A stretch of DNA of 64,000 nucleotides from Pseudomonas sp. DY-1 (GTDB lineage: Bacteria > Pseudomonadota > Gammaproteobacteria > Pseudomonadales > Pseudomonadaceae): NCBI RefSeq assembly GCF_003626975.1, contig NZ_CP032616.1, positions 4,502,001 to 4,566,000 on the forward strand, in the 5' to 3' direction. Positions within the stretch are counted from its first letter, which is position 1. Every line of letters begins with the position of its first letter. The position numbers were made by a program, and so were the translations under genes. The notes under the pieces were generated by a model. The model made no database searches, was not told the DNA's origin, and worked only from the letters and a program-made list of their open reading frames with translations. This document shows positions 1 through 64,000 of the stretch, in pieces.

Positions 1-728
1 GCCAGACGCTGGCTGCTACCCAGCAGGTGCCAGGCCAGCGCGGCAAAGGCGTCGTCCAGCGACAGTTCGGCGCTAAGTTCCGGAATCGGCAGGCTGAGGT
101 GGTAGCTGTTGGCATCGTGCAGACGGTAGCCGCGCTCGGCCTTGCTGATATCGCAAGGCATCAGTGGCAGGTCGGCGGCCAGTTCGGCGGCCAGTTCCAG
201 CAGCGCCTCGGGCTCGCCTTGGCGCAACTCCAGTTCCAGCTCGCAGATTTCTTCTTCCTGCTTGCCGGCGATGACCTTGCCCAGGTCCAGGGCAGCTTCG
301 ATCACCACCTTGGCCTTGCCGCGACCCCAGGCAATTTCGGCCCGGTCGCGATTGAAGTCGGTGGTGAAGATCGGCTTGAGCTGCTTTTTGTCCAGTTCGG
401 CCAGGCTGGCGGGCCAGCACTCGTCGGTGAGTTTCTTCGGGTCCAGCTTGGCCTTGTCCAGGTACCAGTCCCACTCGTTGCGCTCGGACAGCCCGGCCAC
501 GCTCTGGCCGCGGGTCTTGAGGGTCTGGATGAACTGTTCGCCGTCACGGCGCAGGCGCAGGGCCACGCGGGCCTGGGCCAGGTCCCGTTCCGGGGTGTCG
601 AAGTACTGGTTGAAAAGCTCGCGGCGTTCCCAGCCGGACTTGTTGCGCTTCTTCAGCAGCGGGTGGTCGCGCAGGGCTTCCAGGGTCTCGCGGCTGGCGC
701 GAAGCTTGATTTCGGTCTCTTTGTTCAT
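1..728 (-). CDS. CYTH-domain protein (inorganic triphosphatase-like), C-terminus off the left edge
   Basis: The reading frame opens at ATG 728 on the minus strand and runs without a stop to the window edge, giving about 242 residues. It begins MNKETEIKLR, which contains the ExExK signature (E4-E6-K8) of CYTH tunnel enzymes. Alternating acidic and basic strands follow, for example the LRLRRDGEQFIQTLKTRG and ICELELELRQGE stretches typical of the beta-barrel. CYTH enzymes hydrolyse triphosphates with divalent metal ions. Many Pseudomonas members carry a C-terminal CHAD helical domain, which would lie outside the window. It is divergent from argE, 137 bases away. The substrate cannot be read from the sequence; inorganic triphosphate is the usual one for this subfamily. 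Confidence 0.85.
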   Translation of the reverse strand, partial: MNKETEIKLRASRETLEALRDHPLLKKRNKSGWERRELFNQYFDTPERDLAQARVALRLRRDGEQFIQTLKTRGQSVAGLSERNEWDWYLDKAKLDPKKLTDECWPASLAELDKKQLKPIFTTDFNRDRAEIAWGRGKAKVVIEAALDLGKVIAGKQEEEICELELELRQGEPEALLELAAELAADLPLMPCDISKAERGYRLHDANSYHLSLPIPELSAELSLDDAFAALAWHLLGSSQRL

Positions 729-865
729 CGCCGGGGTCTTTCAGACGCAGCCAGGGGGTGGCTACCAAGGCGGTGAAGTTTACAGGACAGGTCAGCACCT
801 TGCCGCAGCGGTTTCACCGCGCGCGGGCTGGGCCTATGATGATCCCTCGTCCGAGGAGGTCCCCG

Positions 866-2023
866 ATGTCCGTTCCAGACCTGAAATCGCAGTTCGCTGC
901 GCTGATCGCCACACCTTCGGTGAGCTGCACCCAGCCCAGTTGGGACCAGTCGAACCAGGCGGTGATCGACTTGCTTGCGAGCTGGCTCGGTGACCTTGGC
1001 TTCCGCTGCGAGATCCAGCAGGTGGCGCCGGGCAAGGCCAACTTGCTCGCGACCTACGGAACGGGTCCCGGCGGTCTGGTGCTGGCTGGCCATAGCGACA
1101 CCGTGCCGTTCGATTCCGCCCTGTGGAAAACCGACCCGCTGAAGCTTAGTGAGGTCAACAATCGCTGGTACGGGCTGGGCAGCTGTGACATGAAGGGCTT
1201 CTTCCCCTTGGCCATCGAAGCCGTTCGTGGCCTGCTCGACCAGCACTTCCGCCAACCGCTGATCATCCTCGCGACCTGCGACGAGGAGAGCTCCATGGCC
1301 GGTGCCCGTGCGCTGGCGCAGGCCGGGCAACCGCTGGGCCGCGCGGCGGTGATCGGCGAGCCGACAGGCCTCAAGCCGATCCGCCTGCACAAGGGGGTAA
1401 TGATGGAGCGCATCGATATCCTCGGGCAGAGTGGCCATTCCTCTGACCCCAGCCTCGGTCACAGCGCCCTGGAAGCCATGCATGCGGTGATGAGCGACCT
1501 GATCGAGCTGCGTGGCGAATGGCAGCAGGAGTTCCGCAATCCGCAATTCACCGTGCCCCAGCCGACCCTCAACCTCGGCTGCATCCATGGTGGCGACAAC
1601 CCCAACCGCATCTGCGGCCAGTGCAGCCTGGAGTTCGACCTACGGCCGCTTCCGGGAATGAACCCGGAAACCCTGCGCGCGGTCATCCGCCAGCGCCTGC
1701 GCCCGGTGGCGGAGCATTACCAGGTGAAGATCGGCTTCAAGCCGCTGTTCCCGGCGGTACCGCCGTTCGAACAGTCTCCGGAAAGTGATCTGGTGCGCCT
1801 GGCCGAACGTCTTACCGGCCATACGGCGCAAGCGGTGGCCTTCGGCACCGAAGCGCCGTATCTTCAGCAGCTCGGTTGCGAGACCCTGGTGCTCGGCCCT
1901 GGCGACATCGCCTGTGCCCACCAGCCGGACGAGCACCTCGAACTGTCACGGATCGAGCCTACCGTTGCGCTATTGCGCCAGCTCATCCAGCATTACTGCC
2001 TTCAATCCGCCACCACATCCTGA
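866..2023 (+). CDS. argE: Acetylornithine deacetylase
   Basis: This 385-residue M20-family metallopeptidase removes the acetyl group from N-acetylornithine in cytoplasmic arginine synthesis. The expected metal-site residues are visible: H76 and D78 in AGHSDTVPF, D108 in GLGSCDMKG, the catalytic and metal glutamates E140-E141 in TCDEESSMAG, and a late His in ACAHQPDE. The ATG at 866 is preceded by GAGGAGGT with a 5-base gap, so it is preferred over the upstream in-frame ATG at 758. argA follows 110 bases downstream on the same strand, so two arginine genes are paired. The length and the fold dimerisation region are normal for the family. Confidence 0.93.
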   Translation: MSVPDLKSQFAALIATPSVSCTQPSWDQSNQAVIDLLASWLGDLGFRCEIQQVAPGKANLLATYGTGPGGLVLAGHSDTVPFDSALWKTDPLKLSEVNNRWYGLGSCDMKGFFPLAIEAVRGLLDQHFRQPLIILATCDEESSMAGARALAQAGQPLGRAAVIGEPTGLKPIRLHKGVMMERIDILGQSGHSSDPSLGHSALEAMHAVMSDLIELRGEWQQEFRNPQFTVPQPTLNLGCIHGGDNPNRICGQCSLEFDLRPLPGMNPETLRAVIRQRLRPVAEHYQVKIGFKPLFPAVPPFEQSPESDLVRLAERLTGHTAQAVAFGTEAPYLQQLGCETLVLGPGDIACAHQPDEHLELSRIEPTVALLRQLIQHYCLQSATTS

Positions 2024-2133
2024 CCGGGAGGGTTTCCGTTGATGCTCATGCGACGACGATAACGCGCCGACTCACTGCTCGCCGGCCGAGCACCGCCTTC
2101 GTCTATTCGCCACCTGTTCAGGCTCACGGAACC

Positions 2134-3432
2134 ATGCCCGATTACGTCAACTGGCTGCGCCACGCTACTCCCTACATCAACGCCCACCGGGACTGCACCT
2201 TCGTGGTGATGCTGCCCGGCGAGGGTGTCGCCCACCCGAATTTCGGCAATATCGTCCATGACCTGGTGCTGCTGCACAGCATGGGCGTGCGTCTGGTGCT
2301 GGTACACGGTTCACGGCCGCAGATCGAAACGCGCCTGGCCACTCGTGGCCTGACCCCGCACTTCCACCGCGACCTGCGGATTACGGACGGCCCGACGCTG
2401 GAGTGCGTAATCGACGCCGTGGGCCAGTTGCGCATCGCCATCGAGGCGCGCCTGTCCATGGATATTGCCGCCTCGCCCATGCAGGGCTCGCGGTTGCGGG
2501 TGAGCACCGGCAACTTCGTCACCGCGCGCCCCATCGGCGTCGTCGACGGCATCGACTATCACCACACCGGTGAAGTGCGCCGGATCGACCGCAAGGGCAT
2601 CGGCCGCCTGCTGGACGAGCGCACGATCGTGCTGCTGTCGCCGCTTGGCTATTCGCCTACCGGGGAAATCTTCAATCTCGCCTGCGAGGACGTGGCCACC
2701 CGCGTGGCGATCGACCTGGGTGCGGACAAGCTGATCCTGTTCGGCGCCGAGCGCGGCCTGATCGACGAGTCCGGAAAGCTGGTGCGCGAATTGCGCCCGC
2801 AACAGGTACCGCCGCACCTGACCCGTCTGGGCAACAACTACCAGGCCGAGCTACTGGACGCCGCCGCCCAGGCCTGCCGTGCCGGGGTCAAGCGGAGCCA
2901 CATGGTCAGCTATGCCGAGGACGGCTCGCTACTGACCGAGCTGTTCACCCGTGACGGCGGCGGCACCCTGGTGGACCAGGAGCAGTTCGAGTCCCTCCGT
3001 GAAGCCACCATCGACGATGTCGGCGGCCTGATCGACCTGATCACCCCATTGGAGGATCAGGGCATCCTGGTGCGCCGTTCGCGCGAGGTGCTGGAGCGGG
3101 AGATCGAGCAGTTCACCATCGTCGAGCGCGATGGCCTGATCATCGCCTGCGCGGCGCTCTACCCCATCGCCGATTCCGATACCGGCGAGCTGGCTTGCCT
3201 GGCGGTGAATCCGGAGTACCGCCATGGCGGCCGTGGTGACGAGTTGCTGGAACGCATCGAGGAACGGGCTCGCGCCCTCGGCCTGAAGACCCTCTTCGTC
3301 CTCACCACACGCACCGCCCATTGGTTCCGCGAGCGTGGCTTCCAGCCCAGTGGCGTGGAACATCTGCCGGCGGCGCGTGCCTCGCTGTACAACTACCAGC
3401 GCAATTCCCAGATATTCGAGAAGACGCTCTGA
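2134..3432 (+). CDS. argA: N-acetylglutamate synthase
   Basis: This 432-residue enzyme acetylates glutamate with acetyl-CoA, the first and feedback-inhibited step of arginine synthesis. Residues 1 to about 290 form an amino-acid-kinase-type arginine-binding domain, with VLVHGSRPQIETRL near the start and LLSPLGYSPTGEIFNL in the middle. Residues about 295-432 form a GNAT acetyltransferase domain, with LACLAVNPEYRHGGRGDELL as the acetyl-CoA loop. The ATG at 2134 (MPDYVNWLRH) gives the length usual in Pseudomonas. The open frame extends back to 1876, but that part overlaps argE and is not protein-like. Known biology: ArgA is inhibited by arginine through the N-terminal domain. Confidence 0.95.
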   Translation: MPDYVNWLRHATPYINAHRDCTFVVMLPGEGVAHPNFGNIVHDLVLLHSMGVRLVLVHGSRPQIETRLATRGLTPHFHRDLRITDGPTLECVIDAVGQLRIAIEARLSMDIAASPMQGSRLRVSTGNFVTARPIGVVDGIDYHHTGEVRRIDRKGIGRLLDERTIVLLSPLGYSPTGEIFNLACEDVATRVAIDLGADKLILFGAERGLIDESGKLVRELRPQQVPPHLTRLGNNYQAELLDAAAQACRAGVKRSHMVSYAEDGSLLTELFTRDGGGTLVDQEQFESLREATIDDVGGLIDLITPLEDQGILVRRSREVLEREIEQFTIVERDGLIIACAALYPIADSDTGELACLAVNPEYRHGGRGDELLERIEERARALGLKTLFVLTTRTAHWFRERGFQPSGVEHLPAARASLYNYQRNSQIFEKTL

Positions 3433-3437
3433 CCCGA

Positions 3438-3459
3438 GCCCCGGCGATTGTGCCGGGGC
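3438..3459. terminator. Hairpin between convergent argA and cyclase gene
   Basis: A perfect 8-bp stem (GCCCCGGC, 6-base loop GATTGT, GCCGGGGC) starts 5 bases after the argA stop. There is no clear U-tract, so it could be a weak intrinsic terminator or an mRNA 3'-end stabiliser. Confidence 0.5.
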
Positions 3460-3472
3460 GCGGCAAGCCGAC

Positions 3473-4279
3473 TCAGGGCAGGATGGCGAATACCCGTGCC
3501 GGGAATCCGCTGCCGCGGGCAATCTTAGGGAAGCTGACCACGACCAGGGCGCCTGCCTCAGGTACCTGGTCGAGGTTGGCCAGCAGCTCGATCTGGTAGT
3601 GATCCCTTCCTAGGATGTAGGACTCCAGTGAATAGTCGTCCTTGCTGGTCGCCAGGCCCGGATCGGTGTCGGTGGTTTCATGGCCGGACGCTGTGATTTT
3701 GCGGGTTTCGTACAGGTAGACCAGCGCCTCCTTGCTCCATCCCGGATAGTGGGCCACGCCTTGGGCATCGGCGTTCTGGATCTTCTCCTGGCTCGGCCAG
3801 CGCCTGGACCAGTCGGTGCGCATGGCCACGAACGATCCTTCCGGTACCGCGCCATGCCTGGCTTCCCAGTCCTTCACATCGGCCAGCGTGAGCACGTAGT
3901 CGGGATTCTTCGCCACCTTCTCGTGGACATCCAGAACGACCAGGGGCAGCAGTTGCTCTTTCACATCGATCTGGTCGACGCTGCGCAAGCCCTTGTGGAA
4001 ATGCACCGGTGGGTCGACGTGGGTACCCCACTGGCCGACATGCGTGTAGAGGTCCACCTGGAAACCGTCCTTGTCGACCGTATAGAGCGTCTTGCGCTGG
4101 GCATTCTCGAAGCCCTTCCAATGCGGCACCTGCTCGTCGTAAGCGTGGGTCAGGTCGACCCAGGTCCTGGATTTGAGCGTGGCGTAGGTATCCCAGAGGC
4201 CCGGCTGTGCAGCCTGGGCAAGCAGCGGCAGCAACACTGGTAGGGCGAGGGCCAGGCGGCCCGGAAAGCGCTTCGACAT
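3473..4279 (-). CDS. Periplasmic cyclase-family (kynurenine formamidase-like) metal hydrolase
   Basis: The 268-residue protein starts with a signal peptide: a KRFPGR basic tip, a hydrophobic core LALALPVLLPLLA, and a likely cleavage after AQA near residue 23. The mature part carries HVGQWGTHVDPPVHF at residues 80-94, the HxxxGTHxDxPxH metal-binding motif of the cyclase superfamily (PF04199), which includes kynurenine formamidase and isatin hydrolase. The ATG at 4279 is preceded by AAGGAG. It is divergent from an AhpD-like gene, and the pair sits between argA and gshA, which are adjacent in P. aeruginosa. The substrate is unknown. Export argues against a role in cytoplasmic tryptophan breakdown. 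Confidence 0.82.
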   Translation of the reverse strand: MSKRFPGRLALALPVLLPLLAQAAQPGLWDTYATLKSRTWVDLTHAYDEQVPHWKGFENAQRKTLYTVDKDGFQVDLYTHVGQWGTHVDPPVHFHKGLRSVDQIDVKEQLLPLVVLDVHEKVAKNPDYVLTLADVKDWEARHGAVPEGSFVAMRTDWSRRWPSQEKIQNADAQGVAHYPGWSKEALVYLYETRKITASGHETTDTDPGLATSKDDYSLESYILGRDHYQIELLANLDQVPEAGALVVVSFPKIARGSGFPARVFAILP

Positions 4280-4361
4280 TTGACCTTCTCCTTGGTGGCG
4301 GCGAGCCGGTATGGGTGGCTGCCTATACTGGTCTGGCCCATAACGTGAGGGGAGTCCAGCG

Positions 4362-4760
4362 GTGTCGTCCAAGCACTTGATCGAATATGAAAATGCCGGT
4401 CCGGAAGTCCGCGCCGTGTTCGAGGACATCATGGCCACCCGCAAGGTGGACCGGGTGAACAACTTCTGGAAGGCATTGGCGCGGCACCCGGAAACCCTGC
4501 GCCGCACCTGGGAGAGTCTGAAGGAGGTGATGGCACCCGACGGTGCCCTCGATCCCCTGACCAAGGAGCTGATCTATATCGCCGTGAGCGTGACCAACAA
4601 TTGCGGCTACTGCATAGGCTCGCACACGGCAGCGGCGCGCAAGGCCGGGATGACGGAGGCGATGCTGGGCGAGCTGATGGCGGTAATCGGCATGGCCAAT
4701 GAGACCAACCGGCTGGCAGTGGGCTACCGGGTGCCGCTGGACGCTGCGTTCGAGGAGTGA
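4362..4760 (+). CDS. Carboxymuconolactone decarboxylase/AhpD-family protein
   Basis: The 132-residue protein has the AhpD-like redox motif NCGYCIGSH: C81, C84 and H88, with E69 upstream in the helix. This arrangement supports thiol-dependent peroxidase or disulfide exchange chemistry rather than lactone decarboxylation. The start is GTG 4362, with GAGGGGAG about 8 bases upstream; no ATG fits. It is divergent from the exported cyclase with an 82-base shared promoter region and convergent with gshA across a strong hairpin. Its partner reductase and substrate are not apparent here. Confidence 0.85.
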   Translation: MSSKHLIEYENAGPEVRAVFEDIMATRKVDRVNNFWKALARHPETLRRTWESLKEVMAPDGALDPLTKELIYIAVSVTNNCGYCIGSHTAAARKAGMTEAMLGELMAVIGMANETNRLAVGYRVPLDAAFEE

Positions 4761-4769
4761 GGCGGAACG

Positions 4770-4803
4770 CTCCGGCATGGAACCGCGAAGGTCCATGCCG
4801 GAG
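4770..4803. terminator. 12-bp stem hairpin between convergent AhpD-like gene and gshA
   Basis: CTCCGGCATGGA pairs perfectly with TCCATGCCGGAG around a 10-base loop, 10 bases after the upstream stop and 8 bases before the gshA stop. It is a plausible bidirectional transcription end. T-runs are weak on both sides. Confidence 0.6.
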
Positions 4804-4810
4804 ACGCTGA

Positions 4811-6397
4811 TCAGTTGCTGATCAAGCCCAGGATGCTCGCCTGGTAGGCGGCGACGAAGGTGTCGAAGTCCACTTCCGGTTCGGCTTCCAGGCGTGCCTG
4901 TTCATCCAGCGATTCACGGGCCAGGGCCTCGAATCGGGCCTGGTCCTCGGCGCTCAGAGGCTGGCTGCGGAAGTAGTCGGCGTGCTGGCGGCTATGACGC
5001 AGGGCGAACTGGCTGAAGCTTTCGCCGTTGCTGCGAAGTTCCGCCAGTACCCGGGCCGAAGGGGTGAGCTCGGGATCGGCGACCTTGGCGCGCTGGGTGG
5101 CCAGGGCTGTGGAGTGATCCTCGGTGTCCAGCGCGCGGTCCAACAGTTCAGCGGTATGAGCGATGCGGTCGAGCAGATCCCCGGCCCACTCCGTGAGGCC
5201 GACGGCATGGCCGTGGCGTTGCAGCGTCAGACCCGGACGGCGCCCTTCCTTGACCACTCGCTGGAAGTTGTCGGTGGCGCTGCGGCATTCCTCTCCGGCC
5301 ATCGGCGGGCTGTCCTGCAGGGCGCAGAACAGCAGGAAGGCGTCGAGGAAACGGGCTTCGGTGAGGTCGATGCCCAGCGGCAGGAACGGGTTGATGTCGA
5401 GGCAACGCACTTCCACGTATTGCACACCACGGGCCATCAGCGCCTGGATCGGGCGCTCGCCGGTGTAGGTGACGCGCTTGGGGCGGATCGACGAGTAGTA
5501 CTCGTTCTCGATCTGGATCACGTTGGTATTCAGCTGTACCCATTCGCCATCCTGCTTGGTGCCGATTTCGGCATAGGGCGGGTAGGGCGTGGAGACTGCC
5601 TGGCGCAGGCTCGACAGGTAGCTGTCGAGGCTGTTGTAGCAAGGCGTGAGGCCGGCCTGGGCATTGTTCTGGTAGCCCAGGTCGCTCATACGCAGGCTGG
5701 TGGCGTACGGCAGGAAGAGCGTATCCGCGTCGAGGCTGTCGAGATCGTGCGGGCGGCCGCGCAGGAAGCTTTTGTCCAGGGCCGGCGCGGCGCCGAACAG
5801 ATACATCAGCAGCCAGCTGTAGCGGCGGAAGTTTCGGATCATCGCGATGTAGCGCGCCGACTGGTAGTCGCGGTCGCTTTGCGGATCACCTTCGGCCTGC
5901 TTGAGCAGCGGCCAGAGCGCCTCGGGCAGGGAGTAGTTGTAGTGGATGCCGGCAATGCACTGCATCGTCTTGCCATAACGCACGGCCAGACCTTTGCGGT
6001 AGACGTACTTCAGGCGGCCGATGGGCGAGGTGCCGTAGCGGGCGATCGGAATATCTTCTTCCGACGGCAGCCGGCAAGGCATGGACGGGCTCCAGAGCAG
6101 TTCATCGCCGAGCTTGCCGGCGGTGAATCGATGGACCTTCTCCAGGTCAGCCAGGGTCTGCGCCGGATCGGCCTCGGCCGGAGTGATGAACTCCAGCAGG
6201 GATTCGGAATAGTCCGTGGTGATCTGCGCATGGGTCAGGGCCGAGCCCAGCGCGGGGGAGTGCGGCGTCAGCGCCAGTTGGCCATTGCCATCGACCCGCA
6301 GACACTCGCGCTCGATGCCATGCAGGCAGCGGGTGAGCAGGGGCAGGTTGGCGCGCTCGCCGAGCAAGGCCAGGCGGCGGGAAAGAAGATCGCTCAA
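4811..6397 (-). CDS. gshA: Glutamate-cysteine ligase
   Basis: GshA makes gamma-glutamylcysteine, the first step of glutathione synthesis. The sequence has the proteobacterial type-1 signature: [16 protein letters not shown] near the N-terminus, [15 protein letters not shown], and the core [21 protein letters not shown] region. I choose TTG 6397 ([18 protein letters not shown], 528 residues) because AAGGA lies 7 bases upstream and this is the family's usual N-terminus. The longer GTG start at 6412 would place that ribosome site inside the coding sequence. A rare TTG start suggests modest translation. The gene stands alone, convergent with the AhpD-like gene. Confidence 0.93.
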
Positions 6398-6547
6398 TTT
6401 GGAATCCTTCACGCGTCGGTCGCCCCAATATGGGGGTGGACCAAGCTGTCTACAAGAGTCGGACTTCGCCGCCGGCCGAAATACTTTTCCAGCCGGCGGG
6501 TCGCGTTGTCGCTTCGTCCAGAATAGAGCTTTGCCACTGCCCCGCTG

Positions 6548-6931
6548 TTACAGCTGAGCGAAGGTGCCTTGTCCCTTGGCGACCAGCTTGTCGCCCTGCA
6601 TCACATCGGCCTCCACCACCAGGGTGCGCTTGCCAGCGTGCAGTACCCGTGCCTTGCAAATCACCTCACCCTCCGCCACCGGGCGCAGGTAGTTGATCTT
6701 GCATTCGAGCGTGGCGCTGCGCCGGTCGAAGCCGTGGGTGCTGGTGCAGGCCAGCCCCATGGTGATGTCCAGCAGGGAGAAAATCGCCCCGCCGTGCATC
6801 ACTTGCCCGCGATTTCGCAGGTGCTCGTCCATGGGCAGGCGCGCCTCGGCGACACCATCGCCGAGGCTCAGCGGCTCGATGCCCAGCAACTTGCTGTAGG
6901 CGCTGGTGGTTTGCTGGTCGGTGAAGTCCAT
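6548..6931 (-). CDS. PaaI-type hotdog-fold thioesterase
   Basis: This 127-residue single-domain hotdog protein carries the HGG motif at residues 46-48 (QVMHGGAIFSLLD) followed by the helix acid D55, the arrangement used by PaaI/YbdB-type acyl-CoA thioesterases. The last strands (CKINYLRPVAEGEVICKARV) are typical. ATG 6931 lies 3 bases past the tex stop; an alternative GTG at 6937 overlaps that stop as GTGA. Either way it is translationally coupled behind tex, and the same tex-thioesterase-gshA order is known in P. aeruginosa. The substrate is unknown. Confidence 0.85.
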   Translation of the reverse strand: MDFTDQQTTSAYSKLLGIEPLSLGDGVAEARLPMDEHLRNRGQVMHGGAIFSLLDITMGLACTSTHGFDRRSATLECKINYLRPVAEGEVICKARVLHAGKRTLVVEADVMQGDKLVAKGQGTFAQL

Positions 6932-6933
6932 CG

Positions 6934-9249
6934 TCACTTCTTCTTGATCTGCTTGGCGTTGGCGAACAGCGAGGCCATGGCGCCGCTAGCCGGCGGAGCG
7001 CTGTTACGCGGCGCGCTCTGCTGCTGGCGCGGCTGGCCGCCTTGGCGCCCGCCACCGCGCGGGCCTTCGACTTTCTCGCCAGGGGTGTCGCCCATGCGCA
7101 TGGACAGGCCCACGCGGTTACGCGGGATGTCCACTTCCATGACCTTCACACGGACGATGTCACCGGCCTTGACCACCTCGTACGGGTCTTTGACGAACTT
7201 CTCCGACAGGGCGGAAATGTGTACCAGGCCGTCCTGGTGGACACCGATGTCGACGAAGGCGCCGAAGTTGGTGACGTTGGTCACCACGCCCTCCAGCATC
7301 ATGCCGGGCTTGAGGTCCTTGAGGCTTTCCACGCCTTCCTGGAACTCGGCGGTCTTGAACTCGGGACGCGGGTCGCGACCGGGCTTGTCCAGTTCCTTGA
7401 TGATGTCGGTGACGGTGGGCAGGCCGAAGGTCTCGTCGGTGAACTTCGCCGGGTCCAGGCGCTTGAGGAAGCCGGAGTCGCCGAGCAGCGAGCGGATGTC
7501 ACGGCCGGTGCCTTCCGCGATGCGTTGCACCAGCGGGTAGGTTTCCGGGTGCACGGCGGAAGCGTCCAGCGGGTTGTCGCCATTCATCACGCGGAGGAAG
7601 CCGGCGGCCTGCTCGAAGGTCTTCTCGCCAAGACGGCTGACCTTCTTCAGTTCGTCGCGGGTCTTGAACGCGCCGTTGGCGTCACGGTAGCTGACGATGT
7701 TCTGCGCCAGGGTGGCGTTGAGGCCGGAGATGCGCGCCAGCAGGGCAGCGGAGGCGGTATTCACATCCACGCCCACGGCGTTCACGCAGTCTTCCACCAC
7801 GGCGTCCAGGCTGCGCGCCAGCTGCAGCTGGGACACGTCGTGCTGGTACTGGCCGACGCCGATGGATTTCGGGTCGATCTTCACCAGTTCGGCCAGCGGG
7901 TCCTGCAGGCGGCGGGCAATGGACACGGCGCCGCGCAGGGAGACGTCAAGGTCGGGGAATTCCTTCGCCGCCAGCTCGGACGCGGAGTACACCGAAGCAC
8001 CGGCCTCGCTGACCATGATCTTGGTCATCTTCAGGGCCGGGTACTTCTTGATCAGCTCGATGGCCAGCTTGTCGGTTTCGCGGCTGGCGGTGCCGTTGCC
8101 GATGGCGATCAGGTCGACGCTGTGCTTGGCGCAGAGCTTGCCGAGGACGGCCAGGGTTTCGTCCCACTTGTTGTGCGGCACGTGCGGATAGACGGTGGCG
8201 GTATCCAGCAGTTTGCCGGTGACGTCGACCACCGCCACTTTGCAACCGGTGCGCAGGCCCGGGTCGAGACCCAGGGTGGCGCGCGGGCCGGCCGGAGCGG
8301 CCAGCAGCAGGTCGTGCAGGTTGCGGGCGAAGACGTTGATGGCTTCGCTTTCGGCGGCTTCACGCAGCTCGCCCAGCAGGTCGGTTTCCAGGTGGGTGTA
8401 GAGCTTGACCTTCCAGGTCCAGCGCACCACTTCGGACAGCCATTTGTCAGCGGCGCGGCCCTGGTTGGCGATGCCGAAGCGCTCGCCGATCATCACCTCG
8501 CAAGGGTGCATGGTGCCGGGCAGTTCTTCGCCGACCTTCAGGGCGATGCTCAGCACTCCCTCGTTGCGGCCACGGAAGATCGCCAGGGCGCGGTGCGAGG
8601 GAACGCCCTTGAGGTTCTCGTCATGCTCGAAGTAGTCGCTGAACTTGGCGCCTTCCTGTTCCTTGCCGGCGACAAGGCGGGCGCTGAGGGTGGCGCCGTC
8701 CTTCAGGAAGCCGCGCAGGTTGGCCAGCAGCGTGGCGTCTTCGGCGAAGCGCTCCATGAGGATGTACTTGGCGCCCTCGAGCACGGCCTTGATGTCGGCG
8801 AAGCCCTTCTCCGCGTCGATGAAGCGTTCGGCTTCGACTTCCGGGGCCAGGGTCGGGTCGTTGAACAGCGCATCGGCCAGATCGCCTAGGCCGGCTTCCA
8901 GGGCGATCTGGCCCTTGGTGCGGCGTTTCTGCTTATACGGAAGGTACAGGTCTTCCAGGCGGGTCTTGGTGTCTGCGAGCTTGATCTCGCGTTCCAGCTC
9001 GGGGGTCAGCTTGCCCTGTTCGGTGATGCTGGCGAGGATCGCGGTGCGGCGGTCTTCCATTTCGCGCAGGTAGCGCAGGCGTTCTTCCAGGTTACGCAAC
9101 TGGGTGTCGTCGAGGCTGCCGGTGACTTCTTTCCGGTAACGAGCGATGAAAGGCACGGTCGAGCCTTCGTCCAGCAGTTCCACTGCGGCGGCGACCTGTT
9201 GCGGGCGCACGCCCAGTTCTTCGGCGATGCGGTTGTTGATGCTGTCCAT
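6934..9249 (-). CDS. tex: RNA-binding transcription accessory protein Tex
   Basis: This 771-residue Tex protein binds nucleic acid and associates with transcription. From N to C it has a helical N-terminal domain ([14 protein letters not shown]), a YqgF/RNase H-like domain ([18 protein letters not shown]), helix-hairpin-helix elements ([28 protein letters not shown]), and an S1 domain ([19 protein letters not shown]) at roughly 645-715. A Gly/Arg/Gln-rich linker and a basic AKQIKKK tail follow. ATG 9249 ([13 protein letters not shown]) matches the Pseudomonas N-terminus and has AGGTG upstream; the frame stays open to 9288. It is divergent from ompR, with a 221-base intergenic region. Confidence 0.95.
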
Positions 9250-9470
9250 TGAAAACACCTGCATGGGCGGCAGCCCGGGCCGGGCCACGGAGGCTGCCGC
9301 AGAATGACAGACCGGCGAACCAGGGGCTCGCCGGTGATGAAAGGCGCCGCATTATAAACACCGAGTTTCAAAGGGTAGGAAACCGTTCGGGGAAAAATCT
9401 GCTAACAATGGGCAAGCCGCCGCGAGCCGCTGGCAAGCGATAATGTGCGGCTTGCCGAACAGGAGAAAAC

Positions 9471-10202
9471 ATGAGCAGCAACCCGACCGCTGAAGGCGAA
9501 AAGATCCTTATTGTCGATGACGACGCCCGTCTGCGGCGCCTTCTCGAGCGTTTCCTCGACGAGCAGGGCTTTCGCGTGCGCGCCGTGGAGAACGTCGAGC
9601 AGATGGATCGCCTGCTGGCTCGCGAACTCTTCAATCTGGTGGTGCTCGACCTGATGCTGCCCGGCGAGGATGGCCTGTCGGCCTGCCGCCGGCTGCGCGC
9701 ATCGAACAATCAGGTGCCGATCATCATGCTCACCGCCAAGGGCGACGAGACCAGCCGTATCCAGGGCCTGGAACTGGGCGCCGACGACTATCTGGCCAAG
9801 CCGTTCAACCCCCGCGAGTTGCTGGCGCGGATCAAGGCCGTGCTGCGTCGCCAGGCACCGCAGGTGCCGGGTGCCCCGGCCAGCGAGGACGAAAGCGTCA
9901 GCTTCGGCGAGTACGAGCTGTCCCTGGCTACCCGCGAGTTGAAGAAGGGCGACGACGTGCAGATGCTCACCACCGGTGAGTTCGCCGTACTCAAGGCGCT
10001 GGTCCAGCATGCCCGCGAGCCACTGACCCGCGACAAGCTGATGAATCTAGCCCGTGGTCGCGAGTGGGACGCCCTGGAGCGCTCCATCGACGTGCAGATT
10101 TCCCGCCTGCGCCGGCTGATCGAGCCAGACCCTTCCAAGCCGCGCTATATCCAGACCGTCTGGGGCGTCGGCTACGTGTTCGTGCCCGATGGCAACAAGT
10201 GA
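9471..10202 (+). CDS. ompR: OmpR-family response regulator (AmgR/OmpR)
   Basis: This 243-residue regulator has a receiver domain, with acidic pocket D16-D17-D18 and phospho-acceptor D60 in LVVLDLMLPGEDG. The switch Thr and Lys are in IIMLTAKGDE and DDYLAKPFNP. A C-terminal winged helix follows (LTTGEFAVLKALV, SRLRRLIEPDPSKPRYIQTVWGVGYVF in part). The ATG follows AGGAG by 6 bases. It is in an operon with the sensor kinase 43 bases downstream. In P. aeruginosa the orthologous pair AmgRS answers cell-envelope stress, including aminoglycoside-induced membrane damage; applying that role here is inference from synteny. Confidence 0.94.
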   Translation: MSSNPTAEGEKILIVDDDARLRRLLERFLDEQGFRVRAVENVEQMDRLLARELFNLVVLDLMLPGEDGLSACRRLRASNNQVPIIMLTAKGDETSRIQGLELGADDYLAKPFNPRELLARIKAVLRRQAPQVPGAPASEDESVSFGEYELSLATRELKKGDDVQMLTTGEFAVLKALVQHAREPLTRDKLMNLARGREWDALERSIDVQISRLRRLIEPDPSKPRYIQTVWGVGYVFVPDGNK

Positions 10203-10245
10203 ACGCGCGGCGGGGGTTCCCGCCGCCGGGCAACCCAGGGGGGTG

Positions 10246-11559
10246 ATGCGCGCCCCCTATTGGTTCCCGCAGAGCTTCTTCTCACGCACCCTCTGGCTGG
10301 TGCTCATCGTCGTCCTGTTCTCCAAGGCGCTGACCCTGGTTTACCTGATGATGAACGAGGACGTGCTGGTGGATCGTCAGTACAGCCACGGTGCGGCGCT
10401 GACCCTGCGCGCCTACTGGGCGGCGAGTGAAGAAGAGCGTCACGACCTGGCCAAGGCAGCTGGCCTCAAGCGGGTCACCCGCGACGCTGTGCCGGCCAGC
10501 GAGCAGCACTGGCCCTACAGCGAAATCTTCCAGCGCCAGATGCAGTCCGAGCTCGGTCCGGGTACCGAAGTGCGCCTGCGTGCGCAAAGCCCGCCAGCGC
10601 TCTGGGTCCACGCGCCGGAGCTGGGGCCGGACTGGGTGCGCATCCCGCTTTATCCACACCCCCTGCGTGGCCAGCGTATCTGGAGTGTGCTCGGCTGGTT
10701 CCTCGGCATCGGCCTGCTGTCCACCGCTGCCGCGTGGATTTTCGTGCGCCAGCTCAACGCGCCGCTAAAGCGCCTCGTCTTCGCCGCCCGCCAGGTTGGC
10801 CAGGGTCGCAGTGTGCGCCTGCCGGTAAGCGACACGCCGAGCGAGATGGCCGAGGTGTATCGCGCCTTCAACCAGATGGCTGAAGACGTCGAGCGCGGTG
10901 CCCGCGAGCGCGAGCTGATGCTCGCCGGCGTCTCCCACGACCTGCGCACGCCGCTCACGCGCCTGCGCCTGTCGCTGGAGCTGATGAGCAACGACTCCGA
11001 GCTGACCGACGACATGGTCCGCGACATCGAGGACATGGACGCCATCCTCGACCAGTTCCTCGCCTTTATCCGCGACGGCCGTGATGAGCGCGTGGAAGAG
11101 CTGGACCTTGGCGAGCTGGTGAGTGAGGTGGTGGCGCCCTACAACCAGCAGGAGGAGCAGGTACGCCTGTGCCTGGAACCACTGCCGCCGTTCCCGTTGC
11201 GGCGGGTTTCGATCAAGCGGCTGTTGGTGAATCTGATCGAGAATGCGCTGCGATACGGCGGTAACGGTGTCGAAGTTGCAGCTTTTGTGGCGGGTGACAA
11301 TGCCGCGCCCTACGTCGTGCTGAGTGTGCTGGATCGCGGTCAGGGCATCGATCCCGCTGAGCTGCAGGACATCTTCAACCCCTTCATCCGGGGTGACCGA
11401 GCCCGTGGCGGCAAGGGCACCGGCCTGGGCCTGGCCATCGTCAAGCGCATCGCCGCGCAGCACGGCGGCAGCGTCGAACTGCGCAACCGCTCTGGTGGTG
11501 GCCTGGAAGCACGCGTCTGCCTGCCCCTGGGACTAATGCTCCCCCGCGACGCTGTCTAG
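10246..11559 (+). CDS. envZ: EnvZ-type sensor histidine kinase (AmgS/EnvZ)
   Basis: The 437-residue inner-membrane kinase has a first transmembrane helix at about 15-36, a periplasmic sensor region to about 143, and a second helix at about 144-167. A HAMP domain follows (RQLNAPLKRLVFAARQVGQG). The H box has phospho-accepting H231 in AGVSHDLRTPLTRLRLS, and the ATPase boxes are NLIENALRYGG, DRGQGID and GKGTGLGLAIVKRI. I prefer ATG 10246, which follows a G-rich AGGGGGG; an in-frame upstream ATG at 10189 overlaps ompR and is not family-like. It phosphorylates and dephosphorylates the adjacent OmpR. Confidence 0.93.
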   Translation: MRAPYWFPQSFFSRTLWLVLIVVLFSKALTLVYLMMNEDVLVDRQYSHGAALTLRAYWAASEEERHDLAKAAGLKRVTRDAVPASEQHWPYSEIFQRQMQSELGPGTEVRLRAQSPPALWVHAPELGPDWVRIPLYPHPLRGQRIWSVLGWFLGIGLLSTAAAWIFVRQLNAPLKRLVFAARQVGQGRSVRLPVSDTPSEMAEVYRAFNQMAEDVERGARERELMLAGVSHDLRTPLTRLRLSLELMSNDSELTDDMVRDIEDMDAILDQFLAFIRDGRDERVEELDLGELVSEVVAPYNQQEEQVRLCLEPLPPFPLRRVSIKRLLVNLIENALRYGGNGVEVAAFVAGDNAAPYVVLSVLDRGQGIDPAELQDIFNPFIRGDRARGGKGTGLGLAIVKRIAAQHGGSVELRNRSGGGLEARVCLPLGLMLPRDAV

Positions 11560-11599
11560 GTTCTTACGAAAACGGCCTGCGCTTCGGTCATGCGTTGTC

Positions 11600-11657
11600 A
11601 GGAATCGATGAGAAATGCTCATTGGCAGGCGTCAACTGCGCTTTCTCATCGATTCCT
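11600..11657. repeat. 16-bp perfect inverted repeat with 26-base spacer downstream of envZ
   Basis: AGGAATCGATGAGAAA (11600-11615) is the exact inverse of TTTCTCATCGATTCCT (11642-11657). It is framed by an outer 8-bp inverted pair, TACGAAAA at 11565 and TTTTCGTA at 11684. It lies in the 294-base gap 11560-11853, where I see no gene. The rest of that gap is ordinary GC-rich sequence and the promoter region of the next gene. It may end envZ transcription or be a mobile palindromic unit. Confidence 0.7.
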
Positions 11658-11853
11658 TCCTAGTCTGACCGTCGCTCGGCTCCTTTTCGTACGGAGCGAC
11701 GTTCCGCTGCGTTCCGCGCCCACTATCTCGCTGAAATCCCTTCGGCCCCGGATTCCTGCCTGCCATCGGCGGTGATGCCACGCGGCCATGTTTTAGGCGT
11801 ACGCTTGCCCGGCGCTGGGCTATCTTCAGCTTGCGCACCGACATGAGGTCAGT

Positions 11854-14800
11854 ATGCAAGCTGCTCCGTTCCGACTTCCCCAATGGACCTGGTGGTTGCC
11901 GCTGCCGCTGCTGCATCTGGCTACCTGGGTGTCCCTGCTGACTCAAGCGTCCAGCGGTCTCGCCGTGTGGTATCTGCCCTTCGCGCTTGGCCTGGTGTTC
12001 TGCCTCTGGTGGGGCGCGCGGGTGCTGCCCGCCATTTACCTCAACGCACTGCTCAGCGTGCCGTTGTGGGACCTGAACTTCTACTGGGCACCGCTGTACG
12101 CCTTGCCGGAAACCCTCAGCGTGGCCGCCGGCTGGTGGGCGCTCAGGCGCTCGGGATGCCACGCGGACCTGCGCGACTTCCCTGAACTGCTGCGCTTCAT
12201 GCTCTACGGCGTGCTCCTGCCGGTCAGCCTGCTGGTCTACGGCGAGCAACTGGCCCTGATACTGAGCGGCAACCTTGCCCGCGACAGCTGGGGCAACGCC
12301 ACGCTGTTGGTCTGGCCTGGCGCCTGCCTGACGACCCTGGCCGTGAGCCTGCCGCTGCTGACTTACCTGACGCCGCTGTTCAGCCGCCGCGGCTGGGTGC
12401 CCGAGCCGGTGGAAGCACTGCCCGAAACCCTGCACCATCTGCCGCCATGGCCGCTGTTGTTGGCGTTGGCGTTGCTCATCCCGTGGCTGATTACGGTGGT
12501 GCCGCTGATCCTCACCTTGCCGCCCATCGGCATGATGATGCTCGGCCTGGCGCTGGTCTGGGGGTTTCCCGGTGCTCTCTGCGGAGCGGGACTCACCGCC
12601 CTGACTGTGCTTGCCCTGCCGGCGCTGCGGAAGCTGGATGGCGGGACAGGCCTGGCCGATCCGCAGTGGGGCGTCGAGCTGTACTTCAGCGTGCTGCTGC
12701 TGATGATGTCGGCGCTGCTGGTGGGACGCAGCCTCAGCGACCTGCGCCTGGCCCTCGGCCGGCGCGATGCGATGCAGAAGGAGCTGGCCCTGACCAACCT
12801 GGCGCTTCAGGCCAGTCCCCTGGGAGTGACCATCGTCGACGCGCGCCAGCCTGACCAGCCGTTGATCTACTGCAACCCCGCCTTCGAACAGATGAGTGGC
12901 TATTCGCGGGAAGAGGCGCTGGGAAACCATTGGCGTTTCCTGCTCCACCATGACCGCAACCAGTCCGAGCTGCCACGTCTCCAGGACGCGCTGCAACGTG
13001 GCGAGCAGTGCCATCTGGTGCTGCGCAACTACCGCAAGGACGGCAGCCTGTTCTGGAACGAGATCACCGTCGCGCCCATGCGGGATGACCTGGGCATCAG
13101 TCATTTCGTCGCCCTGCAGCACGACGTCAGCAGTCGCGAGATGATTTCCGAAGAGCTCGATACCCGCCGCGACGAACTGCTGCGCCAGACCCACCTGCTG
13201 AACCAGACCGAAGCCATCGCCGACATCGGCAGCTGGGTGCTGGAAATCGCCACCCTGAAAATGGCGTGGAGCGAGGGCAGTTTCCGGATCTACGAACTGG
13301 ACCCTGCTGCAGGCGCTCCCAGCCTCGGTCAGATGCTCAGCTTCTTCGACCCGGCCAGCCGGGCACTGTTGGAAGACACCCTGGAACAGTGCCTGCGCAG
13401 TGCCGAACCCTTCGACGTCGAGTTGCGCATCCAGGGCGCCCGTGGCACACCGCGCTGGCTGCGGATCAAGGGACTGGCCGAACACGATGGCGACCAGGTG
13501 ATCCGCATCTACGGAGCCATGCTCGACCTGACCACCCAGAAACGCTCGGAGCGCCTGCAACATGAGCGCGACAAGCACCTGCACCTGTTCTTCGAAGCGC
13601 CGCTGATCGGCATGGCACTGTGTACCCCGGACCAGCGCTGGGAAGAAGTCAACTACAAACTCTGCAGCATTCTCGGCCGCTCCCGTGAGCAATTGCGGGG
13701 TGTCGACTGGATGAGTATGACGGTGGCCGAGGATCGGGCCGCCGAAGAGGCACTGCTGGAAGACGTGCGCAAAGGTGAGCGCGACGGCTACGAGTTGGAC
13801 AAGCGCTTCATGAGAGGCTCCGGCGGTACCGTGCACACGCGGGTCAATGTGCGTGGGGTGCGCGATCTCGACGGCCAGCTCTATGCCCTGCTGGCGCTGG
13901 TGGAAGACATCAGTGCCCGCCACGAGGCCGAGGCGCGCTACCGGACCTTGGTGGAACACGCGCCGGAAGCCATCCTGGTGTTCGATCCACAGCTGGGCAT
14001 CGTTGAAGCCAACGAGAACGCAGCGCGCCTGTTCGGCCTGTCCCGCGAGCAGTTGAACGGCCAGATGCCCACCAGTTTCAGTCCGCAGTTGCAGGCCGAT
14101 GGACGCTCGTCGCGGGAACTGGGCAATGCGTACACCCGTGCCGCGCTCAAGGGTGACACACCGACCTTTGACTGGCTGATGCGCGATGTGAACGGTCGCG
14201 TGCGTCCCTGCGAGGTCCGCCTGGTGCGTCTGCCCGGCGAAGGCCGGCCGCTGATTCGCCTGAGCATCACCGATATCTCCGAACGCCAGCGCTATCAACG
14301 CGAGATCGAGCGCCTGGCCTACAGCGACGAACTCACCGGTCTGCCCAACCGGCGGCTGCTGCTTGATCGCCTGCAGCACGCCATGGCCCGCGAGCAGCGC
14401 GAGGGCCGCTACGGCGCGCTGTTGTTCATCGACCTGGACCACTTCAAGACGGTCAACGACAGCCTCGGCCACCCCGTGGGCGACGCCCTGCTGAGGGAAG
14501 TCACTTCACGCCTGGCGGGTTGCCTGCGCAATGAAGACACCCTGGCGCGCCTAGGCGGTGACGAGTTTGTGGTGCTGCTGGAAGCCTTGGCCGACAGCCC
14601 GGAGCAGGCCGGCAAGCTGGCCGCCGAAGTGGGCGACAAGCTGCTGCAAAGCCTGCACGGCAGCTACATGATCGGTGAGCACGAACTGGTGGTCAGCGCC
14701 AGTATTGGTATCGCCCTGCACCCCTTCCTTGAACAGATCGCCGCAGACGTCCTCAAGCAGGCGGATACCGCCATGTACCGGGCCAAACAGTCCGGGCGCA

Positions 14801-15639
14801 ACGCGCTGCACTTCTTCGCCCCCGAAATGCAGGCCGCCATCGACCAGCGCCTGCAACTGCAAAGCGAGCTGCGCCAGGCCATCGACCGGGGCCAGCTGAG
14901 CCTGGAGTTCCAGCCGCAACTGGCGCTCTCCGATGGCCGGGTGCTGGGCGCCGAAGCCTTGATGCGCTGGCACCATCCCACGCGTGGCGAGGTGCCACCG
15001 GCGCAGTTCATCCCGCTGGCGGAAGAGACCGGCCTGATCATCGAATTGTCGGACTGGATGCTCGAACGAGCCTGTTCATGCCTGGCCAACTGGCAGGCAG
15101 AGATGCCGTGGCTGGTGCTGGCCATCAACGTCAGTCCCCGCGAGTTGCGCAAACCGGGCTTCGTCGAGCGCATCAATAGCGCGCTCAAGCGCCATGGTGT
15201 GTCCGGCACTCGGCTGGAGCTGGAAATCACCGAAGGCAGCCTGCTGGAAGAAGTGGAGCAGTGCATTTCCGCCATGCAGGCACTCAAGGTCCTTGGCGTG
15301 CGCTTCGCCATCGACGATTTCGGTACGGGCTATTCATCCCTGGCCTACCTCAAGCGTCTGCCCCTCGACCGGCTGAAGATCGACCGCAGCTTTGTCGATG
15401 GACTGGCCAATGACGCGAGCGACCTGGCCCTGGTGGAAACCATCCTGGCCATTGGCCGCAACCTCGGGCTGGAATGCATCGCCGAAGGCATCGAAGGGGA
15501 AGAGCAGTTGTCCATGCTGCGCCAGCGTGGCTGCGAGCTCGGCCAGGGCTATCACTTCAGTCGGCCGCTGGACGAGGAAGGTTTCCGCAGCTGGATGCGT
15601 GATCGGGAAGGGCAGCAGCTGATGGAAAGCAGCTTGTAA
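11854..15639 (+). CDS. Membrane PAS/LOV-like-GGDEF-EAL cyclic-di-GMP protein
   Basis: The 1261-residue protein has about eight N-terminal membrane helices (residues 10-285, MASE1-like). Then come a LOV-like PAS (about 306-430) and further PAS domains up to about 815. The GGDEF domain has GGDEF at 901-905 and the RxxD product-inhibition site at 892-895. The EAL domain has EAL near 1034, ELEITEG, IDDFGTGYSSLAYLKRL and IAEGIEGEEQL. All key residues for cyclase and phosphodiesterase activity appear present, so net activity cannot be predicted. In the first PAS the photoactive LOV cysteine position is W360 (GNHWRFL), yet NYRKDG, FWNE and LQHDVS are LOV-like. It is convergent with rimK, whose product is reported to respond to c-di-GMP in Pseudomonas. 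Confidence 0.93.
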   Translation: MQAAPFRLPQWTWWLPLPLLHLATWVSLLTQASSGLAVWYLPFALGLVFCLWWGARVLPAIYLNALLSVPLWDLNFYWAPLYALPETLSVAAGWWALRRSGCHADLRDFPELLRFMLYGVLLPVSLLVYGEQLALILSGNLARDSWGNATLLVWPGACLTTLAVSLPLLTYLTPLFSRRGWVPEPVEALPETLHHLPPWPLLLALALLIPWLITVVPLILTLPPIGMMMLGLALVWGFPGALCGAGLTALTVLALPALRKLDGGTGLADPQWGVELYFSVLLLMMSALLVGRSLSDLRLALGRRDAMQKELALTNLALQASPLGVTIVDARQPDQPLIYCNPAFEQMSGYSREEALGNHWRFLLHHDRNQSELPRLQDALQRGEQCHLVLRNYRKDGSLFWNEITVAPMRDDLGISHFVALQHDVSSREMISEELDTRRDELLRQTHLLNQTEAIADIGSWVLEIATLKMAWSEGSFRIYELDPAAGAPSLGQMLSFFDPASRALLEDTLEQCLRSAEPFDVELRIQGARGTPRWLRIKGLAEHDGDQVIRIYGAMLDLTTQKRSERLQHERDKHLHLFFEAPLIGMALCTPDQRWEEVNYKLCSILGRSREQLRGVDWMSMTVAEDRAAEEALLEDVRKGERDGYELDKRFMRGSGGTVHTRVNVRGVRDLDGQLYALLALVEDISARHEAEARYRTLVEHAPEAILVFDPQLGIVEANENAARLFGLSREQLNGQMPTSFSPQLQADGRSSRELGNAYTRAALKGDTPTFDWLMRDVNGRVRPCEVRLVRLPGEGRPLIRLSITDISERQRYQREIERLAYSDELTGLPNRRLLLDRLQHAMAREQREGRYGALLFIDLDHFKTVNDSLGHPVGDALLREVTSRLAGCLRNEDTLARLGGDEFVVLLEALADSPEQAGKLAAEVGDKLLQSLHGSYMIGEHELVVSASIGIALHPFLEQIAADVLKQADTAMYRAKQSGRNALHFFAPEMQAAIDQRLQLQSELRQAIDRGQLSLEFQPQLALSDGRVLGAEALMRWHHPTRGEVPPAQFIPLAEETGLIIELSDWMLERACSCLANWQAEMPWLVLAINVSPRELRKPGFVERINSALKRHGVSGTRLELEITEGSLLEEVEQCISAMQALKVLGVRFAIDDFGTGYSSLAYLKRLPLDRLKIDRSFVDGLANDASDLALVETILAIGRNLGLECIAEGIEGEEQLSMLRQRGCELGQGYHFSRPLDEEGFRSWMRDREGQQLMESSL

Positions 15640-15656
15640 GGAGTCGCGGATTCTCT

Positions 15657-15694
15657 GTGGGGGCGATTTCAATTGCGAATGAATTCGCGCTCAC
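15657..15694. repeat. Degenerate REP-like inverted repeat
   Basis: The segment GTGGGGGCGATTTCAATT and the inverted AATGAATTCGCGCTCAC resemble the better-conserved units at 29303 and 41866 but with several mismatches. It lies just after the GGDEF-EAL stop. Confidence 0.5.
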
Positions 15695-15783
15695 CCTGAC
15701 GGGACAGATACTCCGGCGTGGCAAGGTTCGATCTAGTAGCAGGCATCCCTGTCGCAACTCCGCTGCCCACGGTCAACCCCGGC

Positions 15784-15829
15784 CCGGCCATCCGTGGCCG
15801 GTCGTTCGCCGGGGCAACGCATGCGTTGC
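15784..15829. terminator. Two hairpins between convergent c-di-GMP gene and rimK
   Basis: CCGGCCA-TCCG-TGGCCGG (15784-15801) is followed by the perfect 16-bp palindrome GCAACGCATGCGTTGC (15814-15829), which ends 11 bases from the rimK stop. These are likely 3'-end structures for one or both convergent transcripts. Confidence 0.45.
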
Positions 15830-15839
15830 TTTATCCGGC

Positions 15840-16745
15840 TTACCCCTTGCCTTTTGTTCTCGTCGAGTTGGGGCAGGCGTTCTTCTCGAGGTACTGAATG
15901 ATGATGCCGGCCACGTCCTGTTCGGTGGTGGTCTCGATTCCTTCCAGCCCGGGCGAGGAATTCACCTCCATCACCAGTGGTCCGTGATTGGAACGCAGGA
16001 TATCCACCCCCGCCACCGATAGTCCCATGACCTTGGCGGCCCTGATCGCGGTCATGCGCTCTTCCGGGGTGATCTTGATCAGGCTGGCGCTGCCCCCGCG
16101 ATGCAGGTTGGAGCGGAACTCGCCGGGTTTGGCCTGGCGCTTCATCGAAGCGATCACCTTGTCGCCCACCACGAAGCAGCGGATGTCTGCGCCACCGGCT
16201 TCGCGGATGTACTCCTGCACCATGATGTTCTGCTTCAGGCCCATGAACGCCTCGATCACCGATTCGGCGGCCTTCTCCGTTTCGCACAGGACGACGCCTA
16301 TGCCCTGGGTGCCTTCCAGTACCTTGATCACCAGCGGAGCGCCGTTGACCATGCGGATCAGGTCGGGGATGTCGTCGGGGGAATGGGCAAAGCCGGTCAC
16401 CGGCAAGCCGATACCCTTGCGTGACAGCAGTTGCAGCGAACGCAGCTTGTCCCGCGAGCGGGTAATGGCGACCGATTCATTGAGGGGGAATACCCCCATC
16501 ATTTCGAACTGGCGCAATACGGCGCAGCCATAGAAGGTGACCGAGGCGCCGATACGCGGGATCACCGCGTCGAAGCCTTCCAGCGGCTGGCCGCGATAGT
16601 GGATCTGCGGCTTGTGGCTGGCGATGTTCATATAGGCGCGCAGGGTGTCTATCACCACCATTTCATGGCCGCGCTGCTGGCCGGCCTCAACAAGGCGGCG
16701 AGTCGAATACAGGCGCGGATTGCGCGATAACACGGCGATTTTCAT
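15840..16745 (-). CDS. rimK: Ribosomal protein S6 glutamate ligase RimK
   Basis: This 301-residue ATP-grasp ligase adds glutamates to the C-terminus of ribosomal protein S6. The ATP-grasp features are clear: [11 protein letters not shown] near the N-terminus, [16 protein letters not shown] as the nucleotide-binding strand-loop, [20 protein letters not shown], and the metal loop [14 protein letters not shown]. Its ATG overlaps the rimB stop as ATGA, so the two are translationally coupled. In Pseudomonas, RimK activity is reported to alter ribosome composition and virulence traits and to respond to RimB and c-di-GMP. The neighbouring GGDEF-EAL gene makes that link locally plausible. Confidence 0.94.
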
Positions 16746-17206
16746 TGGGCACCCGGAAGGGAAAGAGTCGGTTTTTCCTGTACGTAGGTGAGCGCCGGAT
16801 TGACCACCAATTGCGCCTGCACCAAGGCCTTGGAGCCCAGCAGTACGCGATAACGCATGGTCTTGCGGCAGGCCAGGGTGAACTCGATGGGCCAGACCCG
16901 GTCACCCAGGGCGAGCAGGGTGCGGATGACGTAGCGGGTCTGTGCCTGGCCGTTGGAGCTTTTTATGGTCTTTACCGTGACGACCTGCGCCTCGCAGCGG
17001 TGACGCCGTTGCACCAGGGTGCCGAGGTGCGCGGTGAACCTGACCCAGCGCTCGCCGCTCTTCTCGAAGGGGACGATGTCGCTGGCATGCAGCGTGGAGG
17101 TGCTGGCCCCGGTATCGATCTTCGCGCGAAGGCCAACCATGCCGAGTTCTGGCAGGGCGATCCATTCGCGGAGTCCGATTACGGAGAGATGGTCGAAAGT
17201 CTTCAA
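16742..17206 (-). CDS. rimB: RimB retropepsin-like aspartic protease family protein
   Basis: The 154-residue protein has the retropepsin-type catalytic motif [12 protein letters not shown] with D31-T-G-A-S35, followed by strands [16 protein letters not shown] and [10 protein letters not shown] of the ATP-dependent zinc protease/RimB family (PF05618). The start appears to be TTG 17206 ([15 protein letters not shown]), with GGAAAG 6 bases upstream; no ATG is available nearby. It is the first gene of a two-gene operon with rimK, joined by an ATGA overlap. It probably modulates RimK or processes its modified substrate. It is divergent from hslR. Confidence 0.85.
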
Positions 17207-17282
17207 TGCAGGCTTTCCGGTAAAGTTGGCGCATTCTAGTGGGCCGATGTGACAACTGCATCTGGCCCTGGCTGAGCTTAGA

Positions 17283-17308
17283 CCGGGCTGACGAATGGGT
17301 CAGCCCGG
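17283..17308 (+). promoter_or_regulatory. 10-bp hairpin just upstream of the hslR ribosome site
   Basis: CCGGGCTGAC-GAATGG-GTCAGCCCGG is a perfect 10-bp stem ending only 18 bases before the hslR ATG and next to its AGGA. It could be a leader structure affecting heat-shock gene translation, or a terminator for transcription arriving from upstream. There is no U-tract. Confidence 0.45.
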
Positions 17309-17326
17309 GCAGGATGGAATCGAGTC

Positions 17327-17728
17327 ATGCGTGAAAAAGACGACAAAGACGACAAGGTGCGCCTCGACAAATGGCTCTGGGCCGCGCGTTTCTTCAAGAC
17401 CCGCGCCCTGGCCAAGGAAGCCATCGAGGGTGGCAAGGTCCACCATCATGGCGATCGCTGCAAGCCGTCCAAGGAACCCCGCATCGGTGACGAATATGTG
17501 ATCCGCGCCGGCTTCGATGAGCGCACAGTCGTTGTCCGCGCACTATCCGCGGTGCGTCGTGGCGCCCCAGAGGCCCAGGCCCTTTACGAGGAAACTGCCG
17601 AGAGCCTGGCCAAGCGGGAAGAGGCCGCCGCCATGCGCAAGGCGGGTGCCCTTGGCATCCAGACCGATGGCCGGCCGACCAAGAAACAGCGTAGGCAAAT
17701 CCACTTCCTGCGTGGCGGCAGCGAATAG
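17327..17728 (+). CDS. hslR: Heat-shock protein 15 (S4-domain RNA-binding protein)
   Basis: The 133-residue protein has an S4 RNA-binding domain over residues 10-75 (VRLDKWLWAARFFKTRALA, GGKVHHHGDRCKPS) and a basic C-terminal tail (GRPTKKQRRQIHFLRGG), as in Hsp15. Hsp15 rescues stalled 50S subunits carrying nascent peptidyl-tRNA after heat shock. The ATG at 17327 has AGGA about 12 bases upstream, behind a hairpin. hslO follows 164 bases downstream, the same pairing as in E. coli. Confidence 0.93.
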   Translation: MREKDDKDDKVRLDKWLWAARFFKTRALAKEAIEGGKVHHHGDRCKPSKEPRIGDEYVIRAGFDERTVVVRALSAVRRGAPEAQALYEETAESLAKREEAAAMRKAGALGIQTDGRPTKKQRRQIHFLRGGSE

Positions 17729-17892
17729 GGGCGGTGAAAATCGACCTGGCCGCCGGGCTCCCGAGCGGCCGCTGATCATCGATAGAAAACACCCGCGCGG
17801 GCGATAGACAACCGGCCCTTGGTCCGCCGACGGATTTGCGCATAAAATCGCCAGCCTTTCGGCCAAATTGGCCCAAATGCAGCGAGTCCGGC

Positions 17893-18780
17893 ATGTCCGA
17901 TTTCACCCAACGTTTTCTGTTCGACGACACCGATGTGCGCGGCGAACTGGTTTCCCTCGGCGAGAGCTACGCCCACGTCCTGGCCAAGCATCCCTACCCG
18001 GAGCCGGTTGCCCAACTGCTCGGTGAAATGCTCGCCGCCGCTTCCCTGCTGGTCGGCACCCTCAAGTTCGATGGTCTGCTGGTGCTGCAGGCGCGTTCCT
18101 CCGGCGCGGTTCCGCTGCTGATGGTCGAATGCTCCAGCGACCGGGAAGTGCGTGGCATTGCCCGTTATCACGCCAGCCAGGTAAACCCGGCCGCCAGCCT
18201 GTCAGACCTGATGCCCGAAGGTTCGTTGACCCTGACCGTCGACCCGAAGCAGGGCCAGCGCTACCAGGGCATCGTCGCCCTCGAAGGCGCCAGCCTGGCC
18301 GAATGTCTTTCCAGCTATTTCGACAATTCGCAGCAGTTGCCTACCCGGTTCTGGCTCTACGCCGACGGCCGCAATGCCCGGGGCATGCTGCTCCAGGCTC
18401 TGCCGGCCGATCGCCTGAAGGATCCCGAGGCTCGTGAGGCCAACTGGCAGCACCTGACCACCCTGGCCGACACGCTGACCGCCGAGGAACTGCTCGGTCT
18501 GGACAACGAAACCGTGCTGCATCGGCTCTATCATGAAGAAGCGGTGCGCTTGTTCGATCCCCAGGCCATTCACTTCCGCTGCAGCTGTTCGCGCCAGCGT
18601 TCGGCCAATGCACTGGTGAGCCTGGGCAAGGACGACGCCGAAGCCCTGCTGCAGGAAAGCGGTGGCACCGTGGTGATCGACTGCCAGTTCTGCAATCAGC
18701 GCTACAGCTTCGACGCGGCGGATATCGCCCAGCTGTTTGCCGGTGGCGGCAGCGCCGCGCCGTCGGAAACGCGCCACTGA
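17893..18780 (+). CDS. hslO: Redox-regulated chaperone Hsp33
   Basis: This 295-residue holdase is activated when oxidation releases zinc from its C-terminal cysteines. The CxC-x31-CxxC pattern is intact: C230, C232 (FRCSCSRQR), C264 and C267 ([10 protein letters not shown]). The N-terminal chaperone body begins [20 protein letters not shown]. The ATG at 17893 is chosen by family match; the frame remains open to 17836 but without a better ribosome site. It is in the same direction as hslR and is followed by pckA after a 196-base gap. Confidence 0.94.
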
Positions 18781-18976
18781 AAAGATGTAGCGTGCCCGCA
18801 AGGTCGCTGCGTGACCGGGGTGCGATTATCGGTCATGAATATGCCCGTCTGACAGGAGGTTTCTACCCAAAGCGGGCTTTTCTGGCATAATCGCGCGCAC
18901 TTTTTTCGCTGTAGGGGGTCGCATTACCCACTACAAAACGTTTGGAGGACTCGGCTTTTCGCCGACGGGGAACCAC

Positions 18977-20521
18977 ATGACGCAAGCCAATAACGCCGTG
19001 TACACCGATATCAGCGCCGCGCAACTGGTCGAAGAGGCCATTCGCCGTGGTGAGGGTGAACTGGCCGCCAACGGTTCGTTGGTAGTGAAAACCGGTCACC
19101 GCACCGGTCGTTCTCCGGCAGATCGTTTCATCGTTCAAGAGCCGAGCACCGACGCCAAAATCGCCTGGGGCAACATTAACCGTCCCTTCCCGGCGGACAA
19201 ATTCGATGCGCTGTGGAGCCGTGTTGAAGCTTATGTGACCGAAGGTGAGCGTTTCGTCTCCCACGTGCACGTCGGGGCCGATCCTGAGCACTACCTGGCC
19301 GTCAAGATGACCACCGAGACCGCCTGGCACAACCTGTTCGGCCGTTGCCTGTTCATCAACCCGGAACAGTACAACCCGCAGTCCCGCCAGGAGTGGCAGA
19401 TCCTCAACGCGCCGAACTTCGTTTGCGAGCCTGAGCGTGATGGCACCAACTCCGATGGTTGCGTGATCCTCAACTTCGCCGCCAAGAAAGTGCTGATCGC
19501 CGGCATGCGCTACGCCGGTGAAATGAAGAAGGCCATGTTCTCCGTGCAGAACTTCCTGCTGCCGGAAAAAGACGTGCTGCCGATGCACTGCGCCGCCAAC
19601 GTTGGCGAAGAAGGCGACACCACCCTGTTCTTCGGTCTGTCCGGCACCGGCAAGACCACCCTGTCCGCCGACGAAAGCCGTTACCTGATCGGTGACGACG
19701 AGCACGGTTGGGGCGTGGGCACTGTGTTCAACATCGAAGGCGGCTGCTACGCCAAGTGCATCGACCTTTCCGAGAAGAACGAGCCGGTAATCTGGAAAGC
19801 CATCCAGTTCGGCGCGGTGCTGGAAAACGTGGTGCTGAACCCGGAAACCCGCCTGCCCGACTACAGCGATGACAGCCTGACCCAGAACACCCGTGCGGCC
19901 TACCCGCTGCAGCTGGTCGAGAAGCGCGTCGAGGCCAACCGCGCCGGCGAGCCGAACGCAGTGATCTTCCTGACCTGCGACCTGACCGGCGTGCTGCCGC
20001 CCGTTTCGATCCTGAACAACGAGCAGGCTGCCTACCACTTCCTGTCCGGCTACACCGCGCTGGTCGGTTCCACCGAAATGGGTTCCGGCGGTGGCATCAA
20101 GTCCACCTTCTCCACCTGCTTCGGCGCGCCTTTCTTCCCGCGTCCGGCTGGCGAGTACGCTGAGCTGCTGATCAAGCGCATCCAGGGCTTCGGCTCCAAG
20201 GTGTATCTGGTCAACACCGGCTGGACCGGTGGTGGCTACGGCGTTGGCAAGCGCTTCAACATCCCGACCACCCGTGGCGTGATCGCAGCCATCCAGAGCG
20301 GCGCTCTGATCGGAGCCGAGACCGAACACCTGGACACCATCAACCTGGACGTGCCGAAGGCCGTTCCGGGCGTCGAGACCAACCTGCTCAACCCGCGCAA
20401 CACCTGGGCTGACAAGGCTGCCTATGACGAAGCTGCCAAGGCCCTGGCCAAGCAGTTCGTCGAGAACTTCAAGAAGTTCGACGTCTCCGACGCCATCAAG
20501 AACGCCGGCCCGCAGCTCTAA
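18977..20521 (+). CDS. pckA: Phosphoenolpyruvate carboxykinase (ATP)
   Basis: The 514-residue enzyme converts oxaloacetate and ATP to phosphoenolpyruvate, the gateway to gluconeogenesis. It shows the P-loop GLSGTGKTT at 220-228, the metal-binding GDDEHGWG region following it, [11 protein letters not shown] near the N-terminus, and the [10 protein letters not shown] lid region. The ATG at 18977 is preceded by GGGGAA. A stronger TGGAGGA lies about 30 bases upstream, and a short hairpin (TCGGC-TTTTC-GCCGA) lies between it and the start, which could tune translation. A rho-independent terminator follows. Confidence 0.96.
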
Positions 20522-20545
20522 GCTGCACCGCGTCCTTGTCGAAGA

Positions 20546-20568
20546 AGCCGCCTCCGGGCGGCTTTTTC
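20546..20568 (+). terminator. Rho-independent terminator of pckA
   Basis: AGCCGCC-TCCG-GGCGGCT followed by TTTTC lies 25 bases after the pckA stop. A stable UUCG-class-like tetraloop stem with a short U-tract supports intrinsic termination. Confidence 0.85.
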
Positions 20569-20674
20569 ATTTGTGGCCTTGTGCCGCCCCGTAGGATGGG
20601 TTGAGCGGAACGCCGCCCGACCCAGCCTGCAAAGTCCCGGGGGCCACCAGGCTTCCACTTCAAGGAGTGATGCC

Positions 20675-22612
20675 ATGCCCGCCGCGACCCTTGCCCGTGT
20701 CTTTGGCTACGATCATTTCCGCCCTGGCCAGGAATCCGCTATCTCTGCCGTGCTGGCGGGGCGATCGGCCGCTGCCATCTTCCCCACCGGTTCCGGCAAG
20801 TCGCTGTGCTACCAGTTGCCGGCGTTGCATCTACCGCACCTGACCCTTGTGGTATCGCCATTGCTGGCGCTGATGCAGGATCAACTGGCGTTCCTCGCCC
20901 GCCACGGTATCGCCGCTGCCAGCATCGACTCGGCACAGAGCCGTGAGGAGGCTGCCGAGGTCATGGCGCGGGCCCGTTCCGGTGAGCTGAAAATCCTGAT
21001 GATTTCCGTGGAGCGACTGAAGAACGAGCGCTTCCGTGGCTTCATTCAGCAGGTACCGATTTCCCTGCTGGTGGTGGACGAGGCCCACTGCATTTCCGAG
21101 TGGGGCCACAACTTCCGCCCCGACTACCTCAAGCTGCCCGAGTACCAGCGCCAGTTCGGCATCCCCCAGGTGCTACTGCTCACCGCCACGGCGACGCCGA
21201 CGGTGATCGCCGATATGCAGCGCAAGTTCGCCATCGCCGATGCCGATGTCATCACCACCGGCTTTTACCGCCCCAACCTGAACCTGCTGGTCGAGCCGGT
21301 GGCTCGCGAGCGCAAGCTGGAGCGGCTGGTGGAGTGGCTGGGAGAACGCATAGGGCAGCCGGCGATCGTCTACGTGACCTTGCAGAAGACCGCCGAAGAG
21401 GTCGCCGCGCGCCTGAGCGAACGTGACGTCGCCGCCAGCGCCTATCACGCGGGCATGCCCCATGAGGAGCGCGAGGCGCTGCAGCGCCGGTTCATGGCCG
21501 GGCAGGTCAATGTGATGGTGGCCACCATCGCGTTCGGCATGGGCATCGACAAGAGCGACATCCGCCAGGTGGTGCACTTCGACCTGCCCAAGTCGGTGGA
21601 AAACTACAGCCAGGAGATTGGCCGCGCCGGGCGCGACGGCGAGCCATCGGACTGCCTGGTGTTGGCCAACCTCGACAGCCTCAACGTGCTGGAGAACTTC
21701 GTCTATGGCGACACGCCGGAGCTTTCCGGCATCCGCCAGGTACTGGCTGAGCTCAAGGCGGCTGGGCAGGGTGGCGATCGCTGGGAGCTGATGCTGGGTG
21801 CGCTCTCCGACCAGAGCAACATTCGCCAGTTGCCGCTCAAGACCTTGCTGGTGCAATTGGAGCTGCGCGGCATCATCGCGCCGCTCTACGCCTACTTCGC
21901 CGAGTACCGTTTCAAGCACCTTCTGGAACCCGAGGCCCTGCTGGCGCAATTCGAGGGCGAGCGCCGCCAGTTCGTCGACGCCTTGCTGCGCACCTCTACT
22001 CGCGCGCGTACCTGGTGCACCGTGGACTTCGATCGCCTCTACCGCGAACACAGTGCTGAACGGAGCCGCGTGGTGAAGGCCCTGGACTACTTCCAGGAGC
22101 GCGGCTGGATCGAGTTGGAAAGCAAGCAGATGACCGAGGTCTACGCACTGAGCACACCCGACTTCGAGCCTGAGGCGTTGGCCGTGGAGCTGCACGATTA
22201 CTTCCACCAGCAGGAACGCAGCGAGATAACCCGCATCCAGTCGATGCTGGCGCTGTTCGCCAGCGAGACCTGCCTCAGTGCGCGGCTGGCCAACTATTTC
22301 GGTGACCATGACGTCCCGGAGCGCTGCGGCCACTGCTCGGTCTGCCAGGGACGCGTGGCATACCTCCCGGCACCGCCAGCACTGTCGCCACTGGCGGAGC
22401 GCAACTTCAGCGCCCTGTGTGGCGGCTTCATCCAGCGCTTCGAAGAGCTGAAGGGGGAGCGGCCGGGTGTCGAGTGCCTCACGCGCATGCTTTGTGGTAT
22501 CACCGCGCCGCTATTCACCCGCCTCAAGGCTCGCAACCTGCCAGGCTTTGCCGCGTTGGAAGCCTACCCCTACGCCGAAGTGCGCGATTGGGTGGGCCGG
22601 CACGCGGGGTGA
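20675..22612 (+). CDS. RecQ-family ATP-dependent DNA helicase
   Basis: The 645-residue SF2 helicase has Walker A FPTGSGKSLCYQLPA (GSGKS at 39-43) and the DEAH box VVDEAHCISEWGHNFRPDY (135-138). The RecQ helicase motifs GIDKSDIRQVVHFDLPKS and QEIGRAGRDG are present. A RecQ zinc-binding Cys set is also visible (C in SETCLSARL, then ERCGHCSVCQG). The roughly 100-residue end does not look like a clear HRDC domain, so this may be a second, HRDC-less RecQ rather than the main RecQ. ATG 20675 has AAGGAG 7 bases upstream; the earlier in-frame ATG at 20573 lies in the pckA terminator. Confidence 0.88.
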   Translation: MPAATLARVFGYDHFRPGQESAISAVLAGRSAAAIFPTGSGKSLCYQLPALHLPHLTLVVSPLLALMQDQLAFLARHGIAAASIDSAQSREEAAEVMARARSGELKILMISVERLKNERFRGFIQQVPISLLVVDEAHCISEWGHNFRPDYLKLPEYQRQFGIPQVLLLTATATPTVIADMQRKFAIADADVITTGFYRPNLNLLVEPVARERKLERLVEWLGERIGQPAIVYVTLQKTAEEVAARLSERDVAASAYHAGMPHEEREALQRRFMAGQVNVMVATIAFGMGIDKSDIRQVVHFDLPKSVENYSQEIGRAGRDGEPSDCLVLANLDSLNVLENFVYGDTPELSGIRQVLAELKAAGQGGDRWELMLGALSDQSNIRQLPLKTLLVQLELRGIIAPLYAYFAEYRFKHLLEPEALLAQFEGERRQFVDALLRTSTRARTWCTVDFDRLYREHSAERSRVVKALDYFQERGWIELESKQMTEVYALSTPDFEPEALAVELHDYFHQQERSEITRIQSMLALFASETCLSARLANYFGDHDVPERCGHCSVCQGRVAYLPAPPALSPLAERNFSALCGGFIQRFEELKGERPGVECLTRMLCGITAPLFTRLKARNLPGFAALEAYPYAEVRDWVGRHAG

Positions 22613-22730
22613 GATCTGGCAAGCATTCGGATTATTCGATCGATAGCTTCGTTAATCAGTGTTGGAAGCGGGTGAGGCGGCTGCTTAGGATAGCGCCACT
22701 TTCTAATCAGCCCACTCCCTGGAGTACACC

Positions 22731-23333
22731 ATGCATATCGATGAGGCCATCCGCAGCCGCCGCGCCATCAAGGCCTACGACACAGACCACAGCATCAGCC
22801 GCGAAGACAAGGACGAGTTGCTGCAACTGGCCCTGCTCGCACCCACCGCCTTCAACCTGCAGCACGTGCGGCTGGTGGAAGTCAGTGACCCAGCCCTGCG
22901 CCAGCGCATTCGCGATGTGGCCTGGGATCAGTCCCAGGTCACCGAAGCCTCGATGCTGGTGATCGTCTGCGCCCGCCTCGATGCCTGGGAGAAGGACGCC
23001 GCCCGCGTCTGGGCAGAAGCGCCGCAGCCGGTGCAGGAGTTCATGGCCGGCGCCATCGACAACTACTACCGTGACAAGCCCCGGGTGCAACGCGATGAAG
23101 TGATGCGCAGCTGCGGCCTGGTTGCCCAGACCCTGATGCTCGCTGCCCGCGGCAAGGGCCTGGATACCTGCCCCATGGACGGCTTCGACTTCGACGCCGT
23201 GGCCGATCTGATTCGCCTGCCGGAGAACCATGCCATTGGCCTGATGGTCGCCGTCGGCAAGCAGGCGGTCGCCGCCAGGCCGCGCATCGGCAAACTGGCC
23301 TTCGACGAAGCGGTGATCCGCAACCAGTTCTGA
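22731..23333 (+). CDS. Nitroreductase-family flavoprotein
   Basis: The 200-residue protein has the flavin-binding start of the nitroreductase fold (IDEAIRSRRAIKAYD), the helix LLQLALLAPTAFNLQHVRLV, and a central SCGLVAQTLMLAARGKGLDTCPM typical of NfsB/YdjA-like FMN enzymes. These use NAD(P)H to reduce nitroaromatics, quinones or enones. CTGGAG precedes the ATG. It is a single gene after the helicase, terminated by a GC-rich hairpin. The substrate is unknown. Confidence 0.85.
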   Translation: MHIDEAIRSRRAIKAYDTDHSISREDKDELLQLALLAPTAFNLQHVRLVEVSDPALRQRIRDVAWDQSQVTEASMLVIVCARLDAWEKDAARVWAEAPQPVQEFMAGAIDNYYRDKPRVQRDEVMRSCGLVAQTLMLAARGKGLDTCPMDGFDFDAVADLIRLPENHAIGLMVAVGKQAVAARPRIGKLAFDEAVIRNQF

Positions 23334-23380
23334 CTTGCTTTGGAGCGTTGGGCTTCGCTTCGCTCTGCACCAACCTACGA

Positions 23381-23414
23381 AACGCCGCCTCTGCCTTTGC
23401 AGTGGCGGCGTTTT
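23381..23414 (+). terminator. Terminator after nitroreductase
   Basis: AACGCCGCC pairs with GGCGGCGTT around a loop that itself can pair (CTGC/GCAG), followed by TTTTC. Confidence 0.7.
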
Positions 23415-23436
23415 CATTTCCTCGAGATCAATGCGT

Positions 23437-23496
23437 AGGGTGCGTTGTGCGCACTGCGGTTCCCGAGCCGGTCTTTCGGTGCGCGCAACGCACCCT
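23437..23496. repeat. 18-bp inverted repeat (palindromic intergenic unit)
   Basis: AGGGTGCGTTGTGCGCAC and GTGCGCGCAACGCACCCT form an 18-bp stem with one mismatch and a 24-base loop. It lies between the convergent nitroreductase and LysR genes and may be a dispersed element. Confidence 0.65.
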
Positions 23497-23507
23497 GCTC
23501 AAGCCCC

Positions 23508-24407
23508 TCATATTCTGCCGATGCTCATCAAACGCTCGATCAGCCATTGCAGGGCCTCATCCTCCTCGCGCTGGGCCACGCTCAACAGGTCGAGGTGGAA
23601 AGGGCCAAGGGCGAAGGGCAGGGGATGTACCTGCAGCGGGAGCAGACTGGCGAAGTGCTGGGCCAAGCGCGCTGGCAACACCACGGTGAGATCGGTGCTG
23701 GCGACGATATGCGCCGCCTGCAGGTAGTTGGGTGTCGTGTAGACGATGTCCCGTGCCAGCCCTTGCTCCCCCAGCCATTGATCGACCATGCCTTTGGTCT
23801 GGCCACCGTGTACCCAGAGGTGGCGTAGCCTGAGAAAGCCGGACAGGTCGGGCGCTTCCTGCATTTGCGGATGGTCGCGGCGGGCCACCAGACGCAGGGA
23901 TTCGCTCATCCATCGGCGGCTGGCGAAACGCGAGGGAATGCTTTCGAAACGGCCCAGTACCAGGTCCAGTTCGCCCTGGTCCAACGCGGCGGCGGGCAGG
24001 CTCGGCGAGAGATGGCGAATGGCGATCTTCACTCCCGGTGCTTCTTCCGCCAGTTGCTGCAGCAGGCGCGGCATGCAGATCAGCTCCACGTAGTCCGTCA
24101 CTGCGATGGTGAAGCGCTGGCGGCTACGCGCCGGGTCGAAACCTTCGCCGATGACCAGGCTTTGTTCGATCTGCTTGAGCGCGGCACGAATCGGGGATTC
24201 CAGGGCCAATGCTCGTGGCGTCGGCTGCATCGCCCGACCCACGCGCACGAGCAAAGGGTCGCCGAGCAGCTCGCGCAGCCGATTGAGCGCATTGCTCACC
24301 GCCGGCTGGCTGAGGGAGAGGCGTTCCGCTGCGCGCGAGACGTTGCGTTCGCGCAGCAGGGCGTCCAGTACCCGTAGGAGGTTGAGGTCGAAGTTCGAAA
24401 TATTCAC
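23508..24407 (-). CDS. LysR-family regulator divergent from acyl-CoA operon
   Basis: The protein is about 299 residues, with an N-terminal winged HTH (FDLNLLRVLDALLRERNVSR, AAERLSLSQPAVSNALNRLR) and a periplasmic-binding-like effector domain (RFTIAVTDYVELICMPRLL onward). The start is uncertain: GTG 24407 (MNISNFDLN) fits the family, but no good ribosome site precedes it, and the frame stays open further upstream (GTG 24428). It is divergent from the hydroxyacyl-CoA dehydrogenase with about 105 bases between. That is the classic layout for a LysR activator of the operon and its own repressor. The effector is unknown. Confidence 0.88.
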   Translation of the reverse strand: MNISNFDLNLLRVLDALLRERNVSRAAERLSLSQPAVSNALNRLRELLGDPLLVRVGRAMQPTPRALALESPIRAALKQIEQSLVIGEGFDPARSRQRFTIAVTDYVELICMPRLLQQLAEEAPGVKIAIRHLSPSLPAAALDQGELDLVLGRFESIPSRFASRRWMSESLRLVARRDHPQMQEAPDLSGFLRLRHLWVHGGQTKGMVDQWLGEQGLARDIVYTTPNYLQAAHIVASTDLTVVLPARLAQHFASLLPLQVHPLPFALGPFHLDLLSVAQREEDEALQWLIERLMSIGRI

Positions 24408-24512
24408 CAGGGAAATGCCATCTATCACAAGACTAAATTTCAAAAATAGTACCGTCTTCCTTAAGGTGATTGGCGATTTCGTCTCCCCATCAGAACAACA
24501 AGAGGGCCAGCG

Positions 24513-25751
24513 ATGACCCAGAACGCATTCAACATCCAGCGGGCCGCCGTGATCGGTGCCGGCACCATGGGCCGAGGTATCGTCATGAGCCTGGCCAGCG
24601 CCGGCCTCGAAGTCCTGTGGCTGGACAACAATCCGCAGATGCTGGAGCAGGCTCTTGGCGTGGTGGCGGACACTTACGCCCACAACGTGCGCCAGGGCCG
24701 CATCAGTGAGGCCCAGGCCACCGAGCGCATTGCGCACATTCGGGCGGTGGGCAGCTATGACGATCTCGCCGAGGTCGATCTGGTGATCGAAGCGGTATAT
24801 GAGAACCTCGAACTCAAGCAAACCATCTTCCGCGAGCTGGACGCCCGTCTGAAGCCGGCGGCGATCCTGGCCAGCAACACCTCGGCCCTGGATATCGATG
24901 CCATCGCCGCCGTTACCGGGCGCCCGGAGCAGGTCTTGGGTCTGCACTTCTTCAGCCCGGCGCACATCATGAAGTTGCTGGAAATCGTCCGTGGCGCACG
25001 CACCGCGCCCGCTGTACTGGACGCTGCACTAGCGTTGGGCCAACGCATGGGTAAGGTCAGCGTGGTGGCAGGCAACTGCAAGGGCTTCATTGGTAACCGC
25101 ATGCTCCATACCTATGTGCGCGAGGCGCGGATGATGCTGCTGGAAGGCGCCTATCCGCATCAGGTGGACAGTGCGCTACAGGGTTTCGGCTTCGCCATGG
25201 GACCGTTCCGCATGTACGACGTGGTGGGCATCGACCTGGAATGGCGCGCCCGCGAGTTGTCCGGAAAGGGTAATGACGACCCCGCGGTACAGGTGGATAA
25301 CCGCCTCTGCGCGATGGGCCGTTTCGGCCAGAAGGCGCGCATGGGCTACTACCGCTACGCCGAAGGTAGCCGCCAGGCCGAACCCGACCCGGAAGTGGAC
25401 GCACTGGTGCTGCAAGTATCCGAGCAGCTTGGCTTCGACCGTCGGGAGATCGGCCCCGAGGAAATCCTCGAGCGCAGCCTGCTGGCCCTGGTCAACGAAG
25501 GGGCGAAGATCCTCGAAGAAGGTATCGCTAACTCCAGCGCCGATATCGACACCGTTTATCTCAATGGCTACGGCTTCCCGGTGGACAAGGGCGGGCCAAT
25601 GGCCTGGGCCGACAGCCAGGGCCTGCCGGCCATCCGCAAGCGCCTGCAGGCATTGGCCGAACGCTTTGGCCCCCATTGGCAGCCGACCACGCTGATCCGT
25701 CGCCTGGCCGCATCTGACCGTCACTTCGCCGACTACCAACAGGAGGCCTGA
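24513..25751 (+). CDS. 3-hydroxyacyl-CoA dehydrogenase
   Basis: This 412-residue NAD-dependent enzyme oxidises 3-hydroxyacyl-CoA (or a related beta-hydroxy acid thioester). The Rossmann motif VIGAGTMGRGI (GxGxxG at 15-20) and the catalytic region LGLHFFSPAHIMKLLEIVRG with its histidine are present. The C-terminal dimerisation region carries GNCKGFIGNRML. It is longer than a minimal 285-residue enzyme and has a second C-terminal helical part (ERSLLALVNEGAKILEEGIA). It opens an operon with acyl-CoA dehydrogenase (2-base gap) behind the divergent LysR gene. Confidence 0.92.
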   Translation: MTQNAFNIQRAAVIGAGTMGRGIVMSLASAGLEVLWLDNNPQMLEQALGVVADTYAHNVRQGRISEAQATERIAHIRAVGSYDDLAEVDLVIEAVYENLELKQTIFRELDARLKPAAILASNTSALDIDAIAAVTGRPEQVLGLHFFSPAHIMKLLEIVRGARTAPAVLDAALALGQRMGKVSVVAGNCKGFIGNRMLHTYVREARMMLLEGAYPHQVDSALQGFGFAMGPFRMYDVVGIDLEWRARELSGKGNDDPAVQVDNRLCAMGRFGQKARMGYYRYAEGSRQAEPDPEVDALVLQVSEQLGFDRREIGPEEILERSLLALVNEGAKILEEGIANSSADIDTVYLNGYGFPVDKGGPMAWADSQGLPAIRKRLQALAERFGPHWQPTTLIRRLAASDRHFADYQQEA

Positions 25752-25753
25752 CC

Positions 25754-27544
25754 ATGGCTTACAAGGCACCCCTGCGCGACATGCGCTTCGTGCTCCACGA
25801 ACTTTTCGACGTCGCCGGCCACTGCGAGCTGCTGGCCAACGGGTTGGACCGTGAACTGATCGACGGTGTACTGGAGGAAGGTGCGCGTTACGCGAGCGAA
25901 GTGGTTTCGCCACTGAACCGCAACAGCGACGAAGAAGGCGTGATCCTGGAACAGGGCGCGGTGACTACGCCCAAGGGCTTCCGCGAGGCCTATCGGCAGT
26001 ACTGCGACAATGGCTGGGCCAGCATGACCGGTCCGCAGGAGTTCGGCGGCCAGGGTTTCCCGCAGATGGTCGCCTGCAGTTTCCACGAAATGCTGATGGG
26101 CGCCAGCCTGTCGTTCCGCGTGTACTCCGGACTCACCGAAGGTGCCGTGCTGGCGCTGTACAAGCACGGCAGCGACACGCTCAAGCAGGCTTACCTGGAA
26201 AAGCTGGTGAGCGGTCAATGGGCCGGCACCATGTGCCTCACCGAACCCCAGGCCGGCACCGATCTGGCTCTGCTGCGCACCCGCGCCGAGCCCCAGGCCG
26301 ATGGCAGCTACAAGGTCAGTGGCAGCAAGATCTTCATCAGCGGTGGCGAGCAGGATCTCTCCGAGAACATCGTCCACCTGGTGCTGGCGCGCCTGCCGGA
26401 TGCCCCGGTTGGAGTGAAGGGCATCAGCCTGCTGCTGGTTCCCAAGTTCATCGCCAATCCGGATGGTACGCCGGGGGCGAAGAATGCCCTGGGCTGCGGC
26501 GCCATCGAACACAAGATGGGCATCAAGGGCGCTGCCACCTGCGTCATGAACTTCGACGGCGCCACTGGCTGGCTGATCGGCGAAGCCAACCAGGGCCTGG
26601 CCTGCATGTTCACCATGATGAACGACGCGCGCTTTCAGGTCGGCCTGCAAGGGCTCGGCATCGGTGAGCAGGCCTTCCAGGGTGCCCTTGCCTATGCCCG
26701 CGAGCGGCTGCAGTCGCGCGCCTTGAGCGGGCCGGCGGCGCCGGACAAACCGGCGGACCCGATCATCCACCACCCCGATGTCCGGCGCATGCTGCTGACC
26801 CAGAAGACCCTGGTGGAAGGTAGTCGCATGCTGGCTGTCTACTGCGCTCGCCAGCTGGACCTGGAGCACGGCCACCCGGATGCCACCCAGCGCAAGGCCG
26901 CCGGTCGGCGTGCGGCGCTGCTGATTCCCATCGTCAAGGCCTTCTTCACCGACATGGGCCAGGAAGTGGCCAGCCTCGGGGTACAGGTCTACGGTGGCCA
27001 CGGCTTCATCCGCGAGTGGGGCATGGAACAGCTGATGCGCGACAGCCGCATCACGCAGCTTTACGAAGGCACCAACGGCATCCAGGCGCTCGACCTGATC
27101 CGTCGCAAGCTGATGGGTGATGGCGGGGCCGAGCTGGCCGCCTTGCAGGACGAAATCGCCGCGCTGGCCGATGCCCAGTTGCAGCGTGCCGAGTTGGCCG
27201 AACTGGCTGGCGCCGTGCTGGCGCGTCTGCAGGAGTGGCGTGGGCTGAGCGCGACCCTGCTGGATCGGGTGCGGGAGAACCCTGAAGAAATTGGAGCCGC
27301 CTCAGTGGACTTCCTGCAGTACTCGGCCTATGTGCTATTGGCGGGCTTCTGGTTGCAGGCCGCAGCGCGGGCCCAGGACATCCTGGATTCCGGCACGTCG
27401 GAGGCGGACTTCTACCAGGCCAAGTTGCACAGCGCGCGTTTCTATCTGCGTCGCGTGCTGCCGCGCGCCAGCAGTCATCGTGAAGCCCTGTTGGGCGGAG
27501 CAGACTGCCTGATGGCATTGCCCGAGGCTCATTTCGCGTTTTGA
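25754..27544 (+). CDS. Acyl-CoA dehydrogenase (large, 596-residue type)
   Basis: The FAD enzyme introduces the alpha-beta double bond into acyl-CoA. Features include MCLTEPQAGTDLALLRTRA (FAD/substrate strand), YKVSGSKIFISGGEQD, and the C-terminal QVYGGHGFIREWGMEQLMRDSRITQLYEGTNGIQ with the catalytic glutamate region. The roughly 600-residue length with an extra C-terminal domain marks the long-chain/FadE5-like subclass rather than the 380-residue type. It starts 2 bases after the upstream stop with AGGAGG overlapping the preceding gene, so it is coupled. It belongs to a four-gene fatty acid-like degradation set. Confidence 0.92.
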   Translation: MAYKAPLRDMRFVLHELFDVAGHCELLANGLDRELIDGVLEEGARYASEVVSPLNRNSDEEGVILEQGAVTTPKGFREAYRQYCDNGWASMTGPQEFGGQGFPQMVACSFHEMLMGASLSFRVYSGLTEGAVLALYKHGSDTLKQAYLEKLVSGQWAGTMCLTEPQAGTDLALLRTRAEPQADGSYKVSGSKIFISGGEQDLSENIVHLVLARLPDAPVGVKGISLLLVPKFIANPDGTPGAKNALGCGAIEHKMGIKGAATCVMNFDGATGWLIGEANQGLACMFTMMNDARFQVGLQGLGIGEQAFQGALAYARERLQSRALSGPAAPDKPADPIIHHPDVRRMLLTQKTLVEGSRMLAVYCARQLDLEHGHPDATQRKAAGRRAALLIPIVKAFFTDMGQEVASLGVQVYGGHGFIREWGMEQLMRDSRITQLYEGTNGIQALDLIRRKLMGDGGAELAALQDEIAALADAQLQRAELAELAGAVLARLQEWRGLSATLLDRVRENPEEIGAASVDFLQYSAYVLLAGFWLQAAARAQDILDSGTSEADFYQAKLHSARFYLRRVLPRASSHREALLGGADCLMALPEAHFAF

Positions 27545-27595
27545 CGGCGTTTACCGTCGCGGTACGCCTGGACAACAACAAGGGAGGACGCCCGG

Positions 27596-28759
27596 ATGCA
27601 GCCCTTCAGCTTTGCCACCACCGCGCAGATTCTTTGCGAATCCGGCTCGGCCGCACGCCTGGCCGAACTCTGCCGCGAGCGCGGTGCCCAGCGCGTTGTG
27701 CTGGTGACCGATCCCGGCATCACCCGGCTCGGCCTGCTGGACGATATCCTCCTCGGATTCGCTCTCGAGGGCCTCAGCGTTGCGGTCTACGACCAGGTCC
27801 AGGCTGATCCGCCCGAGGCAGTGGTGCTGGAGGCCGTGGAACTGGCGAAGGTCCTTGGCGCCGAGCTGGTGGTGGGCTTTGGCGGTGGTAGCTCGATGGA
27901 CGTGGCCAAGCTGGTGGCGTTGCTGGCCCACCCTGACTGCCGCCAGGATCTGGCGGACATCTATGGAGTGGGCAACGCGCGCGGTCGGCGCCTGCCGCTG
28001 CTGCAGGTACCAACTACCGCTGGCACCGGCTCCGAGGTGACGCCGATCGCCATCGTCACTACTGGCGAGACCACCAAGATGGGTGTTGTCTCACCGCTGC
28101 TGCTGCCGGACCTCGCGTTGCTGGATGCAGACCTGACCCTCGGCCTGCCGCCAGCGGTCACCGCGGCAACCGGGATCGACGCCATGGTTCACGCCATCGA
28201 GTCTTACACCAGCAAGCTGAAGAAGAACCCGCTGTCCGACCTGCTGGGCCGCGAAGCGTTACGCCTCCTGGCCGGCAACCTCGACGCGGTAGTCCAGGAC
28301 GGCCGCAACCGCGAAGCACGGCAGGCCATGTTGCTGGGTGCGTGCCTCGCCGGCCAGGCATTCGCCAATGCGCCGGTGGCAGCTGTGCATGCACTGGCCT
28401 ACCCGCTGGGTGGGCACTTCCATATTCCCCATGGTCTCTCCAACGCCCTGGTGCTGCCCCACGTGCTGAGTTTCAACGCCTCGGCAGCTGCCCCGCTCTA
28501 CGCAGAGCTGGCGCCGCTGGTGCTTGGCAGCAATCTCAGGCCGGGCAGCGAGGCGCAGCTCACCGAGCAGTTGATCCGCGAACTCGCCGCCTTCAGTGAA
28601 CGCAGCGGGTTGCCCACGCGCTTGCGTGATGCCGGAGTACCCGAGGCGATGCTGCCGCGCCTGGCGAGCGATGCCATGTTGCAACAACGGCTGTTGGTGA
28701 ATAATCCGCGCGAGGTCAGCGAAGAGCAGGCCCTGGCTATCTACCAGTCGGCCTTCTGA
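27596..28759 (+). CDS. Iron-containing alcohol dehydrogenase
   Basis: This 387-residue group III dehydrogenase has the NAD-binding GGGSSMDVAKLVALL and PTTAGTGSEVTPIAIV motifs. The Fe-binding site lies in TGIDAMVHAIESYTS and AVHALAYPLGGHFHIPHG, giving one Asp and three His ligands. AGGGAGGA precedes the ATG. It is in the same direction as the acyl-CoA genes, 51 bases downstream. It would interconvert an alcohol and aldehyde, possibly supplying or removing the acyl chain handled by its neighbours. Confidence 0.92.
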   Translation: MQPFSFATTAQILCESGSAARLAELCRERGAQRVVLVTDPGITRLGLLDDILLGFALEGLSVAVYDQVQADPPEAVVLEAVELAKVLGAELVVGFGGGSSMDVAKLVALLAHPDCRQDLADIYGVGNARGRRLPLLQVPTTAGTGSEVTPIAIVTTGETTKMGVVSPLLLPDLALLDADLTLGLPPAVTAATGIDAMVHAIESYTSKLKKNPLSDLLGREALRLLAGNLDAVVQDGRNREARQAMLLGACLAGQAFANAPVAAVHALAYPLGGHFHIPHGLSNALVLPHVLSFNASAAAPLYAELAPLVLGSNLRPGSEAQLTEQLIRELAAFSERSGLPTRLRDAGVPEAMLPRLASDAMLQQRLLVNNPREVSEEQALAIYQSAF

Positions 28760-28766
28760 CCCTCCT

Positions 28767-28820
28767 GTAGGAGCCAGCTTGATGGCGAATGCAGCTGTTC
28801 GCGAGCAAGCTCGCTCCTGC
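28767..28820. repeat. REP-type inverted repeat (GTAGGAGC family)
   Basis: GTAGGAGCCAGCTTG (28767-28781) and CAAGCTCGCTCCTGC (28806-28820) form a stem with two mismatches. It is the same family as the unit at 39576 and lies between the alcohol dehydrogenase and the thioesterase gene. Confidence 0.75.
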
Positions 28821-28852
28821 ATGAGTCGATCCAACCGAACCCAGGGAACCCC

Positions 28853-29290
28853 ATGAGCCAACCCCAACACATGCGCGTTGACTACCGCCACTTCCAGCCC
28901 ATCACCACGCGCTGGCATGACAACGATATCTACGGCCATGTGAACAACGTGGTCTATTACGGATTCTTCGACAGTGCCGTGAACACCTACCTGATCGAGC
29001 AAGGCGGGCTGGATATCCACGAAGGTAACGTGGTGGGTTTCGTGGTGAGCTCCTCCTGCGACTACTTCGCCTCCATCGCTTTCCCCGACCGCATCGAGGT
29101 CGGCCTGCGGGTGGGCAAGCTGGGCAACAGCTCGGTGCAGTACGAACTGGCGATCTTCAAGCAGGGCGAGATCGACGCCTGCGCGGCCGGACGTTTCGTC
29201 CATGTCTTCGTCGATCGTGAGAACAACCGGCCGGTGCCGATTCCCGAGGCGCTGCGTGCAGCGTTGGCGGAGTTGGTGGTGGAGGGCTGA
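28853..29290 (+). CDS. 4HBT-type acyl-CoA thioesterase
   Basis: This 145-residue hotdog protein has the 4-hydroxybenzoyl-CoA thioesterase/YbgC active-site motif RWHDNDIYGHVNNVVYYGF, with the Asp-x-x-x-x-H-V-N pattern. It is separated from the alcohol dehydrogenase by a REP-type repeat but runs in the same direction and fits the acyl-CoA theme. It could release free acid at the end of the pathway. The ATG follows AGGGAACC. Confidence 0.88.
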   Translation: MSQPQHMRVDYRHFQPITTRWHDNDIYGHVNNVVYYGFFDSAVNTYLIEQGGLDIHEGNVVGFVVSSSCDYFASIAFPDRIEVGLRVGKLGNSSVQYELAIFKQGEIDACAAGRFVHVFVDRENNRPVPIPEALRAALAELVVEG

Positions 29291-29302
29291 CGCATTTCTT
29301 TC

Positions 29303-29399
29303 GTAGGGGCGAATTCATTCGCGAAGGGCAGCGTAGCTGTCCCCTTGATAGCGTCAGGGGCAGACCGGCGGTCTGCATGGCAAATGAATTCGCCCCTAC
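29303..29399. repeat. REP-type long inverted repeat (GTAGGGGCGAATTCATT family)
   Basis: GTAGGGGCGAATTCATT (29303-29319) and its exact inverse AATGAATTCGCCCCTAC (29383-29399) flank a 63-base spacer that holds a smaller CAGACC-GGC-GGTCTG hairpin. It lies in the 375-base gap 29291-29665. The remainder of that gap (29400-29665) shows no gene and should hold the sstT promoter. Confidence 0.8.
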
Positions 29400-29665
29400 A
29401 GACAACTTTCACCCAGTCGACCCGAAACGGCTGAAATAGCGACATCTGTCAGCCCGACCGTCCATCCGCTCTACCCATCGTTTGCGTGAATCCGCACAAT
29501 GCGCGCCAAACCCGAATCGTCCTGACCGGCTGCGAGGTGAAACACCACGCGGCAGGGTTCTTTCTTTTCGCTTGATCTGCAGCATGGAGGGCGGGACGCG
29601 ATCGGGGTCCAATCTCCATTCCGGGGCCGGCTCGTAGTGCGGCCCGATGTTCAGCGGTACCTGCC

Positions 29666-30910
29666 ATGACTCATGCAAACGGCTCCATCCTGCAACGCTT
29701 GAAACGCACCAGCCTGGTGACTCGGATCATCGTCGGCCTGATCGCCGGCATCGCCCTCGCCCTGATCACTCCCCAGTACGCCAGCGCCGTCGGCCTGCTC
29801 GGCAAACTCTTCGTCATGGCGCTGAAGGCCGTGGCACCCGTGCTGGTGTTCGTCCTGGTGATCGCTGCCATCGCCAATCACAAGCCGGGCGAGCGTACGC
29901 ATATCCGCCCGATTCTCGTGCTCTACCTGATCGGTACCTTCTCCGCCGCCGTGGTGGCGGTGATGGCTTCCAGTCTCTTTCCCTCGACCCTCACCCTGGC
30001 CACTGGCGCTGCCGACCTGGCGCCGCCCAGCAACATTTCCGAGGTGTTGCTGAGCCTGCTGGGCAGTGCCGTGGCCAACCCGGTGACTGCCCTGACGGAG
30101 GCCAACTTCATCGGCATCCTGGTCTGGGCCGTGGGCCTGGGTATTGCCATTCGCCAGGGCAGCGAAACCACCCGCAACGTGTTCAGTGACCTGTCCCATG
30201 GTGTGTCGCTGATCGTACGCGTGGTGATCAGCTTCGCCCCGCTGGGCATCTTCGGCCTGGTTGCCTCGACCCTCGCCGAGAACGGCATTGGCGTGCTGGC
30301 CGACTACGCCCACCTGCTGGCGGTGCTGCTGGGCTGCATGTTGTTCGTGGCCTTCGTCGTGAACCCGCTGATCGTATTCTCGAAGATTCGCCGCAACCCC
30401 TATCCGCTGGTGCTGACCTGCCTGCGTGAAAGCGGCATCACCGCGTTCTTCACCCGCAGTTCGGCAGCCAACATTCCGGTCAACCTGCAGCTGGCGGAGA
30501 AGCTTGGCCTGCATGAGGACACCTACTCGGTCTCCATTCCGCTGGGCGCCACCATCAACATGGCCGGCGCAGCCATCACCATCACCGTGCTGACCCTGGC
30601 GGCAGTGAAGACGCTGGGGATCGTCGTCGACATTCCCACCGCGATCCTGCTCAGCGTCGTAGCCTCGATCTGCGCCTGTGGCGCTTCCGGTGTGGCGGGG
30701 GGCTCGCTGCTGCTGATCCCGCTGGCCTGCAGCCTGTTTGGCATCCCCAGTGAAGTGGCGATGCAAGTCGTGGCCGTTGGCTTCATCATCGGCATCCTCC
30801 AGGATGCCGCCGAGACCGCGCTGAACTCCTCCACCGACGTGCTCTTCACCGCAGCTGCCTGCATGGCCAGCGGCGATGTGGACGAAGTGCGTGCCGAGCA
30901 GCTCGGCTGA
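29666..30910 (+). CDS. sstT: Serine/threonine:Na+ symporter SstT
   Basis: This 414-residue DAACS-family (SLC1) transporter has several N-terminal membrane helices and the [18 protein letters not shown] stretch, the re-entrant serine-rich loop of glutamate-type symporters. The conserved [19 protein letters not shown] and the [21 protein letters not shown] helix follow. The length equals that of E. coli SstT. It imports serine and threonine with sodium. A strong terminator follows within 15 bases. Confidence 0.93.
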
Positions 30911-30923
30911 TTTCGGCCTGAAA

Positions 30924-30955
30924 TGAAAAAGCCCGGCATAGGCCGGGCTTTTTCA
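30924..30955. terminator. Bidirectional rho-independent terminator
   Basis: TGAAAAAGCCCGGC-ATAG-GCCGGGCTTTTTCA has A-runs on one side and T-runs on the other, so it can serve both sstT (+) and the glycine-zipper gene (-). Confidence 0.9.
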
Positions 30956-30967
30956 TGGGGGCAGCAA

Positions 30968-31366
30968 TCAGTGGCGATGCTTGCGGTGCTTGTGATGGCC
31001 GTCGTGATCGTCCTTGGTCAGCTCGGTGGCGATGGCGCCGCCCGCTGCACCGCCCAGGCCTGCGCCGATGGCAGAACCGGTGGAGCCGCCCAGTGCGCGG
31101 CCGGCTACCGAGCCACCCGCAGCGCCCAGACCGCCGCCGATTGCGGCTTCGGTCTTCTTGCCGCTCCTGGCGGTCATTGCGCCACCCGCAGCGCCACCCA
31201 GACCGGCGCCGATGGCAGCGCCAGTGCTGCCGCCCACGGCATTGCCGACGACGTTACCCAGGACGCCGCCGAGGCCGCCACCGATGGCGTTGTTGGTGGT
31301 TTCGCCGGCCACGACGGCTTGGGTTGCCAGCAGGCTGAGGGCGAGGGCGGTTACTGCTTTACGCAT
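30968..31366 (-). CDS. Secreted glycine-zipper protein with His-rich tail (copy A)
   Basis: The 132-residue protein has a signal peptide (MRKAVTALALSLLATQAVVA, cut before GETT). Two blocks of GxxxG-rich glycine zipper follow (NAIGGGLGGVLGNVVGNAVG, then GAAIGAGLGGAAGGA repeated near the C-terminus). The end is a histidine/lysine tail (DDHDGHHKHRKHRH). Glycine zippers insert or assemble in membranes; the His tail could bind metals or anionic polymers. ATG 31366 has GGAGA 8 bases upstream. It is a tandem paralogue of the next gene. The function is unknown; lipoprotein-like outer-membrane or periplasmic location is an inference. Confidence 0.8.
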   Translation of the reverse strand: MRKAVTALALSLLATQAVVAGETTNNAIGGGLGGVLGNVVGNAVGGSTGAAIGAGLGGAAGGAMTARSGKKTEAAIGGGLGAAGGSVAGRALGGSTGSAIGAGLGGAAGGAIATELTKDDHDGHHKHRKHRH

Positions 31367-31491
31367 GTTGCAGAGTCTCCATTTCAAAAAGAGGGTCCAT
31401 GGCTCCGCGGGCCTGCCGCAGTGCCCATGACACAAGTCAGATTATGAATTCGGGAGGGGGGCGGCTGTCTCTCGACCAGGCCGCAGGTCTA

Positions 31492-31520
31492 GAAAAAGCC
31501 CGCTTCAAGCGGGCTTTTTC
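31492..31520 (-). terminator. Rho-independent terminator of glycine-zipper gene B
   Basis: GAAAAAGCCCGC-TTCAA-GCGGGCTTTTTC lies 16 bases past the stop of the minus-strand gene that starts at 32027. Confidence 0.88.
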
Positions 31521-31535
31521 GGTTAGCGGGGTTGA

Positions 31536-32027
31536 TCAATCATCCCAGTCGCCGTGGTGACGGTGCTTGTGCTTGCGATGACCCCAGGCGTGGCCTCTGC
31601 CAGGGTGATCGCGGTAGGCGCGACGATAGTGGCGATGGTCATCATCGTAGTCGTCATCGTCGTAGCGGTTCCGGTCACCGAACTCGTTGCCGAGGGCGCC
31701 ACCGGCGCCACCGCCGAGCGCTGCACCGATCAGGCCGCCAGTGGTGCCGCCCATTTGCCGGCCGACAACCTGACCACCCGCTGCGCCCAAGCCGCCGCCG
31801 ATGGCAGCTTCGGTACGGTTACGTTTCGGGGCTGCTACTGCACCGCCCGCGGCACCACCTACGCCGGCGCCAATGGCTGCGCCAGTGCTGCCGCCAACAG
31901 CGTTGCCGACAACGGACCCCAGGACCCCGCCCAGCGCACCGCCAATACCGGCATCGGTATTACCGCCTGCGAAGACGCTGCCGCTGGCGAGGCCAAGAGA
32001 CAGAAGAAGGATCGAGGTGTACTTCAT
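31536..32027 (-). CDS. Secreted glycine-zipper protein with acidic/His-rich tail (copy B)
   Basis: The 163-residue protein has a signal peptide (MKYTSILLLSLGLASGSVFA). A glycine-zipper body nearly matches copy A (GGALGGVLGSVVGNAVGGST, AAIGGGLGAAGGQVVGRQMG), then an Asp-rich stretch (RYDDDDYDDDH). A His/Lys/Arg tail ends HRKHKHRHHGDWDD. Each copy has its own terminator, so they are separate transcripts derived from a tandem duplication. The His-rich and Asp-rich segments suggest metal binding but nothing in the sequence proves it. Confidence 0.8.
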   Translation of the reverse strand: MKYTSILLLSLGLASGSVFAGGNTDAGIGGALGGVLGSVVGNAVGGSTGAAIGAGVGGAAGGAVAAPKRNRTEAAIGGGLGAAGGQVVGRQMGGTTGGLIGAALGGGAGGALGNEFGDRNRYDDDDYDDDHRHYRRAYRDHPGRGHAWGHRKHKHRHHGDWDD

Positions 32028-32351
32028 GGTGAGGATCGCCTCAGTGGTTTTGGTGAGGCGATATTTACTGTGGGAAATTACTTACGCAAGTGCCAGACGA
32101 CGAAAAGTATCAACTTTTCATATTTTTTTAATTGTCTGATTTTGCAGCAGAACTTTTTCTGATTCGGGCTGTCTGAGACCTATTCCCGCCCGCATTTTCC
32201 GCGTCTTTCAGGTCTTTTCAGATGCTGGCGAAGTGCCCATGAACTTAAAGTTCCGTCGAGCCTTTATATAGGCATTGATTCCGTATTTCAAATTGTTTCT
32301 TGAAAGTTAAGTTAGAGAAACAAACTTCCCCTACTTAAGTTTCAAATTGGT
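32028..32351. other. AT-rich intergenic region upstream of glycine-zipper gene B
   Basis: No credible gene. The stretch is clearly poorer in GC than its neighbours and holds the promoter region for the minus-strand glycine-zipper gene. It includes a small palindrome GAAAAGT-ATCA-ACTTTTC at 32102-32119 that could be an operator or hairpin. Confidence 0.6.
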
Positions 32352-32386
32352 ATTCGCCGCAGTCCGGCATTCGGACTGCGGCGAAT
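32352..32386 (-). terminator. Perfect 15-bp hairpin downstream of the molybdoenzyme gene
   Basis: ATTCGCCGCAGTCCG (32352-32366) pairs exactly with CGGACTGCGGCGAAT (32372-32386) around a 5-base loop, 44 bases past the stop of the minus-strand gene. The U-tract is poor, but the stem is very stable. Confidence 0.7.
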
Positions 32387-32430
32387 TCGTACGCGCGCAG
32401 GGGCGCTATTCGGTAGGCGAAGCCGCATCC

Positions 32431-34752
32431 CTAGAGGATGCGGTTGTTGTCGCGGGAGGCTTCGAGGCGGATAGCCACGAACTTGGAGGTGGGGGTGTAG
32501 CTGCCGTCGCCGTAGCTTTCCAACGGTACCAGCGGGTTGGTTTCCGGGTAATAGGCGGCGGCCTGGCCGGCGGGAATGTCGAATGCCAGCAGGCTGAAAC
32601 CGGAAACGCGACGTTCCACGCCGTCATCCCACAGCGTCACCATGTCGACTTTCTGGCCGGGCTCGAAGCCTAGGCGGCGGATGTCCGCCTCGTTGGCGAA
32701 GACCACCTCGCGCTGGCCGCGTACGCCGCGATAGCGGTCGTCCAGGCCGTAGATGGTGGTGTTGTACTGGTCGTGGGAGCGCAGGGTCTGGAGGATCAGA
32801 TGCGGCGTCTCGCCCGTGCTGCGGACTTTCTCGTGGAGCAGGTCGGCCGGTAGTGGGTCCGACTTGAAGTTGGCGCGGCCGCTGGCAGTGCTCCACTGCC
32901 GGTCGTTTGCGGTATTGCCCAGGTAGAACCCGCCCGGGTGCTGCACGCGTTGGTTGAAGTCCTTGAAGCCGGGAATGGTATCGGCGATGAGATCACGTAT
33001 GCGGTCGTAGTTGGCGAGCAGGGCGTCCCAGTCCACCGGATGGTTGCCCAGGGTGGCCTTGGCGATGCCGGCGATGATGGCCGGCTCCGATCGCATCTCG
33101 CGGGACGACGGCTCCAATTGGCCGTAGGACGCGTGAATCATGCTGAAGGAGTCTTCCACCGTCACGGCTTGCGGGCCTTCCAGTTGGCGGTCGATATCGG
33201 TACGGCCGAGGCAGGGCAGGATCAGTGCTTCCTGGCCGACGGTCAGGTGGCTGCGGTTGAGCTTGGTGCTGATCTGTACCGTCAGATCGCAGCGCTGCAA
33301 GGCGGCATGGGTGCGTTGGCTGTCCGGCGTGGCCTGGGCGAAGTTGCCGCCCAGGCCGATGAAGACCCTGGCGTCGCCATCGAGCATCGCGTTGATCGCT
33401 TCCACGGTGTTGTGGCCGCTCTCCCGAGGAACCTTAAAGCCGAAGCGCGTTTCCAGGGCATCGAGCAGCGCCACCGGTGGCCGATCATTGATGCCCATGG
33501 TGCGGTCGCCCTGCACGTTGCTGTGGCCACGAACCGGGCAAAGGCCGGCGCCGGGGCGGCCGACGTTGCCGCGCAATAGCTGCAGGTTGACGATTTCATG
33601 GATGGTCGGCACCGAATGGCGGTGCTGGGTGATGCCCATTGCCCAGCAGACAATCACGTTGCGGGCATTACGATAGATGCGCGCGGATATCTCGATTTCT
33701 TCCAGCGTCAGGCCCGATTGCGCCTCGATGTGCGCCCAGGGCGTGGCATCCACCTCGGCCAGGTAGGCGTCAACGCCGAGGGTGTGCTCCGCGATGAAGG
33801 CATGGTCGAACACCGGTGTCTCGCCCTTTGCCTGGGCTTCCCGTTCCCATTGCAGCAGGAACTTTGCGATGCCGCGAATGGCGGCCATGTCGCCGCCCAG
33901 CGCCGGGCGGAAGAATGCGGTGTTCAGCGGCCGGGACCCGTTACTGAGCATTTCCAGTGCATGTTGCGGATGCTGGAAGCGCTCAAGGCCGCGTTCCTTG
34001 AGCGGATTGAAGCAGACCACCTGGGCGCCCCTTTGCACGGCTTCGCGTAGCGGCTCGAGCATGCGCGGGTGATTGGTGCCGGGGTTCTGGCCGAACACGA
34101 AGATGGCGTCGGCGTGTTCGAAGTCGTGGAAGGTCACGCTGCCCTTGCCGACCCCGATGCTCTGGCTCAGCGCGACACCGCTGGCTTCGTGGCACATGTT
34201 CGAGCAATCGGGGAAGTTGTTGGTGCCGAAGGCGCGGACGAACAACTGATACAGGTAGGCCGCCTCGTTGCTGGCGCGGCCGGAGGTGTAGAACTCCGCC
34301 TGGTTGGGGCTTTCCAGGTTGCGCAGGTGGCGCGCCACCTGGGCGAAGGCGTGTTCCCAGCTGACCGGTACGTAGTGGTCGGTCTGGCTGTCGTAGCGCA
34401 TGGGCTGGGTCAGGCGGCCCTGGTACTCGAGCCAGTAATCGCTCTGTTCGCGCAACTGGCTGACGCTATAGCGGGCGAAGAAGGCGGCATCGACCCGACG
34501 CTTGGTGGCTTCCCAGTTGACCGCCTTGGCGCCGTTCTCGCAGAACTTGATGCGGCCGTCTTCGGGGGAGTCTCCCCAGGCGCAGCCGGGACAATCGAAG
34601 CCGCCGTTCTGGTTGGTCTTGAGCAGTGCGCGAAGGTTCTTGAACGGCTGTTTGCTGTCCAGCCAGAAGCGAGTGACGCTTTTCAGCGCACCCCAGCCAG
34701 CCGCGGCGCCTTTGTAGGGTTTGTAGCGAGGTTGTACGGGTTGGAGGCTCAT
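32431..34752 (-). CDS. FdhF/YdeP-family molybdopterin oxidoreductase
   Basis: The 773-residue protein has an N-terminal Fe-S region with C54, C57 (FDCPGCAWGDSPEDG) and C71 (FCENGAK). A molybdopterin-binding body follows (NEAAYLYQLFVRAFGTNNFP, FGQNPGTNHPRMLEPLREA, RGNVGRPGAGLCPVRGHSNVQG). A C-terminal dinucleotide-binding domain (TLRSHDQYNTTIYGLDDRYR) completes it. This is the YdeP/FdhF2 group of formate dehydrogenase-like alpha subunits, whose true substrates are mostly unknown. No selenocysteine TGA was seen in frame. ATG 34752 overlaps the fdhD stop as ATGA, so the sulfur-carrier protein FdhD that matures such enzymes is translated first. Confidence 0.9.
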   Translation of the reverse strand: MSLQPVQPRYKPYKGAAAGWGALKSVTRFWLDSKQPFKNLRALLKTNQNGGFDCPGCAWGDSPEDGRIKFCENGAKAVNWEATKRRVDAAFFARYSVSQLREQSDYWLEYQGRLTQPMRYDSQTDHYVPVSWEHAFAQVARHLRNLESPNQAEFYTSGRASNEAAYLYQLFVRAFGTNNFPDCSNMCHEASGVALSQSIGVGKGSVTFHDFEHADAIFVFGQNPGTNHPRMLEPLREAVQRGAQVVCFNPLKERGLERFQHPQHALEMLSNGSRPLNTAFFRPALGGDMAAIRGIAKFLLQWEREAQAKGETPVFDHAFIAEHTLGVDAYLAEVDATPWAHIEAQSGLTLEEIEISARIYRNARNVIVCWAMGITQHRHSVPTIHEIVNLQLLRGNVGRPGAGLCPVRGHSNVQGDRTMGINDRPPVALLDALETRFGFKVPRESGHNTVEAINAMLDGDARVFIGLGGNFAQATPDSQRTHAALQRCDLTVQISTKLNRSHLTVGQEALILPCLGRTDIDRQLEGPQAVTVEDSFSMIHASYGQLEPSSREMRSEPAIIAGIAKATLGNHPVDWDALLANYDRIRDLIADTIPGFKDFNQRVQHPGGFYLGNTANDRQWSTASGRANFKSDPLPADLLHEKVRSTGETPHLILQTLRSHDQYNTTIYGLDDRYRGVRGQREVVFANEADIRRLGFEPGQKVDMVTLWDDGVERRVSGFSLLAFDIPAGQAAAYYPETNPLVPLESYGDGSYTPTSKFVAIRLEASRDNNRIL

Positions 34753-35594
34753 TCTTTCGGGGCTTTCGCGTCTGGCGCCGGGCTGTAGACCCGTGGTGCG
34801 CTGTGATGGGGCAGATGGATGAGGTTGAGGTGATGCCGGCGTGCCCATTCCACTGTCAGGGTGGTGGGGGCGGAGAGGCTGACCAGCGTGGACAGGCCCG
34901 CGCGCACCGCCTTGTGGATAAGCTCCAGGCTGCAGCGGCTGGTGACCACGGCGAAACCGCTGCGAGGGTCGAGTCCCTGGCGCAACAGGGCGCCGATCAG
35001 TTTGTCGAGGGCGTTGTGGCGGCCAATGTCTTCGCGGCACAGGCGCAATTGGCCATCGGCATCGACGAATAGCGCAGCGTGCAGTGCACCACTGCGTCGG
35101 GCCAGTTCCTGGGCGTCGTTGATGCGTTGGCGAAGGTCGACGAAGTGTTCCGCCGGCGGCAATGGGGCCGGCGTCAGGGAGCGGAGCTCCGGCAGCGCCT
35201 GTTCCAGCGCTTCCACACCACAGAGTCCGCAGCCGGTCGTGCCGGCCAGGTTGCGGCGCTGTTCCTTGAGCGACCAGAAGGCGCGATTGCCAATATCCAC
35301 CTCGGCGTGCAAGGCAATGCCTTCGCCCTCGAGCTGGATGTCATAGATATCGTCGATTGACTGCACCACCGCGCTGCTCAGGCTGAAACCGGCGACGAAG
35401 TCTTCCAGGGCACTGGGGGAAACCATCATGACGGCATAGCTGATGCCGTTATACGAAATCGCCAGGGCGCACTCTTCCGCCAGGGCGGCATCTTCCACGC
35501 GCGCATCACCGTCCAGTTCGGCATATTGGTAGCCGGCTGGTTCGGGCGGGTTTTCCACAGCAGTGAGATGGCGCTTGGCGTCTGGGTCTGGCAT
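34749..35594 (-). CDS. fdhD: Formate dehydrogenase accessory sulfurtransferase FdhD
   Basis: This 281-residue protein transfers sulfur from a desulfurase to the molybdenum cofactor of formate dehydrogenase-like enzymes. The sulfur-carrying CxxC is C122-G-L-C125 in GTTGCGLCGVE, followed by the conserved HAALFVDADGQLRLCREDIGRHNALDKLIG. AGGGGG precedes the ATG. It is the first gene of a two-gene operon with the molybdoenzyme it presumably activates. A LysR gene lies upstream on the same strand. Confidence 0.93.
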   Translation of the reverse strand: MPDPDAKRHLTAVENPPEPAGYQYAELDGDARVEDAALAEECALAISYNGISYAVMMVSPSALEDFVAGFSLSSAVVQSIDDIYDIQLEGEGIALHAEVDIGNRAFWSLKEQRRNLAGTTGCGLCGVEALEQALPELRSLTPAPLPPAEHFVDLRQRINDAQELARRSGALHAALFVDADGQLRLCREDIGRHNALDKLIGALLRQGLDPRSGFAVVTSRCSLELIHKAVRAGLSTLVSLSAPTTLTVEWARRHHLNLIHLPHHSAPRVYSPAPDAKAPKE

Positions 35595-35687
35595 GGAAAT
35601 GCCCCCTGCGACGGATTGACTCAGCCATCCTAGGCCCGTCTGGCACGAGCGTCTAATCGCTATTCCCGATTCATTGATCGAGTGCGT

Positions 35688-36587
35688 CTATCGGCCGGTT
35701 GAATCCAGCGCCAATAGGGCCTTGGCTTCGGAGAAACAGGCGTCAGCCAGCGCCGAGCGCGGGGCGCCACGCCGCAGGATGAGGCCCAGCGACGCCAGGG
35801 TGCGGGCATCCTCAATGGGGGTCAGCGTCAGGTGCTCGGTGAAGTCGTCGAGGCCGCTATCGAGCGGCATGATCGCGCAGCACAGGCCGGCGCTGACGGC
35901 CTGTAGGAGCTGATGCACGGCGTCTGTTTCCAGTCTCGGCTGGGGCGACAGGCCTCGACTGCGGAAGCCATGGTCAATGGACTGGCGAAAGTGCATACCA
36001 CCTGATAGCAATCCCAGTGGCAGGTCCACCAGGCTCTCCCAAGGCAGAGCCGGCGTGTCGAAGCTGAAGTGGCGACGGTCATGCAAAAGGCCCATGTGGG
36101 CCTGCGCAAGCTCCAGGCTTTCGAAGTGCTCGCGGTCCAGGCGGTCGAGGTAGGACAGACCGAGGTCCAGCTGGTTGCGCGCCAGGCCTTCGAGAATCTG
36201 CTCGGAGCTCATGGAGAACAGCTGGAAGCGCAGGCTCGGGTGCGGCACGGAGAAGGCTTCTACCAGACGCATGGGGTCGAAGCCTGCCAGCGGCACTACA
36301 CCGAGACGCAAGGTGCCGACGAGCTGGCCGCGACAGGCCGCCGCTTCGGCGTAGAGGCCGTCATGGGCCGCGAGCAGGGTGCGCGCCCAGGCCAGTACGC
36401 GCAGGCCCGCGTCGGTGAACCCTTCGAAGCGCTGGCCCCGGACCACCAGCTCCAGGCCGAGCTCTTCTTCCAGGCTGCGCAGGCGCATGGACAGCGTCGG
36501 CTGGGTGACATGGCAGCGCGCGGCGGCCTGGCCGAAGTGACGGGTTTCCTCCAGCGCGATGAGGAACTTCAGTTGCTTGATGTCCAT
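35688..36587 (-). CDS. LysR-family regulator upstream of fdhD
   Basis: This 299-residue regulator has an N-terminal HTH (MDIKQLKFLIALEETRHFGQ, AAARCHVTQPTLSMRLRSLE) and a C-terminal effector domain (GTLRLGVVPLAGFDPMRLVEAF). AAGGAG precedes the ATG. The gene runs in the same direction as fdhD with 93 bases between, so it may be co-transcribed with or control the fdhD-molybdoenzyme pair. That link is from position only; the effector is unknown. Confidence 0.88.
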   Translation of the reverse strand: MDIKQLKFLIALEETRHFGQAAARCHVTQPTLSMRLRSLEEELGLELVVRGQRFEGFTDAGLRVLAWARTLLAAHDGLYAEAAACRGQLVGTLRLGVVPLAGFDPMRLVEAFSVPHPSLRFQLFSMSSEQILEGLARNQLDLGLSYLDRLDREHFESLELAQAHMGLLHDRRHFSFDTPALPWESLVDLPLGLLSGGMHFRQSIDHGFRSRGLSPQPRLETDAVHQLLQAVSAGLCCAIMPLDSGLDDFTEHLTLTPIEDARTLASLGLILRRGAPRSALADACFSEAKALLALDSTGR

Positions 36588-36714
36588 GCCGGCTCCTTGG
36601 GATGTCTGGCGATTCTAGCCTGTCGTCGCCGCACGGCGGTGTTGCTGGGACGGGCGTCTAGACTTCCACTTCCCAGGCGCCGGGCGCCTTCTTAGCGGAA
36701 CGAGAGGATCTGTC

Positions 36715-37155
36715 ATGGGCATCTTCGACTTTGTCAAAGAAGCGGGTGTGAAGCTGTGGGAAACCCTGGTGGGCCAGGAGGCCCAGGCTGCCGAGTCGCT
36801 GAAGGAGCATGTGGCCAAGGTGGGCTTGGGCAATCCCGCCATCGAGCTGACGGTAGAAGGTGACAAGGTCATTGCCCGTGGTGAAGTGGCGACCCAGGAA
36901 GAGAAGGAGAAAATCCTCCTGGCCCTGGGCAATGTCGAGGGCGTAGCCCAGGTCGAGGACCAGATCAGCGTCACCGCACCTCCTGTGGCACCGGCACGTT
37001 TCGTCACCGTGAAGAAGGGCGACACCCTCAGCGCCATTGCCAAGGCCGAGTACGGCAACGCCAATGCCTACGTGAAGATCTTCGAGGCTAACAAGCCGAT
37101 GCTCTCGCACCCGGACAAGATCTATCCGGGGCAGGTGCTGCGCATTCCCGAATGA
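36715..37155 (+). CDS. lysM: BON-LysM protein (Kbp/YgaU type)
   Basis: The 146-residue protein has a short N-terminal helix (MGIFDFVKEAGVKLWETL) and a BON domain at about 25-88 (AIELTVEGDKVIARGEVATQ). A C-terminal LysM domain lies at about 94-145 (FVTVKKGDTLSAIAKAEYGN). There is no signal peptide, as in E. coli Kbp, a cytoplasmic potassium-binding protein. GAGAGGA precedes the ATG. It is divergent from the LysR gene. Confidence 0.9.
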   Translation: MGIFDFVKEAGVKLWETLVGQEAQAAESLKEHVAKVGLGNPAIELTVEGDKVIARGEVATQEEKEKILLALGNVEGVAQVEDQISVTAPPVAPARFVTVKKGDTLSAIAKAEYGNANAYVKIFEANKPMLSHPDKIYPGQVLRIPE

Positions 37156-37287
37156 CGATCTGCTGCGCGTCGGAATAACTGCCTTGAGAATGGCTTCGGG
37201 CTGCTCATTTACAACTTGTAGACTTCGCTCCCTCAGCCATTCCCGCCTAGTTCTTCTCTAGCTCGCAAGAACGTGGATAGACGATGG

Positions 37288-37950
37288 TCAGAGACCTTCC
37301 ACGAGCGTCCGATAGCTCTCCACCGCAGCGAATTCCTCGGTGTCTTTCGGACCCTTGCGACTGTCCGGAGCGCGCACTGCCAGCAGTTGGGCGATGCCGT
37401 ACTGACGTGCGCTACGCAGGATCGGCAGGCTGTCGTCGATGAACAGGCTGCGCGTTGCATCGAAGCCGAAGTCGTGCTGCAGGGCGTGCCAGAACTGCTG
37501 GTCTTCCTTGGGGTAGCCGTAATCATGGGAGCTGATCAGGCGATCGAACCAGGGCGCCAGCTCCACTCGCTCCAGCTTCAGCGACAGCGAATCGCGGTGG
37601 GCGTTGGTGATCAACGCTACGCGCTTGCCGGCGCGGCGCAGTGCGGCGAGGAAGAGGTCGGCGTCCGGGCGCAGGGCGATCAAGTGCGCGACTTCTCGTT
37701 TGAGGTCGCGGATCGACAGACGCAGCTCGCGACTCCAGAAGTCCGTGCAATACCAATTCAGCTGTCCGGCGTTGTCGCGGAACAGTGGCAGCAACTCGGC
37801 GTCGGCCAGCTCACGGCTGATGCCGTGGTGCTCGGCATAGCGCTGCGGCAGGTATTCCATCCAGAAGTGGTTGTCGAAGTGCAGGTCGAGCAGGGTGCCG
37901 TCCATGTCGAGCAGGACGGTGTCGATCGCATTCCAGGGCAATTGCGGCAT
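37288..37950 (-). CDS. yrfG: HAD-superfamily nucleotidase (GMP/IMP nucleotidase YrfG type)
   Basis: The 220-residue HAD phosphatase has motif I VLLDMDGTLLDL (D15, D17), motif II VALITNAHRDSL, a lysine in YGYPKEDQQFW, and motif IV SLFIDDSLPIL. This matches E. coli YrfG, a GMP/IMP nucleotidase of about 222 residues that also lies near nudE, hslR and hslO. ATG 37950 (MPQLPWNAIDTV) fits the family, although its ribosome site is weak and the frame extends to 38034. It is divergent from nudE. Confidence 0.85.
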   Translation of the reverse strand: MPQLPWNAIDTVLLDMDGTLLDLHFDNHFWMEYLPQRYAEHHGISRELADAELLPLFRDNAGQLNWYCTDFWSRELRLSIRDLKREVAHLIALRPDADLFLAALRRAGKRVALITNAHRDSLSLKLERVELAPWFDRLISSHDYGYPKEDQQFWHALQHDFGFDATRSLFIDDSLPILRSARQYGIAQLLAVRAPDSRKGPKDTEEFAAVESYRTLVEGL

Positions 37951-38077
37951 GGGCGGTATCGGTCGTTGGATGTCTGTCGCCCGTGCATCACTGGCCGTCG
38001 CGGGCACGCAATCTCCGGCGGGGACAATCGGCAAAGGCGGAGTATGATAACCCGCCGGTCATGCCAAGGAGTCCGTT

Positions 38078-38644
38078 ATGCGTCAGAAGCCCACGGTGCT
38101 CGCTCGCGAGATTGTCGCCAGCAGCCGCCTATTCCGTGTCGAGGAGCTGCAGTTGCGCTTCGCCAATGGCGTCGAGCGCACCTACGAACGCCTGGTGGGC
38201 AAGGGCTCCGGTTATGGCGCCGTGATGGTGGTGGCCATGGCTGATGCCGAGCACGTGCTGCTGGTGGAGGAATACTGCGCCGGCACCGACGACTATCAGT
38301 TGTCCCTGCCCAAAGGATTGATCGAACCGGGCGAGGAGGTACTCGCCGCGGCCAACCGTGAACTCAAGGAAGAAGCCGGGTTCGGCGCGCGCAAGCTGGA
38401 ACACCTTACCGAATTGTCCCTGTCACCCGGCTACATGAGCCAGAAGATCCAGGTAGTCCTGGCCCGCGACCTCTATGAGGAAAGCCTGCCCGGCGACGAG
38501 CCGGAACCGCTGCGGGTCGATCGCATCAGCCTGCGCGAGCTTTCCAGCCTCGCCCAGCACCAGCAATTCAGCGAGGGTCGCGCCCTGGCTGCGCTCTACC
38601 TGACCCGAGACATCCTGACCCAACGTGGGGAGTACCAACCTTGA
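38078..38644 (+). CDS. nudE: ADP compounds hydrolase NudE
   Basis: This 188-residue Nudix hydrolase has an intact Nudix box at 80-102 (GLIEPGEEVLAAANRELKEE, then AGF). NudE cleaves ADP-ribose, NADH and related ADP compounds. AAGGAG precedes the ATG at 38078. The stop overlaps the TTG start of cysQ (TTGA), so the pair is translationally coupled. Confidence 0.93.
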   Translation: MRQKPTVLAREIVASSRLFRVEELQLRFANGVERTYERLVGKGSGYGAVMVVAMADAEHVLLVEEYCAGTDDYQLSLPKGLIEPGEEVLAAANRELKEEAGFGARKLEHLTELSLSPGYMSQKIQVVLARDLYEESLPGDEPEPLRVDRISLRELSSLAQHQQFSEGRALAALYLTRDILTQRGEYQP

Positions 38645-39462
38645 GCCATCCTTTGCTTCCCGCCGTGATCGAACTGGTACGCCAGGCTGGCGACGCCATC
38701 CTGCCGTTCTGGCGCGGCGAACTGGCCGTTACCGAGAAGGACGACGCTTCTCCCGTTACCGCCGCCGATCTCGCCGCTCACAAAGTACTGGATGCCGGTC
38801 TCGCGGCACTGGATGCGAGTATTCCGGTGCTCTCGGAAGAGGCGGCGAACATCCCTCTGGCCGAGCGCGCCAGCTGGAAGCGCTGGTGGCTGGTGGACCC
38901 GCTGGATGGCACCAAGGAGTTCATCGCCGGCAGCGAAGAGTTCACCGTCAACGTGGCGCTGATTGAAGGCGGCCGGGTGGTATTCGGTGTGGTCGGCATG
39001 CCGGTCACCGGACGCTGCTATTACGGTGGTGCCGGCCTCGGTGCCTGGAGCCAGGATGAGGAGTTCGAAGCCGACGAAATCGCTGTACGCATCGCACCGG
39101 ACGAAGCCTTCACTGTAGTCGCCAGCAAGCGTCATTCGAGCCCGGCGCAGGAGCGTCTGCTGGCTTGGCTGTGCGAGCGCTTCGGTGATTTGCAATTGGC
39201 CAGTATCGGCAGTTCGCTGAAGTTCTGCCTGCTGGCCGAAGGGTCGGCGGACTGCTATCCGCGTCTGGCGCCCACTTCCCAGTGGGACACTGCAGCCGCG
39301 CAGGGTGTGCTCGAAGGCGCGGGCGGTGAGGTGCTGGATCTCGCTGGCGAGCCTCTTACCTATGAGGCTCGCGAGGGTTTCCTCAATCCATCCTTCCTGG
39401 CGCTGCCGGTTGCCGCCGAATGGCGGGCGGAGCTGATTCAACTGGCGCGCGCGCTGGACTGA
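38641..39462 (+). CDS. cysQ: 3'(2'),5'-bisphosphate nucleotidase CysQ
   Basis: This 273-residue inositol-monophosphatase-fold enzyme removes the 3' phosphate from PAP, the by-product of PAPS use, and recycles PAP in sulfur metabolism. The metal site is visible in E66-E67 and DPLDGTKEF at 86-94, with SQWDTAAAQGVLE later. The start is TTG 38641, overlapping the nudE stop, with GGGGAG 8 bases upstream. If the sulfotransferase domain near 58.5 kb uses PAPS, CysQ would clear its product. Confidence 0.93.
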   Translation: MSHPLLPAVIELVRQAGDAILPFWRGELAVTEKDDASPVTAADLAAHKVLDAGLAALDASIPVLSEEAANIPLAERASWKRWWLVDPLDGTKEFIAGSEEFTVNVALIEGGRVVFGVVGMPVTGRCYYGGAGLGAWSQDEEFEADEIAVRIAPDEAFTVVASKRHSSPAQERLLAWLCERFGDLQLASIGSSLKFCLLAEGSADCYPRLAPTSQWDTAAAQGVLEGAGGEVLDLAGEPLTYEAREGFLNPSFLALPVAAEWRAELIQLARALD

Positions 39463-39478
39463 AAACGCCGAGAACGAC

Positions 39479-39502
39479 AAAGGGCCCCGAGGGGCCCTTT
39501 TT
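39479..39502 (+). terminator. Rho-independent terminator of cysQ
   Basis: AAAGGGCCCC-GA-GGGGCCCTTTTT lies 17 bases after the cysQ stop, with a good U-tract. Confidence 0.88.
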
Positions 39503-39575
39503 CATGCTCGGCTTTTTTGGGGGGACCGCTGCGCGGTTATGTCTGCATGACGCGTTGCAAGCACCTGCATCGCCC

Positions 39576-39630
39576 GTAGGAGCTGGCTTGTCAGCGAATG
39601 GCCCCGTTTCGCTGGCAAGCCAGCTCCTAC
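39576..39630. repeat. REP-type inverted repeat (GTAGGAGC family)
   Basis: GTAGGAGCTGGCTTG and CAAGCCAGCTCCTAC are perfect 15-bp arms with a 25-base spacer. A lone half-unit of the other family (GCGAATGAATTCGC) follows near 39681. It sits between convergent cysQ and fabY. Confidence 0.8.
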
Positions 39631-39721
39631 AAGGCTCTTGGCCCGATGGTCAATCTCTAGCAACAGCTAACGCAGACATAGCGAATGAATTCGCCAAGCA
39701 GGCCGGGGCCCTGCCTTTGGA

Positions 39722-41629
39722 TCAGTCGAGCATATCGGCGAAGCGCTCGTCCTTCTTGTAGCGCAGGGCCTGGGCGAAGCCGGGCACCTGAATACCTTCG
39801 GGGCTCAGCTCGATCTGCTGTTCGTCGATCAGGTCGTTGCCGAAGTTGTAGATGATGTCGAGCTCGCCCAGGCGTGCGCGGCGATCGTATTCCTCAGCGT
39901 TGGCGCGGGTCTGCTCGCGCTTGGCGCTGTAGGCGGAGAAGGCGGCTTCGCCGTGGCGCTTCTTCAGCATCTTCTCGGCCAGACGCGGCGAGATGATCAC
40001 GCCGGTGGCGTTGTTGCCGCCAAAGCCCTTGGAGTTGATGAAGCAGACGTCCAGCTGGCGATCGCCCAGGACCCGATCGCGGGTCTCGATGGACAGGTGT
40101 TGGCGGTGCACGTCGTCGGCCACGCGGTCGATGGTCTTGATGCCCGGCAGGATGCCGTACTTGAAGGTGCCCAGGGCGGCGATCACCTGGTCGCCGCTGG
40201 CGGTGGCCAGGGAGTGACCGACGTAGGCCTTCACCGCGGCGACCGGCCATTGCTCGATGCCGAAGGCACCGGCGACGCGGTCCAGCAATTCAGACTCAGT
40301 CACGCGGTTGGCCGGGGTGCTGGAACCGTGGGCATGGACGAAGCTGCGCTCGCGCACGCCGTCCGGGCCGATCAGCTGGGTAGCGGCGGCAACGGCCTTG
40401 GCCAGGGTCAGGTAGTTGCCCGGGCCGGGGGCAGAAATGGATTTCTTGAAGCCATCGGCGTTGATGAACACATCGGTCACCGCGCCATGGATATCGGCAC
40501 CCAGCTCCAGGGCCAATTCGTCGTCCATCAGCACCACGTACTGGCTGGATTCGGCCAGGGTGAAGCCGCAGTTCTCGCCGAACGGGCGGCTGGCACGGCG
40601 GAAATCCACGTCCTCGCGGCCGCCGACCTGGCGCAGGCCCTCTTCGGTCGCCAGGGCACCCATGGCGCCGTAGCCGTCGATGCATTCCTGGTTGATCGGG
40701 GCCTCGGCGTTGCCTACCAGCGCCACACGGGCGCGACCGCTGGTGATGAGCTCGATGCCCTTCTGCAGGTTGTAGAGGAACGTGGCGCAGGCACCGGTGA
40801 CGCTGCCGGTGGTGCCGACGCTGCCCAGTACATAGGCGTTGATGAAGTCGGCGGGCATGGTGTTCAGGCCCAGCGGCAGTTGCTTGGCACTGACGCGGCT
40901 GCCCTTGAGGCGAGACTGCATCAGGCCGCCGAAGCCGTTCTCGTCCAGCTGGCTCATGATGCTGCCGGAGAACACCGCGATTTCGTCGGGTTGCACGCGG
41001 TCGACGATGCTCTTCCACGGAAGGCCGATGGAGCGGATGGCATCGGTCGCGGCGACCACGGACATCTGCAGGCCGCGCGGATGGAAGCGGGAGTTGTACA
41101 GCTCACCTGGTTCAAAACCAGTGGGCAGTTGGCCAGCGGACTTCACCGGCAGCTCGCGGTAGCTGTCCACCTTGAAGTCGCAGGTGCCCTGGAGGGTCAC
41201 GCGGACTTCACCGCCATCCAGGGTTTCCACTTCCCAGTTGGCCGGCAACGGCTCGGGCAGCTGCTTGCGCGAGGTGATGAAGCTGATCGCCTGGCCATCG
41301 CAGGCCGACGCGGTGAGGTTCTTCTGCCAATGGGCGGCGTCCACGTCCAGATGCTGCTTGCCAATGCGGCGCACCAGGGTGGCATCGAGAATTTCGGCGG
41401 AGTAACGGCTCTCGATTTCGGCCAGGGTCAGGACCTTGCCGTCGGCATCGTGATACTGGCCATCGGTCACCGCTACCAGCTTCATCATCACGGCAAGGCC
41501 GGCCAGGGTTTCCTGGCGGGCCTTGGCCTCCAGGGTTTCGATCACGATGCGGCGGAAACCGTGGTGGAACGAGCTTCGCCCAGCTGCGTTGTAGCCGCCA
41601 AAACCCACAATCACTGGAAGTCGGGACAT
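39722..41629 (-). CDS. fabY: Beta-ketoacyl-ACP synthase FabY
   Basis: This 635-residue ketosynthase condenses acetyl-CoA with malonyl-ACP to start fatty acid synthesis in Pseudomonas. The thiolase-fold Cys-His-His triad is visible: C281 in GSVTGACATFLYN, H434 in VHAHGSSTPANRV and H472 in AYVGHSLATASGD. It is much longer than FabB, FabF or FabH, as FabY is, with extra N-terminal sequence. ATG 41629 (MSRLPVIVGFGGYNAAG) fits the family; the frame is open to 41728. A REP-type repeat separates it from arcC upstream. Confidence 0.92.
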   Translation of the reverse strand: MSRLPVIVGFGGYNAAGRSSFHHGFRRIVIETLEAKARQETLAGLAVMMKLVAVTDGQYHDADGKVLTLAEIESRYSAEILDATLVRRIGKQHLDVDAAHWQKNLTASACDGQAISFITSRKQLPEPLPANWEVETLDGGEVRVTLQGTCDFKVDSYRELPVKSAGQLPTGFEPGELYNSRFHPRGLQMSVVAATDAIRSIGLPWKSIVDRVQPDEIAVFSGSIMSQLDENGFGGLMQSRLKGSRVSAKQLPLGLNTMPADFINAYVLGSVGTTGSVTGACATFLYNLQKGIELITSGRARVALVGNAEAPINQECIDGYGAMGALATEEGLRQVGGREDVDFRRASRPFGENCGFTLAESSQYVVLMDDELALELGADIHGAVTDVFINADGFKKSISAPGPGNYLTLAKAVAAATQLIGPDGVRERSFVHAHGSSTPANRVTESELLDRVAGAFGIEQWPVAAVKAYVGHSLATASGDQVIAALGTFKYGILPGIKTIDRVADDVHRQHLSIETRDRVLGDRQLDVCFINSKGFGGNNATGVIISPRLAEKMLKKRHGEAAFSAYSAKREQTRANAEEYDRRARLGELDIIYNFGNDLIDEQQIELSPEGIQVPGFAQALRYKKDERFADMLD

Positions 41630-41865
41630 CTCTCGGAAACTCCTCAAAAAGACCATCTCATGCCGGCGGGCGGGCTTGGCCGCGGGGCGCCGCGCGTCGT
41701 GGCGGCAATTTGCGGGGTCAAGCGTCACGGGCCAGGTGGCATGAGCCAGGTGGCAGCTCGAATGAACGGGATGTCTACCTGACGCGGGGTGTGACTATCA
41801 AGTCACTCCTTTGGTCATTCGGCGGGAGATTCGGAGTGGCGGACGAAAGGGCGGAGATCGATTGC

Positions 41866-41899
41866 GGGAGCGAATTCATTGGCGAATGAACTCGCTCCC
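41866..41899. repeat. REP-type inverted repeat (GAATTCATT family)
   Basis: GGGAGCGAATTCATT and AATGAACTCGCTCCC form a stem with one mismatch and a 4-base loop. It is 24 bases past the arcC stop, so it may end or stabilise the arc transcript. The gap 41630-41922 holds nothing else recognised. Confidence 0.78.
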
Positions 41900-41922
41900 A
41901 CAAGGAGGGTGACGCTTGCGGA

Positions 41923-42855
41923 TCAGCGGTACTCGATACCGGCCTTGCTGGTGCTGACGCGGGTACCGGATTTGCCCTCGGTGATAGCGACAATGTTTTC
42001 CAGGGAGCCGATCACCGCATCCTTGCCGGTAATACGGGCGAATTCCATGGCGGCCTGGACTTTCGGACCCATCGAGCCGGCAGCGAAGCCGAGGCGCTCC
42101 AGTTCATCCGGGTGGGCCTGGGCGATGGCCTTCTGGGTGGGTTTGCCCCAGTCGATGTAGGCCGCGTCCACGTCCGTGGCGATGATCAGCACGTCAGCAT
42201 TGAGCTCCTGGGCCAGCAGCGAGGAGCAGAGGTCCTTGTCGATCACCGCTTCTACACCGGAGAGCTTCTTGCCCGACTCGTCGTACATGGTCGGAATGCC
42301 GCCACCACCTGCGCAGATGACGATGGTGCCTTTCTCCAGAAGCCATTTGACCGGACGAATCTCGAAGATGCGCTTCGGACGCGGGCTGGCGACTACGCGG
42401 CGGAACTTGTCACCGTCGGGCGCGATGCTCCAGCCTTTCTCCTTGGCCAGGGCTTCCGCCTCTTCCTTGGAGTAGACCGGGCCGATCGGCTTGGTCGGGT
42501 TCTGGAAAGCCGGGTCTTTGGCGTCGACTTCGACCTGGGTGAGGATGGTGGCGAACGGCACTTCGAACGGCAGCAGGTTGCCCATTTCCTGTTCGATCAT
42601 GTAGCCGATCATGCCCTCTGTCTCTGCGCCGAGAACATCCAGCGGGTAGGGCGCGACCTTGTCGTAAGAAGCGCCCTGCAGTGCCAGCAGGCCTACCTGC
42701 GGGCCGTTGCCGTGGGCGATCACCAGTTCATTGCCTGGCGCGACCTTGGCGATCTGCTCGGCGGCGATCTTCACGTTGGCGCGCTGGTTGTCGGCAGTCA
42801 TGGGTTCGCCACGACGCAGCAGGGCGTTACCGCCCAATGCGACGACGATACGCAT
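41923..42855 (-). CDS. arcC: Carbamate kinase
   Basis: This 310-residue amino-acid-kinase-fold enzyme makes ATP from carbamoyl phosphate, the energy-yielding step of the arginine deiminase pathway. It shows [26 protein letters not shown], the lysine in [10 protein letters not shown], and [19 protein letters not shown] precedes the ATG. It is the last gene of arcDABC. Confidence 0.96.
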
Positions 42856-42884
42856 ATTGATTTCCTCCTGGGGATGGAATGCGT

Positions 42885-42914
42885 CCCGGACCGGCGAACG
42901 CGTCGCGGTCCGGG
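42885..42914 (-). promoter_or_regulatory. Intercistronic hairpin between arcB and arcC
   Basis: CCCGGACCG pairs with CGGTCCGGG around a 12-base loop in the 71-base arcB-arcC gap. It is likely an mRNA processing or stability element rather than a full terminator. Confidence 0.5.
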
Positions 42915-42926
42915 GCGTATCGGGAC

Positions 42927-43937
42927 TTACATGTCGGCGAGGGTCGAAACGAGGATCGCCTTGATGGTGTGCATGCGGTTTTCCGCTTGCTCGAAGGCGA
43001 TGTTGTACGGCGACTCGAAGACGTCTTCGGTGACTTCAATGCCGTTCTTCAGGTTCGGGTACTTCGCAGCGATTTCCTTGCCGACCTTGGTTTCGCTGTT
43101 GTGGAACGCCGGCAGACAGTGCATGAACTTCACGCGCGGATTACCGGCCGCTTTCATCATGTCCATGTTGACCTGGTAGGGCAGCAGTTCCTGGATGCGT
43201 TCACCCCAGGCTTCCACCGGCTCGCCCATGGAAACCCACACGTCGGTGTGGATGAAGTCCACGCCCTTGACCGCTGCTTTCGGGTCTTCGGTAATGGTGA
43301 GGCGGGCGCCGCTTTCTTCAGCGAATTTCTTGCAGGCGGCGACGTGCTCGTCGGTCGGCCACAGTTCCTTCGGCGCGGCGATGCGCACATCCATGCCGAG
43401 CTTGGCGCCGATCAGCAACAGGGAGTTGCCCATGTTGTTGCGGGCGTCGCCCAGGTAGGCGTAGCTGATTTCGTGCAGGGGCTTGTCGCTGTGCTCACGC
43501 ATGGTCAGTACGTCGGCGAGCATCTGGGTCGGGTGGTATTCGTCCGTCAGGCCGTTGAACACCGGCACGCCGGCGTACTTGGCGAGTTCTTCGACGATTT
43601 CCTGCTTGAAGCCCCGGTACTCGATGGCGTCGTACATGCGGCCAAGCACGCGGGCGGTGTCCTTCATGCTTTCCTTGTGGCCGATCTGCGAGGAATTCGG
43701 GTCGATGTAGGTGACATTGGCGCCCTGGTCATAGGCGGCAACTTCGAAGGCGCAACGGGTGCGGGTCGAGGTCTTCTCGAAGATCAGCGCGATGTTGTTG
43801 CCCTTGAGGTGCTGTTGCTCGGTACCGGTGTACTTGGCGCGTTTCAGGTCGCGGGACAGATCAAGCAGGTAACGCAGCTCGCGGGTGCTGTGGTGCATGA
43901 GGCTGAGCAGGTTACGGTTGTGCATGTTGAAAGCCAT
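42927..43937 (-). CDS. arcB: Ornithine carbamoyltransferase, catabolic
   Basis: This 336-residue enzyme splits citrulline with phosphate into ornithine and carbamoyl phosphate. The carbamoyl-phosphate loop [20 protein letters not shown] and the ornithine-binding region [10 protein letters not shown] are present. The length equals that of the P. aeruginosa catabolic enzyme, and the position in the arc operon supports catabolic rather than biosynthetic direction. AAGGAG precedes the ATG. Confidence 0.96.
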
Positions 43938-44003
43938 GATTCTTTCTCCTTGTGGGTAACTTGAAACCAGGCTCCGTCAGAACAGCTTTTGGCTGGCGGG
44001 GCG

Positions 44004-44027
44004 GGCGGCTCCGGATTGGGAGCCGCC
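44004..44027 (-). promoter_or_regulatory. Intercistronic hairpin between arcA and arcB
   Basis: GGCGGCTCC-GGATTG-GGAGCCGCC is a perfect 9-bp stem in the 103-base gap, directly after the arcA stop on the minus strand. It probably shapes relative arcA/arcB mRNA levels. Confidence 0.55.
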
Positions 44028-44040
44028 GGGGGGCGGGAAC

Positions 44041-45291
44041 TCAGTAGTCGATCGGGTCGCGCAGGATCGGGCAGGTCATGCAGTGGCCGCCGCCACGGCC
44101 ACGGCCCAGTTCACTGGCACTGATGGTGACCACTTCGACACCGGCTTTGCGCAGCAGGGTGTTGGTGTAGGTGTTGCGGTCGTAGCCGACCACCACGCCG
44201 GGCTCCAGGCAGACAACGTTGTTGCCGTCGTCCCACTGCTCGCGCTCGGCTTCGAAGGCGTCGCCGCCGGTTTGCACCACACGCAGTTTCTTCAGGTTGA
44301 GGGACTCGGCCACCACGGAGATGAAGTCTTTGTCTTCGCGTCGGATGTCGATGCCGTACGGACGGCTTTCATCCGGACGCAGGACGAAGGGCACGATTTC
44401 CTTGACCACTTCGGGGAAGACGGTGACCAGGTCGCGGTCGCAGAAGGTGAACACGGTGTCCAGGTGCATGGCGGCGCGGGATTTGGGCAGGCCGGCAACG
44501 ACGACTTTCTGCGCCGCGCCCTTGCTGAACAGCGATTGGGCCAGTTGGCCGATGGCTTGGCGGGAAGTGCGCTCGCCCATGCCGATCAGTACAACGCCGT
44601 TACCGATGGGCATTACGTCACCGCCCTCGAGGGTGGACATCCCGTGGTCCTTGTCGGGGTCGCCGTACCAGACCTCGAACTCGGCCTCGGTGAAGGTCGG
44701 GTGGAACTTGTAGATGGCGGTGGTCAGCAGGGTTTCCTGGCGACGGGCCGGCCAGTACATCGGGTTGAGTGTCACACCGCCGTAGATCCAGCAGGTGGTG
44801 TCACGGGTGAACTGGGTGTTGGGCAGCGGTGGCAGGATGAAGCTCGAGTGGCCCAGGTAGTCGCGATACATCTTGATGGCGCTGACGCCTTCGCTTTCCG
44901 GCAGGTCAGAGCCGGCGACGCCGCCGATGAGGAATTCGGCGATCTTGCGCGGCTCCAGGCCTTCGATCCAGGAGCGCACTTCATTGACCAGGCCGACGCC
45001 GACCTGATCGTTGGTGAGCTTGCGATCGAGAATCCACTTCAGGGCTTCCTTGTTCTGCACGATGTCGGTGAGCAGGTTGTGCATTTCCAGTACATCGATG
45101 CCGCGCTCACGCATCTTGGTGACGAAGTCGAAGTGGTCGCGCTTGGCCTGGTTTACCCAGATCACGTCATCGAACAGCAGCTCGTCGCAGTTGTTGGGGG
45201 TCAGACGCATGTGCGCGAGCCCCGGCGAGCAGACCATTACCTTATGCAATTTGCCGGCTTCCGAATGAACGCCGAGTTTGACTTTGGACAT
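44041..45291 (-). CDS. arcA: Arginine deiminase
   Basis: The 416-residue enzyme converts arginine to citrulline and ammonia. The guanidino-group-modifying fold shows [35 protein letters not shown], and the nucleophilic cysteine in the C-terminal [17 protein letters not shown] precedes the ATG. It is second in the arcDABC operon. Confidence 0.96.
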
Positions 45292-45309
45292 GGCAGGTCT
45301 CCTTACGAG

Positions 45310-46737
45310 TTACAGGGTCAGGAAGCCGTCGTAGAGCCCGTAGGCCGCTACGAGCGCGCCGATTACCACGGCGGCGAAGATCAGCTTCTCGACATTGGTG
45401 AATACCGGTTGGCCAACTTCCCGTTTGGCCTTGGCAAAGAGGATCACGCCCGGTGCATAGAGCAGGGCGGAGAGCAGCAGGTACTTCACGCCACCGGCAT
45501 ACAGCAACCAGACGGCGTAGACCAGGGCGATGGCGCCGATGATCAGGTCCTTGCTCCGGTCCTTGGCATCCTGCTCGTAGGTTTCGCCGCGCAGGGGCAA
45601 CAGCACCGCATAGGCAGCGGACCAGAGGTAGGGCACCAGGATCATGGAAGTCGCCAGGTAGATCAGCGACAGGTAGGTGCTGGCGCTGAACAGCGTGATG
45701 ATCAGGAACAGCTGCACCATGGCGTTGGTCAGCCACAGCGCGTTGGCCGGCACCTGGTTGGCGTTCTCCTTGCGGATGAAGGCCGGCATGGTGTGGTCCT
45801 TGGCCGCGGCGAAAAGGATCTCGGCGCAGAGCAGCACCCAGGAAAGCAGGGCACCGACCAGGGAGATGACGAGGCCGACGCTGATCAGCACAGCGCCCCA
45901 GTGGCCGACCACGTGCTCGAGCACCGCCGCCATGGACGGGTTCTGTAGCTTGGCCAGTTCCGGCTGAGTCATGATGCCGAGCGACAGTACGTTCACCAGT
46001 ACCAGGAGCAGCAGCACGATGATGAAGCCCAGCACGGTGGCCTTGCCCACGTCGCTGCGCTTCTCGGCGCGTGCGGAGAAAATGCTCGCGCCTTCAATGC
46101 CGATGAACACCCAGACGGTGACCAGCATCATGTTGCGAACCTGATTCATCACGCTGCCCAGCTCGATGTTCTTCGAGCCCCAGATGTCAGCGGTGAAAAT
46201 GTCCAGCTTGAAGGCGAACAGGCAGATGAGGATGAACAGGAACAGCGGCACCACTTTGGCGACGGTAGTCACCATGTTGATGAAGGCTGCTTCCTTGATC
46301 CCGCGGAGTACCAGGAAGTGCACGGCCCAAAGGACGATGGAGGCACCGATGATGGCCGCGAGCGTGTTGCCTTCCCCGAAGATCGGGAAGAAGTAGCCCA
46401 GGGTGCTGAACAGCAGCACGAAGTAGCCGACGTTGCCCAGCCAGGCGCTGATCCAGTAACCCCAGGCCGAAGAAAAGCCCATGTAGTCGCCGAAGCCCGC
46501 CTTGGCGTAGGCATAAACCCCGCCGTCGAGGTTCGGCTTGCGATTGGCCAGGGTCTGGAAGACGAATGCCAGGGTGAGCATGCCCACCGCGGTGATGCCC
46601 CAGCCGATGAGAATGGCGCCGACGTCGGCACTGGCTGCCATGTTCTGCGGTAACGAGAAAATACCCCCGCCCACCATTGAACCGACAACCAGGGCCACTA
46701 AGGCACCTAGTTTAAGTTTGTCGGACGATTCTGACAT
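45310..46737 (-). CDS. arcD: Arginine/ornithine antiporter
   Basis: The 475-residue APC-family membrane protein has about 12-13 helices, starting at LGALVALVVGSMVGGGIFSLP, the characteristic substrate-binding GSMVGGGIF unwound helix. It swaps external arginine for ornithine made by ArcB at no energy cost. GGAGGTG precedes ATG 46737; the frame extends to 46812 but that part covers the Anr-box promoter. It is the first gene of arcDABC. Confidence 0.95.
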   Translation of the reverse strand: MSESSDKLKLGALVALVVGSMVGGGIFSLPQNMAASADVGAILIGWGITAVGMLTLAFVFQTLANRKPNLDGGVYAYAKAGFGDYMGFSSAWGYWISAWLGNVGYFVLLFSTLGYFFPIFGEGNTLAAIIGASIVLWAVHFLVLRGIKEAAFINMVTTVAKVVPLFLFILICLFAFKLDIFTADIWGSKNIELGSVMNQVRNMMLVTVWVFIGIEGASIFSARAEKRSDVGKATVLGFIIVLLLLVLVNVLSLGIMTQPELAKLQNPSMAAVLEHVVGHWGAVLISVGLVISLVGALLSWVLLCAEILFAAAKDHTMPAFIRKENANQVPANALWLTNAMVQLFLIITLFSASTYLSLIYLATSMILVPYLWSAAYAVLLPLRGETYEQDAKDRSKDLIIGAIALVYAVWLLYAGGVKYLLLSALLYAPGVILFAKAKREVGQPVFTNVEKLIFAAVVIGALVAAYGLYDGFLTL

Positions 46738-46798
46738 TTTGCACCTCCATCCGGAGTAGGAACTGTGCCTATTGAGCGCGTGGTCTGTTGACTGCGTT

Positions 46799-46812
46799 CT
46801 GATCCAGATCAA
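46799..46812 (-). promoter_or_regulatory. Anr/FNR box of the arcDABC promoter
   Basis: On the minus strand TTGAT-CTGG-ATCAG matches the Anr/FNR consensus TTGATNNNNATCAA at 9 of 10 positions. A CAATAG -10 candidate at 46769-46774 lies about 34 bases downstream centre to centre, roughly right for a class II site centred near -41.5. This predicts induction under oxygen limitation. The gap 46738-47078 is otherwise AT-rich with no gene recognised. Confidence 0.8.
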
Positions 46813-47078
46813 TAGCTAGCTAATGAGTCATGCGGACAATTTCCTTACTGTCGTAGATGGGAGGGAGGTACTGCGAATCGCTGCCCAGAAACGAGCAATC
46901 TAGAGGGTTTGGCATGCCATCCTGAGCGATGCCTAATACAAACTAGCCGGTTTTGCCGGGCCTTCAAGTTGCAACTTGCACGAAGTGGATTCCTACAGCT
47001 AACCACCATATTTCATGTAGGAAATTACATATTTGTGCATGGTTATTTCGCTATAAGGGGCGATTTTTTAATTAGGAA

Positions 47079-47525
47079 GTGGTTGAAATTTCGACAGGAG
47101 GGAGCACGTTCAAAGTAGGGCCTATTGCCATTAGGCAAGACTCTGTTGGACGAATCCCGGCCTATGAACTAGCGCTGGATTATCAACTCGAAAAACGTGA
47201 AAAAGGCCAGTTCGTGAGCTTCGAACTGCATGGGCAAATCGCCGGAAAGCCGGTGCGGGAGCACTTTTCCTTACACGGCGATGTCGCCTACAACTTTCTT
47301 CACAGTGCTGGACTGCGCCTGCGCAAATACGGCCTCCGGCCAGGGCTTGCCGCGATGCCCGAACTGCGTGCCGACTTCGAAAAGGCCTATGCCGACCTGC
47401 GCGAGCGGCTGGGCGTTGTGCCCGGCCAGTCGGTGGACCTGGAGCGCGTCATGCTCGAGCGCCCATGGGCACCCGGAAATGAAGAAGCCCGGCACATGGC
47501 CGGGCTTCGATCACCCTGCGGGTAG
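47079..47525 (+). CDS. DUF5064-like small cytoplasmic protein
   Basis: The frame opens at GTG 47079 and gives 148 residues. The core (YELALDYQLEKREKGQFVSF, ELHGQIAGKPVREHFSLHGD) resembles, from memory, the small Pseudomonas DUF5064 family; function unknown. The start is uncertain because AGGA lies only one base before the GTG, and a good GGAGGGA lies downstream without an ATG, GTG or TTG at normal spacing. The last dozen residues are encoded by a terminator-like hairpin, so the original stop may have been lost by a frameshift. It sits where P. aeruginosa has dctPQM. Confidence 0.55.
   Translation: MVEISTGGSTFKVGPIAIRQDSVGRIPAYELALDYQLEKREKGQFVSFELHGQIAGKPVREHFSLHGDVAYNFLHSAGLRLRKYGLRPGLAAMPELRADFEKAYADLRERLGVVPGQSVDLERVMLERPWAPGNEEARHMAGLRSPCG
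47484..47508 (+). terminator. Terminator-like hairpin inside the 3' end of the DUF5064-like frame
   Basis: GAAGCCCGGC-ACATG-GCCGGGCTTC is a perfect 10-bp stem. It overlaps the last codons of the upstream frame, which is unusual. The U-tract is absent. The following gap 47509-47752 shows no gene. Confidence 0.55.
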
Positions 47526-47752
47526 CTGGGTGGTGCCCTTGGGCTTGGCCCGTGGGCGTCGAGAGGAGAACCCCTTGGCTGGCTTGTGGCCGGCTTGGGG
47601 AGAGGCCAGACCCTGGCGGGCCCATCCTCCTGACCCTGCGCAACGCAGGGATTGCCATTCTTGCGGCAAGCCTTGTGCCACTGTGTGGCGGCCGCTCTAT
47701 TCCGGGTTCCTTCGTGGCTAAGGCGAGCGATTTGTGAGCGGAATCTTGCCGA

Positions 47753-49122
<1,370 letters not shown>

Positions 49123-49126
<4 letters not shown>

Positions 49127-50934
49127 GCAGAGAGGTCCTCAGGAGGCTGTGGGATGACGCCGGGGGCGGCGTTGCGCATGCGCAGTGTGAGCAGGGCGCC
49201 ACCGTCCGGGTGGTTGGCGAACAGCAACTCGCCACCGAGGGCGCGCATCAGGCTATCGCAGATGGCCAGCCCCAGGCCAAGGCCCTGAGCGCTGGTCTTG
49301 GTGGTGAAGAAGGGCTCGCGGGCATGGCGCAGGGCCTCTTCGGAAAAGCCGGGGCCGTTGTCGCGCAGGTGCAGCTCCACGCCGTCGGCGGTGGTTTCGG
49401 CGCTCAGCCAGATGCGGCGAGGCTGGGGCTTTTCCTTGAGCGCATCGAGGGCATTGGCGAGCAAATTGCCGAGCACCTGGCGCAGACGGGTTTCACCGGC
49501 CTGGACCCACAGCGGTGCGTCTGGCAGATCGCGGATCAATTCCACATCCATGGCTCGGCGGCGCTGAGCGACTAGGGCCAGGGCATCGTCCAGGGCGGGC
49601 TGCAGAGCGACGCTTTCCGGGGCGTGGCGATCGCGGCGGGCGAAGGCGCGCAGGTGCGCGATAATCGAGGCCATGCGGCCGGTCAGCTCGCTGATCTGGC
49701 GCAGGTTGCCGCGAGCATCATCGATGCGTTGGTGGTCCAGTAGCACCCCAGCGTTGTCGGCGTAGCTACGGATCGCCGCCAGGGGCTGGTTCAGCTCGTG
49801 ACTGATGCTCGCCGACATGGTGCCCAGGGCGGACAGCTTGCTCGCCTGCACCAGCTCGTCCTGGGCGCTGACCAGCTCCTGCTGGGCCTGCTCGCGCTCC
49901 AGTACCTCGTCCTTCAGGCGGCTGTTCAGCGCCTCGAGGTCCTGGGTGCGTTCCAGCACGCGCATTTCCAGCTCGCGGCGGGCACTGGCGTCGAGGGCTA
50001 TTCGATCGAGGTAGTGGCGGCGGCGTTGCATCATCAGGCCGAGCAGCAGCAGCAGGGTCAGCAGGGAGGCGCCACCGATGGCGACCGTGGTGGTCACCTG
50101 GCGGTCGACGAGCTGGCGTGGGGCCAGGATGCTGGCGGTCAGCCCGGTTTCGCGGAGCTCGCGGCTCTGGGTGAGCCAGGCGTTGTCGTCCAGCTTCAGT
50201 GGTGGCGGCGCCTGGGTCGGGTAGGGCTGGTTGGCGACTATGGCTGCACGTTCGGCGTTATCCAGCGGGCGGGTGGCATGGAAGCGCCAGTCGCTGCGCG
50301 AGGAGATGATCACCACGCCGTTGGCATCAGTCACCATGAGCTGCTCCGGGGTCTTGCCCCAGAGGGTTTCGGCGTCGTCCAGATCCACCTTCACCACGAG
50401 AATGCCGATGATCCGCGAGCCATTGCGCACCGGGCTGGCGAAGAAGTAACCGCGCTTACGCGAGGTGGTACCGAGGCCGAAGAAGCGCCCCTGCTTGCCT
50501 GCGAGTGCTTCGCGGAAATAGGGGCGGAAGGTGAAGCTGCGGCCGACGAAACTGTCTGACTGATCCCAGTTTGAGGAGCTCAGTGTGAGGCCGGCGGGGC
50601 TCATCAGGTAGATCACATCGGCCCCTGTGTCCTTACGGACCTCCGCCAGCACTCGGTTGGCTTCGGCCTGCAGGGTTGCGCTGTCCGGAGCGGCCAGAAG
50701 GTCACGCAGCGGCGGCAGGTCGGCCAGGATGGGCGGCAGCACCTCGTATCGGTGCAGGGTGCCCAACAGGTTGGCGACGTACAAATCGAGGGTCTGGCGA
50801 TTCTGCTCAGCCAGAGAATCACTGTAGTAGCGCTCGCTGAAATGCTGCAGCGGCCAGAACAGTGGCGCCAGCAGCAGCGCCAACAGCACCAGGCTGCGCC
50901 AGCGTGGGCGGTGGGGGATTGGGGTGGCAGTCAT
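49123..50934 (-). CDS. dctB: C4-dicarboxylate sensor kinase DctB
   Basis: The 603-residue membrane kinase has a first helix at about 13-31. A large periplasmic double-PAS/Cache sensor domain follows to about 280 (GLTLSSSNWDQSDSFVGRSF, GRFFGLGTTSRKRGYFFASP), which in DctB binds C4-dicarboxylates. A second helix lies at about 283-302. A coiled coil precedes the H box with H379 in SASISHELNQPLAAIRSY, followed by ATPase boxes NLLANALDAL and GLGLGLAICDSL. ATG 50934 is chosen because the longer frame to 51057 overlaps the rml terminator region. Confidence 0.92.
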
Positions 50935-51022
50935 GCGGTCACTGTGCGCCGGTCGATGAGGCGCATTATGGCATCGACGCCCGGTGCCGGTGATGTGGCA
51001 GATACGAGAGGTGGTAAAGCGA

Positions 51023-51055
51023 GGGGAGGAGCGAACTCCAGGCTCAGTCCTCCCC
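51023..51055 (-). terminator. Hairpin between rmlD and dctB
   Basis: GGGGAGGA and TCCTCCCC pair across a 17-base loop, 7 bases past the rmlD stop on the minus strand. It is a weak separator between the rml and dct operons. Confidence 0.4.
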
Positions 51056-51061
51056 AAGGAG

Positions 51062-51928
51062 TCAGCGTGGCTGGCGCAGGCACTCTGCCAAGGCAGTGCG
51101 CCAGTCCGGCAGGCTGACCTGCCAGTCCTGCGCCAGCTTGCGGCCGTCCAGACGCGAGTTCAGGGGGCGCTTGGCGGGCGTCGGGTACTCGCTGGAAGGA
51201 ATGGGCACCAGGCGCGCGCAGGGTTTGCCGGCAGCTTTCAACTGGTCAGCAATCGCGCTGGCGAAGCCGAACCAGGATGTCTCGCCCTGATTGGTCAGGT
51301 GGTAGATGCCCCAATTGCGGTTGCCCGCCTGCCACTTGTCAATCAACTGGCTAGTGGCTTGCGCAATGCTGCCAGCCCAGGTCGGCGCCCCCACCTGATC
51401 ATCCACGACTCGCAGCTCTTCGCGCTCCTGCAGCAGGCGCTGCATGGTGAGCAGGAAGTTGCGCCCATGCAGTGAATACACCCAGCTGGTACGGAGAATC
51501 AGGTATTGCCCGCCGACAGCCTGGATCGCCTGCTCGCCAGCGAGCTTGCTCTGGCCGTAGACGCCCAGCGGATGGGGGGCGTCCGCTTCGGTATAGGCCG
51601 CGGTGCCGCTGCCATTGAACACGTAGTCGGTGGAGTAGTGGAACAGCGGGATACCGAGCGCCGCCGCTTCCTCTGCCAGCACGCGCGGCGCGGTGGCATT
51701 GAGGGCGAAGGCGGCTTCCGGCTCGCTCTCGGCCAGGTCCACGGCTGTATGGGCGGCGGCATTGATCAGCAGGTCGGGCGCTTCGCCACGCACCCGCTGA
51801 CGGATCTGCTCTGGATCGGCAAGGTCGAGTTGGTCACGACCGAGGGCAGTGACCTCGGCCTTGCCGGCCAGGACGCGTTTCAGCTCGCGAGCGACCTGGC
51901 CGCTGCTGCCATTGACGAGGATCTTCAT
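51062..51928 (-). CDS. rmlD: dTDP-4-dehydrorhamnose reductase
   Basis: The 288-residue reductase finishes dTDP-L-rhamnose. It has an N-terminal nucleotide-binding loop ([18 protein letters not shown]), STDYVFNGSG, and the catalytic YxxxK in GVYGQSKLAGEQ. Its ATG overlaps the rmlC stop as ATGA. The gene order rmlBACD differs from the P. aeruginosa rmlBDAC order. Confidence 0.95.
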   Translation of the reverse strand: MKILVNGSSGQVARELKRVLAGKAEVTALGRDQLDLADPEQIRQRVRGEAPDLLINAAAHTAVDLAESEPEAAFALNATAPRVLAEEAAALGIPLFHYSTDYVFNGSGTAAYTEADAPHPLGVYGQSKLAGEQAIQAVGGQYLILRTSWVYSLHGRNFLLTMQRLLQEREELRVVDDQVGAPTWAGSIAQATSQLIDKWQAGNRNWGIYHLTNQGETSWFGFASAIADQLKAAGKPCARLVPIPSSEYPTPAKRPLNSRLDGRKLAQDWQVSLPDWRTALAECLRQPR

Positions 51929-52470
51929 TCGAAAACGTCCGCGTCCTTGAAGCTGGCACCGGCCTGGTCCTTGGCGGAGAGCTGCGGGGCCTCCGCAAAC
52001 GGCCAGTCGATGGCGAGGTCCGGATCATCCCAGCGAATGCAGCGCTCGTGCTCGGGCGCGTAGTAGTCGGTGGTCTTGTAGAGGAACTCGGCGTACTCGC
52101 TCAGTACCAGGAAGCCGTGGGCGAAACCTTCGGGTACCCAGAGCTGGCGCTTGTTCTCGGCGGAGAGGTGGACACCCACCCAGCGGCCGAAGGTAGGCGA
52201 GTTGCGGCGAATGTCCACCGCCACGTCGAATACCTCGCCGTGGACCACCCGCACCAACTTGCCCTGCGCCTGCTGCAGTTGATAGTGCAGGCCACGCAGG
52301 ACACCGCGCTGGGAGCGCGAGTGGTTGTCCTGGACGAACTCGCGCTCGACACCGGCGGCTTTCGCGAAATTGCGGGCGTTGAAGCTTTCGTAGAAGAACC
52401 CGCGCTCGTCTCCGAACACCGTGGGTTCGAGGATCAATACGCCAGGGAGTGCAGTGGCTACCACTTTCAT
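51925..52470 (-). CDS. rmlC: dTDP-4-dehydrorhamnose 3,5-epimerase
   Basis: The 181-residue cupin epimerase shows [17 protein letters not shown], the active-site RGLHYQ ([19 protein letters not shown] region) and [16 protein letters not shown]. It starts inside the rmlA stop (ATGA) and ends inside the rmlD start, so translation is coupled on both sides. Confidence 0.95.
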
Positions 52471-53339
52471 TCGACTTCACCTGCCAGCTTGTACAGATAC
52501 TGGCCGTAGCCCGTTTTTCCGAATGCCTTGGCCTGGCTTATCAACTGGGTCTTGTCGATCCAGCCATTCTGGAAGGCGATCTCTTCCAGGCACGCGACCT
52601 TCAGGCCCTGGCGGTGCTCGATGGTTTGCACGTACTGGGCTGCTTCCAGCAGGCTGTCATGGGTGCCGGTATCGAGCCAGGCGAAGCCACGACCCAGGCG
52701 CTCGACGCGCAGGTCGCCACGGTGAAGATAGGCATTGTTGACATCGGTGATCTCGAGTTCGCCGCGAGCGGAAGGCTTCACCGCCTTGGCGATTTCAATC
52801 ACGTCATTGTCGTAGAAGTACAGGCCAGTGACGGCGTAGCTGGAGCGAGGCTTCAGCGGCTTCTCCTCGATGGAGATCACGCGATTGCTGTTGTCGAACT
52901 CAACGACACCAAAGCGCTCGGGGTCATTCACCCAGTAGCCGAAGACCGTTGCACCAGACGAATTGCTGGCGGCGCGCTTGAGCTGGTCGGAGAAATGCTG
53001 GCCGTGGAAGATGTTGTCGCCAAGGATCAGGCAAACCGAGTCGTCGCCGATGAATTCTTCGCCAATGAGGAAGGCCTGTGCCAGGCCATCGGGGGACGGC
53101 TGGACGGCATAGCTGATGGCGACGCCGAACTGACTCCCGTCTCCCAGCAGATTGCGATACTGCGGCAGGTCGTGGGGTGTGGATATCAGCAGGATCTCGC
53201 GAATTCCGGCGAGCATGAGGACCGAAAGCGGATAGTAGACCATCGGTTTGTCGTAGATCGGCAGCAACTGCTTGGACACCCCCAAGGTGATCGGATGCAG
53301 TCGGGTACCGGAACCACCGGCGAGAATTATCCCTTTCAT
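52467..53339 (-). CDS. rmlA: Glucose-1-phosphate thymidylyltransferase
   Basis: The 290-residue enzyme makes dTDP-glucose from dTTP and glucose-1-phosphate. The signature [18 protein letters not shown] and [16 protein letters not shown] are intact. ATG 53339 overlaps the rmlB stop as ATGA; the longer frame to 53417 overlaps rmlB and is rejected. Confidence 0.96.
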
Positions 53340-54400
53340 GCTGTTGCTCCCAGTCTTTCTCGTTGATAGCTGCCGTCCTGAACGCGTCGGCACCATTGCA
53401 GATTGTCCAGATACCACTCAACGGTCTTGTGCAGGCCTGTCTCGAAGGTCTCGGCCGGCACCCAGCCCAGCTCCCGCTCGATCTTGCTGGCGTCGATGGC
53501 ATAGCGCAGGTCGTGGCCCGGGCGGTCCTTGACGAAGGTGATCAGCTCTTCGAAGCGGGAGATGCCAGACGGCTTCTGCGGCGCGAGTTCGTCCAGGAGG
53601 CCGCAGATGGTGCGCACCACATCGAGGTTCTTCTGCTCATTGTGGCCACCGATGTTGTAGGTCTCCCCCACCGTGCCGCGCGTGACCACTTCCACCAATG
53701 CGCGGGCATGGTCTTCGACGAACAGCCAGTCACGCACCTGCTGGCCGTCGCCATAGACAGGCAGCGGCTTCCCTTCGAGCGCGTTGAGGATGATCAGCGG
53801 GATGAGCTTTTCAGGGAAATGGTAGGGACCATAGTTGTTCGAGCAATTGGTCAGCAGCACGGGCAGGCCATAGGTGCGATTCCAGGCGCGAACCAGGTGG
53901 TCGGACGCGGCCTTGCTGGCGGAGTAGGGCGAGCTGGGGGCATAGGGCGTCGTTTCCGTGAACAGATCGTCGACGCCGTGAAGGTCACCGTAGACCTCGT
54001 CGGTGGAGATGTGGTGGAAGCGGAAGGCCGCCTTGCGTTGCTCATCCAGTCCCAGCCAGTAGGCCCTTACGCTCTCCAGCAAGCTGTAGGTGCCGACGAT
54101 GTTGGTCTGAATGAATGCCGCGGGGCCGTCGATGGAGCGGTCCACGTGGGATTCGGCGGCAAGGTGCATCACCGCATCAGGCTGGAAGCTCGCCAAGGCA
54201 GCGCCCACGGCCGCACTGTCTGCGATGTCGGCCTGCAGGAAACCATAGCGGGGATTGCTGGCAACCGACTCGATGGATTCCAGATTGCCCGCGTAGGTGA
54301 GCTTATCGATGTTGAGCACTTCGTGCTCAGTGCCAGCGATCAGATGGCGGATTAGTGCTGAGCCGATAAATCCGGCTCCTCCAGTAATGATGATTCGCAT
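53336..54400 (-). CDS. rmlB: dTDP-glucose 4,6-dehydratase
   Basis: The 354-residue short-chain dehydrogenase has [15 protein letters not shown] for NAD, the active-site region [11 protein letters not shown], and YxxxK in [16 protein letters not shown]. It is the first gene of rmlBACD, which supplies dTDP-L-rhamnose for surface polysaccharide. It is divergent from the polysaccharide island across a 790-base gap. Confidence 0.96.
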
Positions 54401-55190
54401 TTATAACCTGACTCGTACTGATACGGAGACTGGGAAGCCGATGGCGGCAGCCAGTTTCATATTGCTGTTGGGCAGGCGCTGACGCACCGGCAAGAGAAAT
54501 CGCTCTAATCCTGGGACAGGTCCGGCGGGCGAAGATGGTAGCATAACGGCCGCCTTGAAGGCGTTCTGTCGGGACAGGTTGACAGCAAACCGCCATAAAA
54601 GGCTTTCTGGTGGTTATTACGTGGTCGGAAATGTGCCATTCGACAGGGCTTCGCAGCGACGCTGTGCGAGCATTTACAAGTAGCAGTTGGGAAATTAAAA
54701 AGTACTGATTCGTCTTTTTTGCCTGCGAATATCTAAAGGAATTTACGCCCTGCGTCAATCGAGAGAATTCATGGCTTATGTGTCGAAACATAAATCCACG
54801 CAGTGCAAACTTATTTTGTAATGTGAGTCCAGAGCGCTGCTGAAGGTTTTGGTTTTACACTGATAGTTCCTGATCTTGCAGCAGCTTTTATGTGTTTTAT
54901 TCAGCGAAATACAAGAGCAGAGAAGCGCTAAGGGAATGTGTGGCGCGTTCTTGTTCGACCGTGGCAATCGTCCCATTGTGTGCACAAGATTCGTTCGAAA
55001 GCTCCCGCGGGTGCACGTATTTGGCTCTGATTGAGAGTCTCGAGGCAGATTCAGGTTTGGTTATGATTACGTTTTTTGTCTGGGGGGCTGTGACAACCCA
55101 TGGGCGGTGGATCGTCCCACTCTTTCCTGACGCGTCCGGCATGGATCGTGCTGGGGTTCACGGCTGTGCACTAATAGGAAGGATCTGCGG
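54401..55190. other. 790-base AT-rich gap between rmlB and the polysaccharide operon
   Basis: No convincing gene: the only open frames are short (100 residues or fewer), have poor starts and no recognisable features. The DNA is clearly richer in A+T than the rest of the window from about 54.7 kb. It must hold the two divergent promoters, for rmlB (-) and for the glycosyltransferase operon (+). It may be the junction of a horizontally acquired island. A long untranslated leader is possible. Confidence 0.6.
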
Positions 55191-56186
55191 ATGAGTTTTC
55201 AACTGAAGCAGTTGGCATGGAATACGGGAATTGATGAAAAAAATGCTACCGTGGCCTATCCGCTTTTGGAGAGCAGGGTGGCGATCCTGCTGTGCACGTA
55301 CCAAGGCCAGCGATACCTGTCGGAGCAATTGAGTTCGATTGAGCGGCAGAATCACGCGAACTGGATCGTCTGGGCTTCGGATGATGGCTCGCGTGACGAT
55401 ACCCGGGCAATACTCGAGTGTTTCCAGGAACGATGGGGCAAAAGCCGGGTGTCGATTCAGTCGGGGCCGGCCGGTGGGTTTGCCGCGAACTTCCTGTCGT
55501 TGGTATCGAATACCGAAGTCTCTGCCGACTATTATTCGTTTGCCGATCAGGATGATATCTGGGAGCCAGTCAAGGTAGAGCGCGCGGTCGACTGGTTGCG
55601 CAGCATTCCAAGCCATATTCCGGCGTTGTATTGCGCGAGAACAACCCTGGTGGATGAAGAGAACCGTGAAATCGGATTCTCTCCCTTCTTTGGCAAGCCT
55701 CCTTGTTTTGCCAATGCCTTGGTCCAGAACATAGGTGCGGGCAACACCATGGTGTTCAATGAAGCGGCCCGCAATATCCTTCGTCGTGCCGGCGATATCG
55801 ATGTGGTTTCTCACGATTGGTGGGTTTATCTGGTCGTCAGCGGGTGTGGCGGTAGGGTTTATTACGACTCCAGTCCTTCGCTCCGCTATAGGCAGCATGG
55901 TCGGAATCTGATCGGAAGTAACATGGGTATCTGCGCCCGTGCTGCGCGAGTCCAGATGATGCTTGCGGGTGTCTTCCGTGAATGGAATGACAGAAATGTG
56001 CGTGCTCTGGAAAAAGTGCGCGATGAATTGACCCCGGAAAGTAAGAGGGTACTTGATTTGTTTCTAGAGGCAAGGGCCGGAAGTTTCTTGCCGAGAGTCA
56101 AAGGGCTCATCAAGTCCGGAGTACACCGTCAGACCTTTATGGGTAACCTGGGTCTGATACTTGCTGCCGTGTTTGGAAAAATATGA
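55191..56186 (+). CDS. Family 2 glycosyltransferase
   Basis: The 331-residue GT-A protein has a nucleotide-binding start (VAILLCTYQGQRYLSEQLSS), the first acidic site WASDDGSRDDT, and the metal-binding ADQDDIW (DQDD at 119-122), as in rhamnosyl- and other GT2 transferases. AGGAAGGA precedes the ATG. It opens the plus-strand polysaccharide operon. It probably adds an early sugar, perhaps rhamnose given the adjacent rml genes; the acceptor is unknown. Confidence 0.85.
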   Translation: MSFQLKQLAWNTGIDEKNATVAYPLLESRVAILLCTYQGQRYLSEQLSSIERQNHANWIVWASDDGSRDDTRAILECFQERWGKSRVSIQSGPAGGFAANFLSLVSNTEVSADYYSFADQDDIWEPVKVERAVDWLRSIPSHIPALYCARTTLVDEENREIGFSPFFGKPPCFANALVQNIGAGNTMVFNEAARNILRRAGDIDVVSHDWWVYLVVSGCGGRVYYDSSPSLRYRQHGRNLIGSNMGICARAARVQMMLAGVFREWNDRNVRALEKVRDELTPESKRVLDLFLEARAGSFLPRVKGLIKSGVHRQTFMGNLGLILAAVFGKI

Positions 56187-56340
56187 TTCGGATACCTGAG
56201 GCAAGCGCTGTCATCGCTCCTGCAGGTACTGTTGTTTTTGTAGTGGAATTTATTTCATGGGATATGCGTTTGTTATTCCGCCATGCTCCATCGCTTGGCG
56301 AATGTGTGGAATGTCACGAGATTCCTGGTGAAAAACAAAT

Positions 56341-57168
56341 GTGCGCGTTGGCGGGCTGGTTAAATTGAAAGTGGCGACTGGTTATATTTCATATCTTGCA
56401 TCTAATTCCAGATCGATACTTGAAATGGTCTGGAATGAGTTCAATAACAAGTACCTGGCGTCCTACCTTGGATTGTTCTGGGCGTTCGCGCAGCCTGTCT
56501 CCCTGATTGTCGTGATATGGCTGGTTTTCGAGTTGGGCCTTCGCCAAACGAATGAGAACGGCCCTCCCTTTCCACTATGGCTCGCCACTGGCTTGCTGCC
56601 CTGGCTTTTCCTGGTCGAGTCGATAAACGGCTGTTGCAACTCCATCGTCGGGAAAAGGTTTCTCGTGCGTCGAGTGTCTTTCCGCATAAGTTTATTGCCA
56701 ATAATCAGCGTGCTCGTGGCGCTTATTGTCCACCTGGTGCTGGTTTCCCTGCTTCTGAGTGTCCTCGCGCTGATGGGGATTGGGCCGAGTATCTATTGGA
56801 TTCAGATTCCGTACTTCATGCTCTGTGCGCTTGTGCTTGTGCTCGGAGGCGGGTGGTTGATTTCCGCGCTGGTGGTTTTCATTAGCGACATAAAGTACCT
56901 CGTTGCCATATGTATCCAGTTTGGCTTCTGGTGCACTCCTATCGTCTGGGGGCTGGACAGGCTACCTGAGAAATATCAGGTCATCGCCTTTGTAAACCCC
57001 GCGGCTTATATAGTCGATGGCTACAGAAAGTCGCTGTTCGGACAAGAGTGGTTCTTCTCTTCCGGTTGGACCCATACCCTGGCCTTCTGGGCATGGGCGG
57101 TTATTGTCGCGATTGTTGGTGCCACTGTCTTTCGTCGGCTTCGACCACATTTTGCAGATGTAATATGA
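56341..57168 (+). CDS. wzm: Polysaccharide ABC transporter permease Wzm
   Basis: The ABC-2 type permease is about 275 residues with six membrane helices. The signature N-terminal amphipathic stretch is MVWNEFNNKYLASYLGLFWA, followed by LWLATGLLPWLFLVESI and the C-terminal VNPAAYIVDGYRKSLFG, typical of O-antigen and teichoic acid exporters. The start is uncertain (GTG 56341, with later GTG 56371 or ATG 56425). Its stop overlaps the wzt ATG (ATGA). It moves the finished lipid-linked chain across the inner membrane with Wzt. Confidence 0.9.
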   Translation: MRVGGLVKLKVATGYISYLASNSRSILEMVWNEFNNKYLASYLGLFWAFAQPVSLIVVIWLVFELGLRQTNENGPPFPLWLATGLLPWLFLVESINGCCNSIVGKRFLVRRVSFRISLLPIISVLVALIVHLVLVSLLLSVLALMGIGPSIYWIQIPYFMLCALVLVLGGGWLISALVVFISDIKYLVAICIQFGFWCTPIVWGLDRLPEKYQVIAFVNPAAYIVDGYRKSLFGQEWFFSSGWTHTLAFWAWAVIVAIVGATVFRRLRPHFADVI

Positions 57169-58523
57169 CGAACACTGATGATGTTGTTATATCGATTTGC
57201 GGTCTGCGCAAATCGTATAAGGTTTATCGCAAGAACATCGATCGCCTCAAGGAGGCCCTCGATCCGCGCCGTCGTACTTATCACAAGGAGTTTGACGCGC
57301 TGAAAGGGGTTGGTCTTTCCATACGGCGAGGAGAGATTGTCGGGATACTTGGAAGCAACGGGAGTGGCAAAAGTACCCTGCTCAAGATCGTGGCCGGCGT
57401 GCTTCGACAGTCGGAAGGAAAGGTCAAGGTGAATGGTTCCGTTTCGGCACTGCTGGAGTTGGGCGCGGGCTTCAATCCGGAGCAGAGCGGGCTGGAGAAC
57501 ATCTATCTCGCGGGTGTCTTGCGTGGTGTGCCGCGCAAGGTAATGAGGAAAAAGCTCGATGAGATCGTAGAGTTTGCCGACATTGGCGAGTTCATTCACC
57601 AGAAAACCAAATTCTACTCCAGCGGTATGTTCGCCAGGCTCGCCTTTGCCGTATCCATTCATGTGGACCCGGACATCCTGATTATCGATGAGGCACTAAG
57701 TGTGGGCGATGCCGCTTTCAAGAGAAAGTGTTTTGCCAAGTTGGAAGATTTTCGCAAGGCAGGAAAAACCATCCTGCTCGTGTCTCACTCCGAGGCAGCG
57801 ATCACCGAGATGTGCAACAGGGCTGTGCTGATCGATCGCGGGGAAGTGCTGGCGGATGGTCCGGTGAAGGAAACGATCACCAGTTATCTCAAACTGATGA
57901 ACGCAAAAGGCGAGAAGAGAAAGGAAATCCGCGAGGGGATCGTTGCCGGCCAGCTTCTCTCCCCAGCCGTAGACCAGGCCAAGGGCAGCACCCCCGATGC
58001 AGCTCAGCAGCAACGAGCGGCTGACTCGGAGGAGCTCTTTCTGGAGGGGCTCCGCCCTAAGAGCACGGTTGAGTACCCTGCAGAAGGTGCACGATTGCTC
58101 AATGTCAGGATTGAAACCCTGGAGGGACGCAGGGTCAATCGACTGGTGCATGGCAAGCGTTACCGATACGTATACGAGATTGAATTCCACTGCTTATCCC
58201 AGAATGTGTCGTTTGGGATGATGATCAAAACGACTCAGGGGACTGCCTTGTGCGGAGGGAGTTATCCGCAGAAAGATACCTGGATTCGAGAAGTTGCAGC
58301 TGGAGAAGTCAGGGCGGTTACTTGGGAGTTCGACTGCCTGCTAGAGGAAGGAACCTACTTTACGAACTGTGGGGTAATGGCCGATCGGGAAGGGGAGCGG
58401 AGCTACCTCCATCGGATACTCGACGCCTATATGTTTCAAGTGGCACCCCGTGCAGATCGGATCACAACGGCTTGGGTGAATCTCGGTCTGACCGCGAGAT
58501 ATGATGAGAAGGTAGTGACATGA
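57165..58523 (+). CDS. wzt: Polysaccharide ABC transporter ATPase Wzt with C-terminal cargo-binding domain
   Basis: The 452-residue protein has an ABC ATPase at residues 1 to about 250: Walker A GSNGSGKST (63-71), signature YSSGMFARLAFAVSI, Walker B DILIIDEAL, and switch VSHSEAAI. A linker at 250-300 precedes an extra beta-rich C-terminal domain (about 310-445; VSFGMMIKTTQGTALCGGSY). In E. coli O9a Wzt such a domain binds the modified non-reducing end of the finished chain, so export needs a terminal cap. It starts in the wzm stop and ends in the next start, both as ATGA. Confidence 0.9.
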   Translation: MTNTDDVVISICGLRKSYKVYRKNIDRLKEALDPRRRTYHKEFDALKGVGLSIRRGEIVGILGSNGSGKSTLLKIVAGVLRQSEGKVKVNGSVSALLELGAGFNPEQSGLENIYLAGVLRGVPRKVMRKKLDEIVEFADIGEFIHQKTKFYSSGMFARLAFAVSIHVDPDILIIDEALSVGDAAFKRKCFAKLEDFRKAGKTILLVSHSEAAITEMCNRAVLIDRGEVLADGPVKETITSYLKLMNAKGEKRKEIREGIVAGQLLSPAVDQAKGSTPDAAQQQRAADSEELFLEGLRPKSTVEYPAEGARLLNVRIETLEGRRVNRLVHGKRYRYVYEIEFHCLSQNVSFGMMIKTTQGTALCGGSYPQKDTWIREVAAGEVRAVTWEFDCLLEEGTYFTNCGVMADREGERSYLHRILDAYMFQVAPRADRITTAWVNLGLTARYDEKVVT

Positions 58524-60769
58524 GGAAGTGCTTGCTTGTCCTGGGGATGCACCGAAGCGGAACCTCCGCCATGGGCGGGGCGCTGAACTGCGCAGGCGTC
58601 TCCATGGGGCGAGAGTTGCTAGGTGCCGCTGCCGATAACAAGAAGGGGTACTTTGAAAGTAAAGCGATTCAGGTATTCCACGACAGGCGTCTTCTGCCTC
58701 GAATTGGCCGTGATTGGAAGTCCGTGTCACCACTCCCCGCAGCGGGATGGGAATCCAGCGAAGCTGTGGCCGATCTGGTGGCCGAAGCCAAGGAAATCAT
58801 CCTGGACGAATTTGGCGACTCGGCTCTTTTCGGCATAAAGGATCCCCGGATTTCTCTGCTCGTTCCCTTCTGGATGAAAGTTTTTAATGAACTTGGGATC
58901 AGCGTTTGTGTAGTTATCCAGTATCGTCACCCCATCGAAGTTGCGGGGTCCCTGCTGAGCAGGAACAAAACGACTATCGAACAGGGAGTGGCTCTCTGGC
59001 TGGAACATGTCATCAATGCGGAGAGATTTACCCGCAATGTTCCCAGGGTATTTACCCACTATCAGGATCTGCTTGATGATCCTGCTGCCATGCTGCAACG
59101 GATCGCCAAGGGTCTCGATATCGAATGGCCGAGTCCGGCTGACGAAACTGCGGAAAAGCTGGACAAGTTTCTCGAAAAAAACCTGCGTCACCAGTTGAAC
59201 GTGGGTGAGCAGAGCATCAGCGAGTTGCCGGAGATAGTTTCCAGGATCTACTCCGCGCACATGCTGGCGATTTCTCAAGGTTGCAACGAAGACAGTGTTC
59301 TAGGCACCTTCGACGAGTTGAACCTCGCCTATGAAGGATCACAGAAGTTCTTCAGTGACGCTGCCTTGTTGGCCGGCCTGCGTGAGGCGGAGCTCTTCTT
59401 TGATGAAGGAGAAGGGTTCAGCCAGTCGCGGCGAGATAGCCGATACTTTTCAGTGGACTCAAGCGAGAGGGTGTCGCTCGAGTTCGACCTTCCCCGCGAC
59501 GGAGTCGTCGACGTCAGGCTCGATCCCTGCTCGGAAAGTGTAATTGCCGAGTTGTGCGATGTTGAGCTGCTGTATGACGAACGCCCTGCGGAAAGTATAA
59601 AGAAGTATATAAGAACGAACGCAGTGTATCGTTGGGGGGATGTATATTTCTTTGCTGGAGGGGACCCGCAGATCAGATTCAAGGGGCTGGCACAGGAGCA
59701 CTTCGATGGTGCTTGCAAGGTTCGCGTGAGTTTTGATGTTCTGCAGAGCGGCGACCGTTCCGAGAGAATAATCTCTCCGGTTCATCACCTGTTTTCGGAA
59801 GTCAGAAAGCACCAGAAGGAACTCGAAGAAGTACGGGTTGGGCAAGAGCAGCTGAAGTCTGAACGGGACGTTGCGGTCAGCGACAAAGCCCGCGCGGACG
59901 TTGAAATCTCCAGGCTCTCCGGCGAGACGACTGCGCTGAAGGGGCGCATCGAGTTGTTCAAGACCAAGCTCGAGCAGGCGCAAGAGCAGAACGCGAATGA
60001 GCGCGCGGCCAGTCAGCGGCTGAATGAGCTCGTGCAGGAAAAGGATCGCTCCCTGCAGCTGGCGGTGGATCTGGCGAAAGAACTCGATCTGGCCGCCACC
60101 GAAGCACGCGCTGCTGCTGCGGCGAAGGGCGCGGAGGCCGAGCAGGTGAAGGCGAACAGCCAGCTTGAGTTGGCTGCGGCAAACGATCGCATAGCGCAAT
60201 CCATGCAGGCATTGCGTGAGAGCACGGAGGCCAACGAGCAGCAGAGGATGGAGAATCTCCGTCTGGGTGGCGAGCTTGAGGCCGCTCATCAGCTGCATCA
60301 GCAGGTCACCGAGGCCAACCAGAATCTGATCAACGCCAACACGGTGCAACGTGAAGAGCTGAGTGCTTTGAACGAGGCGCGCGTCCGTTTGAGCACTTCG
60401 CTTGAGGAGTTGCAAGGTACGCATCAGCAGGGGCTCGATGCCAATGCACGGCTCAAGCAGGCGCTGGCCGCCGCGCAAGGAGAAGCTAAGGGAACCGAGG
60501 CTCTGCTGCAGGACTCGCGTCGCGAATCCGAGGGCCGTGCGCAGCAGCTGATTCAATGCAAGGACGAGCTGACGCTCTTGCAGAAGGAGATTGATACGCG
60601 CGAGCGAATGTTGCAGGACGCTTCGCTCGAAATACAGCGTACTCGTGCTTCCTTGCATGAAATGACAGAAGAGGCGGATAAGCTGCGTAGCCGATTGGCA
60701 CGAGTCGGCTTGAGCAGAAGTTGGAGATATACCCGCATCCTGAGAAAAATATTAGGGAAAAAGGGGTGA
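58520..60769 (+). CDS. Sulfotransferase-coiled-coil protein, putative chain-terminating ruler
   Basis: The 749-residue protein has three parts. The N-terminal about 290 residues look like a PAPS-type sulfotransferase: the 5'-phosphosulfate loop LVLGMHRSGTSAMGGAL (9-20 region), FGIKDPRISLLVPFW and a 3'-phosphate motif YRHPIEVAGSLLSRN. A beta-rich middle (about 300-410) resembles no domain I recognise. A coiled coil of about 300 residues (about 420-725) full of Glu, Gln, Ala, Leu heptads follows. It ends in a basic aromatic tail (SRSWRYTRILRKILGKKG) like a membrane-binding helix. The start overlaps the wzt stop (ATGA). By position and architecture it parallels WbdD; function is inferred. Confidence 0.8.
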   Translation: MRKCLLVLGMHRSGTSAMGGALNCAGVSMGRELLGAAADNKKGYFESKAIQVFHDRRLLPRIGRDWKSVSPLPAAGWESSEAVADLVAEAKEIILDEFGDSALFGIKDPRISLLVPFWMKVFNELGISVCVVIQYRHPIEVAGSLLSRNKTTIEQGVALWLEHVINAERFTRNVPRVFTHYQDLLDDPAAMLQRIAKGLDIEWPSPADETAEKLDKFLEKNLRHQLNVGEQSISELPEIVSRIYSAHMLAISQGCNEDSVLGTFDELNLAYEGSQKFFSDAALLAGLREAELFFDEGEGFSQSRRDSRYFSVDSSERVSLEFDLPRDGVVDVRLDPCSESVIAELCDVELLYDERPAESIKKYIRTNAVYRWGDVYFFAGGDPQIRFKGLAQEHFDGACKVRVSFDVLQSGDRSERIISPVHHLFSEVRKHQKELEEVRVGQEQLKSERDVAVSDKARADVEISRLSGETTALKGRIELFKTKLEQAQEQNANERAASQRLNELVQEKDRSLQLAVDLAKELDLAATEARAAAAAKGAEAEQVKANSQLELAAANDRIAQSMQALRESTEANEQQRMENLRLGGELEAAHQLHQQVTEANQNLINANTVQREELSALNEARVRLSTSLEELQGTHQQGLDANARLKQALAAAQGEAKGTEALLQDSRRESEGRAQQLIQCKDELTLLQKEIDTRERMLQDASLEIQRTRASLHEMTEEADKLRSRLARVGLSRSWRYTRILRKILGKKG

Positions 60770-60773
60770 AGGA

Positions 60774-63700
60774 ATGAGCTACGGTGTGGGCCAAATGCGC
60801 GAATATATACGTAAGAAACGAATAGAGAAAAGCGGTCTGTTTGATCAGCATTTCTATGTATCGACATACACTGATGTCGTTGAAAGTGACCTTGATCCCC
60901 TCTCCCATTATTACTACATAGGTTGGAAGGAAGGGCGTAGGCCAAACCACTATTTCGACACGAACTGGTATTTGGCAAAGTATCCGGATGTGGTGCGCAC
61001 CGGAGTGAACCCGCTTTATCACTATGCAAAGTATGGGATAAAAGAAGGGCGATACCCATCTGGGGAATTCACCGGGCGAAAAGCGCCTAACGCGGAAGAG
61101 TTGGCCGCCCATAAACCCGCCGCTCAGCGACGTTTTCATGTGGACAGCGCTGCTGTTGCGGCGCTACCACCCGTCGCCAAGCGAAATGAGCTGTCAGGCG
61201 GCGTCCAGGCTCTTCCGGTCGCTGGCAAGAACATGGCCATTTATATCCATGTCGCCAATGCGGATGACCTGGCCTTGGCGATGCCGTTCCTCGTCGATCA
61301 GACCGGGCAATACCGCGTCCATCTTTCCGCCGACAGTACCCAGTACGCGGCAGTCGTCGAGGGCGCGAAGAGGATATCCACGGATATCAAGGTGTCCGAG
61401 CTGGCGCAAGGGCGGAAGTGGTGGAGCTTGCTGCTGCCGCTGCTGAAGGCGGACCGGATGGAGTTCTTCTGCTGCATGAGTACTCAGCAGCTTCGCACCT
61501 GGCAGGATCAGGGCCTCAGTCGCTTGCACCAGGAACGGCTGATCGCCCTCAGCTTCCAGGGGCTGATCGGTTCCGAGGCAGTGCTTTCAAACGTCGTGGA
61601 CGCCTTCGCGCAAAACCCCGATGTCTGGCTCATTGGCTCTGCGCTGTTCCATCGCCCCGTGGCCGCCGCAAGGGGCTTCGATCCTGCGGCTATTCATCCG
61701 ATTCTGGATCGATGCTCTTCCAGCCTGGCGGGTGACTGGAGTTATTTTGCGAACCATATGTTCTGGGCGCGAATCGGCTTGCTGGAGGCGCTAGTGGAGC
61801 TACTCGAGGGCGTGTCCGAGGCTTCGGATCTGGAAGTCGCTGGCGCGGTAAGCCTGCTGCCATTGCTATCAGGGAAGAAGGTCGCGCTGCTTCACGCGCT
61901 CGATCGCTCGGCCCGGGCCCATGGGGTAGAGATACCGCAGTCTGGCGATGTTCCGTATACGAGCAGCTTGAAGAACACCATCATTCAAGAAATGAACCTG
62001 GGGCAGGACTACGATAGGCTTTTGTCGAGCGCCATGGTTGACCAGGAGTTCTATCGAACCCAGTGCGACCAGACCCAGTTCGAAAATTATGATGCGGTAC
62101 TCCACTATCTCCGATTCGGTGCGCATCTGGGGCTGGACCCTAGCGAGAGTTTTTCCACCCGGAAGTACCTCTGGCGCTATCCGGATGTCGCACGAGCCGG
62201 CGTGAACCCCCTGGTTCACTACATAAAGTATGGAGCGGGCCGCCAGGCTACTCCCGTCTTGTCCAGCTCCCGGGGTGATGGTCGATATCGAGTCTTCGTG
62301 TCGTGCTGGCTGAAGAACAAGGAGTCGATACACGACGGGCTATTGGAGCTCTCCGAAAGGTTACTGGCCGATGGCGTGAGGACGACCTTCGTCACCAATG
62401 CTGCGACCTTGCTTTCGGAGCCCGGGGTCGAGGCGCTCTCGACGGACTTCCTAATTTCCAACCTGTACCCCAAGTTGTCTTCCTGCAACGTCAGTTTCCC
62501 CGATTGGTTGACAGAAATTGTGGAGATGACGAGGTGTTGGGAAGAGGTAATGATGACGTCGGGAGGCGCGGGAGGAGACGTCGGCATTGAAGCGCGAGTC
62601 AGATCCGCTTACGCCTTCTGGAAAGTACTTTTTGAAGAGTTCAAGCCGCGGATGATGCTTATCTGGGGCAGTACTGCGCCGCTGAGCAAGCTCCACTACA
62701 GGCTCTGCCAGGATCTTTCCGTTCCTTCGCTGATTATTGAGCGCGGGCATTTCCCTGGAACTATTTCGATTGACCTGCTTGCTCAGTTCGGGCGAGGCGG
62801 AATCAATCTCAGGCCTCACTCCGCCCTGCTCGCCAATGTGAACTGTTCGGAGAGTGACATTCGTCACTATGCTGAGTGGGTGCGCAAGAATCAGGAGTCG
62901 CCCTATTCGAGCAAGAACTCCAAGGAGAACGTAGAGGAACTACTGTCGACCTTCCGTGCCGAGCACCGGAAAATTGTCCTGTTCATTGGCGTCAACGACC
63001 TGGGATCGGGCACGGCTTATGCGGGACGGGTGGGAGTGGAGGAGCACTCGAGTTTGTTCAGTTCCTCCTTGCAGGCGTTCCACGCGGTCAGGGATGCGCT
63101 GCGCGCTATCGATCCAAAAGCGGTGCTCATGTTGAAGCCGCATCCGTCCGACAAGACGAACTATTCAGCTCTGCTTTCGGAAAGCGATGTCCTGGTGGAC
63201 TCCCATAACATCAACTCGCTGATCGTGGCGGCTGATGTTTGCGTTTCCCTGTCCACTACGGCACTGGCCCGGTGCATGCTCGAAGCCAAGGCGACATTGA
63301 ATGTCGGGATATCCGATATCAGCATGAAAGGTGCTGCCTATGAGTGCTCGAGTCTGACCGATATTCCTGTACAGCTCAGGGCTGCGTTGCATGGGGAAGG
63401 GCTCGAAGAGCGTAGCCGTAAGGGCTTTGCGTTTATTAAATATATATTTGAAGAGCAGTTGGTTGGTATCGATGAAACCACTCCTGCGAGACTCGACATA
63501 AGAGATCTGAGTGAATTCATCAGTGGCCGGATAGCATCGAACCTGGTCGTGGGTAAAGTTGATGAGCGACTTCAGGGGCGGAACTTGCTTCGCCGACTCT
63601 TCAATCCTGCCAATCCCATCTTCTACAAGGAAGACTACAGTACGGCCGGCGTGAAGCCCTCCCGTGGTGTGGATGTGGTCATTCCGGTGTACGGCGACGC

Positions 63701-64000
63701 CGCCATCACTAAGGCATGCATAGATAGCGTGCTCCTGGCTAGGGGGCAGGATGATTACCGGATCGTCGTGATCTTCGACGCCAGCCCCTATGACGACGTC
63801 AAGGCGCTGCTGGAGGGCTATCGTTCGACGGAAGGCGTAGTCGTGCTTTTCAATCCCGTCAATGTGGGATATCCCGCTACAGCCAACAGGGGGATGGCCT
63901 ACTCGCAGGATAGGGATGTCATTCTGCTCAATAGCGATACGCTCGTTACCCCAGGGTGGGTAAGCAGGCTGCAGCGCCATGCGTATTCGTCGGACGAGGT
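60774..64000 (+). CDS. Large multi-domain glycosyltransferase, 3' end off the window
   Basis: The frame starts at ATG 60774 (GAAGGA upstream) and is open to the window end, at least 1075 residues. I see an N-terminal YPDV module (about 24-97: WYLAKYPDVVRTGVNPLYHY, then GIKEGRYPS). A second copy lies at about 413-494 (YLWRYPDVARAGVNPLVHYI). Between and after them is a region (about 505-890) with LKPHPSD and VAADVCVSLSTTALARCMLE, like the beta-Kdo/capsule-type transferase fold. A GT2 domain begins near 965 (VDVVIPVYGDAAITKACIDS, LLNSDTLVTPGW). Codons such as ATA, AGA and CGA are frequent at the start. It is likely the chain polymerase. Confidence 0.82.
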   Translation, partial: MSYGVGQMREYIRKKRIEKSGLFDQHFYVSTYTDVVESDLDPLSHYYYIGWKEGRRPNHYFDTNWYLAKYPDVVRTGVNPLYHYAKYGIKEGRYPSGEFTGRKAPNAEELAAHKPAAQRRFHVDSAAVAALPPVAKRNELSGGVQALPVAGKNMAIYIHVANADDLALAMPFLVDQTGQYRVHLSADSTQYAAVVEGAKRISTDIKVSELAQGRKWWSLLLPLLKADRMEFFCCMSTQQLRTWQDQGLSRLHQERLIALSFQGLIGSEAVLSNVVDAFAQNPDVWLIGSALFHRPVAAARGFDPAAIHPILDRCSSSLAGDWSYFANHMFWARIGLLEALVELLEGVSEASDLEVAGAVSLLPLLSGKKVALLHALDRSARAHGVEIPQSGDVPYTSSLKNTIIQEMNLGQDYDRLLSSAMVDQEFYRTQCDQTQFENYDAVLHYLRFGAHLGLDPSESFSTRKYLWRYPDVARAGVNPLVHYIKYGAGRQATPVLSSSRGDGRYRVFVSCWLKNKESIHDGLLELSERLLADGVRTTFVTNAATLLSEPGVEALSTDFLISNLYPKLSSCNVSFPDWLTEIVEMTRCWEEVMMTSGGAGGDVGIEARVRSAYAFWKVLFEEFKPRMMLIWGSTAPLSKLHYRLCQDLSVPSLIIERGHFPGTISIDLLAQFGRGGINLRPHSALLANVNCSESDIRHYAEWVRKNQESPYSSKNSKENVEELLSTFRAEHRKIVLFIGVNDLGSGTAYAGRVGVEEHSSLFSSSLQAFHAVRDALRAIDPKAVLMLKPHPSDKTNYSALLSESDVLVDSHNINSLIVAADVCVSLSTTALARCMLEAKATLNVGISDISMKGAAYECSSLTDIPVQLRAALHGEGLEERSRKGFAFIKYIFEEQLVGIDETTPARLDIRDLSEFISGRIASNLVVGKVDERLQGRNLLRRLFNPANPIFYKEDYSTAGVKPSRGVDVVIPVYGDAAITKACIDSVLLARGQDDYRIVVIFDASPYDDVKALLEGYRSTEGVVVLFNPVNVGYPATANRGMAYSQDRDVILLNSDTLVTPGWVSRLQRHAYSSDE

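Follow-up and report, generated by a model that had tools for sequence, protein, structure and literature searches.

A sulfotransferase/coiled-coil gene beside wzt in Pseudomonas sp. DY-1 as a predicted terminator of O-polysaccharide chains

The window analysed here, a 64,000-nucleotide stretch of the Pseudomonas sp. DY-1 genome (NZ_CP032616.1, positions 4,502,001 to 4,566,000), ends in a run of forward-strand genes for an exported polysaccharide. The wzm gene (56341..57168) encodes a 275-aa ABC-2 membrane subunit of a polysaccharide exporter (PF01061, 52.1 bits), and wzt (57165..58523, 452 aa) encodes an ATP-binding subunit (ABC_tran) with a C-terminal cap-binding domain (CBM). The next gene (58520..60769) encodes a 749-aa sulfotransferase/coiled-coil protein, the predicted chain terminator. 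ATGA overlaps join wzm to wzt (57165-57168) and wzt to the sulfotransferase gene (58520-58523), and a giant glycosyltransferase gene (60774..64000), which runs beyond the window end to a full length of 1229 aa, starts four bases past the end of the sulfotransferase gene. The open reading frames and Pfam matches thus agree with the original prediction, which had described this array of four genes and the ATGA links among the first three. It had missed two features, a modelled beta-sandwich between the sulfotransferase and the coil and an APS kinase gene outside the window.

Immediately upstream of wzm lies a GT2 glycosyltransferase gene (55191..56186, forward strand; PF00535), and the open reading frame list places a dTDP-rhamnose-like set of four neighbouring genes on the reverse strand (51062..54400), which read as rmlB, A, C and D and are a likely source of precursor. 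The giant glycosyltransferase ends in a GT2 domain, and its residues 502-920 share 40% identity with a PF05159-type glycosyltransferase further along the cluster, a protein for which a sequence search returned no PDB relative. The same-strand gene run continues past the window and its last gene encodes an APS kinase (PF01583, 1.7e-64), an enzyme whose product, PAPS, is the donor of sulfate.

Residues 1-250 of the 749-residue protein (58520..59269) adopt a PAPS-sulfotransferase fold in the structure model and contain the sequences LGMHRSGTSA (8-17), KDPR (107-110) and R136..P138..S144, the first and last of which we take to be the 5'-phosphosulfate P-loop and the 3'-phosphate motif. The PAPS-binding residues sought in the original prediction are present, and an alignment of 35 relatives shows little or no variation at the P-loop, KDPR and R..P.....S positions; the best structural matches of the modelled domain are PAPS sulfotransferases, at ~16% structural identity. 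Because the Sulfotransfer_3 match (PF13469) scores 22.5 bits, under the 27-bit Pfam cut-off, the sulfotransferase label leans on these motifs and structural matches besides Pfam. By motifs and fold, the domain is a member of the PAPS-dependent sulfotransferase superfamily, with a predicted activity to match. Pfam searches of the N-terminal part returned sulfotransferase matches only, the methyltransferase (and kinase) of WbdD proper being absent, and the GT99 domain PF21912 gave no match in the protein at E 5 or better.

The model places a beta-sandwich domain at residues ~286-408 (59375..59743); residues 268-425, used as a query, retrieved three close proteins only and no known relatives. It is followed by a predicted coiled coil (residues 412-731; 59753..60712) modelled as helices 412-534, 541-634 and 640-731, and this span of ~320 residues bears out the coil of about 300 residues that had been claimed. 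Among three close homologues there are only two indels (32 and 7 residues), both inside the coil region, and the modelled coil is a candidate length ruler. A C-terminal basic helix with an SxSWRxTxxLR motif (60713..60766), recognised from alignment and model, is a candidate membrane or polymerase anchor. The protein as a whole is most likely WbdD-like in role, yet not WbdD proper. A plasmid tblastn search with the sulfotransferase family matched 49 records, none covering 80% of the query.

The pairing of such genes with wzt extends to other genomes, as had been predicted. In 298 Pseudomonadaceae genomes we found 34 family matches of at least 150 bits, of which 25 have a Wzt_C match no further than 20 kb away, invariably on their own strand, and 9 immediately follow that match. 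The neighbours of wzt were surveyed in a sample of 140 retrieved Wzt_C loci, from which 14 were dropped when the Wzt ORF was not recognised, leaving 126; a further 36 of the 126 were dropped for want of a same-strand gene at -60 to +200 bases. The gene next after wzt is enriched both in coils (53/89 versus 91/926 other ORFs) and in the SxSWRxTxxLR tail motif (30/89 versus 15/926), and by these sequence features the position directly after wzt is a terminator slot. Coil proteins adjoining wzt in the sampled Pseudomonadaceae are methyltransferases in 35 of 56 cases and sulfotransferases, drawn from three Pfam families, in 13; one further locus (L213) also has a sulfotransferase gene immediately after wzt but was scored as 'other' because the called start falls ~100 bases within wzt. 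Sulfotransferases that score higher than the window's occupy the same slot at other loci.

Four coil proteins that adjoin wzt and lack a Pfam assignment (L155, L200, L216 and L217) were considered as further sulfotransferases and rejected. They carry FRSGST-like and WR.P..QWWS motifs; since comparing their profile with that of the window's sulfotransferases gave no match (probability 0.2%) and PF13469 gave just E 0.055, for one protein, they were left out of the sulfotransferase counts.

The APS kinase gene recurs as well. It lies ~8 kb from the sulfotransferase gene in 3/3 congeneric genomes with a full-length gene, genomes in which other APS kinase copies are also present, and APS kinase genes occur in 5/15 sulfotransferase-bearing Wzt_C loci versus 4/111 other Wzt_C loci (p 0.0012).

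The CBM of the window's Wzt (PF14524, 83.5 bits) spans residues 303-438 (58071..58478) and belongs to a different clade from the methyl-cap rows. Of the sulfotransferase-linked CBM rows, 28 of 31 fall in one 30-row clade (SH-aLRT 95), and two loci with a sulfotransferase adjoining wzt (L039 and L169) have CBMs outside it. Arg417 of the window's Wzt (codon 58413-58415) aligns with Trp362 of the Aquifex aeolicus Wzt, whose exporter handles a 3-O-methyl cap and whose pocket Trp stacks on the methyl group (PMC9445017, in part). Arg is found at this position in 23/24 sulfotransferase-adjacent CBM rows and in 7/7 rows with a sulfotransferase nearby, versus Trp in 28 of 35 methyltransferase-linked rows, six of which also have Arg. 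The contrast reflects few events: the CBM tree shows 2 changes and the tree of the nucleotide-binding half (NBD) 4, and there are 3 independent pairs. The window's CBM may recognise an anionic sulfate cap.

We also considered a scenario in which the CBM was exchanged separately from the NBD at every sulfotransferase locus, and dropped it because reduced-set trees of both halves allow one clade of sulfotransferase-linked rows, a clade that is unsupported on either half (22 and 71, reduced set). Conflict between the halves is confined to the four unassigned rows (p-AU 0.0001 for the NBD and 0.46 for the CBM), a group named after the CBM tree had been seen.

On this evidence we think it more likely than not that the gene after wzt encodes a chain-terminating sulfotransferase, which would set up gated export. 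The enzyme would transfer sulfate from PAPS, supplied through the APS kinase at the cluster end, to the non-reducing end of an O-polysaccharide that has grown far enough to meet the enzyme across the predicted coiled-coil ruler, and the sulfate cap would stop elongation. The giant glycosyltransferase would act as the polymerase, positioned close to the coil's membrane-proximal end. The Wzt C-terminal domain, with Arg417 where methyl-cap Wzt has Trp, would read the anionic cap and the Wzm/Wzt exporter would admit finished chains only. The sulfate-capped system of the original prediction is supported in part by the PAPS motifs and fold, the association with the Wzt CBM, the APS kinase and the CBM clade, and its chain-end sulfate, ruler, cap recognition and export gating keep the status of predictions.

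WbdD/Wzt systems have a large polymerase gene after the terminator gene, as the window locus would. Those of E. coli O9a and Klebsiella O3, O5 and O7 pair a coiled-coil terminator beside wzt with a CBM-bearing Wzt (PMC11231755, in part). Their caps are methyl or methyl-phosphate, whereas the catalytic domain at the window locus is a sulfotransferase rather than a methyltransferase or kinase, and the locus differs further in its APS kinase gene and in the modelled beta-sandwich between enzyme and coil. The Kdo-terminated systems WbbB/GT99 (Klebsiella O12) and GT137 (O4) share the coiled-coil terminator, the CBM-bearing Wzt and an anionic cap, here a predicted one (PMC11231755, in part), but there a glycosyltransferase adds a whole sugar, where the window system would add sulfate.

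An alternative that we regard as unlikely is that the sulfotransferase sulfates internal residues of the polymer, with length and export gating set otherwise and the coil merely tethering the enzyme to the assembly complex. The capsules of Vibrio sp. KMM 8419 and Cobetia marina KMM 1449 offer a precedent, as their ABC-exporter clusters contain sulfotransferase and PAPS-synthesis genes and the sulfate is carried on rhamnose of the repeat unit (PMC11641403; PMC11766843, both in part); these are, however, Kps-type loci, and the words Wzt and coiled are absent from the two papers. A genome scan of 80 sulfotransferase loci found 51 without wzt in the retrieved DNA and 12 with a Wzt lacking the CBM, and the sulfotransferase family is therefore not confined to capped export. 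At eight Pseudomonadaceae loci the sulfotransferase/coil gene is not directly after wzt and the CBM is not of the sulfo type. Internal sulfation leaves unexplained, however, why sulfotransferases of three Pfam families occupy the methyltransferase-terminator slot directly after wzt and why the Wzt proteins linked to them share a CBM clade and an Arg. The remaining 17 loci of the scan have a CBM-bearing Wzt, and a CBM profile trained on Pseudomonadaceae called all 15 scorable ones sulfo-type, 2 of the 15 being near-copies of a training row.

It is improbable, in our estimate, that the cap is instead a Kdo-like ulosonic acid and that the sulfotransferase modifies this or another residue without being the terminator. 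The cluster encodes a CMP-Kdo synthetase, a HAD phosphatase, an HMGL-type aldolase and two PF05159-like glycosyltransferase domains, and Kdo is an established cap (PMC11231755; PMC9445017, both in part). Yet the CMP-Kdo gene is on the opposite strand, the coil, a hallmark of terminators (PMC11231755, in part), sits on the sulfotransferase and not on the PF05159 proteins, and the CBM at a locus with GT99 next to wzt (L198) is close to 5hno, unlike the window's. A sulfated ulosonic acid cap would unite this alternative with a sulfotransferase terminator. That the P-loop domain is degenerate or catalyses another transfer, leaving the protein a structural organiser, could account for the sub-threshold PF13469 score and the low structural identity, but is very improbable given the near-invariant motifs, the APS kinase gene in the same cluster and the better-scoring sulfotransferases in the same slot elsewhere.

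The caps known to end such chains and license their export are methyl, methyl-phosphate and Kdo (PMC9445017; PMC11231755, both in part). Searches of an open-access library turned up no description of a sulfate-capped, coil-ruled O-polysaccharide system, a scope outside which a 2019 census of terminators falls. That census, by Mann, Kimber and Whitfield in Glycobiology, reportedly covers terminator chemistries and may already list sulfotransferases. If the terminator reading is true, sulfate is a fourth cap chemistry and another signal that a surface chain is export-ready, the length of a surface glycan is tied to sulfur supply via PAPS, and a lone anionic group stands at the glycan's outer tip, a possible point of contact with phages, tailocins and hosts.

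Tentatively, we extend this proposal to sulfate as a general cap for ABC-exported O-polysaccharides, added by several sulfotransferase families on coil rulers, with the pocket Trp that serves neutral methyl ethers exchanged for Arg with anionic caps, such that one exporter residue may predict chain-end chemistry across Proteobacteria and even in Paenibacillus. Together, CBM clade membership and the residue at the Arg/Trp site give a testable sequence rule for predicting cap chemistry from genomes, and a prospective test of CBM type was positive but modest. Its design, planned as 40 retrieved loci scored with profiles of 14 and 28 rows, was altered: 20 loci were retrieved, all called methyl-type (one call weak), and the remaining 20 were search-scored with a 10-row and a 13-row profile, which left 4 unclear. 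A sulfotransferase was present in 3/7 sulfo-type loci versus 1/29 methyl-type loci (p 0.018), with Sulfotransfer_1 searched in 7 of the 20 search-scored loci only, and a stricter cut chosen post hoc gave 3/5 versus 0/22. None was found for four of the seven sulfo-type calls, and in the single methyl-type locus that has one the gene is on the opposite strand. One of the 20 retrieved loci (L229) has a weak, 25.6-bit sulfotransferase-like match.

The pairing of a Wzt carrying a C-terminal cap-binding domain (CBM; Wzt_C, PF14524) with a sulfotransferase/coiled-coil protein, proposed in the original prediction, is borne out by homology search. An alignment built on the window sulfotransferase (58520..60769 on the forward strand, 749 aa, directly after wzt) gave 54 listed matches in 35 of 298 Pseudomonadaceae genomes, and at least 25 of the 34 matches of ≥150 bits have a listed Wzt_C match no more than 20 kb away (chance p ~1e-31 at generous odds of 3% per match). 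All 25 are on the Wzt_C strand and 24 are downstream of wzt. Nine matches of ≥150 bits directly follow Wzt_C, 38–75 bases from the domain match, and none of the 20 weaker matches (<150 bits) in the 298 genomes does so. A profile scan of genome contigs found at least 80 sulfotransferase loci, and in at least nine the sulfotransferase starts −19 to +35 bases from the end of a CBM-bearing wzt; the hosts are Pseudomonas, a Pseudomonadales bin, Dyella, Rhodanobacter, a Desulfobacterales bin and the Gram-positive Paenibacillus sedimenti (L069, where the sulfotransferase gene also encodes a coil). A sulfotransferase/coil gene adjoins wzt in a Saprospiraceae bin as well (L013), where Wzt has no CBM.

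The gene slot after wzt was surveyed through PF14524, which matched in 116 of the 298 genomes. A Wzt ORF was recognised in 126 of 140 places fetched among the matches listed, and in 90 of the 126 the gene that comes next on the same strand lies −60 to +200 bases away. Because a coil of ≥60 residues by a heuristic (53 of 89 next genes of ≥250 aa vs 91 of 926 other same-strand ORFs) and an SxSWRxTxPLR-like tail (30/89 vs 15/926) are both enriched in the next genes, this slot is the site of coiled-coil terminators. Sulfotransferases make up 13 of 56 coil-bearing next-gene proteins (ten matching PF13469, two PF03567 and one a custom profile) and methyltransferases 35, by Pfam counts and clusters; the rest are one GT99 (Kdo type), one pyruvyltransferase, one hexapeptide and one DUF4915 protein and four without a Pfam family. 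The sulfotransferase of L177 matches PF00685 best. In L199 the gene directly after wzt (9889-10908) encodes a polysaccharide pyruvyltransferase joined to a coil that bears an SxSFxxTxPLR tail, a candidate for adding a pyruvate cap. Coiled-coil proteins without a Pfam family follow wzt in L155 (7425-8954), L200, L216 and L217 and carry FRSGST and WR.P..QWWS motifs; the Wzt CBMs of these loci have Arg at the position discussed below and group with the sulfotransferase clade, and their ATP-binding halves (NBDs) with methyl-type Wzt. These proteins are possibly an unrecognised sulfotransferase family.

In Aquifex aeolicus Wzt, Trp362 stacks against the 3-O-methyl cap (PMC9445017), and this position aligns with Arg417 of the window Wzt. 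Over 142 Wzt rows, Arg occupies this position in 23 of 24 whose wzt adjoins a sulfotransferase gene (Leu in L169) and in 7/7 with one nearby; the 35 methyltransferase rows have Trp in 28, Arg in six and Thr in one, a contrast that reflects few independent events. Trp is also found in 49 of 68 unlabelled rows. Structure 2r5o, which we take to be the E. coli O9a Wzt domain for a methyl-phosphate cap, has Arg, which fits an anionic cap. With this column left out, the CBM tree places 28 of 31 sulfotransferase-linked rows in one 30-row set (SH-aLRT 95) and leaves L039 and L169 outside; the set's other two members are L173 and L223, the latter with an APS kinase adjoining wzt and a sulfotransferase 7.4 kb upstream. 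The NBD tree clusters the sulfotransferase-linked rows too (seven changes vs five on the CBM tree), so a CBM/NBD split is unsupported for them. At least four sulfotransferase sequence types, with GMHRSGTS, LPRSGST, YPRSGNT and TPKVACTS loops, accompany the sulfo-type CBM, which argues that these loci share a product rather than an enzyme lineage.

The Pseudomonadaceae sulfotransferase-row CBM profile far outscored the methyl profile in 15/15 scorable loci of the contig scan, two of which (L036, L042) nearly duplicate training row L226. Under a rule written beforehand, 40 Wzt_C loci from Gammaproteobacteria outside Pseudomonadaceae, the second 20 scored by search rather than sequence and with smaller profiles, gave seven sulfo-type, 29 methyl-type and four unclear calls. 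A sulfotransferase was found in 3/7 sulfo-type vs 1/29 methyl-type loci (p 0.018, or 0.040 with a weak L229 match counted). Among the four sulfo-type calls that missed, wzt is followed in G422 by a coil protein in which no sulfotransferase was recognised, G363 carries its sulfotransferase on a different contig, and the calls for G591 and G622 were weak.

By analogy with WbdD (PMC11231755), the window system likely has its polymerase working where the coil meets the membrane, with the capping enzyme held at the opposite end. Once a chain had grown enough to reach that sulfotransferase, it would be sulfated and stop growing, and the Wzt CBM would then recognise it. Length differences among three close homologues, indels of 32 and 7 residues, are confined to the coil (sulfotransferase domain identities 96% and 78%), the pattern expected of a tunable ruler.

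Sulfate may instead be placed within the polymer, as is documented for ABC-exported capsules (PMC11641403, PMC11766843). Against a sulfate cap, most of the 80 loci listed from the contig scan show no CBM-bearing Wzt in the DNA retrieved (17 have one, 12 have Wzt without CBM and 51 neither), and in eight Pseudomonadaceae loci (L168, L182, L187, L190, L191, L192, L193, L195) the sulfotransferase/coil gene is 5–8 kb downstream of a wzt with an unrelated CBM. These eight have Lys at the Arg/Trp position and a slot gene of no assigned family or unlisted. A Kdo-type cap in place of sulfate is possible, given the CMP-Kdo genes in the cluster.

An APS kinase occurs in 5/15 Wzt_C loci with the window's sulfotransferase family vs 4/111 without (p 0.0012), and two of those four (L174, L223) hold sulfotransferases by other evidence. 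Among 18 genomes of the genus searched, three have a full-length sulfotransferase gene, each with an APS kinase ~8 kb downstream, and one more has a 30% identical match; genomes without the full-length gene can also hold standalone APS kinases, and the DY-1 genome has three further matches besides the cluster copy.

That copy (PF01583, 1.7e-64) belongs to a gene set in the stretch just past the window (L002:3833-10065). Ahead of it on the same strand are an HMGL-type aldolase whose C-terminal half is additional, an acyltransferase and a PF05159-type glycosyltransferase; the last shares 40% identity with residues 502-920 of the giant glycosyltransferase (60774.., forward strand, 1229 aa). Genes for an HAD phosphatase and for a CMP-Kdo synthetase follow on the opposite strand. 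Apart from the kinase, this gene set points to a polymer containing an unusual ulosonic acid. L174 again has the aldolase, CMP-Kdo gene and APS kinase, there alongside a different sulfotransferase type.

An open-access literature search, with a 2019 Glycobiology census outside its reach, found no paper joining Wzt, sulfotransferase, coiled coil and O-antigen; the abstract of that census of terminator chemistry reportedly mentions predicted new chemistries. Elsewhere in the window, the Pseudomonas sRNA P34 (31927-32327, 54.2 bits) is the sole Rfam family above its cut-off.
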